Source: Nocardioides sp. LHD-245 (GTDB lineage Bacteria > Actinomycetota > Actinomycetes > Propionibacteriales > Nocardioidaceae). From it: 64,000 bases of DNA. Below the pieces are notes generated by a model. The model was not told where the DNA came from. It did not search any database and saw only the letters and a program-made list of their open reading frames with translations. Every line of letters begins with the position of its first letter. Position 1 is the stretch's first letter. The stretch is from the NCBI RefSeq assembly GCF_030929495.1, contig NZ_JAVFWN010000014.1:124001-188000 (forward strand), in the 5' to 3' direction. A program made the position numbers and the translations under genes. This document shows positions 1 to 64,000 of this stretch, in pieces.

Positions 1-1024
1 CGTCGGCGATGTCTCCCACGATCTCCTCGATGACGTCCTCGAGCGTCACGATCCCCGCGTGGTCGCCGTACTCGTCGAGGACGATCGCCATCTGGAAGCC
101 GTCGGCGCGCAACAGTGCGAGCAGCGGGTCGAGGCGCAGCGAGTCGGGCACCAGGATCGGCTTGGCCATCAGGTGCTTGACCTTGGTGGTCGCCCGCTCG
201 TGGAGCGGCAGCGCGACGGCGTTCTTGACGTGGACGGTGCCGACGACGGCATCGGAGTCGTCGAGGACCGGGAAGCGGGAGTTGCCGGACTCGCGGGCCA
301 GGGCGATGACCGCGCTGGCCCGGTCGTTGACCTCGAGGGAGCGGGTCCGGACCCGGGGCGTCATGATCTCGCCGGCGGTGCGGGTGCCGAACTCGACGGA
401 GCGCTCCATCAGCTCGGCGGTCTCGGCGTCGAGCGTCCCCTCGTCGGCGGAGTGCTGGATGAGCGAGGCGAGCTCGGTGGAGCTCCGGGCGGAGCGGAGC
501 TCCTCCTGCGGCTCGACGCCGAGCCGGCGCACGATCGCGTTGGCGCTGCCGTTGAGGATCCGGATCGGTCCGCGGCACACCGCCGTGAAGGCCCGCATCG
601 GGCGCTGGGTGAGGCGGGCCGTGGTCAGCGGCAGTGCGATCGCCACGTTCTTGGGCACCAACTCGCCGATGAGCATGGTCAGCAGGGTGCTCACGGTCAG
701 GCCGAGCCCGACGGCGACCGGGCGCACCGCGCTGTCGGCCACGCCGGCTCCGGCGAGGGGGTCGCGGAGCAGCTCGGCGATCGCGGGCTCGGCGAGGAAG
801 CCGATCGCGAGGTTGGTGATCGTGATGCCGACCTGCGCCCCCGAGAGCTGGGTCGACAGCGAGCGCAACGCCTTCTGCACTCCGGCGGCGGCGGCGTCAC
901 CGCCCGCGGCCGCGCGGTCGACCTGGCCGCGGTCGACGGTGACGAAGGCGAACTCGGCCGCGACGAACAGGCCGCACGCGAGCACCAGGAGGATGGCGAG
1001 CCCCAGCAGTAGCCAGGCGGTCAT
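1..1024 (-). CDS. CNNM/CBS-domain membrane protein (hemolysin C-like), C-terminus cut by window edge
   Basis: Minus-strand reading from the ATG at 1024 (MTAWLLLGLAILLV...) to the window edge gives about 341 residues without a stop. Residues 1-200 form a CNNM-type membrane domain: an N-terminal hydrophobic helix, then VAAEFAFVTVDR, and later hydrophobic stretches including ITITNLAIGFLAEPAI and LLTMLIGELVPKNVAI. A CBS pair follows (FPVLDDSDAVVGTVHVKN, then VLDEYGDHAGIVTLEDVIEEIVGDI). This architecture is that of the TlyC/CorC/YfjD family, whose members are membrane proteins linked to divalent-cation (Mg/Co) homeostasis; the hemolysin name is historical. AGGAG lies about 12 nt upstream of the start. 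The remaining C-terminus, probably a CorC_HlyC domain, is outside the window. Confidence 0.9.
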   Translation of the reverse strand, partial: MTAWLLLGLAILLVLACGLFVAAEFAFVTVDRGQVDRAAAGGDAAAAGVQKALRSLSTQLSGAQVGITITNLAIGFLAEPAIAELLRDPLAGAGVADSAVRPVAVGLGLTVSTLLTMLIGELVPKNVAIALPLTTARLTQRPMRAFTAVCRGPIRILNGSANAIVRRLGVEPQEELRSARSSTELASLIQHSADEGTLDAETAELMERSVEFGTRTAGEIMTPRVRTRSLEVNDRASAVIALARESGNSRFPVLDDSDAVVGTVHVKNAVALPLHERATTKVKHLMAKPILVPDSLRLDPLLALLRADGFQMAIVLDEYGDHAGIVTLEDVIEEIVGDIAD

Positions 1025-1084
1025 CGGGTTCTGCGGCTCCTGCCCACGGTTCGGTACCAGTCGATCAGCTCGGGAGCGTCCAGA

Positions 1085-1738
1085 CTACCCGGACGCCGCG
1101 CCGCTCGCGCGGGCCCAGCGCCCGCCGGCGTCCAGCCGTCGAATCAGCCTCGCGGGCACGCCGCCGACGACCGCGTGGTCGGGGACGTCGCCGCGCACGA
1201 CCGAGCCGGCCGCGACCACGACATTGCGCCCGATCGTGGTGCCCGGCAGGACCATCGCACCGTGCCCGATCCACGAGCCCGAGCCGATCCGCACCGGCCG
1301 GTGCGCGCCGAACTGACGGCCGATCGGCACGTCGGGGTCCTCGTAGCCGTGGCTGGCGTCCGAGACGAACACGTCCTGCCCGAACCACACGTCGTCGCCG
1401 ATCTCGATCGACTCGTGGGCGGTGATGCACACCCGGGCGCCGAGGACGCAGCGCTCGCCGATGACCAGCCCGCGCGCGGGGAGGACGACCTGGGTCGGGC
1501 CGTAGCCCACCGAGAGGGTCGCGTACTTCCCGATCAGGGTGTCCCTGCCGACGTGGATCGCGGAGGCGTTGACGACCGCCGAGAGAGGGAAGGCGAGGCA
1601 GGCACCCGGCCCGAACGCGCCGAATCCGTCGGCCAGAGCGGTGCCCGGCGCCACGTCTCCCTGGTGCTCGGCCCACCGCCACGCGGCATGGACGGATCGG
1701 TTCAGGAGGCGGCGGAGCGGGCGCCGGAGATCGAGCAC
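1085..1738 (-). CDS. Hexapeptide-repeat (LbH) acyltransferase
   Basis: 217 residues starting at GTG. From about residue 50 onward the protein shows left-handed beta-helix hexapeptide periodicity (VGRDTLIGKYATLS, IGERCVLGARVCI, IEIGDDVWFGQDVFV, IGSGSWIGHGAMVLPGTTIGRNVVVAAGSVV) ending in PDHAVVGGVPARLIRR, typical of MaaC/WbbJ-type O-acetyltransferases that acetylate sugars or polymers with acetyl-CoA. His-rich ASHGYED resembles the catalytic loop. The TAACCT hexamer at 1745-1750 ends 6 nt before the GTG, suggesting a leaderless mRNA. The gene is divergent from a CDP-glycerol transferase-like gene, so a cell-surface polymer substrate is a reasonable inference; the acceptor is unknown. Confidence 0.8.
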   Translation of the reverse strand: MLDLRRPLRRLLNRSVHAAWRWAEHQGDVAPGTALADGFGAFGPGACLAFPLSAVVNASAIHVGRDTLIGKYATLSVGYGPTQVVLPARGLVIGERCVLGARVCITAHESIEIGDDVWFGQDVFVSDASHGYEDPDVPIGRQFGAHRPVRIGSGSWIGHGAMVLPGTTIGRNVVVAAGSVVRGDVPDHAVVGGVPARLIRRLDAGGRWARASGAASG

Positions 1739-1744
1739 CGGGCG

Positions 1745-1812
1745 AGGTTACCCAACTGCAACCTCCGCGGGGCTCCGCCGGTTCGTCCGCCCCGCTCCCG
1801 GGGCCGTAAAAT
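1745..1812. promoter_or_regulatory. Divergent leaderless promoters (acyltransferase / CDP-glycerol transferase-like)
   Basis: On the minus strand TAACCT (1745-1750) ends 6 nt before the GTG of the acyltransferase. On the plus strand TAAAAT (1807-1812) ends 6 nt before the GTG at 1819. Both distances put the transcription start at or next to the start codon, and neither gene has a Shine-Dalgarno sequence. No clear -35 hexamer is seen. Confidence 0.5.
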
Positions 1813-1818
1813 CCGGGA

Positions 1819-2955
1819 GTGCAGAAGCCCGTCATCGCCTATTTCGCCGACGACCCGACCCGGGTCTACCAGCTCCTCCAGTGGATCCCGGTGCTGGAGA
1901 GGCTCGATGACAGTCATCCTGTCGGCATCCTGACCCGCGACCCGCAGACCCGCGCGATCGTGGAGGAGCGCACCTCGCTGCCCGTGCTCCTCGCTCCCGG
2001 CTTCGCCGACCTCGCCGCGACGTACGACGAGCTCGACGCCAAGGTCGTCGTCTACTGCAACAACTCCATGCTCAACTTCAACTCGCTGCTCGACGGGCGG
2101 ATGCTGCACGTGCACATCAACCACGGCGAGAGCGACAAGCAGTCGATGGTGTCCAACAACGCCAAGGCCTACGACCGGGTCTTCGTCGCCGGCGAGGCCG
2201 CCGTGCAGCGGCACCGCGCCGCGCTCATGGAGCTCGACGAGTCCCGCCTGGTCCGCATCGGCCGGCCGCAGCTGGACCTCCACCCCGCTCCCCTGCTGCC
2301 GACGAGCGAGCGCCGGACGGTCCTCTACGCACCGACCTGGGAGGGCGACGCCGACTACAACGACTACACATCGGTCGATGTCTTCGGTGTCGAGATCGCC
2401 CGCGCGATCCTGGCGGTGCCCGACGCCCGCCTGGTCTACAAGCCGCACCCGAAGGTGACCACGAGTCAGACCCCGGCGATCCGCGAGGCGCACCAGGCCA
2501 TCCTCGACCTGGTCGAGCGGGCCGCCGAGCGCGAGCCGGACGCCGGACACGCCGCGATCTGGCACGGCGACATCCTCGCGGTCTTCCCGGGCTGCGACGC
2601 GATGGTGACCGACGTGTCCTCGGTCGGCCTGGACTGGCTCTACCTCCGGACGGACAAGCCGATCCTCATCACCGACCGGCACCACGACGCCGATCGGCTG
2701 CGCCGCGAGGTCCCGGTCAGCCGCTGTGCCGACGTCGTCGACGCCGACGGCCTGGCCGGGCTCACCGAGCTGATCGCCGATCGGCTCGACCACGACGAGC
2801 ACCGGATCGCCAGGGCCGCGATGCGCCACCACTACTTCGACGACAACGGCGTCGGCGACAGCACGGTGCGCTTCGTCGAGGCGATCACCGACCTCGTCGC
2901 GCTGCGCGACCGGCTCCAGGGCAGGCTGCAGGAGGGAACTGTCGGGGCGGCCTGA
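1819..2955 (+). CDS. CDP-glycerol:polyol glycerophosphotransferase-like protein
   Basis: 378 residues, GTG start. The protein resembles the GT-B-type glycerophosphotransferase fold (TagF/TagB family): VHINHGESDKQ near residue 100 (a conserved active-site His loop), VLYAPTWEGD near 175, LVYKPHPKV near 210, and AMVTDVSSVGLDWLYLRTDKPILIT near 260-285, which is the characteristic D-SS..D nucleotide-binding end. Family members transfer glycerol- or ribitol-phosphate from CDP-activated donors onto teichoic-acid-like polymers at the cytoplasmic membrane. No other teichoic acid gene is visible nearby, so donor and acceptor are unknown. TAAAAT six bases upstream suggests leaderless expression. Confidence 0.75.
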   Translation: MQKPVIAYFADDPTRVYQLLQWIPVLERLDDSHPVGILTRDPQTRAIVEERTSLPVLLAPGFADLAATYDELDAKVVVYCNNSMLNFNSLLDGRMLHVHINHGESDKQSMVSNNAKAYDRVFVAGEAAVQRHRAALMELDESRLVRIGRPQLDLHPAPLLPTSERRTVLYAPTWEGDADYNDYTSVDVFGVEIARAILAVPDARLVYKPHPKVTTSQTPAIREAHQAILDLVERAAEREPDAGHAAIWHGDILAVFPGCDAMVTDVSSVGLDWLYLRTDKPILITDRHHDADRLRREVPVSRCADVVDADGLAGLTELIADRLDHDEHRIARAAMRHHYFDDNGVGDSTVRFVEAITDLVALRDRLQGRLQEGTVGAA

Positions 2956-2967
2956 CAGGCTGGGAGC

Positions 2968-4305
2968 ATGCCCGACACCCGCGAGGTCTACGCCGCCGAG
3001 GACCTGTTCGCCGGCTGGCTGGACGAGGCGGCGCGCACGCCGGGCGAGCCGCTGCGGGTCCAAGTCGGTCCCGCCCTGCAGGCGTTCGAGCCCGAGACCG
3101 AGCCGCGGTTCACCGACCCGGCCCACGTCCAGGAGTTCGTCGACCGCGTGCTGGCCCACCTCGTCGCCACCGGCAGCAGGTACGACGACGGCGCCGGTCT
3201 CGACCTCGCCGGGGTGCCGTTGGTGGTCCGTGCGCGACGGGGCCACACCCGCGCCCACTACGAGTACGACGAGCTGCCCGCCCGCGGCGTCGTCGCGATC
3301 CCGCCCCGCGAGGTCGGGGGCGCCTGGTCGCTGCGGGCGGCGGTCGTCCTGCACGAGGTCGCCCATCACCTGGCCGGGGCCGAGGGACACGGCTCGTCCT
3401 TCCGCACGACCTTCCTGCGACTGCTCGAGGACATCGGCCGGCCGGTGCAGGCCGACCTCCTCCACACGGCCTACCGGCTGCACGGCCTCGACACCGGCGT
3501 CGACGGCGAGGACCGCACCCTGCTCCGGATCGGACGGCTGCTGCGTCAGGCGGAGCGCACGTCCAACGCCGCCGAGCGCGAGGCGTTCTTCGCGAAGGCC
3601 CAGTCGCTGGCCACCCGCCACCAGATCGCGCTGGCCGTCGCCCGAGCCACCGCCGGGGCCGAGGAGAGCCGTGAGGACCCGACCTGGGAGACGGTGCTGA
3701 TCGGCGAGTCCGGCAAACGGTCGCTGGCGCGCTACGTCCGGCTCCTCCTGGAGATCGCGCGGGCCAACGAGGTGCGCGTGGCGATCTACACCAGCAACAC
3801 CAGGGTCACGCTCTACGGCTTCCCCTCCGACATCGCGGTCGTGCAGGCGCTCTACGCCACGCTGGTCACCCAGATGGTCGCCGACGGCGACGCCCACCTG
3901 CGCTCGGGCGCCCACAAGGCCGACCAGCGCGAGGTGTGGGACGCCCGCCGTCGCCGCTGGGAGCTGCGGCCGGTGCACGGCTCGACCGCCCGGGCGGCGT
4001 TCTACGAGGCGTGGGCCGATCACATCGGCGAGCGGCTCGCCGCCGCGCGCGCCGAGGCGAGGGCCTCGGCGATCGCCGCCGACGCCCCGGTGACCGCGGG
4101 CCCCACGTCGACCGAGCTCGCGCTCCGGGCGCGGGAGGTGGAGGTCGTCGACTACTTCGGACGCATGCAGCGCGACCACGGCATCCGCGGCACCTGGAAG
4201 GGAGCAGCCCAGGCCGGCCACGCCGCCCCGGGCTCCCGCGACGCCGGCACCTTGGCCGCGGCCCGGGCCCGCCTCGGCACCGAGCGCGCTCTCAACTCCC
4301 GCTGA
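2968..4305 (+). CDS. Metallohydrolase-like protein with DUF2786 segment (TIGR04338-like)
   Basis: 445 residues, ATG start with GGGAG just upstream, 12 nt after the preceding gene. Residues 129-134 read HEVAHH, followed by EGHGSSF with H141, giving an HExxH plus distal His arrangement typical of small zinc peptidase-like proteins of the TIGR04338 type. Residues about 184-225 (LLRIGRLLRQAERTSNAAER, then FFAKAQSLATRHQIALAVA) match the DUF2786 pattern. A third segment (YTSNTRVTLYGFPSDIAVVQALYATLVTQM) resembles the domain that follows DUF2786 in phage and actinobacterial proteins. Whether it hydrolyses peptides is unproven and the substrate is unknown. It may be co-transcribed with the upstream transferase. 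Confidence 0.65.
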   Translation: MPDTREVYAAEDLFAGWLDEAARTPGEPLRVQVGPALQAFEPETEPRFTDPAHVQEFVDRVLAHLVATGSRYDDGAGLDLAGVPLVVRARRGHTRAHYEYDELPARGVVAIPPREVGGAWSLRAAVVLHEVAHHLAGAEGHGSSFRTTFLRLLEDIGRPVQADLLHTAYRLHGLDTGVDGEDRTLLRIGRLLRQAERTSNAAEREAFFAKAQSLATRHQIALAVARATAGAEESREDPTWETVLIGESGKRSLARYVRLLLEIARANEVRVAIYTSNTRVTLYGFPSDIAVVQALYATLVTQMVADGDAHLRSGAHKADQREVWDARRRRWELRPVHGSTARAAFYEAWADHIGERLAAARAEARASAIAADAPVTAGPTSTELALRAREVEVVDYFGRMQRDHGIRGTWKGAAQAGHAAPGSRDAGTLAAARARLGTERALNSR

Positions 4306-4384
4306 GCCGGAAGCGGACGATCCACTCGCCATCGCGGCTGAGTATCTCCGTGCGCCGCCACACCCGGCTGCGGCTCGCGCTCTC

Positions 4385-5218
4385 CTACTGGGGCGCGTCC
4401 ACGAAGATGTCGTACTCCAGCTCACCCGTGCCCCCGTACGACGACAGGTCGGTGACGCCCGCCTGGCGGAGCACCTCCACATCGAGGACCGCGTTGCCGG
4501 TGAACGCGCGGGACGGCCGGGCCAGGACCTCGACCGCGGCGTCGGCCATGATCTCCGGCCTTCGCGCCCGCTGCATGGCCGTGTCGCCGCCGAGCAGGTT
4601 CTGCACGGCGGAGGTGGCGATCAGGGTCTCCGGCCACAGGCAGTTGGCCGCGACTCCCGCCTCGGCGTACTCCGCCGCCCAGCCGAGGGTCAGCAGCGAC
4701 ATGCCGTACTTCGCCAGCGTGTACGCCGGGTGCTTGCCCAGCCACTCCGGCGCCAGGTTGATCGGCGGGCTCAGCGAGAGGATGTGCGGGTTCCGGCTCA
4801 CCCGCAGGTGGGGCAGGCAGGCGCGGGTCAGCAGGTAGGTGCCGCGCAGCTGGATCTGGGTCATCAGGTCGAAACGCTTGACCGGCAGCGCCTCGGTGCT
4901 GTCCAGGGCGATCGCCGAGGCGTTGTTGACGCAGAGGTCGATCCCGCCGAAGCGCTCTACCGCGCGGGCGACGGCGTCCGCCACGGACTCCTCGTCGCGC
5001 ACGTCTCCGACGACGGCGAGCGCCTGGCCGCCCGCGGCCTCGATCTCGGCGGCGGCGGTGTGGACCGTGCCCGGCAGCCGCGGGTCCGGGAGGTCGGTCT
5101 TCGCCAGGAGCACGACGTTCGCGCCCTCCCGCGCCGCCGCCAGCCCGATCGCCAGCCCGATCCCCCGGCTGCCGCCGGACATCATCAGGGTCCGCCCCGC
5201 AAGTCGCTGCTCAGTCAT
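4385..5218 (-). CDS. Short-chain dehydrogenase/reductase, HSDL2-like
   Basis: 277 residues starting at MTEQRLAGRT; an upstream in-frame ATG at 5236 is less likely because it would add only MCNGAA. The NAD(P)-binding motif GGSRGIGLAIG is at about residue 15, NNASAIA near 95, and the catalytic YTLAK (Tyr/Lys) near 165. The segment HILSLSPPINLAPEWLGKHPAYTLAKYGMS is characteristic of the HSDL2 subgroup of classical SDRs, usually found with lipid or acyl-CoA metabolism. It is divergent from a PaaX-type regulator, which may control it. The reading frame stays open for 30 codons after the TAG stop (see findings). Confidence 0.85.
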   Translation of the reverse strand: MTEQRLAGRTLMMSGGSRGIGLAIGLAAAREGANVVLLAKTDLPDPRLPGTVHTAAAEIEAAGGQALAVVGDVRDEESVADAVARAVERFGGIDLCVNNASAIALDSTEALPVKRFDLMTQIQLRGTYLLTRACLPHLRVSRNPHILSLSPPINLAPEWLGKHPAYTLAKYGMSLLTLGWAAEYAEAGVAANCLWPETLIATSAVQNLLGGDTAMQRARRPEIMADAAVEVLARPSRAFTGNAVLDVEVLRQAGVTDLSSYGGTGELEYDIFVDAPQ

Positions 5219-5227
5219 GGCGGCACC

Positions 5228-5308
5228 GTTACACAATTGCTACAGCCGCGCCAAGAGCGTTAGAGATAGGTCACAACACCAGCGCTCCAACTGTCGCGCT
5301 TCTGTAAC
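5228..5308. promoter_or_regulatory. Divergent SDR/PaaX-like promoter region with GTTACA...TGTAAC inverted pair
   Basis: The intergenic region carries GTTACA at 5228-5233 and its inverse TGTAAC at 5303-5308, each about 9-12 nt from one of the two divergent start codons. They may be the two -10 elements or the half-sites of a looped regulator. Neither matches TANNNT well, so the assignment is tentative. Confidence 0.3.
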
Positions 5309-5320
5309 ATGCTCGCTGTC

Positions 5321-6082
5321 ATGACCGCTCCCGACCTCAAGCCCGTCACCACCCGGTCCGCCCTGCTCACCCTGCTACTGGGCGCCGAGGTCCCCCGGTT
5401 GAGCACCCGGGAACTCGTGGCGGCCGCCTCCGTGGTGGGCTTCGCCGAGGCCACCGTGCGGGTCGCACTGTCGCGGATGACCACTGCCGGCGACGTCGTT
5501 CGGGACGCAGAGGGCGGCTACCGGCTCTCCGAACGCCTCGCCGCGCGGCAGCGGCGCCAGGAGGAGGCGGCCCATCCCTCGCTCCGGGACTGGGACGGCT
5601 CGTGGGATCTGGTCGTCGTGACGACCGCGGGGCGTACCGCCGGCGACCGGGCCGACCTGCGCACGAGCCTCGCCGAGCTCCGGCTCGCCGAGCTCCGCGA
5701 GGGGGTCTGGACCCGCCCGGCCAACCTCCACCTGACCTTGCCGGACGCCGTCGGCGCCGTGTGCGAGCGGTTCACCGGCGCCGCCCCCGACACCGGGCCC
5801 ACCGCGCTGACGGCCCGCCTGTGGGACCTCGACGCCTGGGCGACGACCGCGCGCCGGCTGCTCGCCGCGACGGACACCGACGATCCCGTGCTCCGGTTCA
5901 CCGCGTGCGCCACCTCGGGGCGGCACCTGCTGACCGATCCGGTGCTGCCCGCGGCCCTGCTGCCCGACGACTGGCCCGGCGACGCACTGCGGGCCTCGCA
6001 TGTCGCCTACAAGCAGTGGGTGGTCGACATGCGGCGCAGCCTCACCGACGCCGGGGACCGACGCGACGCAGACTCGGGCTGA
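5321..6082 (+). CDS. PaaX-family transcriptional regulator
   Basis: 253 residues from the ATG at 5321 (MTAPDLKP...); an alternative ATG at 5309 adds four residues. The N-terminal winged-helix region (SALLTLLLGAE, LSTRELVAAASVVGFAEATVRVALSRMTTAGDVVRDAEGGYRL) matches the PaaX N-terminal domain, and the body (WDGSWDLVVVTT, then LRLAELREGVWTRPANL) matches the PaaX-like central domain. PaaX regulators repress catabolic genes and are released by acyl-CoA ligands such as phenylacetyl-CoA. No paa genes are present, and the divergent HSDL2-like SDR is the likely target. The true effector is not deducible. Confidence 0.8.
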   Translation: MTAPDLKPVTTRSALLTLLLGAEVPRLSTRELVAAASVVGFAEATVRVALSRMTTAGDVVRDAEGGYRLSERLAARQRRQEEAAHPSLRDWDGSWDLVVVTTAGRTAGDRADLRTSLAELRLAELREGVWTRPANLHLTLPDAVGAVCERFTGAAPDTGPTALTARLWDLDAWATTARRLLAATDTDDPVLRFTACATSGRHLLTDPVLPAALLPDDWPGDALRASHVAYKQWVVDMRRSLTDAGDRRDADSG

Positions 6083-6101
6083 ACCGGCCCAGCGCCAGCC
6101 G

Positions 6102-7319
6102 TCAGAGCCGGTCCCGGCGAGCCCGATCGCCGATCCGGACACCGAGGTCGTCCAACTCGTCGAGCACGTCGCCGGCACCCCAGACCTGGCCGCGCGTGCG
6201 GTCCGTCAACGGCCGCACGATCCCGGCCGACACCAGCCGCTCGACCGCACGATAGGCGCTCGCCCCCGGCATACGGAGGCGGTGCTCGACGTCCTCGGTC
6301 GTGAAGATCGGCTCGGCCACGAGGTCGTCGACGAGGCGCGCGGCCGCCGTACCGGCCCTGGGGCGGCCGGCCCGCTCATGCCAGCGCGCCGGCATCGCGG
6401 CCAGGAGGTCTGCCGTCCGGTGGGCCTCCTCGGCGGCGATCCGGGCCGACCGCGCGAAGGCCGACACGACCGGCCAGGCGTCACCGGCCCGGTAAGCGTC
6501 GAGGGCGGCGAAGTACCGCTCGCGCCGGGCGACGAGCGCCGACGCCGTCGGGATCACGACATGCCGGGCGACGCCCCGGTACCGGACGACCGCCGCGGCC
6601 ACCGCACGGCCGATCCTGCCGTTGCCGTCGGTGAACGGGTGGATCGACTCGAACTGGGCATGGGCCACCGCGGCCTGGAGGACGACAGGCACGTCCACCC
6701 GGGTCGCGAAGCGGACCAGGTCGGCCATCAGGGGCTCGACCAGCGCCGCCGGAGGCGGCACGTAGAGCGCTCCTCGCGGCGAGTGGTTCGAACCGCCGAT
6801 CCAGTTCTGCATGTCCCGCCAGCGCCCGGCGTACGCCGCCTCGCTCGGATCGGCGCTCATCAGCAACCGGTGCGCCCCGGTGATGCCGTCGACGTCGATC
6901 GCGCCGTCCAGCAGATGATCGACCGCTCCTCCTGCCGCCACCATCGACGTGGCCGACGCATTGGCCCGGCTTCCGTGGAGAGCTCGGGCGTAGTCCTCGA
7001 TCGACGCCTCCTCGTGCTCGATCTTCGACGATGCGACCGACTCGGCCCGCAACAGCAGCGTCGCCAGCGGGCGGAGGTGGTCACCGCGGGTCGCGTCGAG
7101 AGCCGCGATCGCACGGACCGCCTCGTCGCATTCCGCCGCCAGCGCCGCCGGCACCAGCAGGTCGAGCTCGGCGATCTCCGGCGGGACCGAGGTCACGACC
7201 GCGCGCAGCCTCCGGTCGTCCGCCGTGCCGCCGCGGTGGGCCTGCCGCCAGGCGACCTCACGGGAACCGTGCGCGGGAACCGCGAGGCGGGACGCCGAGT
7301 CGCGGGCACCGGTGGTCAT
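6102..7319 (-). CDS. Fic-domain protein (probable AMPylase/nucleotidyltransferase), class II-like
   Basis: 405 residues. The Fic active-site motif HPFTDGNGRIGR is intact at 227-238, with catalytic His227. An N-terminal segment, residues 97-102 SSKIEH, corresponds to the class II inhibitory-helix motif (S/T)xxxE(G/N), with His in place of Gly/Asn after the Glu. A C-terminal winged-helix-like region (TTEDVEHRLRMPGASAYRAVERLVSAGIVRPL, about 345-376) is typical of Fic proteins of the SoFic type. Such proteins transfer AMP from ATP to target Ser/Thr/Tyr and are held inactive by the inhibitory helix. The target is unknown. The -10 TAGCCT (7326-7331) lies 6 nt from the ATG, and a palindrome sits over the -35 region. 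Confidence 0.9.
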   Translation of the reverse strand: MTTGARDSASRLAVPAHGSREVAWRQAHRGGTADDRRLRAVVTSVPPEIAELDLLVPAALAAECDEAVRAIAALDATRGDHLRPLATLLLRAESVASSKIEHEEASIEDYARALHGSRANASATSMVAAGGAVDHLLDGAIDVDGITGAHRLLMSADPSEAAYAGRWRDMQNWIGGSNHSPRGALYVPPPAALVEPLMADLVRFATRVDVPVVLQAAVAHAQFESIHPFTDGNGRIGRAVAAAVVRYRGVARHVVIPTASALVARRERYFAALDAYRAGDAWPVVSAFARSARIAAEEAHRTADLLAAMPARWHERAGRPRAGTAAARLVDDLVAEPIFTTEDVEHRLRMPGASAYRAVERLVSAGIVRPLTDRTRGQVWGAGDVLDELDDLGVRIGDRARRDRL

Positions 7320-7335
7320 GCGATCAGGCTACTCG

Positions 7336-7366
7336 TATTCTCAGTTAGCCTCACTAAATGAGAATA
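7336..7366. promoter_or_regulatory. 31-bp hyphenated palindrome at the fic promoter (putative operator)
   Basis: Outer arms TATTCTCA (7336-7343) and TGAGAATA (7359-7366) are perfect inverses, with a second nested pair TTAG (7345-7348) and CTAA (7354-7357) around the same centre, 7351. It covers the expected -35 position of the leaderless fic promoter (TAGCCT at 7326-7331), so a bound repressor would block transcription. The inner part partly resembles an IdeR/DtxR iron box, but several positions differ. The Fic C-terminal winged helix could be the ligand (autoregulation); this is inference. Confidence 0.55.
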
Positions 7367-7381
7367 ACGGGGCGGTTGTTC

Positions 7382-8353
7382 TCAGTCCGCCGCCGGCGCC
7401 GGCTCGCTGCGGAACCGGTTGGGACGTCCCGCGATGCCGAGTGCGCGCCAGATCCGTCGCGAGACGGGGTTCATCAGTCCCGTCTCCTCGGCCAGCATCC
7501 GCACGTCGCCGAACATGTCGCGCAGGAACTTCCGCGACTCGGGGCTCCCCCACCAGACCTCGCGCACGACGTCCTTGGGGATCCCCATCTCGCGCACCGC
7601 CTTCGGCCCGGGGACGGCGATCGCGTCGCACAGCACGCGCATCAGGACCGGCATGAGCACTGAGGCGACACCGCGCTGGACGAGGTTGAGACCGGGCGCG
7701 CGGTGCTCGAGGAACTGGTGCGCGAAGCCGATGTGCCGGGCCTCCTCGGCCACATGGATCTGGCTGATCCGCTCCAGCAGAGGATGCATCGGAGCTCCGG
7801 AGCGCAGCATCACCTTCTGCACATAGTCGATCGGCTCCTCGCCGCCCAGCACGCCGATGAAGAAGATGAAGGGCAGGTGCTTGGCGGCGAACGGGAGGAA
7901 GGGACCGAGCGCCCGGAAGAGGCTGTGCGCGCCGGGGACATCCAGGCCGGTCCGGTTCACGAACTCCTGGAACATCTGGGTGTGGTGGCACTCCTCGGTC
8001 GCCTCATGCGTCGAGTAGCGGAACTCGGCGCGCCCGTTGGGCAGGCTGAGGCAGTACATCATCAGCCCGGCGATCAGCACCTGCTCGAACTGCAGGCCCA
8101 CCTTGACGACATTGGTCTGGCGATAGAAGCCGACCTCGATCTGCCGGTCGAGCGGCAGCGAGCGGTACCACTCGGTGCGCCCGAGCGGGTCGACGTCCGG
8201 GAGGATCCAGCGCGGGTCCGTCGGATCGATCGCGTAGGCCGGATCGTCCCAGGGCACATCGACGAAGGCGTCGAAGTGGTGCTCGACCGATGCCTCGGAC
8301 AGTGTCCGCAGCAGGTCCTGGTAGTCCGTCTGGTCCACACCGATGCCACCCAT
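7382..8353 (-). CDS. AurF-like diiron oxygenase (p-aminobenzoate N-oxygenase family)
   Basis: 323 residues. The four-helix ferritin-like diiron ligand sets are visible: FEQVLIAG near residue 89, EATEECHHTQMF near 118-129, GGEEPIDY near 171, and HVAEEARHIGFAH near 200. This pattern fits the AurF/CmlI group, which uses a non-haem diiron centre to oxygenate aryl amines. The protein is soluble with a mildly hydrophobic helix (HLPFIFFIGVLGGEEPID). It is expressed from TAGCAT (8360-8365), 6 nt before the ATG, and lies downstream of an oxidoreductase and an XRE regulator in the same direction. The substrate is unknown and no biosynthetic cluster surrounds it. Confidence 0.75.
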   Translation of the reverse strand: MGGIGVDQTDYQDLLRTLSEASVEHHFDAFVDVPWDDPAYAIDPTDPRWILPDVDPLGRTEWYRSLPLDRQIEVGFYRQTNVVKVGLQFEQVLIAGLMMYCLSLPNGRAEFRYSTHEATEECHHTQMFQEFVNRTGLDVPGAHSLFRALGPFLPFAAKHLPFIFFIGVLGGEEPIDYVQKVMLRSGAPMHPLLERISQIHVAEEARHIGFAHQFLEHRAPGLNLVQRGVASVLMPVLMRVLCDAIAVPGPKAVREMGIPKDVVREVWWGSPESRKFLRDMFGDVRMLAEETGLMNPVSRRIWRALGIAGRPNRFRSEPAPAAD

Positions 8354-8359
8354 GCCTAG

Positions 8360-8380
8360 ATGCTACCGCTGGTAACAGCT
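8360..8380 (-). promoter_or_regulatory. Leaderless promoter with inverted repeat for the AurF-like gene
   Basis: TAGCAT (minus strand, 8360-8365) ends 6 nt before the ATG. Immediately upstream lies GCTG-GTAA-CAGC (8368-8379), a short inverted repeat that could be an operator half. The -10 spacing is convincing; the operator is speculative. Confidence 0.4.
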
Positions 8381-8399
8381 ATCGCAAGGGGGTCGGCGA

Positions 8400-9428
8400 T
8401 CATCGGGTCGGGTCGTCGCCCACCCGGACCAGCAGCTTGCCGAAGTTGCGGCCGACGAGCAGGCCGCGGAAGGCGTCCGGGACGCTCTCGAAGCCCTCGA
8501 CGACGTCCTCGCGGTAGCGGACCCGGCCCTCGCGCACCCACGCGGCCATGTCGCGCCGGAAGGGCTCGGTCAGGGTCGGCTCGAACTCGCTCTGGATGAA
8601 GCCGCGCACGGTCAGACTCAGGGTCAGCACCCGGCGCAGGTAGGCCGGGAGTCGGTCGGGCCCCGGCGGCGCCTCGGTCGCGTTGTAGTCGGCGACCAGC
8701 CCGCAGACCGGGATCCGCGCGTACGGGTTGAGGCGGCGGTTCACAGCATCGGCGACCGCGCCGCCCACGTTCTCGAAGTAGACGTCGATGCCGTCCGGCG
8801 TCGCCGCGGCCAGGTCGTCGCGGAAGGTCGGCGAGCGGTGGTCGAGTGCGACGTCGAAGCCGAAGTCCTCGGTCAGGGCGCGGACCTTCTCCGCGCCGCC
8901 CGCGATGCCGACCGAGCGCGCGCCCTTGAGCTGCGCGATCTGCCCGACGGCCGAGCCGACCGGTCCGGTCGCGGCGGCCACCACCACCGTCTCCCCGGGC
9001 TGCGGGCGTCCGATCTCCAGGAGTCCCGCGTACGCCGTGAACCCGGGCATGCCGAGCACGCCCAGCGCGGTCGACACCGGCGCCTCGGCCGGATCCAGCC
9101 TGCGGGTGTGCCGGGCGTCCGCGACGGCATGCGTCTGCCAGCCCGTGTAGGCCAGCACGATGTCGCCGACGGCGCGGCGCTCGGAGCGGCTCTCCACCAC
9201 CTCGCACACGGTCTGGCCGACCATGACGCCGCCGAGCGGCACCGGCTCGGCGTACGACCGGGCCTCGCTCATCCGGCCGCGCATGTAGGGGTCGAGGGAG
9301 AGGTAGACCGTGCGGAGCAGCACCTGACCGTCCGCGAGCGCGGGAAGGTCCTCGGTGACGAAGGCGAAGTCGCTGTCGGCCGGCTCTCCCACGGGGCGGG
9401 CGGCGAGGCGGATCTGGGTGGTCTGCAC
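8400..9428 (-). CDS. NADP-dependent medium-chain oxidoreductase (CurA / leukotriene B4 dehydrogenase-like)
   Basis: 342 residues, GTG start. Features of the zinc-free MDR family of alkenal/one reductases are present: SLDPYMRGRM near residue 47, GGVMVGQTVCEVVES, and the nucleotide-binding loop AATGPVGSAVGQIAQLKGA near 150 with GGAEKVR downstream. C-terminal GFESVPDAFRGLLVGRNFGKLLVRV is typical. Members reduce alpha,beta-unsaturated aldehydes or ketones with NADPH. It is preceded by its own TAGGTT -10 (9435-9440), 6 nt from the GTG, although the XRE gene ends only 22 nt upstream. Confidence 0.85.
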   Translation of the reverse strand: MQTTQIRLAARPVGEPADSDFAFVTEDLPALADGQVLLRTVYLSLDPYMRGRMSEARSYAEPVPLGGVMVGQTVCEVVESRSERRAVGDIVLAYTGWQTHAVADARHTRRLDPAEAPVSTALGVLGMPGFTAYAGLLEIGRPQPGETVVVAAATGPVGSAVGQIAQLKGARSVGIAGGAEKVRALTEDFGFDVALDHRSPTFRDDLAAATPDGIDVYFENVGGAVADAVNRRLNPYARIPVCGLVADYNATEAPPGPDRLPAYLRRVLTLSLTVRGFIQSEFEPTLTEPFRRDMAAWVREGRVRYREDVVEGFESVPDAFRGLLVGRNFGKLLVRVGDDPTR

Positions 9429-9450
9429 GAGTCGAACCTAGTGCCTGTCC

Positions 9451-10230
9451 TCAGGCCGTGAAGAAGGCGCGGGTCTCCTCGTCCGCGGGGAGGAAGGTCT
9501 CCAGCGCGAGCCCCTCCAGGGCGGCGTCGGTCGCGGTCGTCAGCTGCGCGGACGTGCTGAACATGCGCAGCACCCGGTCGTCGTACCGCAGCTCCATGGT
9601 GAGCACCGGACCGCTCGTGAGCGGGTCCAGCCGGGGTACGCCGCCCGCGAGCTCGACGATCTCGGCGACCAGCGCGTGGTGGCGCGGGTCGTGGGTGCGC
9701 TCGGCCCGCCCGACGGCTCGGTGGTAGAGGTGACCGGTCCACAGGTCGAGGTTGTCGATCCGGCTCGCCAGTCCGTCCTCGCGCAGGCACAGCCGCACGA
9801 CGTTGATCGGCGGCTCCAGCAGCTCCGGCGAGCAGTCGGCCAGGAAGGGCGCGATCGCGGCGTTGGCGTCGACGACGTCCCAGTAGTCGTCGAGCAGCAG
9901 GGCCGGGTAGGGCAGGTGCGCGTCGAGCAGCCGGCGCAGGCCCTCCATGACCACCGCGAGCGAGCCGTCGTCCAGAGAGTGCTCGGAGTAGCGCGGCGCG
10001 TAGCCCGCCGCCAGCAGTAGGCGGTTGCGCTCGCGCAGCGGGACCTCCAGGTTCTCGGCGAGGTGCAGGATCATGTCCGGCGTCGGGTGCGCCCGCCCGG
10101 TCTCCACCCGACTGAGGTGCCGGGTGGACACGGTCGATCGGTTCGACAGCTCCTGCTGGCTGAACCGGCGGCGCTCCCGCCACGAACGGAGCAACGGACC
10201 CACCGGGGGGCTCTCCACCAACGCGGTCAT
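9451..10230 (-). CDS. XRE-family regulator with MmyB-like ligand-binding domain
   Basis: 259 residues. Residues 10-65 form a helix-turn-helix (LRSWRERRRFSQQELSNRS, then VSTRHLSRVETGRAHPTPDMI). The remainder (PALLLDDYWDVVDANAAIAPFLAD, then INVVRLCLREDGLASRIDNLDLW, then TMELRYDDRVLRMFSTSAQLTTATDAALEGLALETFLPADEE) matches the MmyB-like PAS-type ligand-binding domain common in actinobacteria. It probably controls the downstream reductase, a common pairing. TAGGCT (10237-10242) ends 6 nt before the ATG, so the mRNA is likely leaderless. Confidence 0.88.
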   Translation of the reverse strand: MTALVESPPVGPLLRSWRERRRFSQQELSNRSTVSTRHLSRVETGRAHPTPDMILHLAENLEVPLRERNRLLLAAGYAPRYSEHSLDDGSLAVVMEGLRRLLDAHLPYPALLLDDYWDVVDANAAIAPFLADCSPELLEPPINVVRLCLREDGLASRIDNLDLWTGHLYHRAVGRAERTHDPRHHALVAEIVELAGGVPRLDPLTSGPVLTMELRYDDRVLRMFSTSAQLTTATDAALEGLALETFLPADEETRAFFTA

Positions 10231-10277
10231 GCCCGCAGCCTAGGCAGCGGAGGTCGCGGCGCCCATGACCTCGGAGG

Positions 10278-10922
10278 TCATGATGACGGCGGAGTCAGGA
10301 CGTCGACCCGCAGCGGAGCACACAGCTCGATGAGCCACATCAGGTCGACACCGGTCGCGAAGGTCCGGCCGAAGCCACCATCGACGGTGAACGCGTCTCC
10401 GCAGCGATCACCGAAGAACACGTAGGCCCTGGCATCGTTGCACTGACGCGACATCCAGACGAGGCCGTCGAGCCCCGCGTCATGCGCCGCCTTCGCCCAG
10501 GCCACGGTGCCGGCGTACGTGGACGCGGGAGACGAGGTGACCTGGCCCGCGGTCAGACTGAGCCGGCGCAGGCCCAGGCCATGCAGCATCGCCACCCTCA
10601 ACCGCCGGGACACCACGATCCGGCTCATGACCTTCGACGCATAGTCGTCATACCCGAGCAGGCCGCCACCCACCGGGACGTCGTGGAGCAGGGTCTCCGC
10701 CACCGCTCCCTCCTGTGCGGCCGCGGCGTAGAGCACCGGCACCGTGCCTCCGGCCTCGTCCTCGAAGAAGGCGAACCGGGTCGGCGAGCCCACGCCGGGG
10801 TTGAACTCGAGCGCGCCGCGGGTGTTGCTGTGCACCCGGTACAGCCGCTCGCCCGCCTCGATGCGAGCGACGGCGGGATCGAACGCATCCGGTGGTGCCG
10901 GCGTCACCACTCGACGCCCCAC
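10278..10922 (-). CDS. RES-domain toxin (NAD+-degrading type)
   Basis: 214 residues. RES-fold signatures are present: GERLYRVHSNTRG near residue 30, SPTRFAFFEDE near 48, VLYAAAAQEGAVAETLLHDV near 60-80, and the C-terminal SRQCNDARAYVFFGDR near 160. RES toxins such as MbcT deplete NAD+ by phosphorolysis or hydrolysis and arrest growth. The gene overlaps its upstream partner by 19 nt, the usual antitoxin-then-toxin coupling. No frameshift is seen, so it is expected to be functional. Confidence 0.85.
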   Translation of the reverse strand: MGRRVVTPAPPDAFDPAVARIEAGERLYRVHSNTRGALEFNPGVGSPTRFAFFEDEAGGTVPVLYAAAAQEGAVAETLLHDVPVGGGLLGYDDYASKVMSRIVVSRRLRVAMLHGLGLRRLSLTAGQVTSSPASTYAGTVAWAKAAHDAGLDGLVWMSRQCNDARAYVFFGDRCGDAFTVDGGFGRTFATGVDLMWLIELCAPLRVDVLTPPSS

Positions 10923-11410
10923 GCCCTTTCGGCGATCGTCAGCACGTCGCCCGGAGCGGACCGGATCAGATCGACCGGACGCCTTCCGTCAAGGTAGGTG
11001 GTCGGCCCGCACAGCCACTGCACGATGCCCGTCTCGGATCGCTCGTGGCGGCTGCCGAGCTCGACCAGGGCCGCGATGACCGGCAACGGCTGCCCGTCCT
11101 CGCCGAACTGGAATCCGGGATAGAGGACATGGCTGCCGCGCTTGATCGCCAGCAGCCGACCCGCCTTGCGTGCCTGGGCCGCGAGATTGCGCGGTGCCCG
11201 GGAGCGCGAGCCGAGCCGCTGGCCGGCCTCGCCCGGGGTCAGCAGCCCGAACTCCTCGGCGATGCGGTCGTACAGGTTCTGCTCGGCCTGGACCGCCCGG
11301 GCCAGGGCGGGCTCGGCATAGGTCTCCACCGACGCGAGCGCGAAGCCCAGCGCGCTCGCGCTCGCCCGGATGGTCCGGTCGCTCCTGATGAGGTCGTCCA
11401 CGGTCGTCAT
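10904..11410 (-). CDS. Xre/MbcA/ParS-family antitoxin
   Basis: 168 residues from ATG 11410 (MTTVDDLIRSDRTIR), with GGAAGGGGG just upstream; a longer frame to 11521 has no ribosome site. The C-terminal half (ALVELGSRHERSETGIVQWLCGPTTYLDGRRPVDLIRSAPGDVLTIAERAW) is the toxin-binding DUF2384-type domain, and the middle (FGLLTPGEAGQRLGSRSRAPRNLAAQARKAGRLLAIKRGSHVLYPGFQF) is a winged or HTH-like DNA-reading segment. It should bind and block the RES toxin and autorepress through the palindrome at 11430-11459. Confidence 0.85.
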   Translation of the reverse strand: MTTVDDLIRSDRTIRASASALGFALASVETYAEPALARAVQAEQNLYDRIAEEFGLLTPGEAGQRLGSRSRAPRNLAAQARKAGRLLAIKRGSHVLYPGFQFGEDGQPLPVIAALVELGSRHERSETGIVQWLCGPTTYLDGRRPVDLIRSAPGDVLTIAERAWGVEW

Positions 11411-11429
11411 CGTCGCCCCCTTCCATGCA

Positions 11430-11459
11430 GTTCGTGCACTATCAGGATAGCGCACGAAC
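11430..11459. promoter_or_regulatory. Toxin-antitoxin operator, 30-bp near-perfect palindrome
   Basis: Arms GTTCGTGCACTATC (11430-11443) and GATAGCGCACGAAC (11446-11459) are inverses except for one base pair, separated by AG. It begins 20 bp upstream of the antitoxin ATG, the usual place for TA autoregulation. Confidence 0.7.
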
Positions 11460-11540
11460 CGCACGTCCCCCAGGGCGATCCGTGGGCCCGAGCCGGCCCG
11501 GCCCCAGGTCGACCACTCCACCGGCTCTTGTCGGAGAGAA

Positions 11541-11589
11541 CGAAGAAACCCTCGCTGACCTGCACTGATGCAGGCCCGCGAGGGCTTCG
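11541..11589 (-). terminator. Terminator of tRNA-Pro
   Basis: Stem CCCTCGC (11549-11555) / GCGAGGG (11578-11584), extended by CGAAG/CTTCG and with an inner CCTGCA/TGCAGG stem, followed on the minus strand by TTTCTTCG. It lies just downstream of the tRNA. Confidence 0.7.
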
Positions 11590-11597
11590 TCCTTCGG

Positions 11598-11671
11598 TCG
11601 GGCTGACAGGATTTGAACCTGCGACCCCCTGACCCCCAGTCAGGTGCGCTACCAAGCTGCGCTACAGCCCG
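11598..11671 (-). tRNA. tRNA-Pro (anticodon GGG)
   Basis: The 74-nt minus-strand transcript folds as a cloverleaf: acceptor CGGGCTG/CAGCCCG, D arm GCGC...GCGC, anticodon stem CCTGA/TCAGG with loop CTGGGGG (anticodon GGG, reading CCC and CCU), and T arm GCAGG-TTCAAAT-CCTGT. No CCA is encoded. No integrase or duplicated 3' end is seen, so it is not an occupied attachment site here. Confidence 0.95.
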
Positions 11672-11755
11672 ATGCCCCGTTCGGCGTCACCGCCGGAGCG
11701 AACGGAACACTACCGCAGCCGCCCGGGCTTCCCGAATCGGCCTCCGCGGAGTCGT

Positions 11756-12658
11756 TCAGGAGGCGCCGTAGACCGGCTCGGGCGCCGGACCCGCGGCGAA
11801 CAGCTCCCGCAAGGCGGGACCCACCTGTGCAGCCTCCCAGCGGACGCCGTTGTCGTGGGAGGCGCCGTGGCTCCAGCCGTTCTCGACGGTGATCACCGAC
11901 CCGTCGATCTCCACGACCCGGCCGGTGACATCCCCCGCCTCCTCGGAGGCCAGCCAGGCGACGATCGGCGAGTTGTCCTCGGGCAGGGCCATGGCCGAGG
12001 TGTCGAAGGCACCCTCGGTCATCCGGGTCCGGGCCACGGGCGCGATCGCGTTCACCGTGACGCCGTACCTGCCCATCTCGGCGGCGGCGACGAGGGTGAG
12101 GCCGGCGATGCCCGCCTTGGCCGCGGAGTACGTCGCCTGGCCGATCGAGCCCTGGAGGCCGGCGCCGGACGAGGTGTTGACGACCCGGGCCGCGCGCTGG
12201 CGCCCCTCCTTGGCCTCGGCCCGCCAGTAGGCGCCGGCGTGCCGCAGCGGCGCGAAGTGGCCCTTCAGGTGGACGCGGACGACGGAGTCCCACTCGTCCT
12301 CGCTGGTGTTGACGAGCATCCGGTCGCGAACGAAGCCGGCGTTGTTGACGAGGATGTCGAGGCCGCCGTACACGTCGATCGCCTGCCGGACCATGGCCTC
12401 GGCCGCGGCGAAGTCGGCGACGTCGGCGCCGTTGACGACCGCCTCGCCGCCCATCGCCTCGATCTCGGCGACGACCTCGTGGGCCGGGGTCTCGGTGGTG
12501 CCCTCGCCCGCGAGGGACACGCCGAAGTCGTTGACGACCACCCGGGCACCGTGGCGGGCGAGCTCCAGCGCGTGGGCGCGCCCGATCCCTCGTCCGGCAC
12601 CGGTCACGATGGCGACCCGCCCCTCCAGCAACCTGCTCACTTCGGTCTCCTCTGCCAT
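11756..12658 (-). CDS. SDR in the HIP (steroid C/D ring) gene cluster, Rv3548c-like
   Basis: 300 residues. Classical SDR motifs: TGAGRGIGRAHALELA at about residue 20, NNAGF near 105, catalytic YSAAK near 173. The insert NDFGVSLAGEGTTETPAHEVVAEIEAMGGEAV is typical of the HSD17B4-like SDR subgroup (D-3-hydroxyacyl-CoA dehydrogenases). It is divergent from echA20 across a KstR2-type operator, the arrangement of Rv3548c and echA20 in Mycobacterium, so a dehydrogenase step in hydroxy-indanedione propionate (HIP) degradation is inferred. The exact substrate is not established by sequence. Confidence 0.82.
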   Translation of the reverse strand: MAEETEVSRLLEGRVAIVTGAGRGIGRAHALELARHGARVVVNDFGVSLAGEGTTETPAHEVVAEIEAMGGEAVVNGADVADFAAAEAMVRQAIDVYGGLDILVNNAGFVRDRMLVNTSEDEWDSVVRVHLKGHFAPLRHAGAYWRAEAKEGRQRAARVVNTSSGAGLQGSIGQATYSAAKAGIAGLTLVAAAEMGRYGVTVNAIAPVARTRMTEGAFDTSAMALPEDNSPIVAWLASEEAGDVTGRVVEIDGSVITVENGWSHGASHDNGVRWEAAQVGPALRELFAAGPAPEPVYGAS

Positions 12659-12696
12659 GTCGTGGCGTCCACGCGGACGCGGGACGGACGTATGCT

Positions 12697-12714
12697 ACCA
12701 AGCAAGTGCTTGGT
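12697..12714. promoter_or_regulatory. KstR2-type operator 1
   Basis: ACCAAGCAAGTGCTTGGT, with perfect 8-bp arms around AG. It contains AGCAAGTGCTTGGT, a full match to the KstR2 consensus AnCAAGnnCTTGnT. It touches both divergent -10 hexamers: TATGGT (12714-12719) for echA20 and TAGCAT (12692-12697, minus) for the SDR. Confidence 0.85.
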
Positions 12715-12725
12715 ATGGTGGCGGC

Positions 12726-13520
12726 ATGACAGTCACCAGCGTGCTGCGGCCGGACGGGATCCGCGTCGTCACGATGAACGCTCCCCCGGTCAACGCCCTC
12801 ACCGTGCAGGGCTGGTACGACGTGGCCGCCGCTCTCGACGCGGCGGGCGTCGACCTGGACACGAAGGTCGTCGTCCTGCGCGCCGAGGGCAAGGGGTTCA
12901 ATGCGGGCGTCGACATCAAGGAGATGCAGCACACGACCGGCTTCGACGCGCTCCTCGGCGCCAACAAGGGCTGCTTCGCCGCCTTCAAGGCCGTCTACGA
13001 GTGCGCGGTCCCCGTGGTGGCGGCCGTCAACGGCTTCTGCGTCGGCGGCGGCGTCGGCCTGGTCGGCAACGCCGATGTGATCGTCGCCAGCGACGACGCC
13101 TACTTCGGCGTCCCCGAGGTCAACCAGGGCGCACTCGGGGCGGCGACCCACATGGCACGCCTGGTCCCGCAGCACATGATGCGCACGCTCTACTTCACCG
13201 CGCGCACCATCCCCGCCAAGGACCTCGTCCAGTTCGGCTCCGTCCTCGAGGTGGTCCCCCGCGACCGGCTCGACGACGCCGCCCTGAAGGTCGCCGGCGA
13301 GATCGCCGCCAAGGACACCCGGGTGATCCGGGCCGCCAAGGAGGCGCTCAACGGGATCGACCCGATCGACGTCAACAAGTCGTACCGCTGGGAGCAGGGC
13401 TTCACCTTCGAGCTCAACCTGATGGGCGTCAGCGACGAGCTGCGCGACGACTTCGCAGGAACGCACAAGGCCAACGAGCACAGTGTCGGCACCGACAAGA
13501 GCAAGGGAGCAGCCCAGTGA
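12726..13520 (+). CDS. echA20: Enoyl-CoA hydratase/isomerase superfamily ring-cleaving hydrolase EchA20
   Basis: 264 residues from the ATG at 12726. Crotonase-fold features: VVLRAEGKGFNAGVDIKEM near residue 50-70 (oxyanion loop), NGFCVGGGVGLVGNADVIVAS near 100-120, and FGVPEVNQGALGAATHMARLVP near 130. The subgroup and gene order (echA20-ipdA-ipdB-ipdC) match the HIP pathway, in which EchA20 hydrolyses the bicyclic HIEC-CoA to open steroid ring D. TATGGT ends 6 nt upstream, so the mRNA is probably leaderless. The 3' end overlaps the GTG of ipdA by 4 nt (GTGA). Confidence 0.9.
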   Translation: MTVTSVLRPDGIRVVTMNAPPVNALTVQGWYDVAAALDAAGVDLDTKVVVLRAEGKGFNAGVDIKEMQHTTGFDALLGANKGCFAAFKAVYECAVPVVAAVNGFCVGGGVGLVGNADVIVASDDAYFGVPEVNQGALGAATHMARLVPQHMMRTLYFTARTIPAKDLVQFGSVLEVVPRDRLDDAALKVAGEIAAKDTRVIRAAKEALNGIDPIDVNKSYRWEQGFTFELNLMGVSDELRDDFAGTHKANEHSVGTDKSKGAAQ

Positions 13521-14410
13521 GCCGCAAGCCGCGCGACAAGCGGATGAGCATCGATGAGGTGATCGGCAGCCTGGAGAGCGGGATGACGATCGGCATCGGC
13601 GGCTGGGGACCCCGGCGCAAGCCGATGGCCCTGGTCCGCGCGCTCTACAACTCCGACCTCACCGACCTGACCGTCGTCAGCTGGGGCGGCGCCGACGTCG
13701 GCCTCCTCGCCCGGGCCGGCAAGATCCGCCGGCTGGTCTACGCGTTCGTGTCGCTCGACTCGGTCCCCCTCGAGCCGAACTTCCAGCGCGCCCGCCAGAG
13801 CGCGTCGATCCCCGAGATCGTGGAGCTCGACGAGGGCATGTTCCAGACCGGCCTCAAGGCCGCCGCCGAGCGGCTGCCGTTCCTGCCGATGCGCGCCGGC
13901 CTGGGCTCCGACGTCCTGGTCAACAACCCCTGGATCACGACCGTCACCAGCCCGTACGACGAGGGGCACGGTCACGAGGAGCTCGTCGCCGTCCCGGCGC
14001 TGCGGCTCGACGCCGCGCTGGTCCACCTCAACCGCGCGGACCCGCACGGCAACGCGTCGTACCTCGGGCCCGACCCGTACTTCGACGACCTCTTCGCGAT
14101 GGCGGCCGACAAGACCTACGTCAGCGTCGAGCAGGTCGTCGACACCGCCGGCCTGACCGTCGACACACCCGTCCAGCGCCTGCTGCTCAGCCGGATGATG
14201 GTGACCGGCGTCGTGGAGACGCCGAACGGCGCCCATTTCAGCACCTGTACGCCGGACTACGAGCGCGACGAGAGGTTCCAGCGCGCGTACGCCGCCGCCG
14301 CGTCCGGCTCAGACGAGGACTGGCACGCGTTCCACGACCGCTTCCTGGCCGGTGACGAGGCGTCGTACCAGGCCGCCGTCCAGGCCTTCACCGAGGAGAC
14401 GACCAAGTGA
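13517..14410 (+). CDS. ipdA: IpdA, alpha subunit of COCHEA-CoA hydrolase
   Basis: 297 residues from the GTG at 13517, overlapping the echA20 stop. The protein has a family I CoA-transferase fold: SGMTIGIGGWGPRRKPMALVRAL near residue 20-42, LTVVSWGGADVGLLARAGKIRRLVYAFVSLD near 50-80, and a GLGSDVLVNNPWITTV loop near 135. IpdA with IpdB opens ring C of the cholesterol-derived cyclohexenyl-CoA intermediate rather than transferring CoA. Length and synteny fit (about 290 residues in mycobacteria). It is translationally coupled to both neighbours. Confidence 0.9.
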   Translation: MSRKPRDKRMSIDEVIGSLESGMTIGIGGWGPRRKPMALVRALYNSDLTDLTVVSWGGADVGLLARAGKIRRLVYAFVSLDSVPLEPNFQRARQSASIPEIVELDEGMFQTGLKAAAERLPFLPMRAGLGSDVLVNNPWITTVTSPYDEGHGHEELVAVPALRLDAALVHLNRADPHGNASYLGPDPYFDDLFAMAADKTYVSVEQVVDTAGLTVDTPVQRLLLSRMMVTGVVETPNGAHFSTCTPDYERDERFQRAYAAAASGSDEDWHAFHDRFLAGDEASYQAAVQAFTEETTK

Positions 14411-15243
14411 GCGGCAGCGATGGAGCGGGGAACGAGCTCAGCGGCGCTGGCCGCGAGCGCGGGAGTGGCGCGAGCGCAGAACGCACGATGAGTGACTCGA
14501 CCCGCGCGGACGTGTGCGCCGCCGCGATCGCGGATGCCTTCAGCGAGGACGGCGAGGTCTTCGCCAGCCCGATGGGCCTGCTGCCGACGCTCGGCGTCCG
14601 GCTGGCGAAGCTGACCTCCAACCCCGACCTGGTGATCAGCGACGGCGAGTCCGTCCTCCTCGGCGGCACCCCGCCGCTCGGTGGCAAGGACGTGATCGAG
14701 GGCTGGATCCCGTTCCGCAGGGTCTTCGACGTCATCGCCTACGGCAAGCGGCACGTGATGATGGGCGCTACCCAGGTCGACCGGGAGGGCAACCAGAACA
14801 TCTCCGCGATCGGCCCGTTCGCGCAGCCGAAGCGCCAGCTGCTCGGGTCGCGTGGCGCCCCCGGCAACACGGTCGGCCACCGGACGTCGTACTGGGTCCC
14901 CAAGCACTCCCCCCGCGTGTTCGTCGAGCAGGTCGACACCGTCTCCGGCGTCGGTCCGCGGCGGGCGCGCGCGGCCGGGTCCGCGGCGTCCCGCTTCAAC
15001 GACATCCACCGGGTCGTCAGCAACCTCGCGGTCTTCGACCTGGGCGGCCCCGACGACACGATGCGGCTGGTGTCGGTGCACCCGGGGGTGAGCGTCGACG
15101 AGGTCGTCGACGCCACCGGGTTCGCGCTCGAGGTCTCCGCCGAGGTGCCCACCACACGCGAGCCGTCCACCGAGGAGCTGCTCCTCATCCGCGAGATGAT
15201 CGACCCGAAGGGCCTGCGGTTCAAGGAGGTCCCGGATGCGTGA
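14407..15243 (+). CDS. ipdB: IpdB, beta subunit of COCHEA-CoA hydrolase, with N-terminal extension
   Basis: 278 residues from the GTG at 14407, which overlaps the ipdA stop and has GAGGAG about 8 nt upstream. The conserved core begins at MSDSTRADVCAAAIADAF (ATG 14488, giving 251 residues, the usual family length). Core motifs: PMGLLPTLGVRLAKLTSNPDLVISDGE, LLGGTPPLGG, and AYGKRHVMMGATQVDREGNQNISAIG. The 27 extra residues are Gly/Ser/Glu/Arg-rich low complexity. ATG 14488 lacks a good ribosome site, so either start is possible. It acts with IpdA in ring C opening. Confidence 0.88.
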   Translation: MSGSDGAGNELSGAGRERGSGASAERTMSDSTRADVCAAAIADAFSEDGEVFASPMGLLPTLGVRLAKLTSNPDLVISDGESVLLGGTPPLGGKDVIEGWIPFRRVFDVIAYGKRHVMMGATQVDREGNQNISAIGPFAQPKRQLLGSRGAPGNTVGHRTSYWVPKHSPRVFVEQVDTVSGVGPRRARAAGSAASRFNDIHRVVSNLAVFDLGGPDDTMRLVSVHPGVSVDEVVDATGFALEVSAEVPTTREPSTEELLLIREMIDPKGLRFKEVPDA

Positions 15244-16303
15244 GCAGCGGCTCCGCACCGCGTTCACCGACCTGGTCGGAGTCCCGCACCCGGTCGTCCA
15301 GACCGGGATGGGCTGGGTCTCCGGGCCGCGCCTGGTGTCCGGCACCGCCGACGCCGGCGGTCTCGGCATCCTCGCGTCCGCGACCATGACCTTCGCCGAG
15401 CTGGAGCAGGCGATCATCGAGGTCAAGGCCCGTACCGACCAGCCGTTCGGCGTCAACCTGCGCGCCGACGCCGCCGACGCGGGTGACCGCTGCCAGCTCC
15501 TCATCGACCATGGCGTCAAGGTCGCCTCCTTCGCCCTCGCGCCCAAGCCGGAGCTGATCGCCAAGCTCAAGGAGCACGACATCGTCGTGATGCCCTCCAT
15601 CGGCGCGGCCAAGCACGCCAAGAAGGTGGCCGGCTGGGGCGCGGACGCGGTGATGGTCCAGGGCGGCGAGGGAGGCGGCCACACCGGCGCCGTCCCGACC
15701 ACCCTGCTGCTGCCGACCGTCCTCGACGCCGTGGACATCCCGGTCATCGCCGCGGGCGGCTTCTTCGACGGACGTGGCCTCGCCGCGGCCCTGTCGTACG
15801 GCGCGGCGGGAGTCGGCATGGGCACCCGCTTCCTGCTGACCCGCGACTCCGCCGTCCCGGACGCCGTCAAGGAGCTCTACCTGTCGAAGGGGCTGACCGA
15901 CACGGTCGTCACGGCCAAGGTCGACGGCATGCCCCACCGGATGCTCCGCACCGACCTCGTCGCATCGCTCGAGGAGACCTCCGCCGTACGCCGGCTCAGC
16001 CCCACGATGCGCCGCACGCTGGAGTTCAAGAGGTCCTCCGGCATGTCGTGGACCGGCTTGCTCAAGGACGGCCGCGCCATGAAGAAGGCGCAGGGCCGCA
16101 CGCTCGGCCAGATGGCCCTCGCCGCCAACACGCCGACCATGCTCCGCGCCGGCCTGGTCGAGGGCGACACCTCCGCCGGTGTGCTCGCCAGCGGACAGGT
16201 CGTCGGTGTGATCGACGACCTGCCGTCGTGCGAGGAGCTGATCGAGCGGATCGTCGTCCAGGCGGCCGCGGAACTGAAGCGCGCGTCGTCGTACCTGGTC
16301 TGA
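15236..16303 (+). CDS. ipdC: IpdC, nitronate-monooxygenase-fold flavin reductase of HIP degradation
   Basis: 355 residues, overlapping ipdB by 8 nt. The TIM-barrel nitronate monooxygenase/2-nitropropane dioxygenase family is seen in PVVQTGMGWVSGPRLVSGTADAGGLGIL at the N-terminus, WGADAVMVQGGEGGGHTG near 140, IPVIAAGGFFDGRGLAAALSYGAAGVGMGTRFL near 165-195, and EGDTSAGVLASGQVVGVIDDLP near the C-terminus. The family binds FMN. In the KstR2 regulon IpdC is needed for the step between the 5-OH-HIC-CoA stage and EchA20, acting as a reductase or dehydrogenase. It is the last gene of the echA20 operon. Confidence 0.88.
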   Translation: MREQRLRTAFTDLVGVPHPVVQTGMGWVSGPRLVSGTADAGGLGILASATMTFAELEQAIIEVKARTDQPFGVNLRADAADAGDRCQLLIDHGVKVASFALAPKPELIAKLKEHDIVVMPSIGAAKHAKKVAGWGADAVMVQGGEGGGHTGAVPTTLLLPTVLDAVDIPVIAAGGFFDGRGLAAALSYGAAGVGMGTRFLLTRDSAVPDAVKELYLSKGLTDTVVTAKVDGMPHRMLRTDLVASLEETSAVRRLSPTMRRTLEFKRSSGMSWTGLLKDGRAMKKAQGRTLGQMALAANTPTMLRAGLVEGDTSAGVLASGQVVGVIDDLPSCEELIERIVVQAAAELKRASSYLV

Positions 16304-16327
16304 CGACCTGCCCGAGGGCGCGGCCGG

Positions 16328-16654
16328 TCAGTCCGGTCGCGTCCTCGCCACGTCCTGCTGCGCGCGCCGCTCGTGGAGTCGCTGCTCGGCGGCCTCCAGG
16401 AACTCCAGGCACGGCGCGTCGCTCGCCGGGTGCTTCTCCCGGAGGTGGAAGACCCAGCGGTCCATCGCGGCCATGAACCCGTTGTCGGCGCCCGGGCGAT
16501 AGGCCGACCACGGCCGGTGCCCCTTCGCCGTGCACTCCGTGCAGGTGACCTTGTAGACGAACTGCTCCTGCGCACCGACCTCGATCCGCACCCGCGCGAG
16601 CGGGCCGGCCTGCGCGGCCGCCTTGCGCTCGCGAGCGGATCGGCTCGCCACCAT
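16328..16654 (-). CDS. Hypothetical protein with CxxC motif
   Basis: 108 residues from ATG 16654 (MVASRSARERKAA), chosen because AGGGG lies 7 nt upstream; the frame extends to 16717 without a ribosome site. The sequence is hydrophilic, with TCTECTAKGHRPWSAY (one CxxC) and a WVFHLREKH segment that may bind a metal together with nearby His residues. No family recognised. It is convergent with ipdC and divergent from the next small gene. Confidence 0.6.
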   Translation of the reverse strand: MVASRSARERKAAAQAGPLARVRIEVGAQEQFVYKVTCTECTAKGHRPWSAYRPGADNGFMAAMDRWVFHLREKHPASDAPCLEFLEAAEQRLHERRAQQDVARTRPD

Positions 16655-16746
16655 GTGAACCCCTGACGTCGTCGGAAGCGTCGAGCCTAGCCCCACCCGC
16701 GACACCTGTCGGACCACTCCCCTAGGGTCGGTCGGGTGAGCCGCCG

Positions 16747-17001
16747 ATGAGCAAGATGGACGCAGTCCGCGCGATGCGCGAAGCCCGGTACGCCGAGGCC
16801 CAGGCCCGTGCCGGCGGCACGGCCCCGGCGCCGAGGAAGGCCAAGCCCGCCAAGGCGGCCCCTGCCGCGCCCACGCCCCCCGCGGCGCGGGCCGACAGCC
16901 CCGACGACGCCGACGACGGTCTGTGCGGCCACCGCAACATGAGCGGCCGCACCTGCACCCGCGAGCGGGGACACGCGGCCAAGAGCCACCGCTACTCGTG
17001 A
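16747..17001 (+). CDS. Small basic hypothetical protein with Ala/Pro/Lys-rich linker
   Basis: 84 residues. An N-terminal amphipathic helix (MSKMDAVRAMREARYAEAQARA) is followed by an Ala/Pro/Lys linker (PRKAKPAKAAPAAPTPPAA) and a C-terminal CGHRNMSGRTCTRERGHAAKSH with two Cys and three His that could chelate zinc. No family recognised. There is no Shine-Dalgarno sequence; a four-codon minigene (GTG AGC CGC CGA TGA, 16736-16750) ends in an ATGA overlap with this start, behind TAGGGT at 16723-16728. Confidence 0.6.
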   Translation: MSKMDAVRAMREARYAEAQARAGGTAPAPRKAKPAKAAPAAPTPPAARADSPDDADDGLCGHRNMSGRTCTRERGHAAKSHRYS

Positions 17002-17005
17002 CGGC

Positions 17006-17992
17006 TCAGCACGACCGCTGGTAGGTCCACGCCCGCCCCATGACCCGGTAGGCCAGGATCTCGTTGACCTCGATCATCCGGTCGTTGGACTCGGCGTTCC
17101 AGGTGTCGATGGTGGCCAGCGCCGGCTCGGCCTCGCGCAGCCAGCGCAGCATGTCGGTCTTGAGCAGCAGGCCGAGACGGTGACCGCGGTGCGCCCGCGT
17201 GACGGACGTGTCGTGCTGGTCACCCCAGGTCGGCTCGGTCCGGGAGACGGCGACGACGGTCTGGGCCGCGAGCTCCCCGGTCGCGAGGTGGCGGGCCACC
17301 ACCCGGTAGAGCTGGTCGCCGTGCGCGTCGACAGCGGTCTCGTAGGCCCGCATCCGCTCACCGCTGAACACCTCGTCCTCGTAGTCGAGGTCGTCGGTCG
17401 GCGCGTCGTTGATGGCCGAGGCCATCTCGGCGAGCGCCTCGAGGCCGTCGTCGGGGGTCGGGCCGAGGCGGCGCTCCAGGACGTAGCCGGCGGCGTGGGG
17501 CAGCGCCTCGTCGTAGCGGCGGTCGAGCGTGGCCCAGTCGATCTCGGCGAGCACCTGACGGCGGTTGATCTCGGCGGATCTCCGGTCCAGTCCGTGCACC
17601 TTGGCGAAGCCGTCGGCGGCCTCGGACTCCCAGGCGTCGACGGCGATGCTGGTCCGACCCGCACTGCGCGCCTCGGCCTCGAGCCGGTGGAGCAGCACAG
17701 TTCCGTGGCCCCGGCGCCGGTGGTCGGGGTGGACACCGACCTCGAGCCACGCCAGGTGCAGGTTGTCGTACTCGCTGGTCGAGATCGCGGCCCAGCCGAC
17801 GACGTCCTCGCCCACGCGGGCGAGGTACGGCGTCCCGGGCTCGCCGTCCCAGCCGTGGCGCCACCGGGCATCGGCCCTCGCGGTTGTCATCGCGCGCTCC
17901 CAGGGGGCGTCGACCGCGCCGATCGCGTTGACCAGGTCGGTCCAGGCCGCGAGATCCTCGGTGTGGTCAGGGCCGAACGGGTGGATCTCCAT
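17006..17992 (-). CDS. Tandem GNAT acetyltransferase
   Basis: 328 residues from ATG 17992 (MEIHPFGPDHTEDL). Two GNAT domains: the first has LEVGVHPDHRRRGHGTVLLHRLEAEAR near residue 95-120 (acetyl-CoA-binding R/Q-x-x-G-x-G/A), the second has SVTRAHRGHRLGLLLKTDMLRWL near 275. This double-GNAT layout resembles the mycothiol synthase-type and related N-acetyltransferases, but overall it looks like a general actinobacterial GNAT. The acceptor is unknown. It is divergent from a small membrane protein. Confidence 0.82.
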   Translation of the reverse strand: MEIHPFGPDHTEDLAAWTDLVNAIGAVDAPWERAMTTARADARWRHGWDGEPGTPYLARVGEDVVGWAAISTSEYDNLHLAWLEVGVHPDHRRRGHGTVLLHRLEAEARSAGRTSIAVDAWESEAADGFAKVHGLDRRSAEINRRQVLAEIDWATLDRRYDEALPHAAGYVLERRLGPTPDDGLEALAEMASAINDAPTDDLDYEDEVFSGERMRAYETAVDAHGDQLYRVVARHLATGELAAQTVVAVSRTEPTWGDQHDTSVTRAHRGHRLGLLLKTDMLRWLREAEPALATIDTWNAESNDRMIEVNEILAYRVMGRAWTYQRSC

Positions 17993-18044
17993 GGGAGCAG
18001 CATGCGGTGCCGGAGCCGCCGGTTCCACTGGATATCCTGACGGT

Positions 18045-18416
18045 GTGAACGAGACGACGCCCACCGGACCCGGCAACGCAGGGACCACGCGCCGGCGTCA
18101 CCTGATGGACCCGAACGCTCCCCGCAAGGCGCCCGATCCGAAGGACATCGAACGCCTCCAGCGCGTGCAGCGCCGGGTCGTCTCGGTGCTGGTGATCACC
18201 ACGATCCTGCACCTCTCCGTCGGCTTCGTGATCGCGGCCGACCACGTCGCCGACGACCGGACCGACGCCCGGATCGGCCTCAACCTGATCGCCGCCGCCT
18301 TCATGGTCGGCGGCATCGCGGCCACGCTGGCGATCAACGGACGCTCCTGGAAGTCGCCCTGGCTCCTGCTCGGCCTGATCCCGGGCATCGTCGGGATCTG
18401 GTGGACCGTGCTCTGA
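18045..18416 (+). CDS. Small integral membrane protein, two or three helices
   Basis: 123 residues from the GTG at 18045, supported by TATCCT (18033-18038) ending 6 nt upstream; an ATG at 18105 (MDPNAPRKAP) is the alternative. A charged N-terminus of about 45 residues is followed by hydrophobic helices VVSVLVITTILHLSVGFVIA, LIAAAFMVGGIAATLAI and WLLLGLIPGIVGIWWTVL. No family recognised; likely cytoplasmic-membrane located. Confidence 0.65.
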   Translation: MNETTPTGPGNAGTTRRRHLMDPNAPRKAPDPKDIERLQRVQRRVVSVLVITTILHLSVGFVIAADHVADDRTDARIGLNLIAAAFMVGGIAATLAINGRSWKSPWLLLGLIPGIVGIWWTVL

Positions 18417-18437
18417 GGCACCGCCGTCGCGCCGCTG

Positions 18438-19856
18438 TCAGGCGGCGTAGTCGTCGGCGAGGACGACCGCGCGCTCAGCGAGCAAGTGGTACTCGGTCTG
18501 GCTGAGAGCGGTCGTGCCCGTGCCGGTGACGAGGCGGTACAGGCCGTGGGGCGTGCCCCAGACCCACCGGTCCGGGCCGAGTTGGAACACCGAGTAGCCG
18601 AGGTGTGTCTTGGCACGGTGGTGATGGCGCGCCAGCGGGGTGTCGTTGTGGTCACCGGTCTGACCGGGCGGACCATGACCGTCGTAGGGCACGGTGTGGT
18701 CGTGATCAGGTGAGCGGCCAGCCCGGCCGAACAGCCCGGTGGCGTGCGGGAACCTGTCGCCCAGGACCCGCAGCTCGGTGCGTCGCCTGATGTCGGTGGG
18801 GTACTCGTAGCCGTTGACCGACCTGCCGGCGTGCAGGTCGATGACCGGGGTGACGGTGACGTGGGTGTGACGAGCAAGGAGGTCGCGGACCTGGTCGAGG
18901 AGTCGCGGGCCGAGTCGCTCGACCCTGGCCATCGGACCGAGGCCGCCGTCGGTGTCGTGGCTGAGGTGGACCACGATCTCCGCCGCCGCGGGTGCCGGTG
19001 CTGACGTTGGCGACTCGTCCTCGTCGCCCGTGTTGCTCTCACCGCCGGCGTGGAGGAAGGCGAGGACGGCGGCGGGATCGGCGAGCATCGCGAACGCCTC
19101 GGCCCGCCAGTGGTCCATGCCCGGCGACTCGTCGCCGTCGGGTACGTCGGGGGCCTGCGCGGCCAGCGCGGCGGCGAGGTCCTCGACCATGGCGTGATGG
19201 GCCACGGCGTCGGCCTCGTCGATGCGGGCGAAGATCGCGGCAACGCCTGCGGTGCTGTCGTCCGCGTCGACCTGGTCACCGGGCCGGGGCTGGGGGTACC
19301 AGACGCCCTTCTTGTCCCGGTTGGCCTTGATCCGCTCGGCATGAGCGGCGGGGTCAGCCTCGATGACTTTGGCCTCGGCGATCGCGAGGATCCGCGATGG
19401 GGCCTCGTCCAACGTGGCAGCGACCGCCGTGTCGACGACCGAGGCCTGGTCGCGGTCGAGCCTGCGCGACATCCGGGCGACCCGGCGCACGACCCACACG
19501 TCACACCGACCAGCCTGGACCCCGGCCCACACCGTCGGGAGGCGGTGACGCAGGTCCAGGACGTCGGCCAACGCGTTGCGGGTGGCCAGCACGCCCTCGT
19601 GGCGGGCGATCGCCATCTCGACCAGCGCGAGGTCCGCAACGCCAGGAGTGCCGTCCCCGCCGAGGGTGACGAGTCGCGGGCCGCCGTACCGGACCGGGAC
19701 CGCACCGGGCTGGTCCTGCGGATCCCCGGAATGCAGGTCGGCCCACGCGAGCAGCAGTCCGAGTTGGGCGACCTCGGCCGAGCGCCGCGTGCGCACACCG
19801 TCTTCGGCCGCGTGGAGCAACTGCTCCGCGGTGGCATCGGCGAGGTCCGAGATCAT
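18438..19856 (-). CDS. DUF222 / HNH endonuclease-like protein (13E12 repeat family), LexA-controlled
   Basis: 472 residues. The N-terminal two-thirds (LALVEMAIARHEGVLATRNALADVLDLRHRLPTVWAGVQAGRCDVWVVRRVARMSRRL...) is the DUF222 helical domain. The C-terminus carries an HNH-type nuclease segment (FPHATGLFGRAGRSPDHDHTVPYDGHGPPGQTGDHNDTPLARHHHRAKTHLGYSV) without structural Cys pairs. The family corresponds to the 13E12 repeat proteins of mycobacteria, several of which are SOS-induced. A perfect LexA box (19870-19885) sits directly upstream of TAGGAT (19863-19868), itself 6 nt from the ATG. Its function in DNA damage is not established. Confidence 0.88.
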   Translation of the reverse strand: MISDLADATAEQLLHAAEDGVRTRRSAEVAQLGLLLAWADLHSGDPQDQPGAVPVRYGGPRLVTLGGDGTPGVADLALVEMAIARHEGVLATRNALADVLDLRHRLPTVWAGVQAGRCDVWVVRRVARMSRRLDRDQASVVDTAVAATLDEAPSRILAIAEAKVIEADPAAHAERIKANRDKKGVWYPQPRPGDQVDADDSTAGVAAIFARIDEADAVAHHAMVEDLAAALAAQAPDVPDGDESPGMDHWRAEAFAMLADPAAVLAFLHAGGESNTGDEDESPTSAPAPAAAEIVVHLSHDTDGGLGPMARVERLGPRLLDQVRDLLARHTHVTVTPVIDLHAGRSVNGYEYPTDIRRRTELRVLGDRFPHATGLFGRAGRSPDHDHTVPYDGHGPPGQTGDHNDTPLARHHHRAKTHLGYSVFQLGPDRWVWGTPHGLYRLVTGTGTTALSQTEYHLLAERAVVLADDYAA

Positions 19857-19862
19857 GCCTCG

Positions 19863-19868
19863 ATCCTA
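19863..19868 (-). promoter_or_regulatory. -10 hexamer of the DUF222-HNH gene
   Basis: TAGGAT on the minus strand ends 6 nt before the ATG at 19856, implying a leaderless transcript that starts next to the adjoining SOS box. Confidence 0.55.
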
Positions 19869-19869
19869 C

Positions 19870-19885
19870 TCGAACACCCGTTCGA
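19870..19885. promoter_or_regulatory. LexA SOS box
   Basis: TCGAACACCCGTTCGA is a perfect match to the actinobacterial/Gram-positive LexA site TCGAACnnnnGTTCGA (perfect 6-bp arms, 4-bp spacer). It abuts the -10 of the DUF222-HNH gene, so LexA binding should block that promoter until DNA damage. Confidence 0.85.
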
Positions 19886-19934
19886 CTCCAAGCTTCTCCA
19901 CAGGCCTCGCGACCACCACTCGCGGAGCCTGGCA

Positions 19935-20324
19935 TCAGCCCTCGGCGACGTAGTCGTGCGTGACCGCCTCGATGTTGTTGCCGTCGAGGTCGCGCATGAA
20001 GACGCCGTAGTAGCCGGGGTGGTACTCCGGGAAGGGGCGCGGCGCGTGGAGCACCTCGGCGCCGACCGCGACAGCGGCCTCGTGGAAGGCGTGGACGGCC
20101 GCGACGTCGGGCGCCCGGAAAGCGACGTGGACCTCGCGCTGGGTCGCCGGCATGTCGTCGTAGCTGCTCAGCCAGAACGCCGGGGCGCCCTCGACTCCGT
20201 AGCCGCAGGCGACGCCGAAGTCCATCACCCGGCCGTAGCCGAGCGGGGCCAGCACGGAGTCGTAGAAGGACTTGGCCGCGTCGAGGTCGGCGCAGTTGAT
20301 GCCGAGGTGATCGATCATGGACAC
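19935..20324 (-). CDS. VOC (glyoxalase/bleomycin-resistance fold) protein
   Basis: 129 residues. It begins MSMIDHLGINCADLDAAKSFYDSVLAPLGY, the standard first beta-alpha-beta module with a metal-ligand His, and ends PGYYGVFMRDLDGNNIEAVTH, with the canonical D-x-x-G-N-x-x-E carrying the Glu ligand. It is a single-module pair that should dimerise. Function within the superfamily (lyase, dioxygenase or resistance) cannot be told. It lies 58 nt downstream of fadA6, behind a hairpin. Confidence 0.85.
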   Translation of the reverse strand: MSMIDHLGINCADLDAAKSFYDSVLAPLGYGRVMDFGVACGYGVEGAPAFWLSSYDDMPATQREVHVAFRAPDVAAVHAFHEAAVAVGAEVLHAPRPFPEYHPGYYGVFMRDLDGNNIEAVTHDYVAEG

Positions 20325-20338
20325 ATCGAAGCACCGGC

Positions 20339-20369
20339 CTCCGACAGCGCCCGAGCGCCGCCGTCGGAG
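20339..20369 (-). terminator. Hairpin downstream of fadA6
   Basis: CTCCGAC (20339-20345) and GTCGGAG (20363-20369) are perfect inverses around a 17-nt loop that holds a further GCGC-rich stem. It lies between the 3' end of fadA6 and the next minus-strand gene and has no U-tract. Confidence 0.45.
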
Positions 20370-20382
20370 CTAGCTCACGCGC

Positions 20383-21546
20383 TCAGAGCCGCTCGATGAT
20401 GGTGACGTTGGCCTGCCCGCCGCCCTCGCACATCGTCTGCAGGCCGTAGCGACCCCCGGTGCGCTCGAGTTCGGCGAGCAAAGTGGTCATCAGGCGGGCA
20501 CCGGTCGCGCCGATCGGGTGCCCCAGGGCGATGCCGCCGCCGTTGACGTTGACCTTCTCGTGCGGCGCGCCGGTCTCCTTCATCCAGGCGAGCGCGACGG
20601 ACGCGAACGCCTCGTTGCACTCGAAGACGTCGATGTCGTCGATGCTCAGACCGGACCTGGCCAGGGCGTGCTTGGTCGCCGGGATCGGGCCGGTCAGCAT
20701 CCAGACCGGGTCGTCACCGCGGACCGAGAGGTGCACGATCCGGGCCCGCGGAGTGAGCCCGTGGTCCTTCACCGCCTGCTCGGAGGCGACCAGGATCGCG
20801 GCGGAGCCGTCGCAGATCTGGGAGGCGACGCCGGCGGTGATCCGGCCCCCTGGAGCGAGCGGCTCGAGGCCGGCCATCTTCTCCAGCGAGGTGTCGCGCG
20901 GGCACTGGTCGGTGTCGACGACGGTGCCGTCATCCAGTGTGAGAGGCGCGATCTCGGCCCGGAACCGCCCGGCATCGATCGCGGCGCGGGCCCGCTCGTG
21001 CGAGGCGAGGGCGAAGCGCTCCATGTCCGCGCGCGAGATGTCCCACTTCTCCGCGATCATCTCGGCCGCGCGGAACTGGCTGACCTCCTGGTCGCCGTAC
21101 CTCTTGACCCAGCCCGGCGACTCGGCGAAGGGGGTGGTGAAGCCGTACTGCTGGCCCACCAACATGGCAGCGGAGATCGGGATCGCGCTCATGTTCTGCA
21201 CGCCACCGGCGACCACGAGGTCCTGGGTGCCGGACATGACCCCTTGTGCGGCGAAGTGCACGGCCTGCTGCGAGGACCCGCACTGGCGGTCGATGGTGAC
21301 GCCGGGGACGTGGTCGGGCAGGCCCGCGACCAGCCACGCCGTCCGGGCGATGTCGCCGGCCTGCGAGCCGATGGTGTCGCAGCAGCCGAGGATGACGTCG
21401 TCCACGGCCCCCGCGTCGATCCCGGTGCGCTCGACGAGCGCCCCGAGGGAGTGGGCGGCCAGGTCGGCGGAGTGGACGCCGGCCAGCGCGCCGCCGCGCT
21501 TGCCCACGGCGGTGCGCACCGCATCGACGATGAAGGCCTCGGCCAT
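20383..21546 (-). CDS. fadA6: Thiolase FadA6 (steroid ring degradation acetyl-CoA acyltransferase)
   Basis: 387 residues, normal thiolase length. Active-site motifs: VTIDRQCGSSQQAVHFAAQGV with the nucleophilic Cys near residue 90, NVNGGGIALGHPIGATGARL with His near 348, and CEGGGQANVTII with the second Cys near 378. Within the KstR2 regulon FadA6 carries out the thiolytic cleavage late in C/D-ring degradation. It lies at the 3' end of the minus-strand fadE30-ipdF-fadA6 operon, 28 nt after ipdF. The family identity is certain; the ortholog assignment rests on context. Confidence 0.88.
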   Translation of the reverse strand: MAEAFIVDAVRTAVGKRGGALAGVHSADLAAHSLGALVERTGIDAGAVDDVILGCCDTIGSQAGDIARTAWLVAGLPDHVPGVTIDRQCGSSQQAVHFAAQGVMSGTQDLVVAGGVQNMSAIPISAAMLVGQQYGFTTPFAESPGWVKRYGDQEVSQFRAAEMIAEKWDISRADMERFALASHERARAAIDAGRFRAEIAPLTLDDGTVVDTDQCPRDTSLEKMAGLEPLAPGGRITAGVASQICDGSAAILVASEQAVKDHGLTPRARIVHLSVRGDDPVWMLTGPIPATKHALARSGLSIDDIDVFECNEAFASVALAWMKETGAPHEKVNVNGGGIALGHPIGATGARLMTTLLAELERTGGRYGLQTMCEGGGQANVTIIERL

Positions 21547-21574
21547 GATCAGGTCTCCTTGTGTTGGTAGGGGC

Positions 21575-22378
21575 TCAGGCGTGCTGGCTGCTGACGGAGA
21601 TGACCTCGCCCGTCAGGTACGACGAGTAGTCGCTGGCGAGGAAGACCATCACGTTGGCGACCTCCCAGGGTGCCGCCGCCCGGCCGAACGCCTCACGCTG
21701 CTTGAGCTCGGCGAGCAGCTCGGGCGAGGTCACCTTCTCCAGGAACGGGTGCATCGCCAGGCTGGGCGAGACCGCGTTGACCCGGATGCCGTGGGGCGCG
21801 AGGTCGAGGGCGGAGCAGCGCGTCAGCGCCATGACACCCGCCTTCGCGGCGGCGTAGTGGGCCTGGCCCTCCTGCGCACGCCAGCCGATGACGGAGGCGT
21901 TGTTGACGATGACGCCCTTCTTGCCCGCGGCGACGAACCGCCGGCCGACGGCGCGGGTGGCCCGCATGGTGCCGGTGAGGGTGATGTCGATGACCCGGTT
22001 CCAGGTCTCGTCGGTCACCTCGAGGATCGTGTCGGTCCCGCCGAGCCCCGCGTTGTTGATCATGATGTCGACGCCGCCGAGGTCGTCGGCGGCGTCGAGC
22101 AGCGCCGTGATGTCGGCCTCCTGGGTCACGTCGCAGACCAGCGGGCGGACCCGCTCGGCACCGAACTCCGCCGCCAGCGTCTCCTCTGCCTCCGCCAGCC
22201 GGCGGGCGTGGGTGTCGCTGAAGACGACCGCCTTCGCGCCCTCCTCGAGTGCCCGGCGGACGACGGCCGCGCCGATGCCCGCGCCCGCGGCCGCGGTCAC
22301 GACGACCACCTTGCCGGCGAGCAGGTCGTGGCCGGGGACGTAGTCCGGGGTGGGCTGCTCGGGTCGCATCGCAGTCAT
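21575..22378 (-). CDS. ipdF: SDR IpdF (5-hydroxy-HIP-CoA oxidoreductase)
   Basis: 267 residues from ATG 22378 (MTAMRPEQPTPDYVPGHDLL). Cofactor motif VVVTAAAGAGIGAAVVRRALEEGA near residue 25-45, with an unusual TAAAGAGIG in place of TGxxxGIG, NNAGLGGTDTIL near 105, and catalytic YAAAKAG near 170. The C-terminus SSYLTGEVISVSSQHA is typical of the actinobacterial IpdF group. IpdF oxidises the 5-hydroxyl of 5-OH-HIP-CoA in the HIP pathway. It starts 4 nt after fadE30, as in the mycobacterial order. Confidence 0.88.
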   Translation of the reverse strand: MTAMRPEQPTPDYVPGHDLLAGKVVVVTAAAGAGIGAAVVRRALEEGAKAVVFSDTHARRLAEAEETLAAEFGAERVRPLVCDVTQEADITALLDAADDLGGVDIMINNAGLGGTDTILEVTDETWNRVIDITLTGTMRATRAVGRRFVAAGKKGVIVNNASVIGWRAQEGQAHYAAAKAGVMALTRCSALDLAPHGIRVNAVSPSLAMHPFLEKVTSPELLAELKQREAFGRAAAPWEVANVMVFLASDYSSYLTGEVISVSSQHA

Positions 22379-22382
22379 GGAT

Positions 22383-23591
22383 TCAGGCTCCCTTGGGTTC
22401 GCGGGGAAGGCCGAGCACCCGCTCGGCGAGGATGTTGCGCTGGATCTCGTCGCTGCCGCCGTAGATCGTGTCGGCGCGCGAGAAGAGGAAGAGCCGCTGG
22501 TGGTCGTCGAGGTCGTACGGCGTCCCGGAGTCCCGCGCGAGCAGGCCGTCGCGCCCGGCGACGTCCATCGCCACCTCACCCAGTGTCCGGTGCCAGCCGG
22601 CCCAGGCGAGCTTGAAGATCGATCCCGCTCCCCCGCCCGCTGCCGAGTCCTGGCCGCCTTCGACGAGGGCGAGCGCGCGCAGGGCGTAGCTGCGGATCAC
22701 GGCGAGCTCGGCCTTCAGCGTCGCGAGCCGGTCGCGGACGACCGGGTCGTCGATGGCGCCGTTCTGCTTGGCCCGGGTCACCACGCTGTCGAGCTCGCGG
22801 GCGAAGCCGACGGTCTGACCGAGCGTCGAGACACCGCGCTCGAAGCCGAGCAGGCCCATCGCGACGCCCCAGCCGCGGCCGGGCTCGCCGACGACGAGGT
22901 CGGCCGCGGTCCGGGCGCCGCTGAAGAACACCTCGTTGAACTCCGAGCCACCGGTCAGCTGCTCGATCGGGCGCACCTCTACCCCGTCCTGGCGCAGCGG
23001 GACGAGCAGGAACGAGAGCCCGTGGTGGCGGGTGGAGCCCCCCTCGGTGCGGGCGACGACGAAGCACCAGTCGGACAGGTGCGCGAGCGAGGTCCACACC
23101 TTCTGACCGTCGATCACCCACTCCCCGGCCGACTCGTCGAGGCGCGCCCGGGTCTGGACGTTGGCGAGGTCGGAGCCGGCGCCGGGCTCGGAGTAGCCCT
23201 GCGCCCACAGCTCGCGGACCGCGACGATCTCGGGCAGGAACCGCCGCTGCTGCTCGGGTGTGCCGAACGCGATGAGCGTCGGGCCGAGCAGCTGCTCGCC
23301 GAGATGGTTGACGCCGGCGGGTGCGTCGGACCGGGCGTACTCCTCGTGGAAGATCACCTGCTGCCACAGCGAGAGACCGCGTCCGCCGTGCTCGACCGGC
23401 CAGCCGACCGCCGTCCAGCCGTGCTCGGCGAGGTGGCGGTTCCAGGCGAGCCGCTCGTCGTGAGCCTGGTGCTCGCGCCCGGGGCCGCCCAGGCCGCGCA
23501 GCGAGGCCCAGTCACCGGCCAGGTGGTCGCCCAGCCATTCCCGGATCTCGGAGCGGAAGGCGCGGTCCTCCGGGCCCTCGGTGAGGTTCAT
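22383..23591 (-). CDS. fadE30: Acyl-CoA dehydrogenase FadE30
   Basis: 402 residues from ATG 23591 (MNLTEGPEDRAF); TACAGT at 23599-23604 ends 7 nt upstream. ACAD signatures: WAQGYSEPGAGSDLANVQTRA near residue 125-145 (FAD/substrate region), WVIDGQKVWTSLAHLSDW, and IYGGSDEIQRNILAERVLGLPRE at the C-terminus. In HIP degradation FadE30 introduces a double bond into the propionyl side chain of 5-OH-HIP-CoA. It is first in its operon and divergent from fadE31 across a KstR2-type operator. fadD3, which sits between these genes in mycobacteria, is absent. Confidence 0.88.
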   Translation of the reverse strand: MNLTEGPEDRAFRSEIREWLGDHLAGDWASLRGLGGPGREHQAHDERLAWNRHLAEHGWTAVGWPVEHGGRGLSLWQQVIFHEEYARSDAPAGVNHLGEQLLGPTLIAFGTPEQQRRFLPEIVAVRELWAQGYSEPGAGSDLANVQTRARLDESAGEWVIDGQKVWTSLAHLSDWCFVVARTEGGSTRHHGLSFLLVPLRQDGVEVRPIEQLTGGSEFNEVFFSGARTAADLVVGEPGRGWGVAMGLLGFERGVSTLGQTVGFARELDSVVTRAKQNGAIDDPVVRDRLATLKAELAVIRSYALRALALVEGGQDSAAGGGAGSIFKLAWAGWHRTLGEVAMDVAGRDGLLARDSGTPYDLDDHQRLFLFSRADTIYGGSDEIQRNILAERVLGLPREPKGA

Positions 23592-23598
23592 GGCTGGT

Positions 23599-23621
23599 AC
23601 TGTACCAAGCAAATGCTTGGT
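23599..23621. promoter_or_regulatory. KstR2-type operator 2 with fadE30 -10
   Basis: ACCAAGCAAATGCTTGGT (23604-23621) has perfect 8-bp arms around AA. It shares 17 of 18 bases with the site at 12697, and its one difference leaves it one base short of AnCAAGnnCTTGnT. The fadE30 -10 TACAGT (23599-23604, minus) overlaps its left edge, so binding should block the promoter. Confidence 0.78.
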
Positions 23622-23689
23622 TAGGGCGACGGCCCCGCCTACATTTCTCGTACGACGACTCCACCGCCGATGAGGAAACAAGAACTGAC

Positions 23690-24838
23690 ATGGATCTCCA
23701 ACTGAGCGAGTCCGAGTCGGCCTTCCAGGCCGAGGCCCGGAACTGGCTGGCCGCCAACGTCCCGGCGGAGCCGCTGCCCTCCCTCGACACCCCGGACGGC
23801 TTCCGGCTGCACCAGGAGTGGGAGGCGAAGCTCGCCGCGGCGCGCTGGTCGGTCGTGTCCTGGCCGGCGGCCTACCACGGTCGCGAGGCCTCTCTGGTCG
23901 AGTGGGTCGTCTTCGAGGAGGAGTACTACCGCGCCGGGGCGCCCGGCCGGGTCTCCCAGAACGGCATCTTCCTGCTCGCGCCGATCATCTTCGAGCACGG
24001 CACCACCGACCAGCAGGACCGCTTCTTGCCGAGCATGGCCACCGGCGAGCGGATCTGGGCCCAGTGCTGGAGCGAGCCCGAGGCCGGTTCCGACCTCGCC
24101 TCACTGAGGTCGACCGCGCGGCGCGACGACGCGCGCGGGGGCTGGGTGCTCAACGGCCAGAAGATCTGGTGCTCCCGCGCTGCCCTGGCCCACTGGGGCT
24201 TCGGCCTGTTCCGCAGCGACCCGGAGGCCCAGAAGCATGCCGGCCTGACGTACTTCCTGTTCCCGCTCGACGCCGAGGGCGTCACCGTGCGCCCGATCGC
24301 CCAGCTCGACGGCGAGGCCGGCTTCGCCGAGGTCTTCTTCGACGACGTCTTCGTCCCCGACGCCGACGTGCTCGGCGAGCCCGGCGACGGCTGGCGGGTC
24401 GCGATGAGCACCGCGGGCAACGAGCGCGGCCTCTCGCTGCGCTCCCCCGGCCGGTTCACCGCCGCCGCCGACCGACTGCTCGCGCTGTACGACGAGCGGC
24501 CGGATCCGCGCGCCGCCGACCGGGTCGTCGACGCCTGGCTCAGGGCCGAGGCCTACCGCCTGTACACGTGGGGCACCGTGACGAGGCTGCGTGAGGGCGG
24601 CGACGTCGGTGCGGCGGGCTCGGTCAACAAGGTCTGGTGGAGCGAGCTCGACATCGCCCTCCACGAGACCGCTCTCGACCTGCTCGGCCCCGACGCCGAG
24701 GTCGAGTCCACCTGGCTCGACGGCTACACCTTCTCGTTGTCCGGCCCGATCTACGCCGGCACCAACGAGATCCAGCGCAATATCGTCGCCGAGCGGATCC
24801 TCGGACTCCCGCGCGAGCCGAAGGGAGTGCAGAAGTGA
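23690..24838 (+). CDS. fadE31: Acyl-CoA dehydrogenase FadE31
   Basis: 382 residues, ATG start with GAGGAA about 15 nt upstream. ACAD motifs: IWAQCWSEPEAGSDLASLRSTA near residue 123-144, WVLNGQKIWCSRAA, GLTYFLFPLD, and GPIYAGTNEIQRNIVAERILGLPREPKG at the C-terminus. In the KstR2 regulon FadE31, FadE32 and FadE33 act late in C/D-ring breakdown on the 6-methyl-3,7-dioxodecane-dioyl-CoA branch. The 3' end overlaps fadE32 by 4 nt (GTGA). Confidence 0.85.
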   Translation: MDLQLSESESAFQAEARNWLAANVPAEPLPSLDTPDGFRLHQEWEAKLAAARWSVVSWPAAYHGREASLVEWVVFEEEYYRAGAPGRVSQNGIFLLAPIIFEHGTTDQQDRFLPSMATGERIWAQCWSEPEAGSDLASLRSTARRDDARGGWVLNGQKIWCSRAALAHWGFGLFRSDPEAQKHAGLTYFLFPLDAEGVTVRPIAQLDGEAGFAEVFFDDVFVPDADVLGEPGDGWRVAMSTAGNERGLSLRSPGRFTAAADRLLALYDERPDPRAADRVVDAWLRAEAYRLYTWGTVTRLREGGDVGAAGSVNKVWWSELDIALHETALDLLGPDAEVESTWLDGYTFSLSGPIYAGTNEIQRNIVAERILGLPREPKGVQK

Positions 24839-25776
24839 GGTTCGAGCTCACCACCGACCAGCAGGACTTCGCCGCCTCGCTGGAGTCGCTGCTGGCCGCC
24901 GCCGACCCCGTGGCCGTCGCTCGCGCCTGGGCCGAGGGCGACCATGCCCCCGGGCTGCGGCTGTGGCAGCGTCTCGCCGATCAGGGCGTCTCCGCCCTTC
25001 TCGTCCCCGAGGACGCCGACGGCATGGGCGCGACGCCGGTCGAGCTGGTCGTCGCGTTCGAGGCGCTGGGCCGCCACGCCGTGCCGGGCCCCTGGGTCGA
25101 GGCCGCGGCCTATCTCGCCACCGAGCTGTCCGGCGAGGCCCGGGCAGCCGTCGCCGCCGGCACCGTCGTCACGGTCGCGGTCCCGCCCCACACGCCGTAC
25201 GCGCTCGACGCCGACGTCGCGCAGACCGTCTACCTCGCCGGCAGCGACGGCGTGCGTACGGCGACCGCGGGCGAGCCCCGCGCGTCCGTGGACCGGACCC
25301 GGCGGCTGTTCCCGCTCACGCCCGGACCGGTGCACGACACCGCCGACCGCGCGCAGGAGGCCTTCGACCTCGCGGTGCTCGCGACCTCCGCCCAGCTGCT
25401 CGGCGCCGGCGAGCGGGTGCTCGCCGACGCGGTGACCTACGTCAAGCAGCGCAGGCAGTTCGGCCGCGAGATCGGCTCCTACCAGGCGATCAAGCACCAG
25501 CTCGCCGACGTGCGGATCGCCCTCGACTTCGCGCGGCCGCTCGTGTTCGGCGCCGCGCTCGACCCGACCCCGCGGTCGGTCTCGGCCGCCAAGGTGGCCT
25601 GCGCCGACGCGGCCTATCTCGCCTCGCGCACCGGCCTGCAGGTGCATGGCGCGATCGGCTACACCCAGGAGTTCGACCTCAGCATCTGGATCACCCGGAT
25701 CCGGGCGCTCGTCACCGCCTGGGGCACGCCCGCCTTCCACCGGGCCCGCATCCTCGAGACGCTGCGGACCTCCTGA
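24835..25776 (+). CDS. fadE32: Acyl-CoA dehydrogenase FadE32
   Basis: 313 residues from the GTG at 24835 overlapping the fadE31 stop; shorter than a canonical ACAD (about 380), as expected for this subgroup. N-terminal RFELTTDQQDFAASLESLLAAADP, mid DAVTYVKQRRQFGREIGSYQAIKHQLADV (the conserved R-Q-F-G helix) and C-terminal QVHGAIGYTQEFDLSIWITRIRAL. Many short actinobacterial steroid ACADs form alpha2beta2 heterotetramers from two adjacent genes; coupling with fadE33 makes a FadE32-FadE33 complex likely, by inference. Confidence 0.84.
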   Translation: MRFELTTDQQDFAASLESLLAAADPVAVARAWAEGDHAPGLRLWQRLADQGVSALLVPEDADGMGATPVELVVAFEALGRHAVPGPWVEAAAYLATELSGEARAAVAAGTVVTVAVPPHTPYALDADVAQTVYLAGSDGVRTATAGEPRASVDRTRRLFPLTPGPVHDTADRAQEAFDLAVLATSAQLLGAGERVLADAVTYVKQRRQFGREIGSYQAIKHQLADVRIALDFARPLVFGAALDPTPRSVSAAKVACADAAYLASRTGLQVHGAIGYTQEFDLSIWITRIRALVTAWGTPAFHRARILETLRTS

Positions 25777-26768
25777 TGCACTTCGACCTGAGCGAGGAGC
25801 AGGCCGAGCTGGCGGCGACCGTGCGCGGGCTGCTCGACAAGCGCGCGGACTCGTCCGCGGTCCGGGCGGCGTCGATCTCGCCCACCGGCCACGACGAGGC
25901 GCTGTGGGCGACGCTGTGCGAGCAGATCGGCGTCGCGGCCCTCGCCGTGCCGGAGGAGTACGACGGCGCCGGAGCGAGCTTCTTCGAGACCGCCGTGGTG
26001 CTCGAGGAGGTCGGCCGCACCCTCGCCCCGAGCCCGCTCCTGGCGACCACGGTCGCCACCGAGGCGCTGCTCGTCGGCGGCGACGACGAGGCCAGACGAC
26101 GGCTGCTGCCCCGCGTCGCGGCAGGTGAGATCGCCACGATCGCGCTCACCGACGAGCCGGTGCTCGACGGCGACCGCGCGGCGATCGTGCTCGCCGTGCG
26201 CGGCGACGACCTGGTCGAGGCGACCGGCGCCACCGCCACCTGGGTGGAGTCGATGGACCAGAGCGTCCGGCTGGCCCGGCTCGACCTGTCCACCGCCGAG
26301 CTCACCGTGATCGGCGACGGTGCCGCCGCGCTGGCCCGGGCCGAGCTGGTCGGCAGCGCGTCCGCCGCCGCCCTCGCGGTGGGCCTCGCCGACCGCGCGC
26401 TGCGGATGACCGTCGACTACAGCAAGGAGCGGGTCCAGTTCGGCCGCCCGATCGGGTCCTTCCAGGCGCTCAAGCACCGGATGGCCGACCTGCTGGCGCG
26501 CGTCGAGATGTCCCGCTCCGCCTGCTGGGCCGCGGCCTACGCCCTGGCCGACCCCGCCGCGGATCCAGCGGAGGCCGCGTTCCTGACGCACGCCGCCGCG
26601 TCGTACGCCCTCGAGACCGCGGCGCTGGCCGCGAGCGAGTGCGTCCAGCTGCACGGCGGCATCGCGATCACCTGGGAGCACGACGCCCATCTGGTGTTCA
26701 AGCGGGCGCACGCCCTCGGGCAGCTGTACGGCGCGCCGCACCGGCACCGGGCGGCCATCACACTCTGA
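25776..26768 (+). CDS. fadE33: Acyl-CoA dehydrogenase FadE33
   Basis: 330 residues; ATG 25776 overlaps the fadE32 stop (TGATG). N-terminal HFDLSEEQAELAATVRGLLDKRAD, mid VDYSKERVQFGRPIGSFQALKHRMADLLARVEM, and C-terminal ASECVQLHGGIAITWEHDAHLVFKRAHAL with the substrate/FAD-loop motif. The catalytic-Glu position normally in the C-terminal GGxGY(T/S) region reads HGGIAITWEHD. It is the likely obligate partner of FadE32 and the last gene of the operon, convergent with a protease gene. Confidence 0.84.
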   Translation: MHFDLSEEQAELAATVRGLLDKRADSSAVRAASISPTGHDEALWATLCEQIGVAALAVPEEYDGAGASFFETAVVLEEVGRTLAPSPLLATTVATEALLVGGDDEARRRLLPRVAAGEIATIALTDEPVLDGDRAAIVLAVRGDDLVEATGATATWVESMDQSVRLARLDLSTAELTVIGDGAAALARAELVGSASAAALAVGLADRALRMTVDYSKERVQFGRPIGSFQALKHRMADLLARVEMSRSACWAAAYALADPAADPAEAAFLTHAAASYALETAALAASECVQLHGGIAITWEHDAHLVFKRAHALGQLYGAPHRHRAAITL

Positions 26769-26794
26769 CGGCCGCCGCGCGGTGCCGGCCGGGA

Positions 26795-28150
26795 TCAGCC
26801 CACCGGGCTCGTGCAGCGGGTGCCGCTCACGACCGCCGGCGTGCGGTCCAGCGGCAGCGGGCACGGCAGCACGGTGACCATGACGGGCCTGCTGTGCTTC
26901 CTGCCCTTCTTCACCTTGACCCGGTACCAGCGGGTCCCCGGCGGCCCGGCCTCGGTGACCACCGCGCCACCTCCCCGCGTCCGCAGTGTGGCGACCCGCT
27001 GCCAGGGCCCGGCCGGAGCCGTCCGGACCTGGAGCACGACCTTGCGCACCCGCCGGGTGCTCGCCACCAGCTGGTAGCTCTCGCCGAAGCCCACCGCGCT
27101 CGCCGTCGCGGCCAGCCGGACGCGCTGCTTGCGCCCCTTCTTGGGGCGGCCGTCCAGGAGCCGTGCCGCCACCGGCCTGCCGGCGGTCCGCGCCGCCGCG
27201 AGCAGCGACTCGATGGAGGCGTCGAAGGGGGTCGCGAGCAGTATCGAGCGCCCTTCGATCAGCCGGGAGGTGACCGCCCAGATGAAGCCGGTGTCGGCGC
27301 TCGCCATCCGCAGGAACCACGGGCCGCCGCTCGAGCCCTGGTTCATCGGGCACGACAGCTGGGCGTCGGTGCTCTGCGGCAGCGGGGTCGACGAGCCGGT
27401 GCACTCCTGCCGGGACTGCCCGTCGTACGGCGGCTCGGCGGGCCAGCCCACGATCCGCACGCCGTCCTCCCGGGCGGGGTAGTTCCACGCCAGGCCGTTG
27501 CCGCCGACGACGTCGACGAGGTTGCGCCCGTTCAGCGGTGCCACAGCGACCATCGCCTGGTCCCGGGCGAACGCGTCGCACTGCTGGATCCACTCGCTGT
27601 GCGTCACCGCGTGGGTGCCGACCCACGAGCCGTAGGGCGCCGCCCGGTGGTCGTAGGCGGGGACGAACAGGAAGTTCGTGAAGTAGGTGCCGGCCCGGCA
27701 GCCGCCCAGGAAGCCGGAGACGCCGCCGGAGTTCACGCAGTGACCGGCGGTCACCACGAGGTTCCGCTCCGGCGTGTTCACCGCGGCGGCCGAGCAGACA
27801 TAGGTCGACGCGCCCTCGCTGAAGAAGAGCTTGCCGGTGCTGCGCGGGCTCGGATCCGCGGCCCGCCGCGCCGTCGGCGCACCCGCCGCCCCCGACACCG
27901 CCGATGCCACCGGGAGCGGCGTCCCCGTCGGGTCGAGGTCCAGCGGCACGGCCTGCCGCATCCGCTTCGCGGTCCAGAAGTCGCGGACCCCGTCGGGCGC
28001 GAGGGCCCGCACCACCGGTGCCGGGTCCTGGCCGGCACGTGGCGTCGGCGTCGGTCCCGCCGCGGCCGGGGTCGCCGCCGGCAGGCCGACGAGCCCGGCG
28101 ACCAGGGCGGCCGCCACGACGACCGTGCCGAGCGACGTGCGCATCCTCAT
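26795..28150 (-). CDS. Secreted trypsin-like serine protease
   Basis: 451 residues. A signal peptide (MRMRTSLGTVVVAAALVAGLVGLPAATPAAA) is followed by a propeptide-like region, then a chymotrypsin-fold catalytic triad: VVTAGHC with His137, ARDQAMVAV with Asp197, and NQGSSGGPW with Ser274. Several Cys could form disulfides. After about residue 310 the tail (LLDGRPKKGRKQRVRLAATAS..., then WYRVKVKKGRKHSRPVMV) is a basic, beta-rich fold that may bind the cell wall or another anionic polymer. It sits between the two steroid gene blocks but has no visible metabolic link to them. Confidence 0.85.
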   Translation of the reverse strand: MRMRTSLGTVVVAAALVAGLVGLPAATPAAAGPTPTPRAGQDPAPVVRALAPDGVRDFWTAKRMRQAVPLDLDPTGTPLPVASAVSGAAGAPTARRAADPSPRSTGKLFFSEGASTYVCSAAAVNTPERNLVVTAGHCVNSGGVSGFLGGCRAGTYFTNFLFVPAYDHRAAPYGSWVGTHAVTHSEWIQQCDAFARDQAMVAVAPLNGRNLVDVVGGNGLAWNYPAREDGVRIVGWPAEPPYDGQSRQECTGSSTPLPQSTDAQLSCPMNQGSSGGPWFLRMASADTGFIWAVTSRLIEGRSILLATPFDASIESLLAAARTAGRPVAARLLDGRPKKGRKQRVRLAATASAVGFGESYQLVASTRRVRKVVLQVRTAPAGPWQRVATLRTRGGGAVVTEAGPPGTRWYRVKVKKGRKHSRPVMVTVLPCPLPLDRTPAVVSGTRCTSPVG

Positions 28151-28210
28151 CGATCCCCCGACCGTGTCGTCGTCCTCGATCAGGGGCTCAACGTGCCGAG
28201 CCGGGGCAGG

Positions 28211-28897
28211 TCACGAGTCGGTGGTGCGGTAGCGCCCCTTGAAGTAGAGCAACGGCTCGACGACCGCGGCATCGTCGGCGTGGGCCTCGAGGTGCTCGAC
28301 CCGGCCGACCACGATGAAGTGGTCGCCGCCCTCGTAGACCGCGTGGATGGTGCAGTCCAGGTGCGCGAGGGTCCCGGCGATGACGGGTGAGCCGGTCGCC
28401 TTCGCCGGGGTCCAGTCGATGCCGGCGAACTTGTCGACGCCCTTGGTCGCCATCTGGCCGGAGACGTGCTCCTGGTCGGCGGCGAGGATGTTGACGCAGA
28501 ACCGCCCGGCACGCTGGATCAGCGGCCACGCGCGCGACGAGCGGGCCGGGATGAAGGTGACCAGGGGCGGGTCCAGCGAGACGCTCGAGAAGGACTGGCA
28601 GGTCAGGCCCACCGGCTCGCCGTCGCTCATCGTCGTGATGACGGCGATGCCGGAGGCGAAACAGCCGAGCACGTCGCGGAACCGGCGCGCCGCGGCCTGG
28701 GCCTCGGGGTCGTCGTGGACCGCGACCTCTTCGCCCGGACGCAGCTCGAAGTCGACCTCGGCGTCACCCAGCCAGGACTGGATCAGCTCCGGGTGCGGCC
28801 ACGTCGTCCGCGCGTCGGGACTGATCCCCTCGGGAAGGGCATCCCCCGACGGGTTCTGGTTCTCTGCCGGCACGGCTCCCACGGTAGTGGCCCCCAT
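28211..28897 (-). CDS. hsaB: Flavin reductase HsaB (partner of HsaA), N-terminally extended
   Basis: 228 residues. Flavin-reductase-like FMN-binding domain from about residue 65: FRDVLGCFASGIAVITTMSDGEPVGLTCQSFSSVSLDPPLVTFIPA, then GRFCVNILAADQEHVSGQMATKGVDKFAGIDW, then LDCTIHAVYEGGDHFIVVGRVEHL. HsaB supplies reduced FMN to the HsaA monooxygenase in 3-HSA hydroxylation. The first 60 or so residues (TWPHPELIQSWLGDAEVDFELRPGEE) have no counterpart in the roughly 190-residue mycobacterial HsaB. It is last in the hsaADCB operon, 12 nt after hsaC. Confidence 0.85.
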   Translation of the reverse strand: MGATTVGAVPAENQNPSGDALPEGISPDARTTWPHPELIQSWLGDAEVDFELRPGEEVAVHDDPEAQAAARRFRDVLGCFASGIAVITTMSDGEPVGLTCQSFSSVSLDPPLVTFIPARSSRAWPLIQRAGRFCVNILAADQEHVSGQMATKGVDKFAGIDWTPAKATGSPVIAGTLAHLDCTIHAVYEGGDHFIVVGRVEHLEAHADDAAVVEPLLYFKGRYRTTDS

Positions 28898-28909
28898 CGT
28901 GACGTCCCG

Positions 28910-29809
28910 TCAGCGCCCGCCGCTGAAGTCATGACCCCAGTACGACACCGCGGTGGACTCGCGCGCGACCCAGCGGGCATCGTCGACGGTCATGCCCTCG
29001 GTACCGAACTCGACGTCGAAGCCGCCGGGCGACCTCACGTAGAACGAGATCATCTCGTCGTTCATGTGCCGACCGAGGGTCGCCGACAGCGGCGCCTTGT
29101 GCTTGCGGACCCGCTCCAGCGCGCGGCCGACGTGGTCGAGCTCGTCGACCTCGAGCATCACGTGCACGCACTTGCTCGGGTTGGGCATCGGCAGGAACGC
29201 CAGCGAGTGGTGGCGCGGGTTGACGCCGAGGAAGCGCAGCCAGACCTTGCTGCCCGGCTCCTTGCCGACGAACTCGCCCGGCATGCTCATCGAGTCGCGC
29301 AGCCGGAAGCCGAGCACCTCGGTGTAGAAGCGCAGCGCCTCGACGTCGTCGAGCACCGGCACGACGATGTGGCCCATGCCCTGCTCGGCGGTGACGAACG
29401 TGGCGGCGTACGGCGTCACGACGGGCCGAGCCTCGTAGGTGATGCCGTGGAAGAGCTCGAAGACGTTGTCCCACGGGTCGCGGAACCGGACCAGCTCCTG
29501 GACCCGGCGCTCGGCGAGCTCGTCGGCGGTGCCCTCCTCGAACTCGACGCCGGCCTTCTGCAGGTGCTCGCGGGCGGCCTGCAGCGCCTGGTGGTCGGCG
29601 AGCTCCCAGCCGGTGCAGTCGAGCTGGTCGACGTCGCTCGGGAACACGACCACCCGGGCGGAGACCTCGTCGATGCGCCAGTACTGGTGCTCGGGGTTGG
29701 GCCCGCGGCCCTCGGCGAGGCCGAGGACCTTGCCGGCGAAGGTCTTCCAGGCGTCCAGGTCGGTGCTGGCGACCCGGATGTAGCCCATGGACCTGATGTC
29801 GATCGTCAT
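28910..29809 (-). CDS. hsaC: Extradiol dioxygenase HsaC (3,4-DHSA 4,5-dioxygenase)
   Basis: 299 residues from ATG 29809. Type I extradiol fold of two VOC modules; the catalytic iron ligands are His147 (GMGHIVVPV), His216 (KCVHVMLEV) and Glu267 (GGFDVEFGT), with the second-shell His200/201 pair (NPRHHSLAF). HsaC cleaves the aromatised ring A of 3,4-DHSA to 4,9-DSHA. The ATG overlaps the hsaD stop by 4 nt (ATGA), and hsaB follows directly. Confidence 0.93.
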   Translation of the reverse strand: MTIDIRSMGYIRVASTDLDAWKTFAGKVLGLAEGRGPNPEHQYWRIDEVSARVVVFPSDVDQLDCTGWELADHQALQAAREHLQKAGVEFEEGTADELAERRVQELVRFRDPWDNVFELFHGITYEARPVVTPYAATFVTAEQGMGHIVVPVLDDVEALRFYTEVLGFRLRDSMSMPGEFVGKEPGSKVWLRFLGVNPRHHSLAFLPMPNPSKCVHVMLEVDELDHVGRALERVRKHKAPLSATLGRHMNDEMISFYVRSPGGFDVEFGTEGMTVDDARWVARESTAVSYWGHDFSGGR

Positions 29810-30693
29810 GAACGCTCCTCGTGGCGGGCCAGGAAGGCCGTGCAGATCTCGGCGAACTCCTCCGCCGCCTCGATCTGCGCCCAGTGGCCGCAGTTGGGGA
29901 AGACGTGCAGCTGCGCCTTGGGGATCTGCTTGAGGGCGACCAGGGCGCCGTCGAGCGGGTTCACTCGGTCCTCGCGACCCCAGGTCAGCAGGGTGTGCTT
30001 GCGCAGTCGGTGCGCCTCGCGCCAGAGCATGCCGTCCTCGGCCCACTCCGGGTTCCAGAACGACGCGCCCATCGAGCGCATCGCCTCGAGCGAGCCGGGC
30101 GCCGTGGCGTCGGCGTACCGCTCCTCGACGAGCTCGTCGGTGACCAGCGCCTGGTTGACGACCATCGTCGAGATGAACGCCCGCAGCGCCTCGCGGCTGG
30201 GGTTCATGCTGAAGTCCATCAGCCGTTGGACGCCCTCGGTCGGGTCGGCGTGGAGCAGGTTCAGGGACAGGCCACCGGGACCCATCAGGACCAGCCGGCC
30301 GACCCGGTCGGGGTGCTCCAGGGCGAAGCGCATCGCCGTGCCGCCGCCCAGGGAGTTGCCGAGCAGGTGGATCCGCTCGATCTGCAGTTCGTCGAGGAAG
30401 CGCAGCAGGTACGACGCGGAGTGCCGGAAGTAGTTGGCCCCGACCGCCGGCTTGTCCGACCCGCCGAAGCCCGGCTGGTCGACGAGCAGGGTGCGGAAGC
30501 TCGCCGCGAACCGTGGCAGCGCCGAGCCGAAGTTGCTCCAGGCCGAGGCGCCCGGGCCGCCGCCGTGCAGGAGCACGAACGGAAGCCCGCCGCCGACCGT
30601 CGAGCCGCCCTCGGGTCCGGCCTCGTAGTAGTTGAGGGTGATGTCACCGGCCTTCGCGGACCGGCGCGTCGCCTCCTTCGAGAAGTCCGCCAT
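29806..30693 (-). CDS. hsaD: Meta-cleavage product hydrolase HsaD (4,9-DSHA hydrolase)
   Basis: 295 residues, alpha/beta-hydrolase fold. Catalytic triad Ser114 (LGNSLGGG), Asp242 (WGREDRVNPLDG) and His270 (NCGHWAQIE); oxyanion motif LLHGGGPGAS at 41-50. These agree with the known HsaD/BphD family. HsaD hydrolyses 4,9-DSHA to 9,17-dioxo-1,2,3,4,10,19-hexanorandrostan-5-oic acid and 2-hydroxyhexa-2,4-dienoate. It overlaps hsaA by 1 nt and hsaC by 4 nt. Confidence 0.93.
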   Translation of the reverse strand: MADFSKEATRRSAKAGDITLNYYEAGPEGGSTVGGGLPFVLLHGGGPGASAWSNFGSALPRFAASFRTLLVDQPGFGGSDKPAVGANYFRHSASYLLRFLDELQIERIHLLGNSLGGGTAMRFALEHPDRVGRLVLMGPGGLSLNLLHADPTEGVQRLMDFSMNPSREALRAFISTMVVNQALVTDELVEERYADATAPGSLEAMRSMGASFWNPEWAEDGMLWREAHRLRKHTLLTWGREDRVNPLDGALVALKQIPKAQLHVFPNCGHWAQIEAAEEFAEICTAFLARHEERS

Positions 30694-31880
30694 CAGTACA
30701 TCCCTGGGTCGACCTTGTGGCCGAACTGCTGGGCGCCGTACATCTGGAGCGCGCGCTCGGGGTCGTTGGCCGCGTGCACCCGGCCGGCGTGGGCGTCGCG
30801 CCACGCCCGCTGGAGGTAGGTGCCCTCGGCGAGCGCCCGGCCGCCGGATGCCTCGAACAGGGCGTCGATCGCCTCGATCGCCCGGGCGGTGCCGAGCACC
30901 TGGTCGCGCCGCACGCGCAGCCGCAGCTCGAGCGGGATCTGCTCGCCGCGGGCCACGTGCGCCTGCTCCTCGCGGACGTTGTTCATCAACAGCGCCCACG
31001 CCGCGTCGATCTCCGACGACGACCGCGCGATCCGGACGGCGGCGAACGGGTCGAGCGACGCCTTCTCGCCGAGGTAGGCCGCCCGGACCCGCTTCTGCTG
31101 CATCTCGACGTGCTCGGCGTACGCGCCCCTGGCCATCCCGATGATCGGCGTGGCGATGGTCGAGGTGAAGATCGAGTGGAACGGCAGCTTGTAGAGGTCG
31201 CTGGTGTTGACCGCCTGGCCGGGGCCCTTGCACTGGCCGGTCTCCCCCATCGAGAGCGTGAACTCCTCGGGGATGAAGGTCTCCTCGACCACGATGTCGT
31301 TGGACCCGGTGCCGCGCAGACCGACGACATTCCAGACGTCGACGACCTGGTACTTCTCGCGCGGGACCATGAAGGTGCGGAAGTCGACCACCTGCCCCTC
31401 GGCGTTGAACACGAGGCCGCCGAGCAGGACCCAGGCGCAGTGGTCGGAGCCGGACGAGAAGCTCCACTTGCCCGAGAGCGTGAAGCCGCCCTCGGTCACG
31501 ACCGCCTTGCCCGTCGGCGCGTAGGACGACGAGAGCCGCACGCTCCCGTCGTCCCCCCACACGGCCTGCTGGGCACGGTCGTCGAAGAGGGCGACCTGCC
31601 ACGGGTGGACACCGACCACGCTGGACACCCAGCCGGTCGAGCCGTCGGCCGAGGCGATGTCGCGCACGGCGGTGTAGAAGGCGACCGGGTCGGCCTCCAT
31701 GCCGCCGTACCGCTTCGGCTGGAGGAGGCGGAAGAAGCCGGTCTGCTCGAGCTCCTTGATCGAGGCGTCCGGGATCACCCGGAGCCGGTCGCCCTCCTCC
31801 GCGCGCTCCCGGAAGGTCGGGAGCAGGTCACGCACGCCGTCGAGGACGGCGGTCACCTCGGGGGCGAAGTCCTGGTTCAT
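30693..31880 (-). CDS. hsaA: Flavin-dependent 3-HSA monooxygenase HsaA
   Basis: 395 residues from ATG 31880 (MNQDFAPEVTAVLDG), the usual HsaA length. It has an ACAD-like class D flavin monooxygenase fold: FRLLQPKRYGGMEADPVAFYTAVRDIASADGSTGWVSSVVGVHPW near residue 48-93, FSSGSDHCAWVLLGG, RGTGSNDIVVEETFIPEEF, and ALMNNVREEQAHVARGEQIPLELRLRVRRDQVLGTARAIEAIDALFEASGGRAL. It hydroxylates 3-HSA at C4 with FMNH2 from HsaB. It is first in the hsaADCB operon, controlled by the KstR-type site at 31923-31936. Confidence 0.92.
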   Translation of the reverse strand: MNQDFAPEVTAVLDGVRDLLPTFRERAEEGDRLRVIPDASIKELEQTGFFRLLQPKRYGGMEADPVAFYTAVRDIASADGSTGWVSSVVGVHPWQVALFDDRAQQAVWGDDGSVRLSSSYAPTGKAVVTEGGFTLSGKWSFSSGSDHCAWVLLGGLVFNAEGQVVDFRTFMVPREKYQVVDVWNVVGLRGTGSNDIVVEETFIPEEFTLSMGETGQCKGPGQAVNTSDLYKLPFHSIFTSTIATPIIGMARGAYAEHVEMQQKRVRAAYLGEKASLDPFAAVRIARSSSEIDAAWALLMNNVREEQAHVARGEQIPLELRLRVRRDQVLGTARAIEAIDALFEASGGRALAEGTYLQRAWRDAHAGRVHAANDPERALQMYGAQQFGHKVDPGMY

Positions 31881-31922
31881 GGGAGCTCCTGTGTCTGCGA
31901 CAGAGTGGGTGAGCACCCAGAT

Positions 31923-31936
31923 TAGAACAGGTTCTA
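31923..31936. promoter_or_regulatory. KstR-type operator 1 (hsaA side)
   Basis: TAGAACAGGTTCTA is a perfect palindrome and a full match to the KstR consensus TnnAACnnGTTnnA. It lies 43 bp upstream of the hsaA ATG. Confidence 0.88.
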
Positions 31937-31966
31937 CTTTTGGGGCAAGCCGACGCGGAAGGATAG

Positions 31967-31982
31967 TAGAACCTGTTACAGT
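31967..31982. promoter_or_regulatory. KstR-type operator 2 with kstD -10
   Basis: TAGAACCTGTTACA (31967-31980) matches TnnAACnnGTTnnA in full. It overlaps the -10 TACAGT (31977-31982) of the leaderless kstD promoter, and its centre is 44 bp, about four helical turns, from operator 1. Confidence 0.85.
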
Positions 31983-31989
31983 TTTGGCC

Positions 31990-33672
31990 ATGAAGGACTC
32001 CTACGACGTCGTCGCGGTCGGCGCCGGCGGTGCCGGCATGTCCGCAGCTCTCGCGGCCGCCCACCAGGGTCTCGACACCGTCCTGGTCGAGGCGAGTGGG
32101 CACTTCGGCGGCTCGACGGCGCGCTCCGGCGGCGGCGTGTGGATCCCCGGCAACTACGCGCTGCAGGAGGCCGGCCAGGTCGAGGCCGGTGACCGCGAGG
32201 CCGCGAAGACCTACCTCGACGCGATCGTCGGCGACGTGGTGCCCAAGGTCCGTCGCGACACCTACCTCGACCGTGGACCCGACGTGCTCGACTTCCTGCG
32301 GGAGAAGACGCCGCTGCGCTTCACCTGGGTCCCCGAGTACGCCGACTACCTGCCGGAGCGCCCCGGCGGCCGGCCGCGGGGGCGCAGTGTCGAGCCGGTG
32401 CCGATGGACGCGCGCTTCCTCGGCGACGAGCTCGACCGCCTCCATCCGCCCTACACGAAGGCGCCCGCCAACCTGATCGTCACCCAGGCCGACTTCCGCA
32501 AGATCAGCCTCGGCCTGCGCACGATCCGGGGCCCGCTGACGATGCTCAAGGTGATGCTGAAGCGGCTGCTGGCGATCGTGACCGGCAAGAAGATGTTCGC
32601 GATGGGCAACGCGATCGCGATCGGCCTGCGCAAGGGGCTCGCCGACGCCGGGGTGCCCGTCGAGTACGACACGGCACTGCTCGACCTCCTCGTCGAGGAC
32701 GGCCGGGTCGTCGGTGTCGTCGTGGAGCGCGACGGCGAGCGCCGCACGGTCCGGGCCGCCCGCGGGGTCGTCCTGGGCTCGGGCGGCTTCGAGCACAGCC
32801 AGGAGCTGCGCGAGAAGTTCCTCCCCCAGCCGACCTCGTCGGCCTGGTCGACCGGAGCGGCGTCCAACACCGGCGCCGGGCTGCTGGCCGGAACGGCGGC
32901 CGGAGCGGCGACCGACCTGCTCGACGACGCCTGGTGGGGCCCGACCATCCCGCTGCCCGGCCGGGCCTGGTTCTGTCTGGCCGAGCGCAACCTGCCCGGC
33001 TCGATCATCGTGAACTCCGCGGGCGCGCGCTACATGAACGAGGCGCTGCCGTACGTCGAGGCGACGCACGAGATCTATCGCGGCCAGGCCACCGGTGTCG
33101 ACCACGTGCCGTCGTACATGATCTTCGACCAGACCTACCGCAACCGCTACCTGTTCGCCGGCGTCGCCGGGCGCCAGCCGTTCCCCGGGCGCTGGTACAA
33201 GGAGGGCGTCGTCACCCGCGCCGACACGCTGGGCGAGCTCGCCGCCGCCGTCGGGCTGCCCGAGGGCTCGCTCGACGCCACGGTGGAGCGGTTCAACGGC
33301 TTCGCCCGCTCGGGCGTCGACGAGGACTTCCACCGCGGCGAGTCGGCCTACGACAAGTACTACTCCGACCCGACGGTCAAGCCGAACTGCTCGCTGGCCC
33401 CGATCGCGAAGGGTCCCTTCTACGCCGTCAAGATCGTGCCGGGCGACCTCGGCACGAAGGGCGGCCTGGTGACCGACGAGCGCGCGCGGGTGCTGCGCGA
33501 GGACGGCTCGGTCATCCCGGGCCTGTACGCCGCGGGCAACGTGTCGTCCGCCGTCATGGGCAACACCTACCCGGGGCCGGGCGGCACGATCGGACCTGCG
33601 ATCGTGTTCGGGTATCTCGCCGCCGAGGACATCGCGTCCGCGGAGGGCTCCGCCGAAGAGAGGGGCTGCTGA
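31990..33672 (+). CDS. kstD: 3-ketosteroid delta-1-dehydrogenase
   Basis: 560 residues from ATG 31990. FAD dinucleotide motif VVAVGAGGAGMSAALAAAHQGLDTVLVEASGHFGGSTARSGGGVWIPGN at 6-55; ALPYVEATHEIY and, near Tyr478, PFYAVKIVPGDLGTKGG, which includes the conserved catalytic Tyr and the Gly that helps bind the C3 keto group; C-terminal FAD-binding GLYAAGNVSSAVMGNTYPGPGGTIG. KstD introduces the C1-C2 double bond, committing ring A to aromatisation and ring B to opening. It shares the KstR-controlled divergent promoter with hsaA. Confidence 0.92.
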   Translation: MKDSYDVVAVGAGGAGMSAALAAAHQGLDTVLVEASGHFGGSTARSGGGVWIPGNYALQEAGQVEAGDREAAKTYLDAIVGDVVPKVRRDTYLDRGPDVLDFLREKTPLRFTWVPEYADYLPERPGGRPRGRSVEPVPMDARFLGDELDRLHPPYTKAPANLIVTQADFRKISLGLRTIRGPLTMLKVMLKRLLAIVTGKKMFAMGNAIAIGLRKGLADAGVPVEYDTALLDLLVEDGRVVGVVVERDGERRTVRAARGVVLGSGGFEHSQELREKFLPQPTSSAWSTGAASNTGAGLLAGTAAGAATDLLDDAWWGPTIPLPGRAWFCLAERNLPGSIIVNSAGARYMNEALPYVEATHEIYRGQATGVDHVPSYMIFDQTYRNRYLFAGVAGRQPFPGRWYKEGVVTRADTLGELAAAVGLPEGSLDATVERFNGFARSGVDEDFHRGESAYDKYYSDPTVKPNCSLAPIAKGPFYAVKIVPGDLGTKGGLVTDERARVLREDGSVIPGLYAAGNVSSAVMGNTYPGPGGTIGPAIVFGYLAAEDIASAEGSAEERGC

Positions 33673-34559
33673 TGCCTATCGACCCGTCCGTCGCGATCGG
33701 GGCCGACCTCGGCTCCCGCACCTTCTCCTGGACCGAGTCCGACGTCCTGCTCTACCACCTCGGCATCGGGGCGGGCGCCCGCCCCGGCGACAACCTGTCC
33801 CCCGCCACGCTGCGGTACACCCTCGACGACGCGGCCCTGCAGGTGCTGCCGTCCTTCGGCGTCGTCGCGCCGACCTTCCACGAGACCGACCCGCCGCCCC
33901 TGGACCTGCCGGGCTGCGACATCAACCTGGCCCAGGTCGTCCACGGCTCGCAGTCGATCTCGACCTCCGGCCCGCTCCCGACGTCCGGGACCGCGACCGT
34001 GCGCACGACGATCACCGACATCTGGGACAAGGGCAAGGCGGCCGTCATCTGGCAGGAGGGCGTCGCCACCGCCGGGTCCGAGGGCGCCGGCGAGGAGCTG
34101 TGGCGGGTGCGCTCGTCGATCTTCGTCAAGGGCGAGGGCGGCTGGGGCGGTGACCGCGGCTCCGCGGCCGCGGTGGTCGTCCCGGAGCGCGAGCCGGACC
34201 ACGTGTCGTCCTACGCCGTCACGCCGCAGCAGGCCCTCCTCTACCGGCTCTGCGGCGACCGCAACCCCCTGCACGCCGACCCCGGCTTCGCCAAGGCCGC
34301 GGGCTTCCCGGCCCCGATCCTGCACGGCCTGTGCTCCTACGGCATCGTGCTGCGCGAGCTCGCCGACGGACTGCTCGGCGGCGACGCCGCCCGGGTCGGC
34401 GGGTTCGCGGGCCGCTTCGCCGGCGTGGTGTTCCCCGGCGAGACCATCCGGGTCGCCGGCTGGCGCGAGGAGGACGCGATCATCGGCTCCGCCACGATCG
34501 AGGGAGGCGAGCGGGACGGTGCGCCCGTCCTCGCCGACTGCGTGCTGTCGCCCTCCTGA
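33672..34559 (+). CDS. MaoC-type 2-enoyl-CoA hydratase, Hsd4B-like
   Basis: 295 residues; ATG overlaps the kstD stop. It is a double hot-dog MaoC protein: the N-terminal half (FSWTESDVLLYHLGIGAGARPGDNL) is the FAS-type module, and the C-terminal half has YRLCGDRNPLHADPGFAKAAGFPAPILHGLCSYGIV near residue 192-227, the hydratase-2 motif with catalytic Asp and His. It follows kstD exactly as Rv3538 (hsd4B) does in mycobacteria, where it acts in side-chain beta-oxidation of cholesterol. That assignment rests on context. Confidence 0.82.
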   Translation: MPIDPSVAIGADLGSRTFSWTESDVLLYHLGIGAGARPGDNLSPATLRYTLDDAALQVLPSFGVVAPTFHETDPPPLDLPGCDINLAQVVHGSQSISTSGPLPTSGTATVRTTITDIWDKGKAAVIWQEGVATAGSEGAGEELWRVRSSIFVKGEGGWGGDRGSAAAVVVPEREPDHVSSYAVTPQQALLYRLCGDRNPLHADPGFAKAAGFPAPILHGLCSYGIVLRELADGLLGGDAARVGGFAGRFAGVVFPGETIRVAGWREEDAIIGSATIEGGERDGAPVLADCVLSPS

Positions 34560-34572
34560 CGGCGGCTGGACA

Positions 34573-34634
34573 TTGCGGTTTGGTCCCAAACCGCAACAAT
34601 TGCGACCGGAGGCATGCAGTCTCTGCCCAATTGG
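34573..34634 (+). repeat. 62-bp palindromic dispersed element, copy 1
   Basis: Begins with the 24-bp palindrome TTGCGGTTTGG-TC-CCAAACCGCAA (34573-34596) and ends with a degenerate second unit reading TGCAGTCTCTGCCCAATTGG (34615-34634), 41 bp after the first. It lies 13 bp after the hsd4B-like stop and upstream of osmC. Confidence 0.85.
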
Positions 34635-34661
34635 GACCCGTTCTCGCACGAGAGGATCACC

Positions 34662-35102
34662 ATGCCCACTCGCACCGGACGTACCGCCTGGAACGGCGGC
34701 CTGCAGGACGGCACCGGCCAGGTCGAGCTGACCTCGTCGGGCGCCGGCACCTTCGACGTCTCGTTCCCCAAGCGCGCCGCGGACGACGCCGACGGCACGA
34801 CCAGCCCCGAGGAGCTGATCGGCGCCGCCCATTCGGCGTGCTACGCGATGTCGCTGTCGAACGAGATCGCCAAGGCCGGCGGGACCCCGATCGCGCTCGA
34901 CGTGTCCGCCGACGTGACGCTCGGGCCCGACCCGGCCGGCGGCTTCCAGCTCACGGGGATCACGCTGACCGTCCGGGCCGAGGTCGACGGCCTCGACGCC
35001 GCGGGCTTCGATGCCGCAGCCGGGGCGGCCAAGGTCGGCTGCCCGGTCAGCAAGGCACTCACCGGCGTGCCGATCACGCTCGACGCGGCCCTCGAGGGCT
35101 GA
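34662..35102 (+). CDS. OsmC-family peroxiredoxin-like protein
   Basis: 146 residues from ATG 34662 (MPTRTGRTAWNGG), with GAGAGGA upstream; a frame open to 34614 is only repeat sequence. OsmC fold: GTTSPEELIGAAHSACYAMSLSNEIAKAG with the peroxidatic Cys near residue 62, and AAGAAKVGCPVSKALTGVPITLDA with the second Cys near 127. OsmC/Ohr-type proteins reduce organic hydroperoxides via the Cys pair. It stands alone, preceded by the dispersed element. Confidence 0.88.
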   Translation: MPTRTGRTAWNGGLQDGTGQVELTSSGAGTFDVSFPKRAADDADGTTSPEELIGAAHSACYAMSLSNEIAKAGGTPIALDVSADVTLGPDPAGGFQLTGITLTVRAEVDGLDAAGFDAAAGAAKVGCPVSKALTGVPITLDAALEG

Positions 35103-35118
35103 TGCCGGGACGCTCGGC

Positions 35119-35784
35119 TCAGGATCGGGCGCCCTCGGCCTTCGCGCGCAGCGCGGCGACCATCGCGTCCGGGTCCTGGGCGGAGTAGACCGCCGAGCCG
35201 GCGACGAAGACGTCGGCCCCGGCCTCGGCGCAGCGCTCGATCGTCTCCAGCGAGACGCCGCCGTCGACCTGGAGCCAGGTCTCGACGCCGTGCTTGTCCA
35301 TCAGCGCGCGGGCGCGACGGATCTTGGGCAGGCACAGGTCGAGGAACCGCTGGCCGCCGAAGCCGGGCTCGACGGTCATGATCAGCACCATGTCGAGCTC
35401 GGCCAACAGATCCTCGTAGGGCTCGATCGGGGTCGCGGGCTTGAGCGCCATCGACGCCCGAGCGCCGGCCGAGCGGATCTCCCGCGCGAGCCGGACCGGG
35501 GCCTTGGCGGCCTCCACATGGAAGGTCACCGAGCCGCAGCCCGCCTCGACGTACGCGGGGGCGTTGCGATCGGCGTCGTCGATCATCAGGTGGGCGTCCA
35601 GCGGCACCGGGCTCACCCGGGCCAGCGCCTCGACCATCGCCGGGCCGAAGGTCAGGTTCGGCACGAAGTGGTTGTCCATCACGTCGACGTGCACCCAATC
35701 GGCGCCCGGGATCCGGGCCACCTCCTCCCCGAGCCGCGTGAAGTCGGAGTTGAGGATCGACGGGGTGATCTGGATGTGGCCCAC
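35119..35784 (-). CDS. rpe: Ribulose-phosphate 3-epimerase
   Basis: 221 residues from GTG 35784 ([11 protein letters not shown]), with TAGACT (35793-35798, minus) ending 8 nt upstream. Family motifs are complete: [26 protein letters not shown] (metal and catalytic Asp), [38 protein letters not shown] and [10 protein letters not shown]. It interconverts ribulose-5-phosphate and xylulose-5-phosphate. In most actinobacteria rpe follows rsmB directly; here about 7 kb separate them. Confidence 0.95.
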
Positions 35785-35818
35785 GGACGGCCAGTCTAGG
35801 GGTGGCCGCGGTTCGGGC

Positions 35819-36271
35819 ATGATCGAGGCCGTGCCCACCGACCACCACGCGCCGTCCGCCGACGACCGAGCGGTCCGCTCGGTCGTCGACCGCTTCTTCG
35901 CCGCCTTCGTCAGCGGAGCGCACGCCGAGGAGCGTGCCGCCGACCTGCGCGCGGTCCTGCTGCCCGAAGCGGTGCTGGTCGGTCTCGCCGGAGGCGAGCC
36001 CGCGACGTACGACGTCGAGTCCTTCATCGCACCCCGGGTCGCGCTGCTCGGCGGTGGCACCCTGGACGAGTTCCGAGAGTGGGTGCTCGACGCCCGGATC
36101 GACCGCTTCGGGGACATCGCCCAGGTCTGGTGCACCTACGCGAAGTCATGGCGGCAGGACGGGGCCGCCGCGACCGGCGGCGGGACCAAGTCGCTCCAGC
36201 TCGTGCGGACCGTCGCCGGCTGGCGGATCAGCGCCGTCGTCTGGGACGACGATCGCCCGGCCGGCGGGTGA
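35819..36271 (+). CDS. NTF2-like / DUF4440-type protein
   Basis: 150 residues from ATG 35819; a GTG at 35831 is an alternative. The NTF2/SnoaL-type cone fold is suggested by [42 protein letters not shown] at the start and [21 protein letters not shown] at the end (the terminal W-R-I-S beta strand). No catalytic residues can be assigned. It is divergent from rpe, across a very short gap. Confidence 0.65.
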
Positions 36272-36361
36272 GGGCGCACGGATCTCGCGATACCGCTTCG
36301 CCGTGGCGCCCACCGGCCGATGCTGGGGGTGGGAACACCACGTCTCCAGGGGAGGCACACG

Positions 36362-36565
36362 ATGCCGATGATGAACAGTGAGGCTCGCAAGCGCGCCGAC
36401 CACGCAGCAGCGACGGACCCTCGGGCAGAGGTCCGACGGCTGGCCGAGGCCTGGGACCGCGAGGCCGACCACGAGGACGCGCGGGGAAACGGGTTCGCCG
36501 CCGTGATCCTGCACGCCCATGCCCGTGAGCTGCGGGCCGCGCTCGACGAGCTCCTGATCGCCTGA
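36362..36565 (+). CDS. Small helical hypothetical protein
   Basis: 67 residues from ATG 36362, chosen because GGGGAGG lies just upstream; an ATG at 36320 is unlikely. The sequence is almost entirely amphipathic helix (SEARKRADHAAATDPRAEVRRLAEAWDREADHEDARG, then AVILHAHARELRAALDELL), possibly a short coiled coil. No family recognised. Confidence 0.6.
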   Translation: MPMMNSEARKRADHAAATDPRAEVRRLAEAWDREADHEDARGNGFAAVILHAHARELRAALDELLIA

Positions 36566-36610
36566 GATCGATCCGCGCCGCGACGGGCCGGTCCCGGGGT
36601 GAGGCGATCC

Positions 36611-37570
36611 CTACTCCTCGGCCGGCTCCTCGGGCAGGTCGTCGCGGTCGGCCCAGGCGATCAGCGGGGCGATGTCGAAGGCGTGGTCGTCGATGTCGTG
36701 GTGCAGGTCGCCCAGCTCCGCGAACCGGGCCGGGACGGTGCGGATGGTGAAGTCGCGCGGATCGGCGTCGTCGACCTCGTCCCACCGGATCGGCGTCGAG
36801 ACCCGGGCGTCCGGCAGGCCGCGCACGGAGTACGCCGCGGCGATGGTGTGGTCGCGGGCGTTCTGGTTGTAGTCCACGAACACGGCGGCCGGGTCACGGT
36901 CCTTCTTCCACCACGTGGTGGTGACCAGCTCGGGCACCCGTCGCTCGACCTCACGGGCGAAGGCGAGCGCCGCGCGGCGGACGCCCTTGTGGTCGTGCTC
37001 CGGCCGGATCCGGACGTAGACGTGCAGGCCCTTGCTGCCGCTGGTCTTCGGGTACCCGACGGCCCCCAGCTCGTCGAGCACCTCGTGCGCGACGTGGGCG
37101 ACGCGGCGGACGTCGTCGTACGTCGACGCGGGGCCCGGGTCGAGGTCGATCCGCCACTCGTCGGGCTGCTCGGTCGCCCCGCGGCGGCTGTTCCAGGGGT
37201 GGAACTCGACCGTCGACATCTGCACCGCCCAGATCACCGAGGCCAGCTCGGTCACGCACAGCTCGTCGGCGGTCCGCTTCCAGCGCGGGAAGAACAGCTG
37301 GACGGTCTCCACCCAGTCCGGGGCGCCGGCGGGGAGGCGCTTCTGGTGCACCTTGTCGCCGTCGAGGCCCTTGGGGAACCGGTGCAGCATGCACGGCCGC
37401 TCCCACAGGGCGTTGACGATGCCCTCGCCGACGGCGAGGTAGTACTCGACCAGATCGAGCTTGGTGGCGCCGCCCTTCAACATCGGATTGGCCGGGAAGT
37501 ACACCCGGTCGGGGTTGCTCACTCGCACGACCCGGCTCTCGACCTCGATCTCGACCGCGGGGGACGCCAT
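36611..37570 (-). CDS. LigD-type DNA polymerase/primase (PolDom) protein
   Basis: 319 residues corresponding to the stand-alone polymerase domain of LigD. Visible motifs: VYFPANPMLKGG near residue 23, HRFPKGLDGD near 63, the catalytic metal-binding RIDLDPGP with Asp142 and Asp144, then TSGSKGLHVYVRI and AAVFVDYNQNARDHT. Such domains add NTPs/dNTPs and fill gaps in non-homologous end joining with Ku and LigD. No Ku or ligase gene is in the window. NUDIX follows upstream on the same strand. Confidence 0.9.
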   Translation of the reverse strand: MASPAVEIEVESRVVRVSNPDRVYFPANPMLKGGATKLDLVEYYLAVGEGIVNALWERPCMLHRFPKGLDGDKVHQKRLPAGAPDWVETVQLFFPRWKRTADELCVTELASVIWAVQMSTVEFHPWNSRRGATEQPDEWRIDLDPGPASTYDDVRRVAHVAHEVLDELGAVGYPKTSGSKGLHVYVRIRPEHDHKGVRRAALAFAREVERRVPELVTTTWWKKDRDPAAVFVDYNQNARDHTIAAAYSVRGLPDARVSTPIRWDEVDDADPRDFTIRTVPARFAELGDLHHDIDDHAFDIAPLIAWADRDDLPEEPAEE

Positions 37571-37588
37571 GGCTGTCGAGGGTACCGG

Positions 37589-38134
37589 TCAGCCGACGCG
37601 GCCGAGCGCGACCAGCGCGAGGAGCAGCGCGGCCAGGGTCGCGTCGTCGGCGATCTCGCCGCGAGCGACGCGCGCGAGCAGCTCGCCGAGGGGCATCCGG
37701 TGGACCGCGACGATGCCGTCCTCGAGCATCGCGTCGTCGCCGACATGGGTGAGGCCGCGCGCGAGGTAGACCACCTGGGGTGCGTCCGCGACGCCGATGA
37801 GCGCGTTCATCCGGCCGAGCTCCCGCCACTCCGACGCCGCGAGGCCGGTCTCCTCGCGCAGCTCGCGCCGGGCCGCGACCAGCGGGTCCTCGCCGTCCGT
37901 GCCGCCGGCCGGCACCTCCAGCGACGACCGGTCGCCGGTCGTGTAGCGGTCGACCTCGACCAGAACCACCTCGTCGGCGTCGGTGAGGGCGACGACGAAG
38001 ACGGCCGGGTTCCTGACCTGGACGACGCCGTAGATCCCGTCGCTGCCGTCGGGCCGGGTCACCTCGTCCTCGCGGACCCGGATCCACTGGTTCTCGTACG
38101 CGATCCGGGTCGAACGGCGCTGCCAGGTCTGCAT
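37589..38134 (-). CDS. NUDIX hydrolase (ADP-ribose pyrophosphatase-like)
   Basis: 181 residues. The NUDIX box is present as GGTDGEDPLVAARRELREETG, one residue offset from the strict consensus at its first Gly, preceded by SLEVPAG typical of ADP-ribose pyrophosphatases. N-terminal WQRRSTRIAYENQWIRVREDEVTRPDG also fits that group. Likely cleaves a nucleoside-diphosphate-linked metabolite; exact substrate unknown. TAGGTT (38141-38146, minus) ends 6 nt before the ATG. Confidence 0.85.
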   Translation of the reverse strand: MQTWQRRSTRIAYENQWIRVREDEVTRPDGSDGIYGVVQVRNPAVFVVALTDADEVVLVEVDRYTTGDRSSLEVPAGGTDGEDPLVAARRELREETGLAASEWRELGRMNALIGVADAPQVVYLARGLTHVGDDAMLEDGIVAVHRMPLGELLARVARGEIADDATLAALLLALVALGRVG

Positions 38135-38140
38135 CGGATC

Positions 38141-38156
38141 AACCTAGTCGTAGCGT
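38141..38156. promoter_or_regulatory. Divergent leaderless promoters (NUDIX / AAA ATPase)
   Basis: TAGGTT (38141-38146, minus) ends 6 nt before the NUDIX ATG, and TAGCGT (38151-38156, plus) ends 6 nt before the ATPase GTG. The two -10 elements are only 4 bp apart, so only one promoter can probably be occupied at a time. Confidence 0.5.
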
Positions 38157-38162
38157 GAGCGG

Positions 38163-38894
38163 GTGGACTTCGACCAGCCGCCCGTCGTCCGGGTCACCGC
38201 CGACCCCGACGAGCTCGACGCCGACGAGTGGCCGATGACGATCCCGGCCGTCGCACAGGTGATCCACGACGGACTCGAGCTGGCCAAGGGCGTGACCTTC
38301 GTCGTCGGTGAGAACGGATCCGGCAAGTCCACACTGGTCGAGGCCGTGGCCGTGGCCTACGGACTGTCGCCCGAGGGCGGGACCGCCCAGGGACGGCACA
38401 CGACCCGGGCGACCGAGTCACCCCTGCACGCCGCGCTGCGGCTCCAGCGCGGGCTGGGCGCGGGCCGCTGGGGGTTCTTCCTGCGCGCCGAGACGATGCA
38501 CGGCTGGTACACCTTCCTCGAGGCCAACCAGAACCCGTGGGCCCGGCAGCCGGACTCGGCGTACCACGAGATGAGCCACGGCGAGTCCTTCCTCGAGGTG
38601 CTCCGTACCCGCTTCGACTCCCCCGGCTTCTACTGCCTGGACGAGCCCGAGGCCGCGCTGTCCTTCTCCTCCACGCTCGGGCTGATCTCCGTCCTGGACC
38701 GGGTCGTCGGCGAGGGCGGTCAGGTGCTCTGCGCGACCCACTCGCCGGTGCTCGCGGCGATGCCGGGCGCGACGATCCTCGAGGTCGGCGACTGGGGGCT
38801 GCGCCGTACGACGTGGGAGGAGCTCGAGCTCGTCCAGCACTGGCGCCGCTACCTCGACGACCCGCGGCGCTACCTGCGGCACGTCCTGGACTGA
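38163..38894 (+). CDS. AAA/ABC-type ATPase (COG3910-like)
   Basis: 243 residues, GTG start. ABC/SMC-like nucleotide-binding signatures: Walker A GENGSGKST at about residue 49, signature MSHGESF near 140, Walker B FYCLDEPEAALS near 156, and H-loop CATHSP near 193. It fits the single-domain COG3910 predicted ATPases, which lack transmembrane parts. No partner gene is adjacent. Function unknown. Confidence 0.82.
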   Translation: MDFDQPPVVRVTADPDELDADEWPMTIPAVAQVIHDGLELAKGVTFVVGENGSGKSTLVEAVAVAYGLSPEGGTAQGRHTTRATESPLHAALRLQRGLGAGRWGFFLRAETMHGWYTFLEANQNPWARQPDSAYHEMSHGESFLEVLRTRFDSPGFYCLDEPEAALSFSSTLGLISVLDRVVGEGGQVLCATHSPVLAAMPGATILEVGDWGLRRTTWEELELVQHWRRYLDDPRRYLRHVLD

Positions 38895-38912
38895 GGGGCT
38901 CGTGAACCCGCC

Positions 38913-38940
38913 TGTCACGCGCCACGGTCTTCGGAGCGTC
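38913..38940 (+). promoter_or_regulatory. ECF-type promoter of the sigma factor gene
   Basis: TGTCAC (38913-38918) and CGTC (38937-38940), 18 bp apart, resemble -35/-10 elements of some ECF sigma-dependent promoters. The CGTC ends 8 nt before the GTG at 38949, suggesting autoregulation. Tentative. Confidence 0.35.
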
Positions 38941-38948
38941 AGGTGGGT

Positions 38949-39464
38949 GTGACCGACGATCGGCAGGCCGAGGAGTTCACCGCCTTCGTGCGGGCGACCG
39001 GCGCCCAGCTCCACCAGGCGGCGATGCTGCTGACCGGCGACCACCACCTCGCCGAGGACCTCACCCAGGCGACGTACGCCAAGGTGTTCACCCGGTGGCG
39101 CCGGGTCACGGCGGCCGAGAGCCCGCTCGCCTACGCCCGCACGACCCTGCTCAACACCTTCCTGTCCCACCGGCGGCTGCGGCGCAACGGCGAGCGGCCC
39201 CGCGACCTGAGCGACGCCGAGATCGGACCTCCCCACGCTCCCGGCGCCGACCCGGAGCTGCGCGTCGACCTGCTCGCGGCGCTCACCGGGCTCGCGCCGC
39301 TCGACCGCGCCGTGCTCCTCCTGCGCTACTGGGAGGACCGCAGCGTCGCCGACACCGCCGCCGAGCTCGGAATCACCGACTCGGCCGTGCGCACCCGCGC
39401 GCGCCGTGCCCTGTTGCGGCTGCGCCCCCTGATCGCCCCCGTCTCCGAGAGGAACCTCCCATGA
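38949..39464 (+). CDS. SigE-family ECF sigma factor
   Basis: 171 residues from GTG 38949 (VTDDRQAEEF); a GTG at 38943 is possible and would add two residues. Sigma-70 region 2 (FTAFVRATGAQLHQAAMLLTGDHHLAEDLTQATYAKVFTRWRRV) and region 4 (LAPLDRAVLLLRYWEDRSVADTAAELGITDSAVRTRARRALLRL) are present. It matches the actinobacterial SigE-type (TIGR02983-like) subfamily. Its stop overlaps the next ATG by 4 nt, so the downstream membrane protein is a likely anti-sigma partner. Confidence 0.88.
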   Translation: MTDDRQAEEFTAFVRATGAQLHQAAMLLTGDHHLAEDLTQATYAKVFTRWRRVTAAESPLAYARTTLLNTFLSHRRLRRNGERPRDLSDAEIGPPHAPGADPELRVDLLAALTGLAPLDRAVLLLRYWEDRSVADTAAELGITDSAVRTRARRALLRLRPLIAPVSERNLP

Positions 39465-40096
39465 CCGACCACGACCCCGTCGACCGACCCGACCGGCTCG
39501 ACCGGCTAGACACGCTCGTCGGCCCCGCGCTGCGCGAACGGCTCCGCGACGAGCGGCCCGACCTCGAGCATCTCGCCATCGCCTCCCTCGGCGCCGGCCA
39601 GCGGATGAGGCGCCGTCGCCGGGTGGCCCTGTCCGGCACCGCCGCGGGCGTGGCCGTGGTGGCCGCCGTCTCCGTCGCTGCCGGTGTGCTGTCCGGGCCC
39701 GGCACGGCCGCCCGCGACGACGCCGTGGCGAGCACTCCCACCGCCACCGCGACGGTGACCGTGCCCGGCGCCGACCCCGTCGCGCCGGCCGTCCCGACCG
39801 GCCCCGCCTTCCCCGTCGTGGTGGACGCACCCGGCTGGACCTGCGAGTACTTCGCGATCGACGAGAAGGCCTGGTGCACCCGCGGCGAGCTCGGCGTCTC
39901 CGTCGTCGCCCGCCCCCGGTCGTCGTACGACGACTGGAAGGGCAGCGCCGACAAGGAGGGCTCCGCGCTGTGGATGAGCCCGCTGCACGGCAACTACTTC
40001 GTCACGCTGCAGGGCGGGGAGGACGGCCTGTCCCCGGCCGACCTGACGGCGTTCGTGGCCGGGATGACCTTCGCGCCCCACTGGGAGCGGCCGTAG
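39461..40096 (+). CDS. Single-pass membrane protein, putative anti-sigma partner
   Basis: 211 residues. A cytosolic N-terminus (VDRPDRLDRLDTLVGPALRERLRDERPDLEHLAIASLGAGQRMRRRRR), one transmembrane helix (VALSGTAAGVAVVAAVSVAAGVL, about 55-77), then an external Pro/Thr/Ala linker and a domain with TCEYFAIDEKAWCTRGELGVSV (two Cys). No zinc-binding anti-sigma motif is seen, so the partner role rests on the ATGA overlap with the sigma gene. Its last 95 bp overlap the convergent MFS gene. Confidence 0.65.
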   Translation: MTDHDPVDRPDRLDRLDTLVGPALRERLRDERPDLEHLAIASLGAGQRMRRRRRVALSGTAAGVAVVAAVSVAAGVLSGPGTAARDDAVASTPTATATVTVPGADPVAPAVPTGPAFPVVVDAPGWTCEYFAIDEKAWCTRGELGVSVVARPRSSYDDWKGSADKEGSALWMSPLHGNYFVTLQGGEDGLSPADLTAFVAGMTFAPHWERP

Positions 40097-41234
40097 CGGC
40101 CAGCCCGAGCGCCGCCAGCCCGATCAGCACCGCGGCGGGCAGGCCGAGCCCGCCGACGCCGTAGCGCGCGACGATACCGGACGCGAGCGCCGCGCCGACG
40201 GCGATGCCGCCGTTGAACAGCACCGGGATCAGCGCTCCCGCGAGGGCCCGGTGTCCCGGTCCACCGAGGCGCAGGATCACCGTCTGCGCGAGTGGCGGGA
40301 GCGCGCCGGACGCCATCCCCCAGAGCGCGACGAGCCCCAGGCTGCCGTGGTTGCCGACGGCCAGCACCGCCACCGCGGTCAGGATCGTGGCCGCCACGAG
40401 ACCGCGCACCGTGCGGTCCACCCGCCCCGCGAGGACGACCCCGGCCGCCGAGGCCAGGCCGAAGACCAGCAGGGCCGCCGCGGGCGGTCCGCTCAGCCTC
40501 GTGATGTACGTGTAGGCCCCGTAGTGGCCGACCAGGACCAGGGCCACGAGGACGGTCACCACGACCATCGGGCGCAGCGAGCCCCCGCGCGCGTCCTCGG
40601 CGATGTGGTCGGCACCCCGGGCGGGTGACGTCGGGACGACACGCAGCACCAGCGCCGCCGCCGCCAGGCTCGCGCCAGCCAGCACCCCGAAGGACGCGCG
40701 CCAGCCGACCAGGTCCGCGACCAGGCGTCCGACCGGCGTCCCCAGGACCATCCCGAGGGTCGCGCCCCCGAGCACGACAGAGGTCGCCCGGCCCAGCAGC
40801 CGGTCGGGCACGAGGTCCGCCACGTGTGCGTTGACCGTCGACCAGAGCAGACCGACCGCGGCGGCGCCCAGGGTGCGTGCGACCAGCACGGCGGCGTACG
40901 ACGGCGCAAGGGCCGTGCCCGCGGCGGCGATCGCGAACACCGCCAGACTCCCGACGATCACGCCGGTACGCGGCAGGCCCCGGGTGAGCCGGACCAGCGG
41001 GATGCTCGCCACCACGACGACGGCCGCCCAGATGCTGACCAGCAGGCCGGCCGCGGACTCGGACACGGCGAGCCCGCGGCTCGTCGGGCCGAGGACCGCG
41101 GTGGGCAGCATCTCGCCGGTCACCATGACGAGGGTCGCGCCGCCGAGGACGAGCAGGACGGGCCAGGGCAGGCCCTCCGAACCTGCTGCGGACGGCGTCG
41201 CGGATGGTCCGGGGGCGGGGGTGGTGGAGGTCAT
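40002..41234 (-). CDS. MFS transporter (drug/proton antiporter type)
   Basis: 410 residues with 12 hydrophobic segments. Motif A region VRLTRGLPRTGVIVG near residue 80; LLGRATSVVLGGATLGMVLGTPVGRLVADLVGWRASFGVLAG (near 145-186) is typical of the DHA1 family, including CynX/YdhP-like transporters. It is divergent from a MerR regulator across a long-spacer promoter, the classic layout of an efflux gene induced by its substrate. The last 32 codons overlap the convergent membrane protein gene. Confidence 0.88.
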   Translation of the reverse strand: MTSTTPAPGPSATPSAAGSEGLPWPVLLVLGGATLVMVTGEMLPTAVLGPTSRGLAVSESAAGLLVSIWAAVVVVASIPLVRLTRGLPRTGVIVGSLAVFAIAAAGTALAPSYAAVLVARTLGAAAVGLLWSTVNAHVADLVPDRLLGRATSVVLGGATLGMVLGTPVGRLVADLVGWRASFGVLAGASLAAAALVLRVVPTSPARGADHIAEDARGGSLRPMVVVTVLVALVLVGHYGAYTYITRLSGPPAAALLVFGLASAAGVVLAGRVDRTVRGLVAATILTAVAVLAVGNHGSLGLVALWGMASGALPPLAQTVILRLGGPGHRALAGALIPVLFNGGIAVGAALASGIVARYGVGGLGLPAAVLIGLAALGLAATAAPSGARRSSRPRTPSGRPGTGRPPRPAA

Positions 41235-41241
41235 GTCCTCG

Positions 41242-41273
41242 ACGCTAGAGTTTCACACTGATGTCAATGTCAA
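41242..41273 (-). promoter_or_regulatory. MerR-type long-spacer promoter of the MFS gene
   Basis: On the minus strand TTGACA (-35, 41268-41273) and TAGCGT (-10, 41242-41247) are 20 bp apart, longer than the usual 17, as in MerR-activated promoters. The spacer holds an imperfect dyad (TTCACA near TGTCAA). The -10 ends 7 nt before the ATG. Confidence 0.6.
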
Positions 41274-41318
41274 GGTCCGGCGACGAGGATGTGAGGCAGC
41301 AGACATGAGGACGCAGAT

Positions 41319-41705
41319 ATGGACCCAGCCGTGAGGATCGGCGAGCTGGCCGAGCGGACCGGGGTCCCGACCCGGCTGATCCGCTACTACGAGCAGCAGG
41401 AGCTGCTCAGCGCGGACCGCCTCCCCAACGGCTACCGGACCTACGGTGAGGCGCACGTCGAGCGGATCGAGCGGATCGCCGGCCTGGTCCAGGCCGGCGT
41501 CCCGACCCGGCTGGTCAAGGTGCTCCTCGAGGCCGAGGAGGCATGTGCGCGAGAACAGGTCACCTGCTCGGCCGAGGTGGCCGTCCTGCTCGCGCAGGAA
41601 CTGGTCGGCCTGGAGAAGCGGATCGCCTGCCTGAGTCGCAGCCGTGACACCATCCGGCAGTTCCTCGCCAAGGTCGGCGCCGGCGCCGACCTGTCCACGG
41701 CGTAG
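41319..41705 (+). CDS. MerR-family transcriptional regulator
   Basis: 128 residues. N-terminal MerR winged helix (VRIGELAERTGVPTRLIRYYEQQELLSADRLPNGYRTYGEAHVERIERIAGLVQAGVPTRLVKVLLE) and a C-terminal dimerisation helix (AVLLAQELVGLEKRIACLSRSRDTIRQFLAKV). Three Cys residues could bind metal or sense redox, but the pattern matches no specific metal sensor. It likely activates the divergent MFS gene through the 20-bp spacer promoter. Confidence 0.87.
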   Translation: MDPAVRIGELAERTGVPTRLIRYYEQQELLSADRLPNGYRTYGEAHVERIERIAGLVQAGVPTRLVKVLLEAEEACAREQVTCSAEVAVLLAQELVGLEKRIACLSRSRDTIRQFLAKVGAGADLSTA

Positions 41706-41729
41706 TCCGCCGGGACGCACTTCAGGACG

Positions 41730-41791
41730 TTGCGGTTTGGTCCCAAACCGCAACGATCCGGGCCGAATTCGTGCGGTTTGTGCCCAATCGG
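41730..41791 (+). repeat. 62-bp palindromic dispersed element, copy 2
   Basis: The same 24-bp palindrome (41730-41753) is followed by a second unit TGCGGTTTGTGCCCAATCGG (41772-41791), 41 bp after the first; here the second unit is closest to the palindrome. It lies between the convergent ends of the MerR gene and the luciferase-like gene. Confidence 0.85.
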
Positions 41792-41807
41792 CGTGACGCG
41801 TCGCGCC

Positions 41808-42824
41808 TCAGCGCCAGCCGAGACCCGGAGCCACGTGCGTCAGGATCGACTCGATGACGTGGGCGTTGTAGTCGACGCCCAGCTGGTTGGGGACCGTCAG
41901 CAGGAGCGTGTCGGCCTCGGCGACAGCCTCGTCGCCGCGCAGCTGCTCGATGAGCTGGTCCGGCTCCGCGGCGTACGAGCGGCCGAAGATCGCGCGCATG
42001 TCGTCGATCTGGCCGACCTGGTCGTCCTCGGGACGGCCGCCGAAGTACATCCGGTCCTCGTCGGAGACGAGCGGGAAGATGGAGCGGCTGACGGACACCC
42101 GCGCCTGGTGCGCGTGGCCGGCGGCGGCCCAGGCCTCGCGGAACACCCGGATCTGGTCGGCCTGCTGGACGTGGAACGGCTGGCCGCTCTCGTCCTCCTT
42201 GAGGGTCGAGCTCATCAGGTTCATGCCGAGCTCGGCGGCCCAGCGGGCGGTGCCGTTGGAGGCGGCGCCCCACCAGATCCGGTCGCGCAGACCCTCGGAG
42301 TGCGGCTCCAGTCGGAGCAGACCCGGCGGGTTGGCGAACATCGGCCGCGGACTGGGCTGGGCGAAGCCGTCGCCCTTGAGCACCTCGAGGAGGACCTCGG
42401 TGTGCCGGCGGGCCATGTCTGCCTCGGTCTCGCCCTCCGCCGGCGCGTACCCGAAGTAGCGCCAGCCGTCGACGACCTGCTCGGGTGACCCGCGCGAGAT
42501 GCCGAGTTGCAGCCGGCCGCCCGAGATCAGGTCGGCGGCGCCGGCGTCCTCGGCGAAGTACATCGGGTTCTCGTAGCGCATGTCGATCACGCCGGTGCCG
42601 ATCTCGATCCGGCTGGTCCGCGCCCCGATCGCGGCGAGCAGGGGGAACGGGCTGGCGAGCTGCCGGGCGAAGTGGTGCACGCGGAAGTACGCGCCGTCCG
42701 CGCCGAGCTCCTCCGCGGCGACCGCGAGGTCGATCGACTGGAGCAGGGTGTCGGAGGCGGTCCGCACCTGGGAGTGCGGGCTCGGCGTCCAGTGGCCGAA
42801 CGAGAGGAACCCGATCTTCTTCAT
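41808..42824 (-). CDS. LLM-class (luciferase-like) flavin-dependent oxidoreductase
   Basis: 338 residues from ATG 42824 (MKKIGFLSFGHWTP). Bacterial luciferase-like TIM barrel: AAEELGADGAYFRVHHFARQLASPFPLLAAIGARTSRIEIGTGVIDMRYENPMYFAEDAGAADLISGGRLQLGISRGSP (residues about 34-112), then IWWGAASNGTARWAAELGMNLMSS. The family uses reduced FMN/F420 from a separate reductase. Substrate unknown. Its start lies next to an inverted repeat (42828-42845). Confidence 0.87.
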   Translation of the reverse strand: MKKIGFLSFGHWTPSPHSQVRTASDTLLQSIDLAVAAEELGADGAYFRVHHFARQLASPFPLLAAIGARTSRIEIGTGVIDMRYENPMYFAEDAGAADLISGGRLQLGISRGSPEQVVDGWRYFGYAPAEGETEADMARRHTEVLLEVLKGDGFAQPSPRPMFANPPGLLRLEPHSEGLRDRIWWGAASNGTARWAAELGMNLMSSTLKEDESGQPFHVQQADQIRVFREAWAAAGHAHQARVSVSRSIFPLVSDEDRMYFGGRPEDDQVGQIDDMRAIFGRSYAAEPDQLIEQLRGDEAVAEADTLLLTVPNQLGVDYNAHVIESILTHVAPGLGWR

Positions 42825-42827
42825 GAC

Positions 42828-42845
42828 TGGTTGAACCGTCAACCA
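42828..42845. promoter_or_regulatory. Inverted repeat upstream of the luciferase-like gene
   Basis: TGGTTGA-ACCG-TCAACCA: perfect 7-bp arms, 4-nt centre, directly upstream of the ATG (ends 4 nt before). It is a plausible operator of a MarR/TetR-like repressor encoded elsewhere. Confidence 0.5.
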
Positions 42846-42868
42846 ACGTGGGGCATTCCCTGACTGCC

Positions 42869-42894
42869 TGAATCCCCGGTCAGCCGGGGATTCA
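42869..42894 (-). terminator. Hairpin downstream of rsmB
   Basis: TGAATCCCCGG (42869-42879) and CCGGGGATTCA (42884-42894) are perfect inverses around a 4-nt loop. The hairpin lies 48 nt past the rsmB stop. No U-tract is visible, as is common in high-GC actinobacteria. Confidence 0.55.
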
Positions 42895-42941
42895 TGCACT
42901 TGTTGGGGGTTGCAACGGCCAACAAGCGCAGGAACTACCCA

Positions 42942-44354
42942 TCAAGTACGGCGCAGCAGCGCGAGGAACATCGCGTCGGTCTCGTGTCGGTGCGGCCACA
43001 GCTGGACGGTGCCGGGCAGCGGCCCTTCGGCGTCCGGTACGCCGGGCAGGTGCTCGCGCACGTCGTCGAGGCGTAGCCCCGACGACACCGTGTGGTCGGC
43101 GAGTGCGGCGGTCACCACGTCGGCGGTCTCGGCCAGCACGGGCGAGCAGGTCGCGTAGAGCAGCGCTCCCCCCGGCCGCAGCACCCGCGCCGCCTCGGCG
43201 AGCAGTGCGCGTTGGAGCGCCACGAGCCCGGCCAGGTCGGCGGGGGTGCGCCGCCAGCGCGCCTCGGGGCGCCGGCGGAGGGCGCCGAGACCGGTGCAGG
43301 GCGCGTCGAGCAGGATCCGGTCGGCGCTGCCGTCGGCGAACGGGGCCCGCGTCGCGTCGGCGCGGACGACGCCCGCCAGGCCCGGACCGCCGGCCGCGGC
43401 GCGGGCCACGAGGCGGGCCCGGTGGTGGTGCAGCTCCACACCGGTCACCGTCGCGCCCCTGGCGGCGGCGAGGGCGGCCAGCAGCGACGCCTTGCCGCCG
43501 GGACCGGCGCAGAGGTCGACCCAGCGCTCGTCGCGTCCCTGGACGGTCGCCGCGGCGAGCGCCAGCGCGACCAGCTGCGAGCCCTCGTCCTGGACCCCCG
43601 CCCGGCCCTCGGCGACCGCGGGGACCGCCGCCGGGTCGCCTCCGTCGAGCACGACGCCGTACGGCGAGTACGGGGTCGGCGTGCCGGGAAGCTCCTCGCG
43701 CTCGACCCGCCCCGGCCGAGCCACCAGGGTGACCCGCGGCGGCACGTTGTCGGCGGCCAGCAGCGCGGGGAGCTCGTCGTCACGGTCACCCAGCGCGCGC
43801 CCCAGCTCGGCGACCACCCAGGCCGGATGGCTGTGGGCCACGGCGAGGTCGGCCGGCGCGACCTGCGCCAGCCAGGCATCGAGGTCCTGCGCCGCCACCT
43901 TGCGCAGCACGGCGTTGCTGAAGCCGGCCGCGCCCTGGTTGACCTGGGCGCGGACCAGCGTGACGGTCGTGTCGATCGCCGCGTGGGTGGGCACCCGCAT
44001 CGCCAGCAGCTGGTGGGCGCCGAGGCGCAGCGCGTCGAGCACCTTCGCCTCGACCTTGCGCAGCGGTCGGTCCACACACGCGGCCAGCACGGCGTCGTAG
44101 GTGCCCTGCCGGCGGATCGTGCCCGACGCGAGCTCCGTCGCGAAGGCGGCGTCGCGGCCGGTCAGGCCGTGCCGGGCGAGGACGGTGGGCAGCAGCAGGT
44201 TGGTGAAGCCGCCGTCGACGCGCACCGCCTTCAACACCTCGAAGGCAGCCAGTCGGGCGGGGTCGACCGCCCGCCTCGCCGGCCTGCTCGACGGTGGCCT
44301 ACTCAAAGGTCGCGGTCTCCGCGAGGCGTACGCCGCGCGCCCAGTCGGCCGCAC
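42942..44354 (-). CDS. rsmB: 16S rRNA (cytosine-967-C5)-methyltransferase RsmB
   Basis: 470 residues from GTG 44354. A NusB-like N-terminal domain ([55 protein letters not shown]) precedes the SAM-methyltransferase domain: [18 protein letters not shown] (SAM motif I), [20 protein letters not shown] (the PCxG catalytic Cys) and [15 protein letters not shown] (the second, TCS, Cys). It methylates C967 of 16S rRNA. The gene overlaps fmt by 56 nt from this start; a TTG at 44306 would shorten the overlap. Confidence 0.9.
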
Positions 44355-45234
44355 TCATCTGCTTCTTCCCGAACGCCTTGACCTCGGTCAGCCGGACCGG
44401 GTCGCTGCCCGTGCCGACCAGCACCTCGCTCTTGCCGACCCGGATCGCGCCGGGCGTGAGCTCGGGGCCGTCGGAGCTGCCGGGGACGATCTCGACCCGG
44501 CCGAGCTTGACCCGCTCACCGTCGAGCGTCGTCCAGGCGCCGGGGCCGGGCGTGCACGCGCGGATCCGGCGGTCGACGCCGACCGCCGGCTCCTTCCAGT
44601 CGACGCGGGCGTCGTCGACGCTGATCTTGGGGGCCAGACTGATCCCGTCGGCCGGCTGCTCACGCGCCTCGAGCGATCCGTCGGCGATGCCGTCGAGGGT
44701 CGCGACCAGCAGGCTGGAGCCGCCCTCGGCCAGCCGCCCGAGCAGGTCGCCGGCGGTGTCGGTCGGCCGGATCCGCTCGGTCATCACCCCGAACGTCGGG
44801 CCGGCATCGAGCGCCTCGACGATGCGGAAGGTCGTCGCGCCGGTGAACTCGTCGCCGCCCCAGATGGAGTGCTGCACCGGCGCGGCGCCGCGCCAGGCCG
44901 GCAGCACCGAGAAGTGCAGGTTGACCCAGCCGTGCGGGGGGATGTCGAGCGCACTGCGCGGGATGAGCGCGCCATAGGCCACGACCGGGCAGCAGTCCGG
45001 CTCCAGCGCCCGCAGCGCCTCCTGGAACTCGGGCTCGCGCGGGTGTACGGGCTTGAGGATGGGCACACCCAGCTCCCCCGCGCGCTGCGCCACCGGGCTC
45101 GGCGTGAGCTTGCGCCCGCGGCCGGCGGGGGCGTCGGGACGGGTGACCACCCCGACCAGCTCGTGAGCCGACGAGGCGATCGCGTCGAGCGCGGGGACCG
45201 CGACCTCCGGGGTGCCGGCGAAGACGACTCTCAT
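44299..45234 (-). CDS. fmt: Methionyl-tRNA formyltransferase
   Basis: 311 residues from ATG 45234 ([19 protein letters not shown]). Conserved motifs: [59 protein letters not shown] (HxSLLP-type, with V for the usual L) and the C-terminal binding domain. It formylates initiator Met-tRNA with 10-formyl-THF. It overlaps def by 4 nt, as in the canonical def-fmt pair. Confidence 0.96.
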
Positions 45235-45776
45235 CGGCCGAAGCCCCCGGTCGCGTGCGGAGACACCTTGATGGTCGGCTTCTCCAGCCCGAACCACTCC
45301 GACTCCCGGATCTCGCGCATGGCCGCCTTGCGACCGGCCTCGTCGAGGCGGTCGATGAACAGGATCCCGTCCAGGTGGTCGGTCTCGTGCTGGATGGCGC
45401 GGGCGAGCAGGTCGGACCCCGCGATGGTGACCGGCTCGCCGTGCATGTCGAAGCCGGTCGCCGTCACCGACAGCGCGCGCAGGCAGTCGTAGGTCAGCTC
45501 GGGCAGCGACAGACAGCCCTCGGGGCCGTCCTGGGTCTCGTCGGAGAGCTGGAGCGCCGGGTTGACGAGGTGGCCGACCTCGCCGTCGACGTACCAGGTG
45601 AAGACCCGCAGACCCACGCCGATCTGGGGCGCGGCCAACCCGGCGCCGGGTGCGTCGAGCATCGTGTCGGTCAGGTCGGTGACCAGCTGGCGCAGCTCGG
45701 CGTCGAAATGGACGACCTCGATCGCGGGCTTGCGCAGGACGGGGTCGCCGAAGAGTCGGATGGGTCGGATCGCCAC
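45231..45776 (-). CDS. def: Peptide deformylase
   Basis: 181 residues, GTG start. Motif 1 [12 protein letters not shown], motif 2 EGCLSLPE (metal Cys), motif 3 QHETDHLDG (metal His pair and catalytic Glu) are all present. It removes formyl groups from nascent chains using Fe2+. It is followed by fmt with an ATGA overlap and preceded by priA, 27 nt away. Confidence 0.97.
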
Positions 45777-45803
45777 CGCGTCAGCCTATCGGCGCACCGG
45801 TGG

Positions 45804-47849
45804 TCACAGCTCCCAGGGATCGACCTGGATCCGCACCGGCTCCAGCTTGCGGGCCGAGCGCAGCCGCTGCGCCTCCGCCAGCGACCGGGCCAGCTCGGTG
45901 CCCAGTGCTCGCGGGACGCGCAGCACCAGCCGCTCCACGTCGGGGTCGTGGGTGGGGACCGGGCCGAGGACCTCGGTGGACTCGGGCAGCGCCAGCAGGG
46001 CGCGCAGGTCGTCGAGAGCGCCCGGCGGGCCGGTCACGGTCGCCAGTCGGGCCGCCGGCGGCAGCCGCGCCTCCCACCGCTCCTCGGCCTCGCGTACGGC
46101 GAACCCGGCCGAGTCCCAGCGCACCAGCGCCTGCAGCGCGGGCGCGGCCGGATCGCCCACCGCCAGCGCGCGCCCACCGGGGCCGAGCAGCCCGACGGCG
46201 TTGCACCAGCGGCGCAGCGCCTCCTCCGGGGCACGCATGCTGTCGCGCCCCAGCGCCCACCAGGTGTCGAGCAGGAGGACGACGGCGTACCCGTCGTCGG
46301 CGACCGGCTCGGCGCCCGGCGTCGCGACCACGATCCGCGGCTCGGGGCCTACCCGGGCCCGGACCTGGTCGCCGGAGGACGACACGACCGGGACCTTCGG
46401 GAAGCTGCGGCCCAGCTCGTCGGCCGTCCGGGCATCACCGACGACCGGCGCCCGCAGCCCGGTCGCGCCGCACTCGCCGCACGACCAGCCGGGCGCCTCG
46501 GTGGCGCACCAGCGGCAGCGCGGCGGCGTGGTCGGCCCGGTCAGCTCCAGCGGCCCCGCGCACGCCCGGCACCGCGCCGGGGTCCGGCAGCGCTCGCAGG
46601 CCAGCCGCAGGGCGTAGCCGGAGCGCGGCGTCTGGACCAGCGCCGGCCCCCGGGCCAGACCCCAGCGCAGCGCGTCGTGCGCCTCCCGCGGCACCCGAGC
46701 CGCCCCGGCGCTCGGGTCGCGCGCGATCGCGACATCGGTCGCCCCGCTGATGCCGATCAGCGCCCGCTCGCGCACCGCGGCCCGCGGCAGCGCGATCTCC
46801 CGCGCCCAGCCGGTGCGGAGCAGGTGCTGCGCCTCGACGGTCCGCGCGAAACCGCCCACCAGCGCCGCCGCGCCTTCCTGCTCGGCGCGCAGCAACAGGA
46901 TCTCGCGGACATGCGGGTAGGGCGCCCGCGGCTCGGCGTGGAGGTCGTCGCCGTCGTCCCACATCGCCACCAGCCCGAGGTCACGGACCGGGGCGAAGGC
47001 GGCGGAGCGGGTGCCGACGACGATCCGCCGCTCGCCCCGACTGACCGCGAGGAACTCGCGGTAGCGCGCGGCGGGGCCGGCGTCGGCCTGGAGGGCGACG
47101 TGGTGGCCCTCGCCCAGCACGGCGGTGAGGGCGGCGTCGACGCGGGCGACGTCGCGGTGGTCGGGTAGGCACAGCACGCTCCCGCGGCCGGCCGCCAGCG
47201 CCGAGCCGGCGAGGTGGGCCAGCAGCAGCGGCCAGTCCTCCCCCGGGCCGGCCGACCACACCGCCCGGGGCGGATGCCCGCTGCGCAGGTGAGCCAGGAA
47301 CGGAGCCGCCGCGGGATAGGCCGACCAGGCGCGCTCGGCATCGCCGGCGTCGTACGTCAGGGGCGGCTCGGGCGGCGTCGGCTCCTTCTCCGTGGTGGCG
47401 TGTCGGGGCGGGACGGCGAGCCGACGCACGTCGGCGCTGACGCCGGCGTACCGCTCGGCGACCCGCTCGCACAGGGCCGCCACGGCGGGGCTGAGGACGG
47501 GCTCGGGGCTGACCAGCCGCCTCAGCGGCGCCAGCCGGCCCTCGTGGTCGGACGCGGCGGAGCGGGCGAGCACGAACCCGTCGACGTCCTGTCCGCCGAA
47601 GCGCGCCTTGACCCGGCTGCCGGGCACGGCCCCCTCGGCCATGGCGGCCGGGACGGCGTAGTCGAAGACCCGATCGAGGTGGGCCAGCGGCAGGTCGAGC
47701 ACGACCCGGGCCACCGGGTCCACCTCGGCGATCTGCGCCTCGGCGACCTTCCGGGCCCGGGTGGCGGCCGCCTTGGCCCGCCCCTCGGCCGCCCGGTCCC
47801 GAACGAGGCCGGGCAGCTCCAATGCCGGCTCGTCGGGAGTGGGGGTCAT
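45804..47849 (-). CDS. priA: Primosomal protein N' (PriA) without helicase motifs
   Basis: 681 residues. The N-terminal 3'BD domain (VARVVLDLPLAHLDRVFDYAVPAAMAEGAVPGSRVKARFGGQDVDGFVLARS) and the zinc-binding region with CERC, CRAC, CRWC and CGEC (about residues 425-470) are those of PriA. The Walker A position reads VWSAGPGEDWPLLL with no GKT, and the DEEH position reads WDDGDDLHAEPRAPYPHVREI. So ATP-dependent helicase activity is probably lost, as in other actinobacteria. It should act in replication-fork restart through DNA and protein binding. Confidence 0.9.
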   Translation of the reverse strand: MTPTPDEPALELPGLVRDRAAEGRAKAAATRARKVAEAQIAEVDPVARVVLDLPLAHLDRVFDYAVPAAMAEGAVPGSRVKARFGGQDVDGFVLARSAASDHEGRLAPLRRLVSPEPVLSPAVAALCERVAERYAGVSADVRRLAVPPRHATTEKEPTPPEPPLTYDAGDAERAWSAYPAAAPFLAHLRSGHPPRAVWSAGPGEDWPLLLAHLAGSALAAGRGSVLCLPDHRDVARVDAALTAVLGEGHHVALQADAGPAARYREFLAVSRGERRIVVGTRSAAFAPVRDLGLVAMWDDGDDLHAEPRAPYPHVREILLLRAEQEGAAALVGGFARTVEAQHLLRTGWAREIALPRAAVRERALIGISGATDVAIARDPSAGAARVPREAHDALRWGLARGPALVQTPRSGYALRLACERCRTPARCRACAGPLELTGPTTPPRCRWCATEAPGWSCGECGATGLRAPVVGDARTADELGRSFPKVPVVSSSGDQVRARVGPEPRIVVATPGAEPVADDGYAVVLLLDTWWALGRDSMRAPEEALRRWCNAVGLLGPGGRALAVGDPAAPALQALVRWDSAGFAVREAEERWEARLPPAARLATVTGPPGALDDLRALLALPESTEVLGPVPTHDPDVERLVLRVPRALGTELARSLAEAQRLRSARKLEPVRIQVDPWEL

Positions 47850-47881
47850 GCCGGAAGTTCTACCAGCGGGGTCCGATCTAT

Positions 47882-47897
47882 CCCCGACCCGTCGGGG
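47882..47897 (-). terminator. Hairpin at the end of metK
   Basis: CCCCGAC (47882-47888) and GTCGGGG (47891-47897) are perfect inverses with a 2-nt gap, ending 3 nt after the metK stop on the minus strand. A 2-nt loop means only about six pairs form; no U-tract. Confidence 0.4.
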
Positions 47898-47899
47898 GA

Positions 47900-49099
47900 T
47901 CAGAGACCGGCGGCGGCCTTCAGCGCGTCGGCGCGGTCGGTGCGCTCCCAGGTGAACTCGGGAAGCTCGCGGCCGAAGTGACCGTAGGCGGCCGTCTTGG
48001 CGTAGATCGGGCGACGCAGGTCGAGATCGCGCAGGATCGCGGCGGGACGCAGGTCGAAGACCTCCAGCACCGCCTCCTGGATCTTCTCGTCCGCGACGAC
48101 GCCCGTGCCGAAGGTCTCGACGAAGACACCGACCGGCTTCGCGACGCCGATCGCGTAGGCGACCTGGACCTCGGCGCGGCGAGCGAGGCCCGCGGCAACG
48201 ATGTTCTTGGCGACCCAGCGCATGGCGTAGGCGGCCGAGCGGTCGACCTTGGACGGGTCCTTGCCCGAGAACGCGCCGCCACCGTGGCGCGCCATGCCGC
48301 CGTAGGTGTCGACGATGATCTTGCGACCGGTCAGGCCGGCGTCGCCCATCGGACCGCCGACGACGAAGCGGCCGGTGGGGTTGATGAAGAGCTGGTGGCC
48401 CTCGGAGGGGACCGACGAGGCGAACTGCTCGAGCACCGGCTCGATCACGTTGACCGTGATGTCCTTGGCCAGGGTGTCCTGGTCGACGTCCTCGGCGTGC
48501 TGGGTCGACAGCACGACGGTGTCGACGCGCACCGGACGGTCGTCCTCGTCGTACTCGATGGTGACCTGGGTCTTGCCGTCGGGGCGCAGGTAGGGCAGCG
48601 TGCCGTCCTTGCGCACCGCGGTGAGCCGCTCGGCCAGCGTCTGCGCGATCTTGATCGGCAGCGGGAAGAGCTCCGGGGTGTCGTCGCAGGCGTAGCCGAA
48701 CATCAGGCCCTGGTCGCCCGCGCCCTGCCTGTCGAGCTCGTCGCCCGATCCGTCGACGCGCTCCTCGAACGCGTCGTCGACGCCCTGGGCGATGTCGGCC
48801 GACTGCGCGCCGATCGCCACCTGCACGCCACAGGAGTTGCCGTCGAAGCCCTTCTCGGAGGAGTCGTAGCCGATCTCGAGGATCTTCTCGCGCACCAGCT
48901 GGGCGACCGGGGCGTAGGCCTCGGTGGTCACCTCACCGGCGACGACGACCAGGCCGGTGGTCAGCAGGGTCTCGACGGCGACCCGGCTCTTGGGGTCATG
49001 CTCGAGCAGATAGTCGAGCACGGTGTCGCTGATCTGGTCGGCGATCTTGTCCGGGTGACCCTCGGTCACCGACTCCGACGTGAACAGACGTCCGGTCAT
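47900..49099 (-). CDS. metK: S-adenosylmethionine synthetase
   Basis: 399 residues from ATG 49099 ([25 protein letters not shown]). Signature motifs: [33 protein letters not shown], and [19 protein letters not shown] (the phosphate loop). It condenses methionine and ATP to SAM, with release of PPi and Pi. No SAM riboswitch structure is seen in the 92-nt upstream gap. It lies downstream of coaBC, as in many actinobacteria. Confidence 0.98.
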
Positions 49100-49191
49100 G
49101 GTGGTGGGAACTCCTGATGGGGGGCGGGTGGGCGGTGGTCCAACGATACGGACGGGCTGGGGTGATGCCCGAGAGGTCTCAGTACGTGTCG

Positions 49192-50433
49192 TCAGGTGAG
49201 GCGGGTGACGACCTGGTCCCAGATGAGGTGGGCCAGGGCCGACTTGGTGCCGTGGGGTACGTCGACCGCGGAGCCGTCCGAGCCGAGGATCACGGCCTCG
49301 TTGTCGGTGCTGCCGAAGACGGCTCCCCCACTCACGTCGTTGACGACGAGCAGGTCGCAGCCCTTGCGGGCCAGCTTGGCGCGGGCCAGGTCGAGCACGC
49401 TGCCGGTGGCGTCGCCGGTCTCGGCGGCGAAGCCGACGATCACGGCCTCCGGGCGCGCCCGGTGGGTCGAGATCTCCTTGAGGATGTCGGGATTCTGCTG
49501 CAGCGTGATCGACGGGGCCGATCCGTCGTCGGCCTTCTTGATCTTCACCTCCGACGCCTCGGTCGGGCGGAAGTCGGCGGGCGCGGCGGCCATCACGACC
49601 GCGTCGGCGCTCGCCGTGGCCGTCAGTACGGCGTCGCGCAGCTCGGCGGTCGAGCCGACCCTGACCACCTTGACGCCGGCCGGGTCGGTCAGGTCGACGT
49701 TCGCAGCGATCAGGGTGACCTCGGCCCCGCGGGACGCCGCGGCGCGGGCCAGGGCGTACCCCTGCCGGCCGGACGAGCGGTTGCCGAGGAACCGGACCGG
49801 GTCGAGGTACTCGCGGGTGCCACCGGCGGACACGACGACCTGCCGCCCGGCCAGGTCGTGGACGCCCACGCCGGGGCGACCGGCGCCGCCGGCACCCGAA
49901 CGGGCGAGGACGTCGCGGGCGACCTCGAAGATCTCCTCGGGGTCGGGCAGCCGGCCCTTGCCGGTGTCGGCTCCGGTGAGGCGGCCCTCGGCCGGCTCGA
50001 TGACCAGGACGCCCCGCGAGCGGAGCGTGGCCACATTGGCCGCGGTCGCCGCGTGCTCCCACATCTCGGTGTGCATGGCCGGCGCCAGCACGACCGGGCA
50101 CCGGGCGGTCAGGAGCGTGTTGGTGAGCAGGTCGTCGGCCAGTCCGTGAGCGGCCTTGGCCAGGAGGTCGGCGGTGGCCGGCGCGACGACGACCAGGTCG
50201 GCCGTCTGGCCGAGCCGGACGTGCGGCACCTCGTGCACACCGTCCCAGACCTCGGCGGACACCGGCTTGCCCGACAGCGCCGCCCAGGTGGGCGCACCGA
50301 CGAACTCCAGCGCCGCCGCGGTCGGTACGACGGTCACGTCGTGTCCGGACTCGGTGAGCCGCCGCAGCAGCTCGCAGGCCTTGTAGGCGGCGATGCCTCC
50401 CGAGACGCCGAGCACCACTCTGGGGCCGGACAT
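49192..50433 (-). CDS. coaBC: Bifunctional phosphopantothenoylcysteine decarboxylase/synthetase
   Basis: 413 residues. CoaC domain: [28 protein letters not shown], and [44 protein letters not shown] (FMN-binding and catalytic Cys region). CoaB domain from about 190: [43 protein letters not shown], then FAAETGD. It converts 4'-phosphopantothenate and cysteine to phosphopantetheine for CoA synthesis. It follows rpoZ by 13 nt. Confidence 0.97.
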
Positions 50434-50446
50434 GGGCGCCGTCAGA

Positions 50447-50782
50447 TCACTCGGCGTCGGCGACCGGGGCCTCGGCGGCCGCCGCAGCAGCCGCGGCGGC
50501 GGCCTCGGCAGCCAGCTCGGCGGGGTCGATGTCCTCGCAGGTCAGCAGGTCCTCGTTGATCTCGCGCAGCGCGATCGACAGCGGCTTCTCCTGGACGTGG
50601 GTCTCCACGAGGGGGCCGACGTACTCGAGCAGGCCCTCGCCGAGCTGCGAGTAGTAGGCGTTGATCTGCCGCGCGCGCTTGGCGCTGTAGAGCACCAGCT
50701 TGTACTTGCTGTCGGTCTTGGACAGCAGGTCGTCGATGGGAGGGTTGGTGACACCCTCGGCGGCGATGTTCGGGGCAGACAC
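50447..50782 (-). CDS. rpoZ: RNA polymerase omega subunit
   Basis: 111 residues from the GTG at 50782 ([20 protein letters not shown]), with GAGG about 9 nt upstream; a longer frame would need a TTG at 50839. Core motif [10 protein letters not shown]-type plus [35 protein letters not shown] and [11 protein letters not shown]. The Ala-rich C-terminal tail is typical of Nocardioides-type proteins. Omega helps assemble RNA polymerase. Confidence 0.93.
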
Positions 50783-50820
50783 GTGAAGGGGCCTCACAGA
50801 GGTCGGTGCGGAATCAACGG

Positions 50821-50843
50821 ATGGTTGATCATCGATCAACCAT
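50821..50843 (-). other. Hairpin spanning the gmk stop and the gmk-rpoZ gap
   Basis: ATGGTTGAT (50821-50829) and ATCAACCAT (50835-50843) are perfect 9-bp arms around a 5-nt loop on the minus strand. The stem includes the gmk stop region and precedes rpoZ by about 39 nt. It could be an attenuator, RNA-processing site or operator. Confidence 0.5.
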
Positions 50844-51383
50844 CAAGGCTACCAAGTCCTCGACGGCAGCGTGAACTTCACGGTTGACGATGGTCACGTC
50901 GAACTCCGCCTCGGCGGCCAGTTCGTCGCGCGCGGTGGCCAGCCGGCGCTCCCGCTCCTCCTCGTCCTCGGTGCCGCGGCCGACGAGCCGACGGACCAGT
51001 TCCTCCCACGACGGCGGCTTCAGGAAGACGAAGACCGCCTCCGGCATGGAGGCGCGGACCTGTCGGGCGCCTTGGAGGTCGATCTCGAGCAGCGCAGGGC
51101 GGCCAGCGGCCAGGGCCGCGTCGACCGGCCCGCGCGGCGTGCCGTAGCGGTGCACCCCGTGCACCACGGCCCACTCGAGCATCTGGCCGTCGGCGACCAT
51201 CCGGTCGAACTCCTCGGCGGAGACGAAATGGTAGTGGACCCCGTCGACCTCGCCGGGCCGCGGTGGGCGGGTGGTGCTCGAGACGGACAGGTAGATCTCC
51301 GGGTGCTGCTCACGCATCGCGGCAGCCACCGTGCCCTTGCCGACCGCGGTGGGCCCGGCGAGGACGAAGAGCTTGGCGGGCAT
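50829..51383 (-). CDS. gmk: Guanylate kinase
   Basis: 184 residues. P-loop GPTAVGKGT at about residue 9, then [50 protein letters not shown] (GMP binding), and [50 protein letters not shown] (lid and C-terminal). It phosphorylates GMP to GDP. The ATG overlaps the mihF stop. Confidence 0.96.
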
Positions 51384-51700
51384 TACTGGTCGGCGAACTC
51401 GCGCTCGAGCGCGGCGACCTGCTTGGCGCCCAGCCCCCGGACCCGGCGCGACTCGGCGATCCCGAGCCGCTCCATCACCTGACGGGCACGGACCTTGCCC
51501 AGGCCGGGCACCGACTGGAGGAGGTCGAGGACCTTCATCTTGCCGATCACCTCGTTGACCTGTCCCTGCTGCAGCACGTCGCGGATGGAGGCGCCGGAGT
51601 TCTTCAGCCGGTTCTTGACCTCCGCCCGCTCCCGACGGGCGGCCGCTGCCTTCTCGAGGGCGGCCTGGCGCTGTTCAGGGGTCAGGGGAGGCAGGGCCAC
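51383..51700 (-). CDS. mihF: Actinobacterial integration host factor (mIHF)
   Basis: 105 residues: [36 protein letters not shown], then [50 protein letters not shown], with the helix-two-turn-helix DNA-binding GLGKVRA region. This nucleoid-associated protein bends DNA and is essential in mycobacteria. It heads the mihF-gmk-rpoZ-coaBC-metK run and has a promoter of its own. Confidence 0.95.
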
Positions 51701-51750
51701 GAGTGAGAGATCCTTCGGTCGGACGGTCGGCCGGGTGCGAGCCGGCTGCC

Positions 51751-51780
51751 AATCTAGCCACAGGGGTTCCCGGTCGGCAA
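51751..51780 (-). promoter_or_regulatory. Promoter of mihF
   Basis: TTGCCG (-35, 51775-51780) and TAGATT (-10, 51751-51756) on the minus strand, 18 bp apart, giving a leader of about 45 nt before the mihF ATG at 51700. Confidence 0.45.
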
Positions 51781-51784
51781 CGCG

Positions 51785-51802
51785 GCCCGGCCCCCGCCGG
51801 GC
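51785..51802 (-). terminator. Terminator of the pyrF operon
   Basis: GCCCGGC (51785-51791) and GCCGGGC (51796-51802), 4-nt loop, directly after the stop of the small membrane protein gene. It would insulate the downstream mihF promoter. Confidence 0.6.
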
Positions 51803-52273
51803 TCAGAGGCTCAAGGGGGTCTTGCAGACGTCGCGTGCCTGCTGCTCGACGCGCGCCAGCGCGGTCGCGGTCTCGGGCGATCCGAGCCGGACGGCGGCCG
51901 CCTCGATCGCCTTCCGGTCGTCGTCCGCGAGGCCGGCCGGCGGCGCCTCGACGCGGTACGTCGACGGGTCGACGCCGGCGGCGGCGAGCGCCTCCTCGAG
52001 CTCGGTGATCCGGGCGATCACCAGCCGCCAGTCGGCCCGGATGTCGTCCGGGGACCTGTCGGCCAGCGCCTCGAAGCTCGGCAGCGCACGCAGCAACCCG
52101 GTCGTCGCGCCTGCCGACAGCGCGGCGCCGACGTCCTCGCGCCGGTCGGCGACCTCGGAGCAGTAGTCGTCGAACGGGTCGTCCTCACCGCCGCGCAGCA
52201 GGAGGAAGCCCGCCACGAGCGCCGCGGCGACGACCAGGAGCAGCAGCGGGCCCAGGCGACGACGCAGGCTCAA
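51803..52273 (-). CDS. Small membrane-anchored hypothetical protein
   Basis: 156 residues. N-terminal basic stretch and one transmembrane helix (LLLLVVAAALVAGFLLL, 9-25), then an extracytoplasmic helical domain with two Cys (FDDYCSEVADRRE and VCKTPLSL) that may pair. No family recognised. It overlaps pyrF by 4 nt (ATGA) and is the last gene of that operon. Confidence 0.75.
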   Translation of the reverse strand: MSLRRRLGPLLLLVVAAALVAGFLLLRGGEDDPFDDYCSEVADRREDVGAALSAGATTGLLRALPSFEALADRSPDDIRADWRLVIARITELEEALAAAGVDPSTYRVEAPPAGLADDDRKAIEAAAVRLGSPETATALARVEQQARDVCKTPLSL

Positions 52274-53097
52274 ACCTGCAGCCCGCGCAGCTCGTCGTTG
52301 GTCCGCAGCACCGCGTCGCGCATCGCGACCGGGTCGGGGCCGAGCCGCAGCACGCCTCGCGACGAGCTGGCCAGCACCTGCGCGGCACGCGCCCCGAAGA
52401 TCCGGCGGAGGTCGCTGGTGGTGCCCCCCTGCTCGCCGTACCCGGGCGCCAGGATCGGGCCGTTGAACGCGAGGTCCAGGCCGCGGTCGGTGGCGAGGGT
52501 CGCGCCGACGACCGCGCCGAAGGAGCCGAGCGGATCGGCGTCGGCGTTGAGCTCACGCAGGTGCTCGAGCATCGTCGCCGCCACGGAGCGACCGCCGACG
52601 ACCACGGCCTCCTGGACCTCCGGCCCCTCGGGGTTGGACGTCGCGGCGAGCACGAACAGGCCGGCGTCGTGCTTGACCGCCGTGTCCACGAAGGGCCGGA
52701 GGGAGCCGAAGCCGAGGAACGGGCTGACCGTGACCGCGTCGCAGGCCAGCGGCGAGGCCGGGTCGAGATACGCGTCGGCGTAGGCCTGGGACGTCGAGCC
52801 GATGTCGCCGCGCTTGATGTCGAGCAGCACCAGCGCGCCCGCGGAGCGAGCCGCGGCGATGACCTGCTCCAGGACCGCAACACCGCGGCTGCCGAAGCGC
52901 TCGTAGAAGGCCGACTGCGGCTTCACGACGCTGCAGTGCGGCGCCACCGCCTCGACCGCGCCGAGGGCGAACCGCTCGAGCCCGGCGACGTCGTCGTCGT
53001 ACCCCCAGGCCCGGAGCAGGCCAGGGTGCGGGTCGATGCCGACGCAGAAGGGGCCGCGGTCGGCCATCGCGGCGTGGAGCCGGGCGCCGAAGGTCAT
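52270..53097 (-). CDS. pyrF: Orotidine 5'-phosphate decarboxylase (type 2)
   Basis: 275 residues. N-terminal [20 protein letters not shown], active-site [22 protein letters not shown] (DxKxxD) near residue 100-120, and [14 protein letters not shown] at the end. This is the type 2 (mycobacterial) family. It converts OMP to UMP, the last step of de novo pyrimidine synthesis. It overlaps both neighbours by 4 nt, so expression is coupled. Confidence 0.95.
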
Positions 53098-54254
53098 GAG
53101 GGGATCCTCCGCAGGACGTCGGGGCCGAGGTCGGCCAGGGTCGGGTAGCCGTCGACGGCCATGATCAGGTCGGCCTCAGCCTGGAGGGCGCGGACCTGGT
53201 GGACCGCGCCCGGGACACCGCCGAGGGCCAGGGCGTAGGCGTAGGGCCGGCCGATCGCGACGGCGTCGGCACCGAGGGCGAGCGCCTTGACGACGTCGGC
53301 GCCGGTGCGCACGCCGGAGTCGAAGACGACCGGCGCGCGGCCGTCGACCGCGGTCACGACGTCGGGCAGCCAGTCGAGAGCGGCTCCCCCGCCGTTGGCC
53401 TGCCGGCCACCGTGGTTGGAGCAGTAGATGCCGTCGACTCCCTCGTCGAGCGCGCGGCGGGCGTCGTCGGGGTGGCAGATGCCCTTGAGCACGATAGGCA
53501 GGCCGGTGAGCGAGCGCAGCCAGGGCAGGTCGTCCCAGGTGACCGGGTGGCCGAACGTGCCGACCCAGGTCATCACGATCGTGCCGGGGTCGGGGTCCGG
53601 GCCGGTCATCTCCTGGAACACCGGGTCGGAGGTGTAGTTGGCGAGCGCCTTGCCGCGCAGCTGTGGGAAGTTGCCGCTGGCCAGGTCGCGTGGCCGCCAG
53701 CCGGGCACCCAGGTGTCGAGGGTGATCACGATCGCCTCGTAACCGGCCTTCTCCGCGCGCTGCACCAAGCTGGCGGCGAGGTCGCGGTTCTTCGGCGTGT
53801 AGAGCTGGAACCACTTCCCGGCCTCGCCCGCCGCGGTCGCGACGTCCTCGAGCGGGTCGCTCATCAGCGTCGATCCGATGAGGGGTACGCCGGTCGCCGC
53901 CGCCACCTCCGCACCGTGGACGTCGCCGTGCTGGTCGGGCGTGCAGAGGCCGAGGACGCCGATCGGCGCCAGCAGCAGGGGACTCGCCAGCCTCCGCCCG
54001 AACAGCTCGACGGACAGGTCGCGCTCGGCCGCCGCGCGCAGCATCCGCGGCACCAGCGCGTAGCGCTGGAAGGCCGCGACATTGGCCCGCTGGGTCGCCT
54101 CGTCGCCGGCTCCACCGGCGACATACGTGCGCAGCTCGGGGGGCAGCGCGGCGAGGGCGCGGGCCTCCAGGTCGGCGTAGTCGAACGGATGGGCGGGGAG
54201 CACCCCGCCGAGCGCACCGAGGTACAGCTCGATCTGGTAGTCCCCGAACGCCAT
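53094..54254 (-). CDS. FMN-dependent alpha-hydroxyacid oxidase/dehydrogenase (lactate 2-monooxygenase-like)
   Basis: 386 residues from ATG 54254 ([17 protein letters not shown]). Family features: [80 protein letters not shown] (the catalytic His in SNHGGRQ), and [29 protein letters not shown]. It is closest in outline to lactate 2-monooxygenase or a lactate dehydrogenase-like oxidase. The stop overlaps the pyrF start (ATGA), so it is co-translated with pyrF although no pyrimidine role is known. Confidence 0.87.
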
Positions 54255-54312
54255 GAGGACACCGTAGATGAGCCGACCATCCGAAACCGGCACAGGGCCG
54301 CCGCGTCCCACT

Positions 54313-54318
54313 TAGCAT
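54313..54318 (+). promoter_or_regulatory. -10 hexamer of the M48 peptidase gene
   Basis: TAGCAT ends 6 nt before the ATG at 54325; no ribosome site, so likely leaderless. Confidence 0.5.
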
Positions 54319-54324
54319 CCCGCT

Positions 54325-55452
54325 ATGGCCGCTCCCTCCGCCTTCGCACAACGCCTCGATGCCCGGGTGGCGCAGGCGCTGGACAACCGCCTCGTCGAAC
54401 GGGTCGGTTCCGGCAGCCGGCGCCGCGCGGCGCGAGCTCTCGCCGCGGTCCTGGTCACACCCGTGCATCTGCTCAGCGTCGTTCTCGCAGTGACCGGCAT
54501 TCTCCTGCTGGTCCGCGGTGACGGCTGGTGGCAGTGGCTCATGGCAGCGTTCGTGCTCGGTGTCGCCTGGGTGACGCGACCGGACGTCCTCGGCCGAGCC
54601 GAGCCGGACACGGTCCTCGTCGCCCCACCGACGGCCCCCGCGCTCACCGACCTTGTCGCTGAGGTCGCCGCTCTCCTCGGCACCCGCCCACCGTCCGAGA
54701 TCCGGGTCGATCCCCACCTGAACGCCTACGTCGCCCCACGCGGGCTCCGCAACCGCCAGCTCGTCCTCGGCGCGCCCCTGTGGGTGGCGCTCTCACCGCA
54801 GGCCCGAGTCGCGCTACTCGGCCACGAGCTCGGCCACCTGGCCCACGGCGACCTGCTCAGCGGGCAGTACGTCGGCAGTGGCTACCGCACTCTCCACCGC
54901 TGGGTAGAGCTGCTCGACCCGGTGGGCTCCGAGGTCTTCGAGAACTCCACCCCGGTCCTGGTCCAGGCGGTGATGGCTCCGCCACGATGGATCGTCAACG
55001 GCTACCTGCGGCTGCTCGTCGCTGTTAACGCTGCAGCGAGTCGGAGCCAGGAGTTGTACGCCGACCTCGCCTCTGCGGTGGTCGCCGGCACCGAGGGCGC
55101 CGTCGGCTGCCTCGAGACATCCCTCCTCGCCGACAGCGTCGGCTCCGCGGCGCAGCGCGCCGCCCTCGACGGCCGCCGACCGGACCTGGGCGAAGCGATC
55201 GCCGCCAGAGTCGCCACCATCGACGCCGAGCAGCGTGCGGCCGCCCGGCGGGACGCGGCAGAGGACCGGCGCAGCATCGACGACAGCCATCCGCCGACGG
55301 CCGACCGGCTCCGGCTGATCGAGTCCGTGGAGCCCGCACCGGCCGGCATCGTCGTCGACTCTGCCCGCAACGGCAGGATCGACCGCGAACTCGCGCCTGG
55401 CCTGCAGCAGGCATTCAAGCGCCTCGGCGATGCCTACCGCTACGTCGGGTGA
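54325..55452 (+). CDS. M48-family zinc metallopeptidase
   Basis: 375 residues. Hydrophobic segments at 45-63 and 68-83 anchor it in the membrane. The zinc site HELGHLAHGD (His167, Glu168, His171) is intact, followed by a second hydrophobic stretch and ELYADLASAVVAG with the third-ligand Glu. C-terminal HPPTADRLRLIESVEPAP is typical. It is HtpX/Ste24-like. It lies on the opposite strand from the pyr genes and its codon use is a little less GC-biased at the third position than theirs. Confidence 0.9.
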   Translation: MAAPSAFAQRLDARVAQALDNRLVERVGSGSRRRAARALAAVLVTPVHLLSVVLAVTGILLLVRGDGWWQWLMAAFVLGVAWVTRPDVLGRAEPDTVLVAPPTAPALTDLVAEVAALLGTRPPSEIRVDPHLNAYVAPRGLRNRQLVLGAPLWVALSPQARVALLGHELGHLAHGDLLSGQYVGSGYRTLHRWVELLDPVGSEVFENSTPVLVQAVMAPPRWIVNGYLRLLVAVNAAASRSQELYADLASAVVAGTEGAVGCLETSLLADSVGSAAQRAALDGRRPDLGEAIAARVATIDAEQRAAARRDAAEDRRSIDDSHPPTADRLRLIESVEPAPAGIVVDSARNGRIDRELAPGLQQAFKRLGDAYRYVG

Positions 55453-55465
55453 GCCCCAGGCCGGA

Positions 55466-56487
55466 TCAGTCGCTAAGGCCGCTGAGGATCCGGCGCGGCC
55501 ACATCGGGCCGCCGTAGATCAGCGCGCTGTAGGCCTGTACCAGGTCCGCTCCGGCCGCGACCCGCGCCGCCGCCTGCTCCGGCGTGCCGATGCCGCCGAC
55601 TCCGATCAGGGTCAGCCGGTCGCCGACCCGCCCGCGCAGCAGCCGCAGGACCTCGGTGGAACGCTCGGTCAGCGGGGCACCGGACAGGCCGCCCGCGCCG
55701 ACCTCCTCGACCCGCGCGGCCGGCGTGCGCAGACCGTCGCGGGAGATCGTGGTGTTGGTCGCGATGATCCCGGCGAGGCCGAGGTCGAGCGCCATGTCAG
55801 CGACGGCCAGGACGTCGTCGTCGGACAGGTCGGGCGCGATCTTGACCAGCAGCGGGAGCGGCGTCGCCCTCACCCCGTCGGCCGTACGACGCACGTGCTC
55901 CAGCAGCGGAGCCAGCTTCTCGACGGCCTGCAGGTTGCGCAGGCCGGGCGTGTTCGGCGAGCTGACGTTGACCACGAGATAGTCCGCGTGGGGGGCGAGC
56001 AGCCGGGTCGAGGTCTCGTAGTCGGCCTCGACCGCCGCCTGGTCGTCGTCGGGGACGACCTTGGACTTGCCGATGTTGACGCCGAGCACGAGATCGCCGC
56101 GCCGGCGCTTGGCCAGCCGCGCCGCGACGGCGGTGGCGCCGTCGTTGTTGAAGCCCATCCGGTTGACGATCGCCCGGTCCTGCGGCAGGCGGAAGAGCCG
56201 TGGGCGGGGGTTGCCGGGCTGGGCCAGCGCGGTGACGGTGCCGATCTCGACGTGGCCGAACCCGAAGGCCCCCATCCGGTCGTAGACCTGGGCGTTCTTG
56301 TCGAAGCCGGGCGCGAGGCCGAGCCGGTTGCGGAAGGTGAGGCCCATCGCCCGCACCGGCGCACGCTCCGGGATGGGCGCCCGGCGGAGCACCGGGCCAC
56401 CGGCCCGCAACGCGTCGTAGGTCAGGTGGTGCGCCCGCTCGGCGTCCAGCTTGACCAGGAGGTGCTCGAACACCCGGTCGTAGAGCG

Positions 56488-56491
<4 letters not shown>
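55466..56491 (-). CDS. pyrD: Dihydroorotate dehydrogenase (class 2, quinone)
   Basis: 341 residues from ATG 56491 ([32 protein letters not shown]). N-terminal membrane-associated segment, [51 protein letters not shown], and [16 protein letters not shown] with the catalytic Ser region; [17 protein letters not shown] and [29 protein letters not shown] at the end. It oxidises dihydroorotate to orotate with quinone. It overlaps carB by 4 nt. Confidence 0.96.
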
Positions 56492-59807
<3,316 letters not shown>

Positions 59808-59808
<1 letters not shown>

Positions 59809-60929
59809 CAGGCGTTCTCCTCAAGCAGGGTCGTGAACCGGTCGAAGAGGTACGCCGCGTCGTGCGGGCCGGCGGCGGCCTCGGGGTGGTACTGGACCGA
59901 GAAGCTCTTCAACCTGCCGTCGGCGTCACGCAGCTCCAGTCCCTCGACGACGTCGTCGTTGAGGCAGACGTGGCTCACGGTGGCGACGCCGTACGGCGTC
60001 TCGGTCGGAGTGTCACGCGGCGCGTCGACGGCGAACCCGTGGTTGTGCGCGGTGACCTCGACCTTGCGGGTGGTCAGGTCCATCACCGGCTGGTTGATGC
60101 CACGGTGGCCGTACTTCAGCTTGTAGGTGCCGAAGCCGAGCGCGCGGCCGAAGAGCTGGTTGCCGAAGCAGATGCCGAAGTAGGGCAGGTCCTGCTCGAG
60201 GGCCTGCTGCAGCAGCTCGACCTGGCCGGTCGTCGCGGCCGGGTCGCCGGGGCCGTTGGAGAAGAACAGTCCGTCGGGCTGCACGGCGAGGACGTCGTCG
60301 ATGCTCGCCGTGGCAGGCAGCACGTGCACCTCGATGCCGCGCTCGCTCATCCGTTGCGGGGTCATGTCCTTGATGCCGAGGTCGAGGGCGGCCACGGTGA
60401 ACCGCTTCTCCCCCTGGGCCGGCACGACGTAGGCGTCGCTGGTCGAGACCGCCTCGGACAGGTTCGCGCCGCTCATCTCGGCGGACGCCTCGACCTTCTC
60501 CAGCAGCTTGGCGGGATCGGTCTCGACGGTGGAGATGCCGACCCGCATCGCGCCGCGCTCGCGCAGGTGGCGGGTCAGCGCGCGGGTGTCGATGCCGGAG
60601 ATGCCGACGACGCCCTGCGCCTTCAGCTCGTCGTCGAGCGAGCGGCGCGAGCGCCAGTTGCTCGGGATGCGCGCGGGCTCGCGGACGACGTACCCGGCGA
60701 CCCAGATCCGCTTCGACTCCGGGTCCTCGTCGTTGACGCCGGTGTTGCCGATGTGCGGGGCGGTCATGACGACGACCTGCTGGTGGTACGACGGATCGGT
60801 GAGCGTCTCCTGGTAGCCGGTCATGCCGGTGTTGAAGACGGCCTCGCCGAAGGTCTCGCCCTCGGCGCCGTAGGCCTCGCCGTGGAACGTGCGGCCGTCC
60901 TCGAGGACGAGCAGTGCGGGCGTGCTCAT
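59808..60929 (-). CDS. carA: Carbamoyl-phosphate synthase small subunit (glutamine amidotransferase)
   Basis: 373 residues. N-terminal CarA domain ([56 protein letters not shown]). The class I amidotransferase domain carries [17 protein letters not shown] (catalytic Cys) and [14 protein letters not shown] with the His-Glu pair. It supplies ammonia to CarB. It overlaps pyrC by 4 nt. Confidence 0.98.
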
Positions 60930-62223
60930 GCGAGCGCTCCTTCCAGGACGGTCGGCGTGCCGCGCAGCAGCGTGGCGACGATGCGACCGGTCAGCTTGCG
61001 GTCGTGCCAGGGGTTGTTGCGGCTCAGCGAGACGCTGGCGGCGCGGTCGACCACGACCTGCGCGGCCGGGTCGACGAGAGTCAGGTTGGCGGGCTCGCCG
61101 ACGGCGACCGGGCGGCCGTGCGCGTCGTCCAGACCGGCGATCCGGGCCGGGTTGACGCTCATCGCGCGGGCCACGCCGGCCCAGTCGAGCAGGCCGTTCT
61201 CGACCATCACCGTGGTGACGACCGGCAGCGCCGTCTCGAGGCCGAGCATGCCGAACGCCGCATCGACGAAGGCGTGCTCCTTGTCGTGGCGCGCGTGCGG
61301 CGCGTGGTCGGTGGCCACGGCGTCGATGGTGCCGTCGGCCAGCGCCGCGCGCAGCGCCCGGACGTCATCGTCGGGACGCAGCGGCGGGTTGACCTTGAAC
61401 GTCGGGTCGTAGCCGGTGAGCAGGTCGGTGGTGAGCAGCAGGTGGTGCGGGGTCACCTCGGCGGTCACGTCCCAGTGCCCATCGCGTTCGGCCTGGGCCT
61501 TGGCCCAGCGGATCACCTCGACGCTGCCGGCGGTCGAGACGTGCGCGACGTGGACCCGGCTGCCGGTGTGGCGGGCGAGCATCACGTCGCGCGCGACGAT
61601 GACCTCCTCGGCGACGCCCGGCCAGCCGGGCAGGCCGAGCTGACCCGAGAGCTCTCCCTCGTGGCAGCACGCGGTCGGACCGGCGAGCGACGGGTCCTGG
61701 CTGTGCTGGCTGACCACGCCGCCGAACGCCTTGACGTACTCCAGCGCACGGCGCATCACCCGTGGGTCGTGGACGCACCTGCCGTCGTCGGAGAACACCC
61801 GCACCTTGGCGCGGCTGCGCGCCATCAGGCCGAGCTCGGCGAGCTCCTCGCCGGCCAGGCCCTTGGTGACGGCGCCGACCGGCTGGACGTCGACCAGGCC
61901 CGCCGCGCGGCCCAGGTCGAGCACCCGCTCGGCCGCCTCGGCGGTGTCGGTCACCGGGCTGGTGTTGGCCATCGCGAGGACGGCGGTGAAGCCGCCCACC
62001 GCGGCCGCACGCGAGCCGGTGAGCACCGTCTCGGCGTCCTCGCGGCCGGGCTCGCGCAGGTGGGTGTGCAGGTCGACCAGGCCGGGCAGCAGGCGCAGGC
62101 CGTCGGCGTCGATGGTCTGCTCCGCCTTGGTGGTGACCTTGCCCAGCTCGGCGATGGTGCCGTCCTGGACGAGGACGTCGGTCGTCGTACCGTCGGGCAA
62201 GGTGGCGCCCTTGATCAAGGTGC

Positions 62224-62227
<4 letters not shown>
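60926..62227 (-). CDS. pyrC: Dihydroorotase
   Basis: 433 residues. Metal site [10 protein letters not shown] near residue 50, [23 protein letters not shown] (His ligands), [21 protein letters not shown], and [16 protein letters not shown] (active-site Asp/His). Type I amidohydrolase-family dihydroorotase closing carbamoyl aspartate. Overlaps pyrB by 4 nt. Confidence 0.97.
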
Positions 62228-63788
<1,561 letters not shown>

Positions 63789-63873
63789 CTACCGGCTCCC
63801 CGTCGTCCCCGGCGAACCGGGGCGGGCGTGCCGCCGGAGGGAGTCTGCCAATCCCCGGTTGGGGCTCCGGTTG

Positions 63874-63935
63874 TTGCGGTTTGGTCCCAAACCGCAACAA
63901 TTCGGGGCCCGGACATGCAGTCTCTGCCCAATCGA
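63874..63935 (+). repeat. 62-bp palindromic dispersed element, copy 3
   Basis: The 24-bp palindrome (63874-63897) is identical to the other copies, with the second unit TGCAGTCTCTGCCCAATCGA (63916-63935) at the same 41-bp distance. It lies about 150 bp upstream of pyrR; the right neighbour is outside the window. Confidence 0.85.
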
Positions 63936-64000
63936 CGGGTGGTTCGGGGCGTCCGGAGCTGCTCCGGATGTCGCGGGCGCCGGACACACCGGAGGGACCC

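Follow-up and report, generated by a model that had tools for sequence, protein, structure and literature searches.

Background

DNase bacteriocins of the colicin E type are LexA-controlled systems in which an HNH nuclease stands under an SOS operator. The M. tuberculosis genes Rv3074 and Rv3776 are taken here to be 13E12/DUF222 genes. Both are induced by moxifloxacin (PMC7911356), five HNH endonucleases of that species are induced in a RecA-dependent manner (PMC8151990), and some of ten 13E12 HNH genes have been assigned to a hypothetical repair system under LexA control (PMC4181829). The statement of the sequence-only reading that some 13E12 genes of mycobacteria are targets of LexA is thus in print. 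A second damage regulator, PafBC, recognizes TGTCGG-N10-TA-N3-T in M. smegmatis and variant forms of it in M. tuberculosis (PMC8151990, section 3.5), and repair genes, recA among them, are known that combine the RecA-NDp motif and an SOS box (PMC8223512, excerpt). In the main texts of the papers searched, HNH or 13E12 genes were not found as PafBC targets, and 13E12 was not mentioned together with PafBC or RecA-NDp. PafBC and HNH appear together in two of these papers, PMC7641849 and PMC8151990; the sole mention of HNH in the latter concerns SOS-type genes.

The locus described here is a DUF222-like HNH gene of a Nocardioides relative, lying in a 64-kb stretch of DNA analysed as a whole and called the window below. 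Its features are collected in Table 1.

Table 1. Positions of the HNH gene and of its promoter elements in the window
Feature	Position	Strand	Basis
DUF222-like HNH gene, 472 aa (P0001), ATG at 19856	18438..19856	minus	open frame
HNH motif region, residues 384-418 (D-H-D-H ... N ... H-H-H-R-x-K-T-H)	18603..18707	minus	alignment A4
-10 hexamer TAGGAT, six nt from ATG	19863..19868	minus	sequence reading
TCGAACACCCGTTCGA, perfect actinobacterial SOS box (predicted LexA operator) within promoter spacer	19870..19885		sequence match
-35-like hexamer TTGGAG, 17-nt spacer	19886..19891	minus	sequence reading
TCCACAG upstream element	19897..19903	plus	enriched in family upstreams

The window gene and its promoter

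Read along the minus strand, the promoter consists of TTGGAG (19891-19886), TCGAACGGGTGTTCGA (19885-19870), G (19869), TAGGAT (19868-19863), CGAGGC and ATG (19856-19854), and the entire 17-nt spacer is made up of the SOS box and one base. The sequence-only reading had reported a perfect box at 19870-19885 that touches the -10 hexamer. Sequence and coordinates were exact, with 0 mismatches to TCGAACNNNNGTTCGA, and such sites were more frequent than in shuffled sequence or with a reversed pattern; the touching holds as adjacency and not as overlap, one base (G 19869) lying between box and TAGGAT. TCGAACACCCGTTCGA was the sole 0-mismatch match to TCGAACNNNNGTTCGA in the 64 kb, where sites with at most two mismatches numbered 12 against a mean of 2.9 and a maximum of 7 in 100 shuffles. 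Because the -10 hexamer lies six nt from the ATG, a leaderless mRNA is predicted for the gene. TA-type hexamers were present at the -10 place in most SOS-type relatives among those listed. The -35 was less constant, TTG beginning 5-8 nt ahead of the box in 26 of 45 upstream regions (those with a box of at most two mismatches at the promoter place, one of which, L078, was classed as PafBC-type). Elsewhere in the window, a perfect PafBC motif (TGTCGGACCACTCCCCTAGGGT) was found at 16707-16728 on the plus strand, 18 nt 5' of a small alanine-rich frame (84 aa) on that strand.

The encoded protein

P0001 gave no Pfam or NCBIfam match above cut-off, to DUF222 (PF02720) or to HNH, and nothing at E <= 0.01 in PADLOC or PHROGs. 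Its best relative was 74% identical and colinear over residues 1-472, and it was 34% identical to a copy that matches PF02720. In the A3 alignment, 7 of 43 rows matched PF02720 at E <= 0.01 and 1 of 43 matched a Pfam HNH model. Comparison by hhalign of the 16-row alignment of its kin (A4) with a four-row alignment of DUF222-type proteins (A5) gave a probability of 100 and an E value of 1.3e-42 over 404 columns, the HNH region included. The earlier label "DUF222" is therefore kept in the sense of remote homology, as the hhalign E value of 1.3e-42 supports it, and dropped in the sense of a score at the Pfam gathering threshold.

Residues D384, D386, H387, H413 and H418 were invariant in the 16 rows of A4, and N404 nearly so; from the motif, H387, H413 and N404 are putative catalytic residues. 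The zinc-binding Cys pairs of ordinary HNH fingers are present in relatives of the type found at the end of contig C7 and absent from P0001, and since P0001 also has no Pfam HNH match, its activity could be lost. An AlphaFold model showed a confident helical N-terminal domain and a poor HNH part (pLDDT under 50); Foldseek of this model against the PDB returned none at E <= 0.001 (best 1.1), and a profile search of PDB sequences gave nothing beyond ribosomal L20, at E values of 0.0014 or higher, and a single ATP synthase chain. In nine pairs of close relatives, dN/dS was 0.19-0.43, which indicates that the family genes are maintained as proteins.

SOS boxes in the host genome

The host genome (5.93 Mb in 46 contigs) held 10 perfect TCGAACNNNNGTTCGA sites against 0 for a reversed-pattern control; when one mismatch was allowed, the counts rose to 37 and 9 respectively, so that the single-mismatch sites are partly due to chance. 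Six of the 10 perfect boxes precede DUF222-HNH genes (on contigs C3, C5, C11 and C14, the last being the window gene, and at the ends of C7 and C16); the remaining four stand ahead of dnaE2, of imuA' and of two unnamed genes. RecA and ImuA' were named by NCBIfam, and a DnaE2-type polymerase was the best match of a partial protein. LexA was recognized by Pfam at C4:201362-201553, with four one-mismatch boxes upstream of lexA, and one one-mismatch box was found upstream of recA; with near-perfect boxes ahead of both genes, the sequence of the window box can be equated with the SOS operator of the host. A uvrA gene was tentatively placed at C19:3250 by reading of the sequence only.

The genes at the ends of C7 and C16 leave their contigs after 36 residues, and a search with this peptide gave relatives of full length within the genus. 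All five relatives scanned passed the Pfam cut-offs for DUF222 and HNH, and a perfect box was located 12-15 nt 5' of the start in all six examined. Further contig ends (C4, C6, C12 and C18 in addition to C7 and C16 of this genome, G000) fall inside family genes, as is expected of near-identical repeats, and the true copy number may accordingly differ from that counted. The family copy on C11 (L028, L029, L041; G000:C11:97573-98933) looks frame-broken, its pieces matching in different frames, and has a perfect box and an intact promoter. In the promoter of a gene starting VAQQIAPFTVSPHALPAT (L017; G000:C6:101282-101327), a perfect SOS box is accompanied by a strict PafBC motif.

Copies without a box

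The upstream region was readable in 20 family copies of the host genome, of which six had a perfect box, 12 had a PafBC-like promoter and two had neither. The PafBC-like motif, TGTCG-N11-NNNNNT, lies six nt ahead of the start codon with the spacing published for the M. smegmatis motif. None of the 12 has the strict TANNNT at -10; TGTCG and the spacing are kept. By first residues and promoter the 12 copies form groups of seven, four and one, and they count as three independent cases, or four with C4_33k, one of the two "neither" copies, which has TGTCGG-N10-GAGGAT with a longer leader. The closest box-less paralogue of the window gene in the genome (C1:61097) is PafBC-type.

The host carries pafB-pafC-tatA-tatC, with PafC and WYL domains recognized by Pfam. 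Strict TGTCGG-N10-TANNNT occurred at 27 sites in the genome against 0 in the reversed control and precedes, among others, recA, radA, uvrB, uvrC, dnaX, a DNA polymerase III alpha gene and nth, and probably also mfd, assigned by a weak N-terminal match. The sequence-only reading had suggested that the link between this repeat family and DNA damage is conserved. With a box in 6/20 copies and a PafBC-like promoter in 12/20, this stands for damage control and falls for the SOS box as a general property of the family; the trait that is kept would be control by DNA damage.

Relatives and changes of promoter type

One genome from each of 84,980 species was covered in a single scan, which yielded 67 loci belonging to Nocardioides, Pimelobacter and a Propionibacteriales MAG (two contigs). 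Sixty-four of them were entered for the promoter count (the short matches L125-L127 being left out), five had no upstream sequence and 59 were counted: 39 SOS-type, 15 PafBC-type and five neither, giving one or the other element in 54/59. Among the 39 SOS-type relatives, 36 had at most one mismatch and three had two. The five with neither were L089, L104, L107, L110 and L113, three of which start far inside the protein. The distance to the start codon was 11-14 nt from the box end and 6-7 nt from the PafBC motif, and two PafBC-type loci (L081, L115) also had a two-mismatch box over the start. A conserved inverted repeat resembling CCCCTAGAAACAAGGGG was seen upstream of the SOS box in L061-L066, L069, L070 and L072, all from one Nocardioides genome.

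A tree was built from 50 proteins (47 loci and three own copies; 35 SOS, 14 PafBC, one none), with L089, L104, L110, L113 and eight frames under 350 aa left out. The window gene belongs to a clade of 16 rows with support 100, all 16 SOS-type including itself and eight from one Nocardioides genome; the other 15 members have the box at the same promoter position with 0 or 1 mismatch. Retention of the box in close relatives, which had been named beforehand as a check on the idea, was thus observed throughout the clade. Over the whole tree, which came from a short search with SH-aLRT support only and has three long end branches, the promoter label changed 7 times, at least 5 of these changes being forced by branches with support of 95 or more; the label was clustered, the 7 changes comparing with 13.2 on average in shuffles.

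The sequence, its spacing, the host LexA with its other boxes and the conservation in the clade agree with the earlier proposal of LexA control at this promoter, and such control, in kind already known from mycobacteria, is very likely on these sequence data. That the window box arose by chance or is an inherited remnant without function is very improbable, given its fixed promoter position and its conservation through the clade and in part of the family.

Survey of the phylum and controls

DUF222 (PF02720) was present in 39 of 41 genomes of the family to which the window belongs and in 57 of 149 genomes of a phylum sample (own genome included in both), 92 of the 149 having no match, and matches per genome ranged from 0 to 24. 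A first look at 58 loci under a looser rule, made before the rule was written down, gave 29 SOS, 30 PafBC-like and 11 neither. The rule, which asked for a PafBC motif or for an SOS box having no more than one mismatch, was then applied as fixed beforehand to 80 further DUF222 genes, picked by hand among the best-scoring matches listed, with starts far inside the profile left out, and several of them sharing genomes. One or the other element was found in 58/80 genes against 1/80 in the control, the totals by kind being 35 SOS, 23 strict PafBC, 26 relaxed PafBC and 11 both kinds. Twenty-two of the 80 had neither under this rule, and 11/80 had neither even at two mismatches (69/80 covered). The SOS control for these genes was a changed dyad instead of the reverse strand, because the box is identical on both strands. 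Ten scrambled dyads were scored with two mismatches tolerated and the region somewhat reduced: nine gave 0-2/80, and the tenth gave 18/80 because only two of its positions differ from the box.

Other genes in the same loci and in the window had an SOS box or PafBC motif in 4/187 cases (region -250..+150, compared with -400..+20 for the rule). Counts in the neighbour control had at first been too high, since a palindromic box is common to both genes of a divergent pair; divergent genes were then split off, and an SOS box was found in 20/79 of them vs 2/187 of the other genes. The hexamer TCCACA/TGTGGA occurred at -70..-45 in 27/74 family upstream regions vs 1/187 others, the starts of the others being crude. 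TCCACA(G) occurs alike in SOS-type and PafBC-type copies (L061-L124 and own copies), and TCCACAG has the core alone in common with a DnaA box. TCCACAG was also considered as the edge of an element and rejected, no common motif being found after the stop.

Dual promoters

Where both elements lie near one another in these loci, the start of the box relative to TGTC falls into three clusters: upstream at -19 to -21 (eight of nine), over the -10 at +9 to +10 (six of six) and over the start at +21 to +23 (ten of eleven), with one case lying further downstream; several of these cases are paralogues within few genomes. In such arrangements LexA could block a promoter that is activated by PafBC. No report of dual promoters in the DUF222-HNH family was found in the literature searched.

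Proposed explanation

It is highly likely that the window gene is a member of an accessory, multi-copy DUF222-HNH family with expression coupled to DNA damage, by LexA at the window copy and by PafBC at sister copies, the two switches having been swapped or combined. Bound to its operator in the spacer, between -35 and -10, a LexA dimer would block RNA polymerase; after damage, RecA filaments on single-stranded DNA would trigger LexA self-cleavage, and loss of LexA would open the promoter and yield a leaderless mRNA. At sister copies PafBC would recognize TGTCGG at about -26, and sigma-A polymerase would start without a -35. Each step between operator and expression is taken from what is established about LexA and PafBC. 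Excerpts of PMC11804915 describe PafBC as activated by single-stranded DNA and as engaging the -26 motif. The two switches would have replaced one another repeatedly and at times been combined.

Most of the related genes examined carry one of the two switches, which suggests, on promoter sequences, that the family is produced upon DNA breakage. On the wider scale it is fairly probable that DUF222-HNH genes across Actinomycetota are under damage control as such, their promoters alternating between LexA, PafBC and compact dual forms while selection keeps the timing. Timing kept while the wiring is turned over would fit a nuclease that brings a benefit, or can spread, only during DNA breakage. 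No report of regulator swapping or of family-wide damage coupling was found in the literature searched, which covered few subscription journals. If true, most of the members examined in a very common Actinomycetota family of unknown function would be linked to DNA damage, the annotation "DUF222, HNH" would give way to a question that can be tested by way of two known switches, and the family would offer a natural case in which regulators are exchanged and the response is kept.

Role of the nuclease after induction

The surroundings of the window gene were compared in 19 genomes having the VOC gene at E <= 1e-30 (own genome included), 1.5 kb being searched on each side. The same neighbours were found in two of the 19, with slots of about 530 and 925 nt that showed no trace of the HNH gene and held other DNA (by reading, other genes), so that there was no clean empty site.

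A role in repair, as an incision enzyme acting for example with RuvABC and DnaE2, has been proposed for M. tuberculosis 13E12 genes (PMC4181829, excerpt) and is rated here as somewhat less likely than not. The family has regulators in common with recA, uvrB, uvrC, radA, dnaE2 and imuA', and its genes are under purifying selection. However, the range of 0 to 24 matches per genome, the 92 of 149 genomes without any, and the filling of the slot by other DNA in two relatives set the family apart from core repair genes, and the word HNH is absent from the main text of the Streptomyces LexA paper.

A second candidate is a selfish or recombination-promoting role, in which the nuclease would cut DNA while RecA and recombination are active and the gene would copy itself by gene conversion. 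Expansion in particular lineages (a single Nocardioides genome has 12 loci), near-identical copies with a common promoter and gene start, the accessory slot between orf18120 and the VOC gene, and the naming of REP13E12/DUF222 among repetitive elements (PMC10589994, excerpt) all speak for it. Against it, the slot comparison gave no clean empty site, no shared motif follows the stop, and neither a target site nor a transposition partner was found. It is judged somewhat unlikely.

Action as a suicide or growth-arrest DNase in heavily damaged cells has a precedent in MSMEG_1275, which cuts chromosomal DNA, kills on overexpression and is raised with repair genes (PMC9416677, excerpts). The same excerpts give no DUF222 assignment for MSMEG_1275 and report strong growth inhibition by only one of five HNH genes tested singly; many copies are retained per genome, and no immunity partner was seen adjoining the window gene. 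This role is rated as rather unlikely. As the task after induction, the cutting of cellular or incoming DNA in the damage response is weakly favoured.

Comparison with known systems

Like the 13E12/HNH genes of M. tuberculosis, the window HNH gene has an SOS box at its promoter; for the M. tuberculosis genes, induction by damage is published. It differs in that its protein belongs to a remote subfamily below the Pfam cut-off and is without the zinc Cys, that it comes from a Nocardioides relative, that the box occupies the spacer of a promoter predicted to yield a leaderless mRNA, and that sister copies have a PafBC-like promoter. With the mycobacterial PafBC/RecA-NDp regulon the host has in common the TGTCGG-N10-TA-N3-T motif, its spacing and the strict motif at DNA repair genes, whereas the -10 part is looser in the host family copies. 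As in bacteriocins of the colicin E type, an HNH gene stands under a predicted SOS operator; unlike them, the window gene belongs to a chromosomal multi-copy family, with no immunity or release gene seen adjoining it. MSMEG_1275 of M. smegmatis is likewise of the HNH family, and its DNase is raised together with repair genes; its reported regulator, in contrast to the LexA predicted for the window gene, is an ArsR protein (PMC9416677, excerpts).
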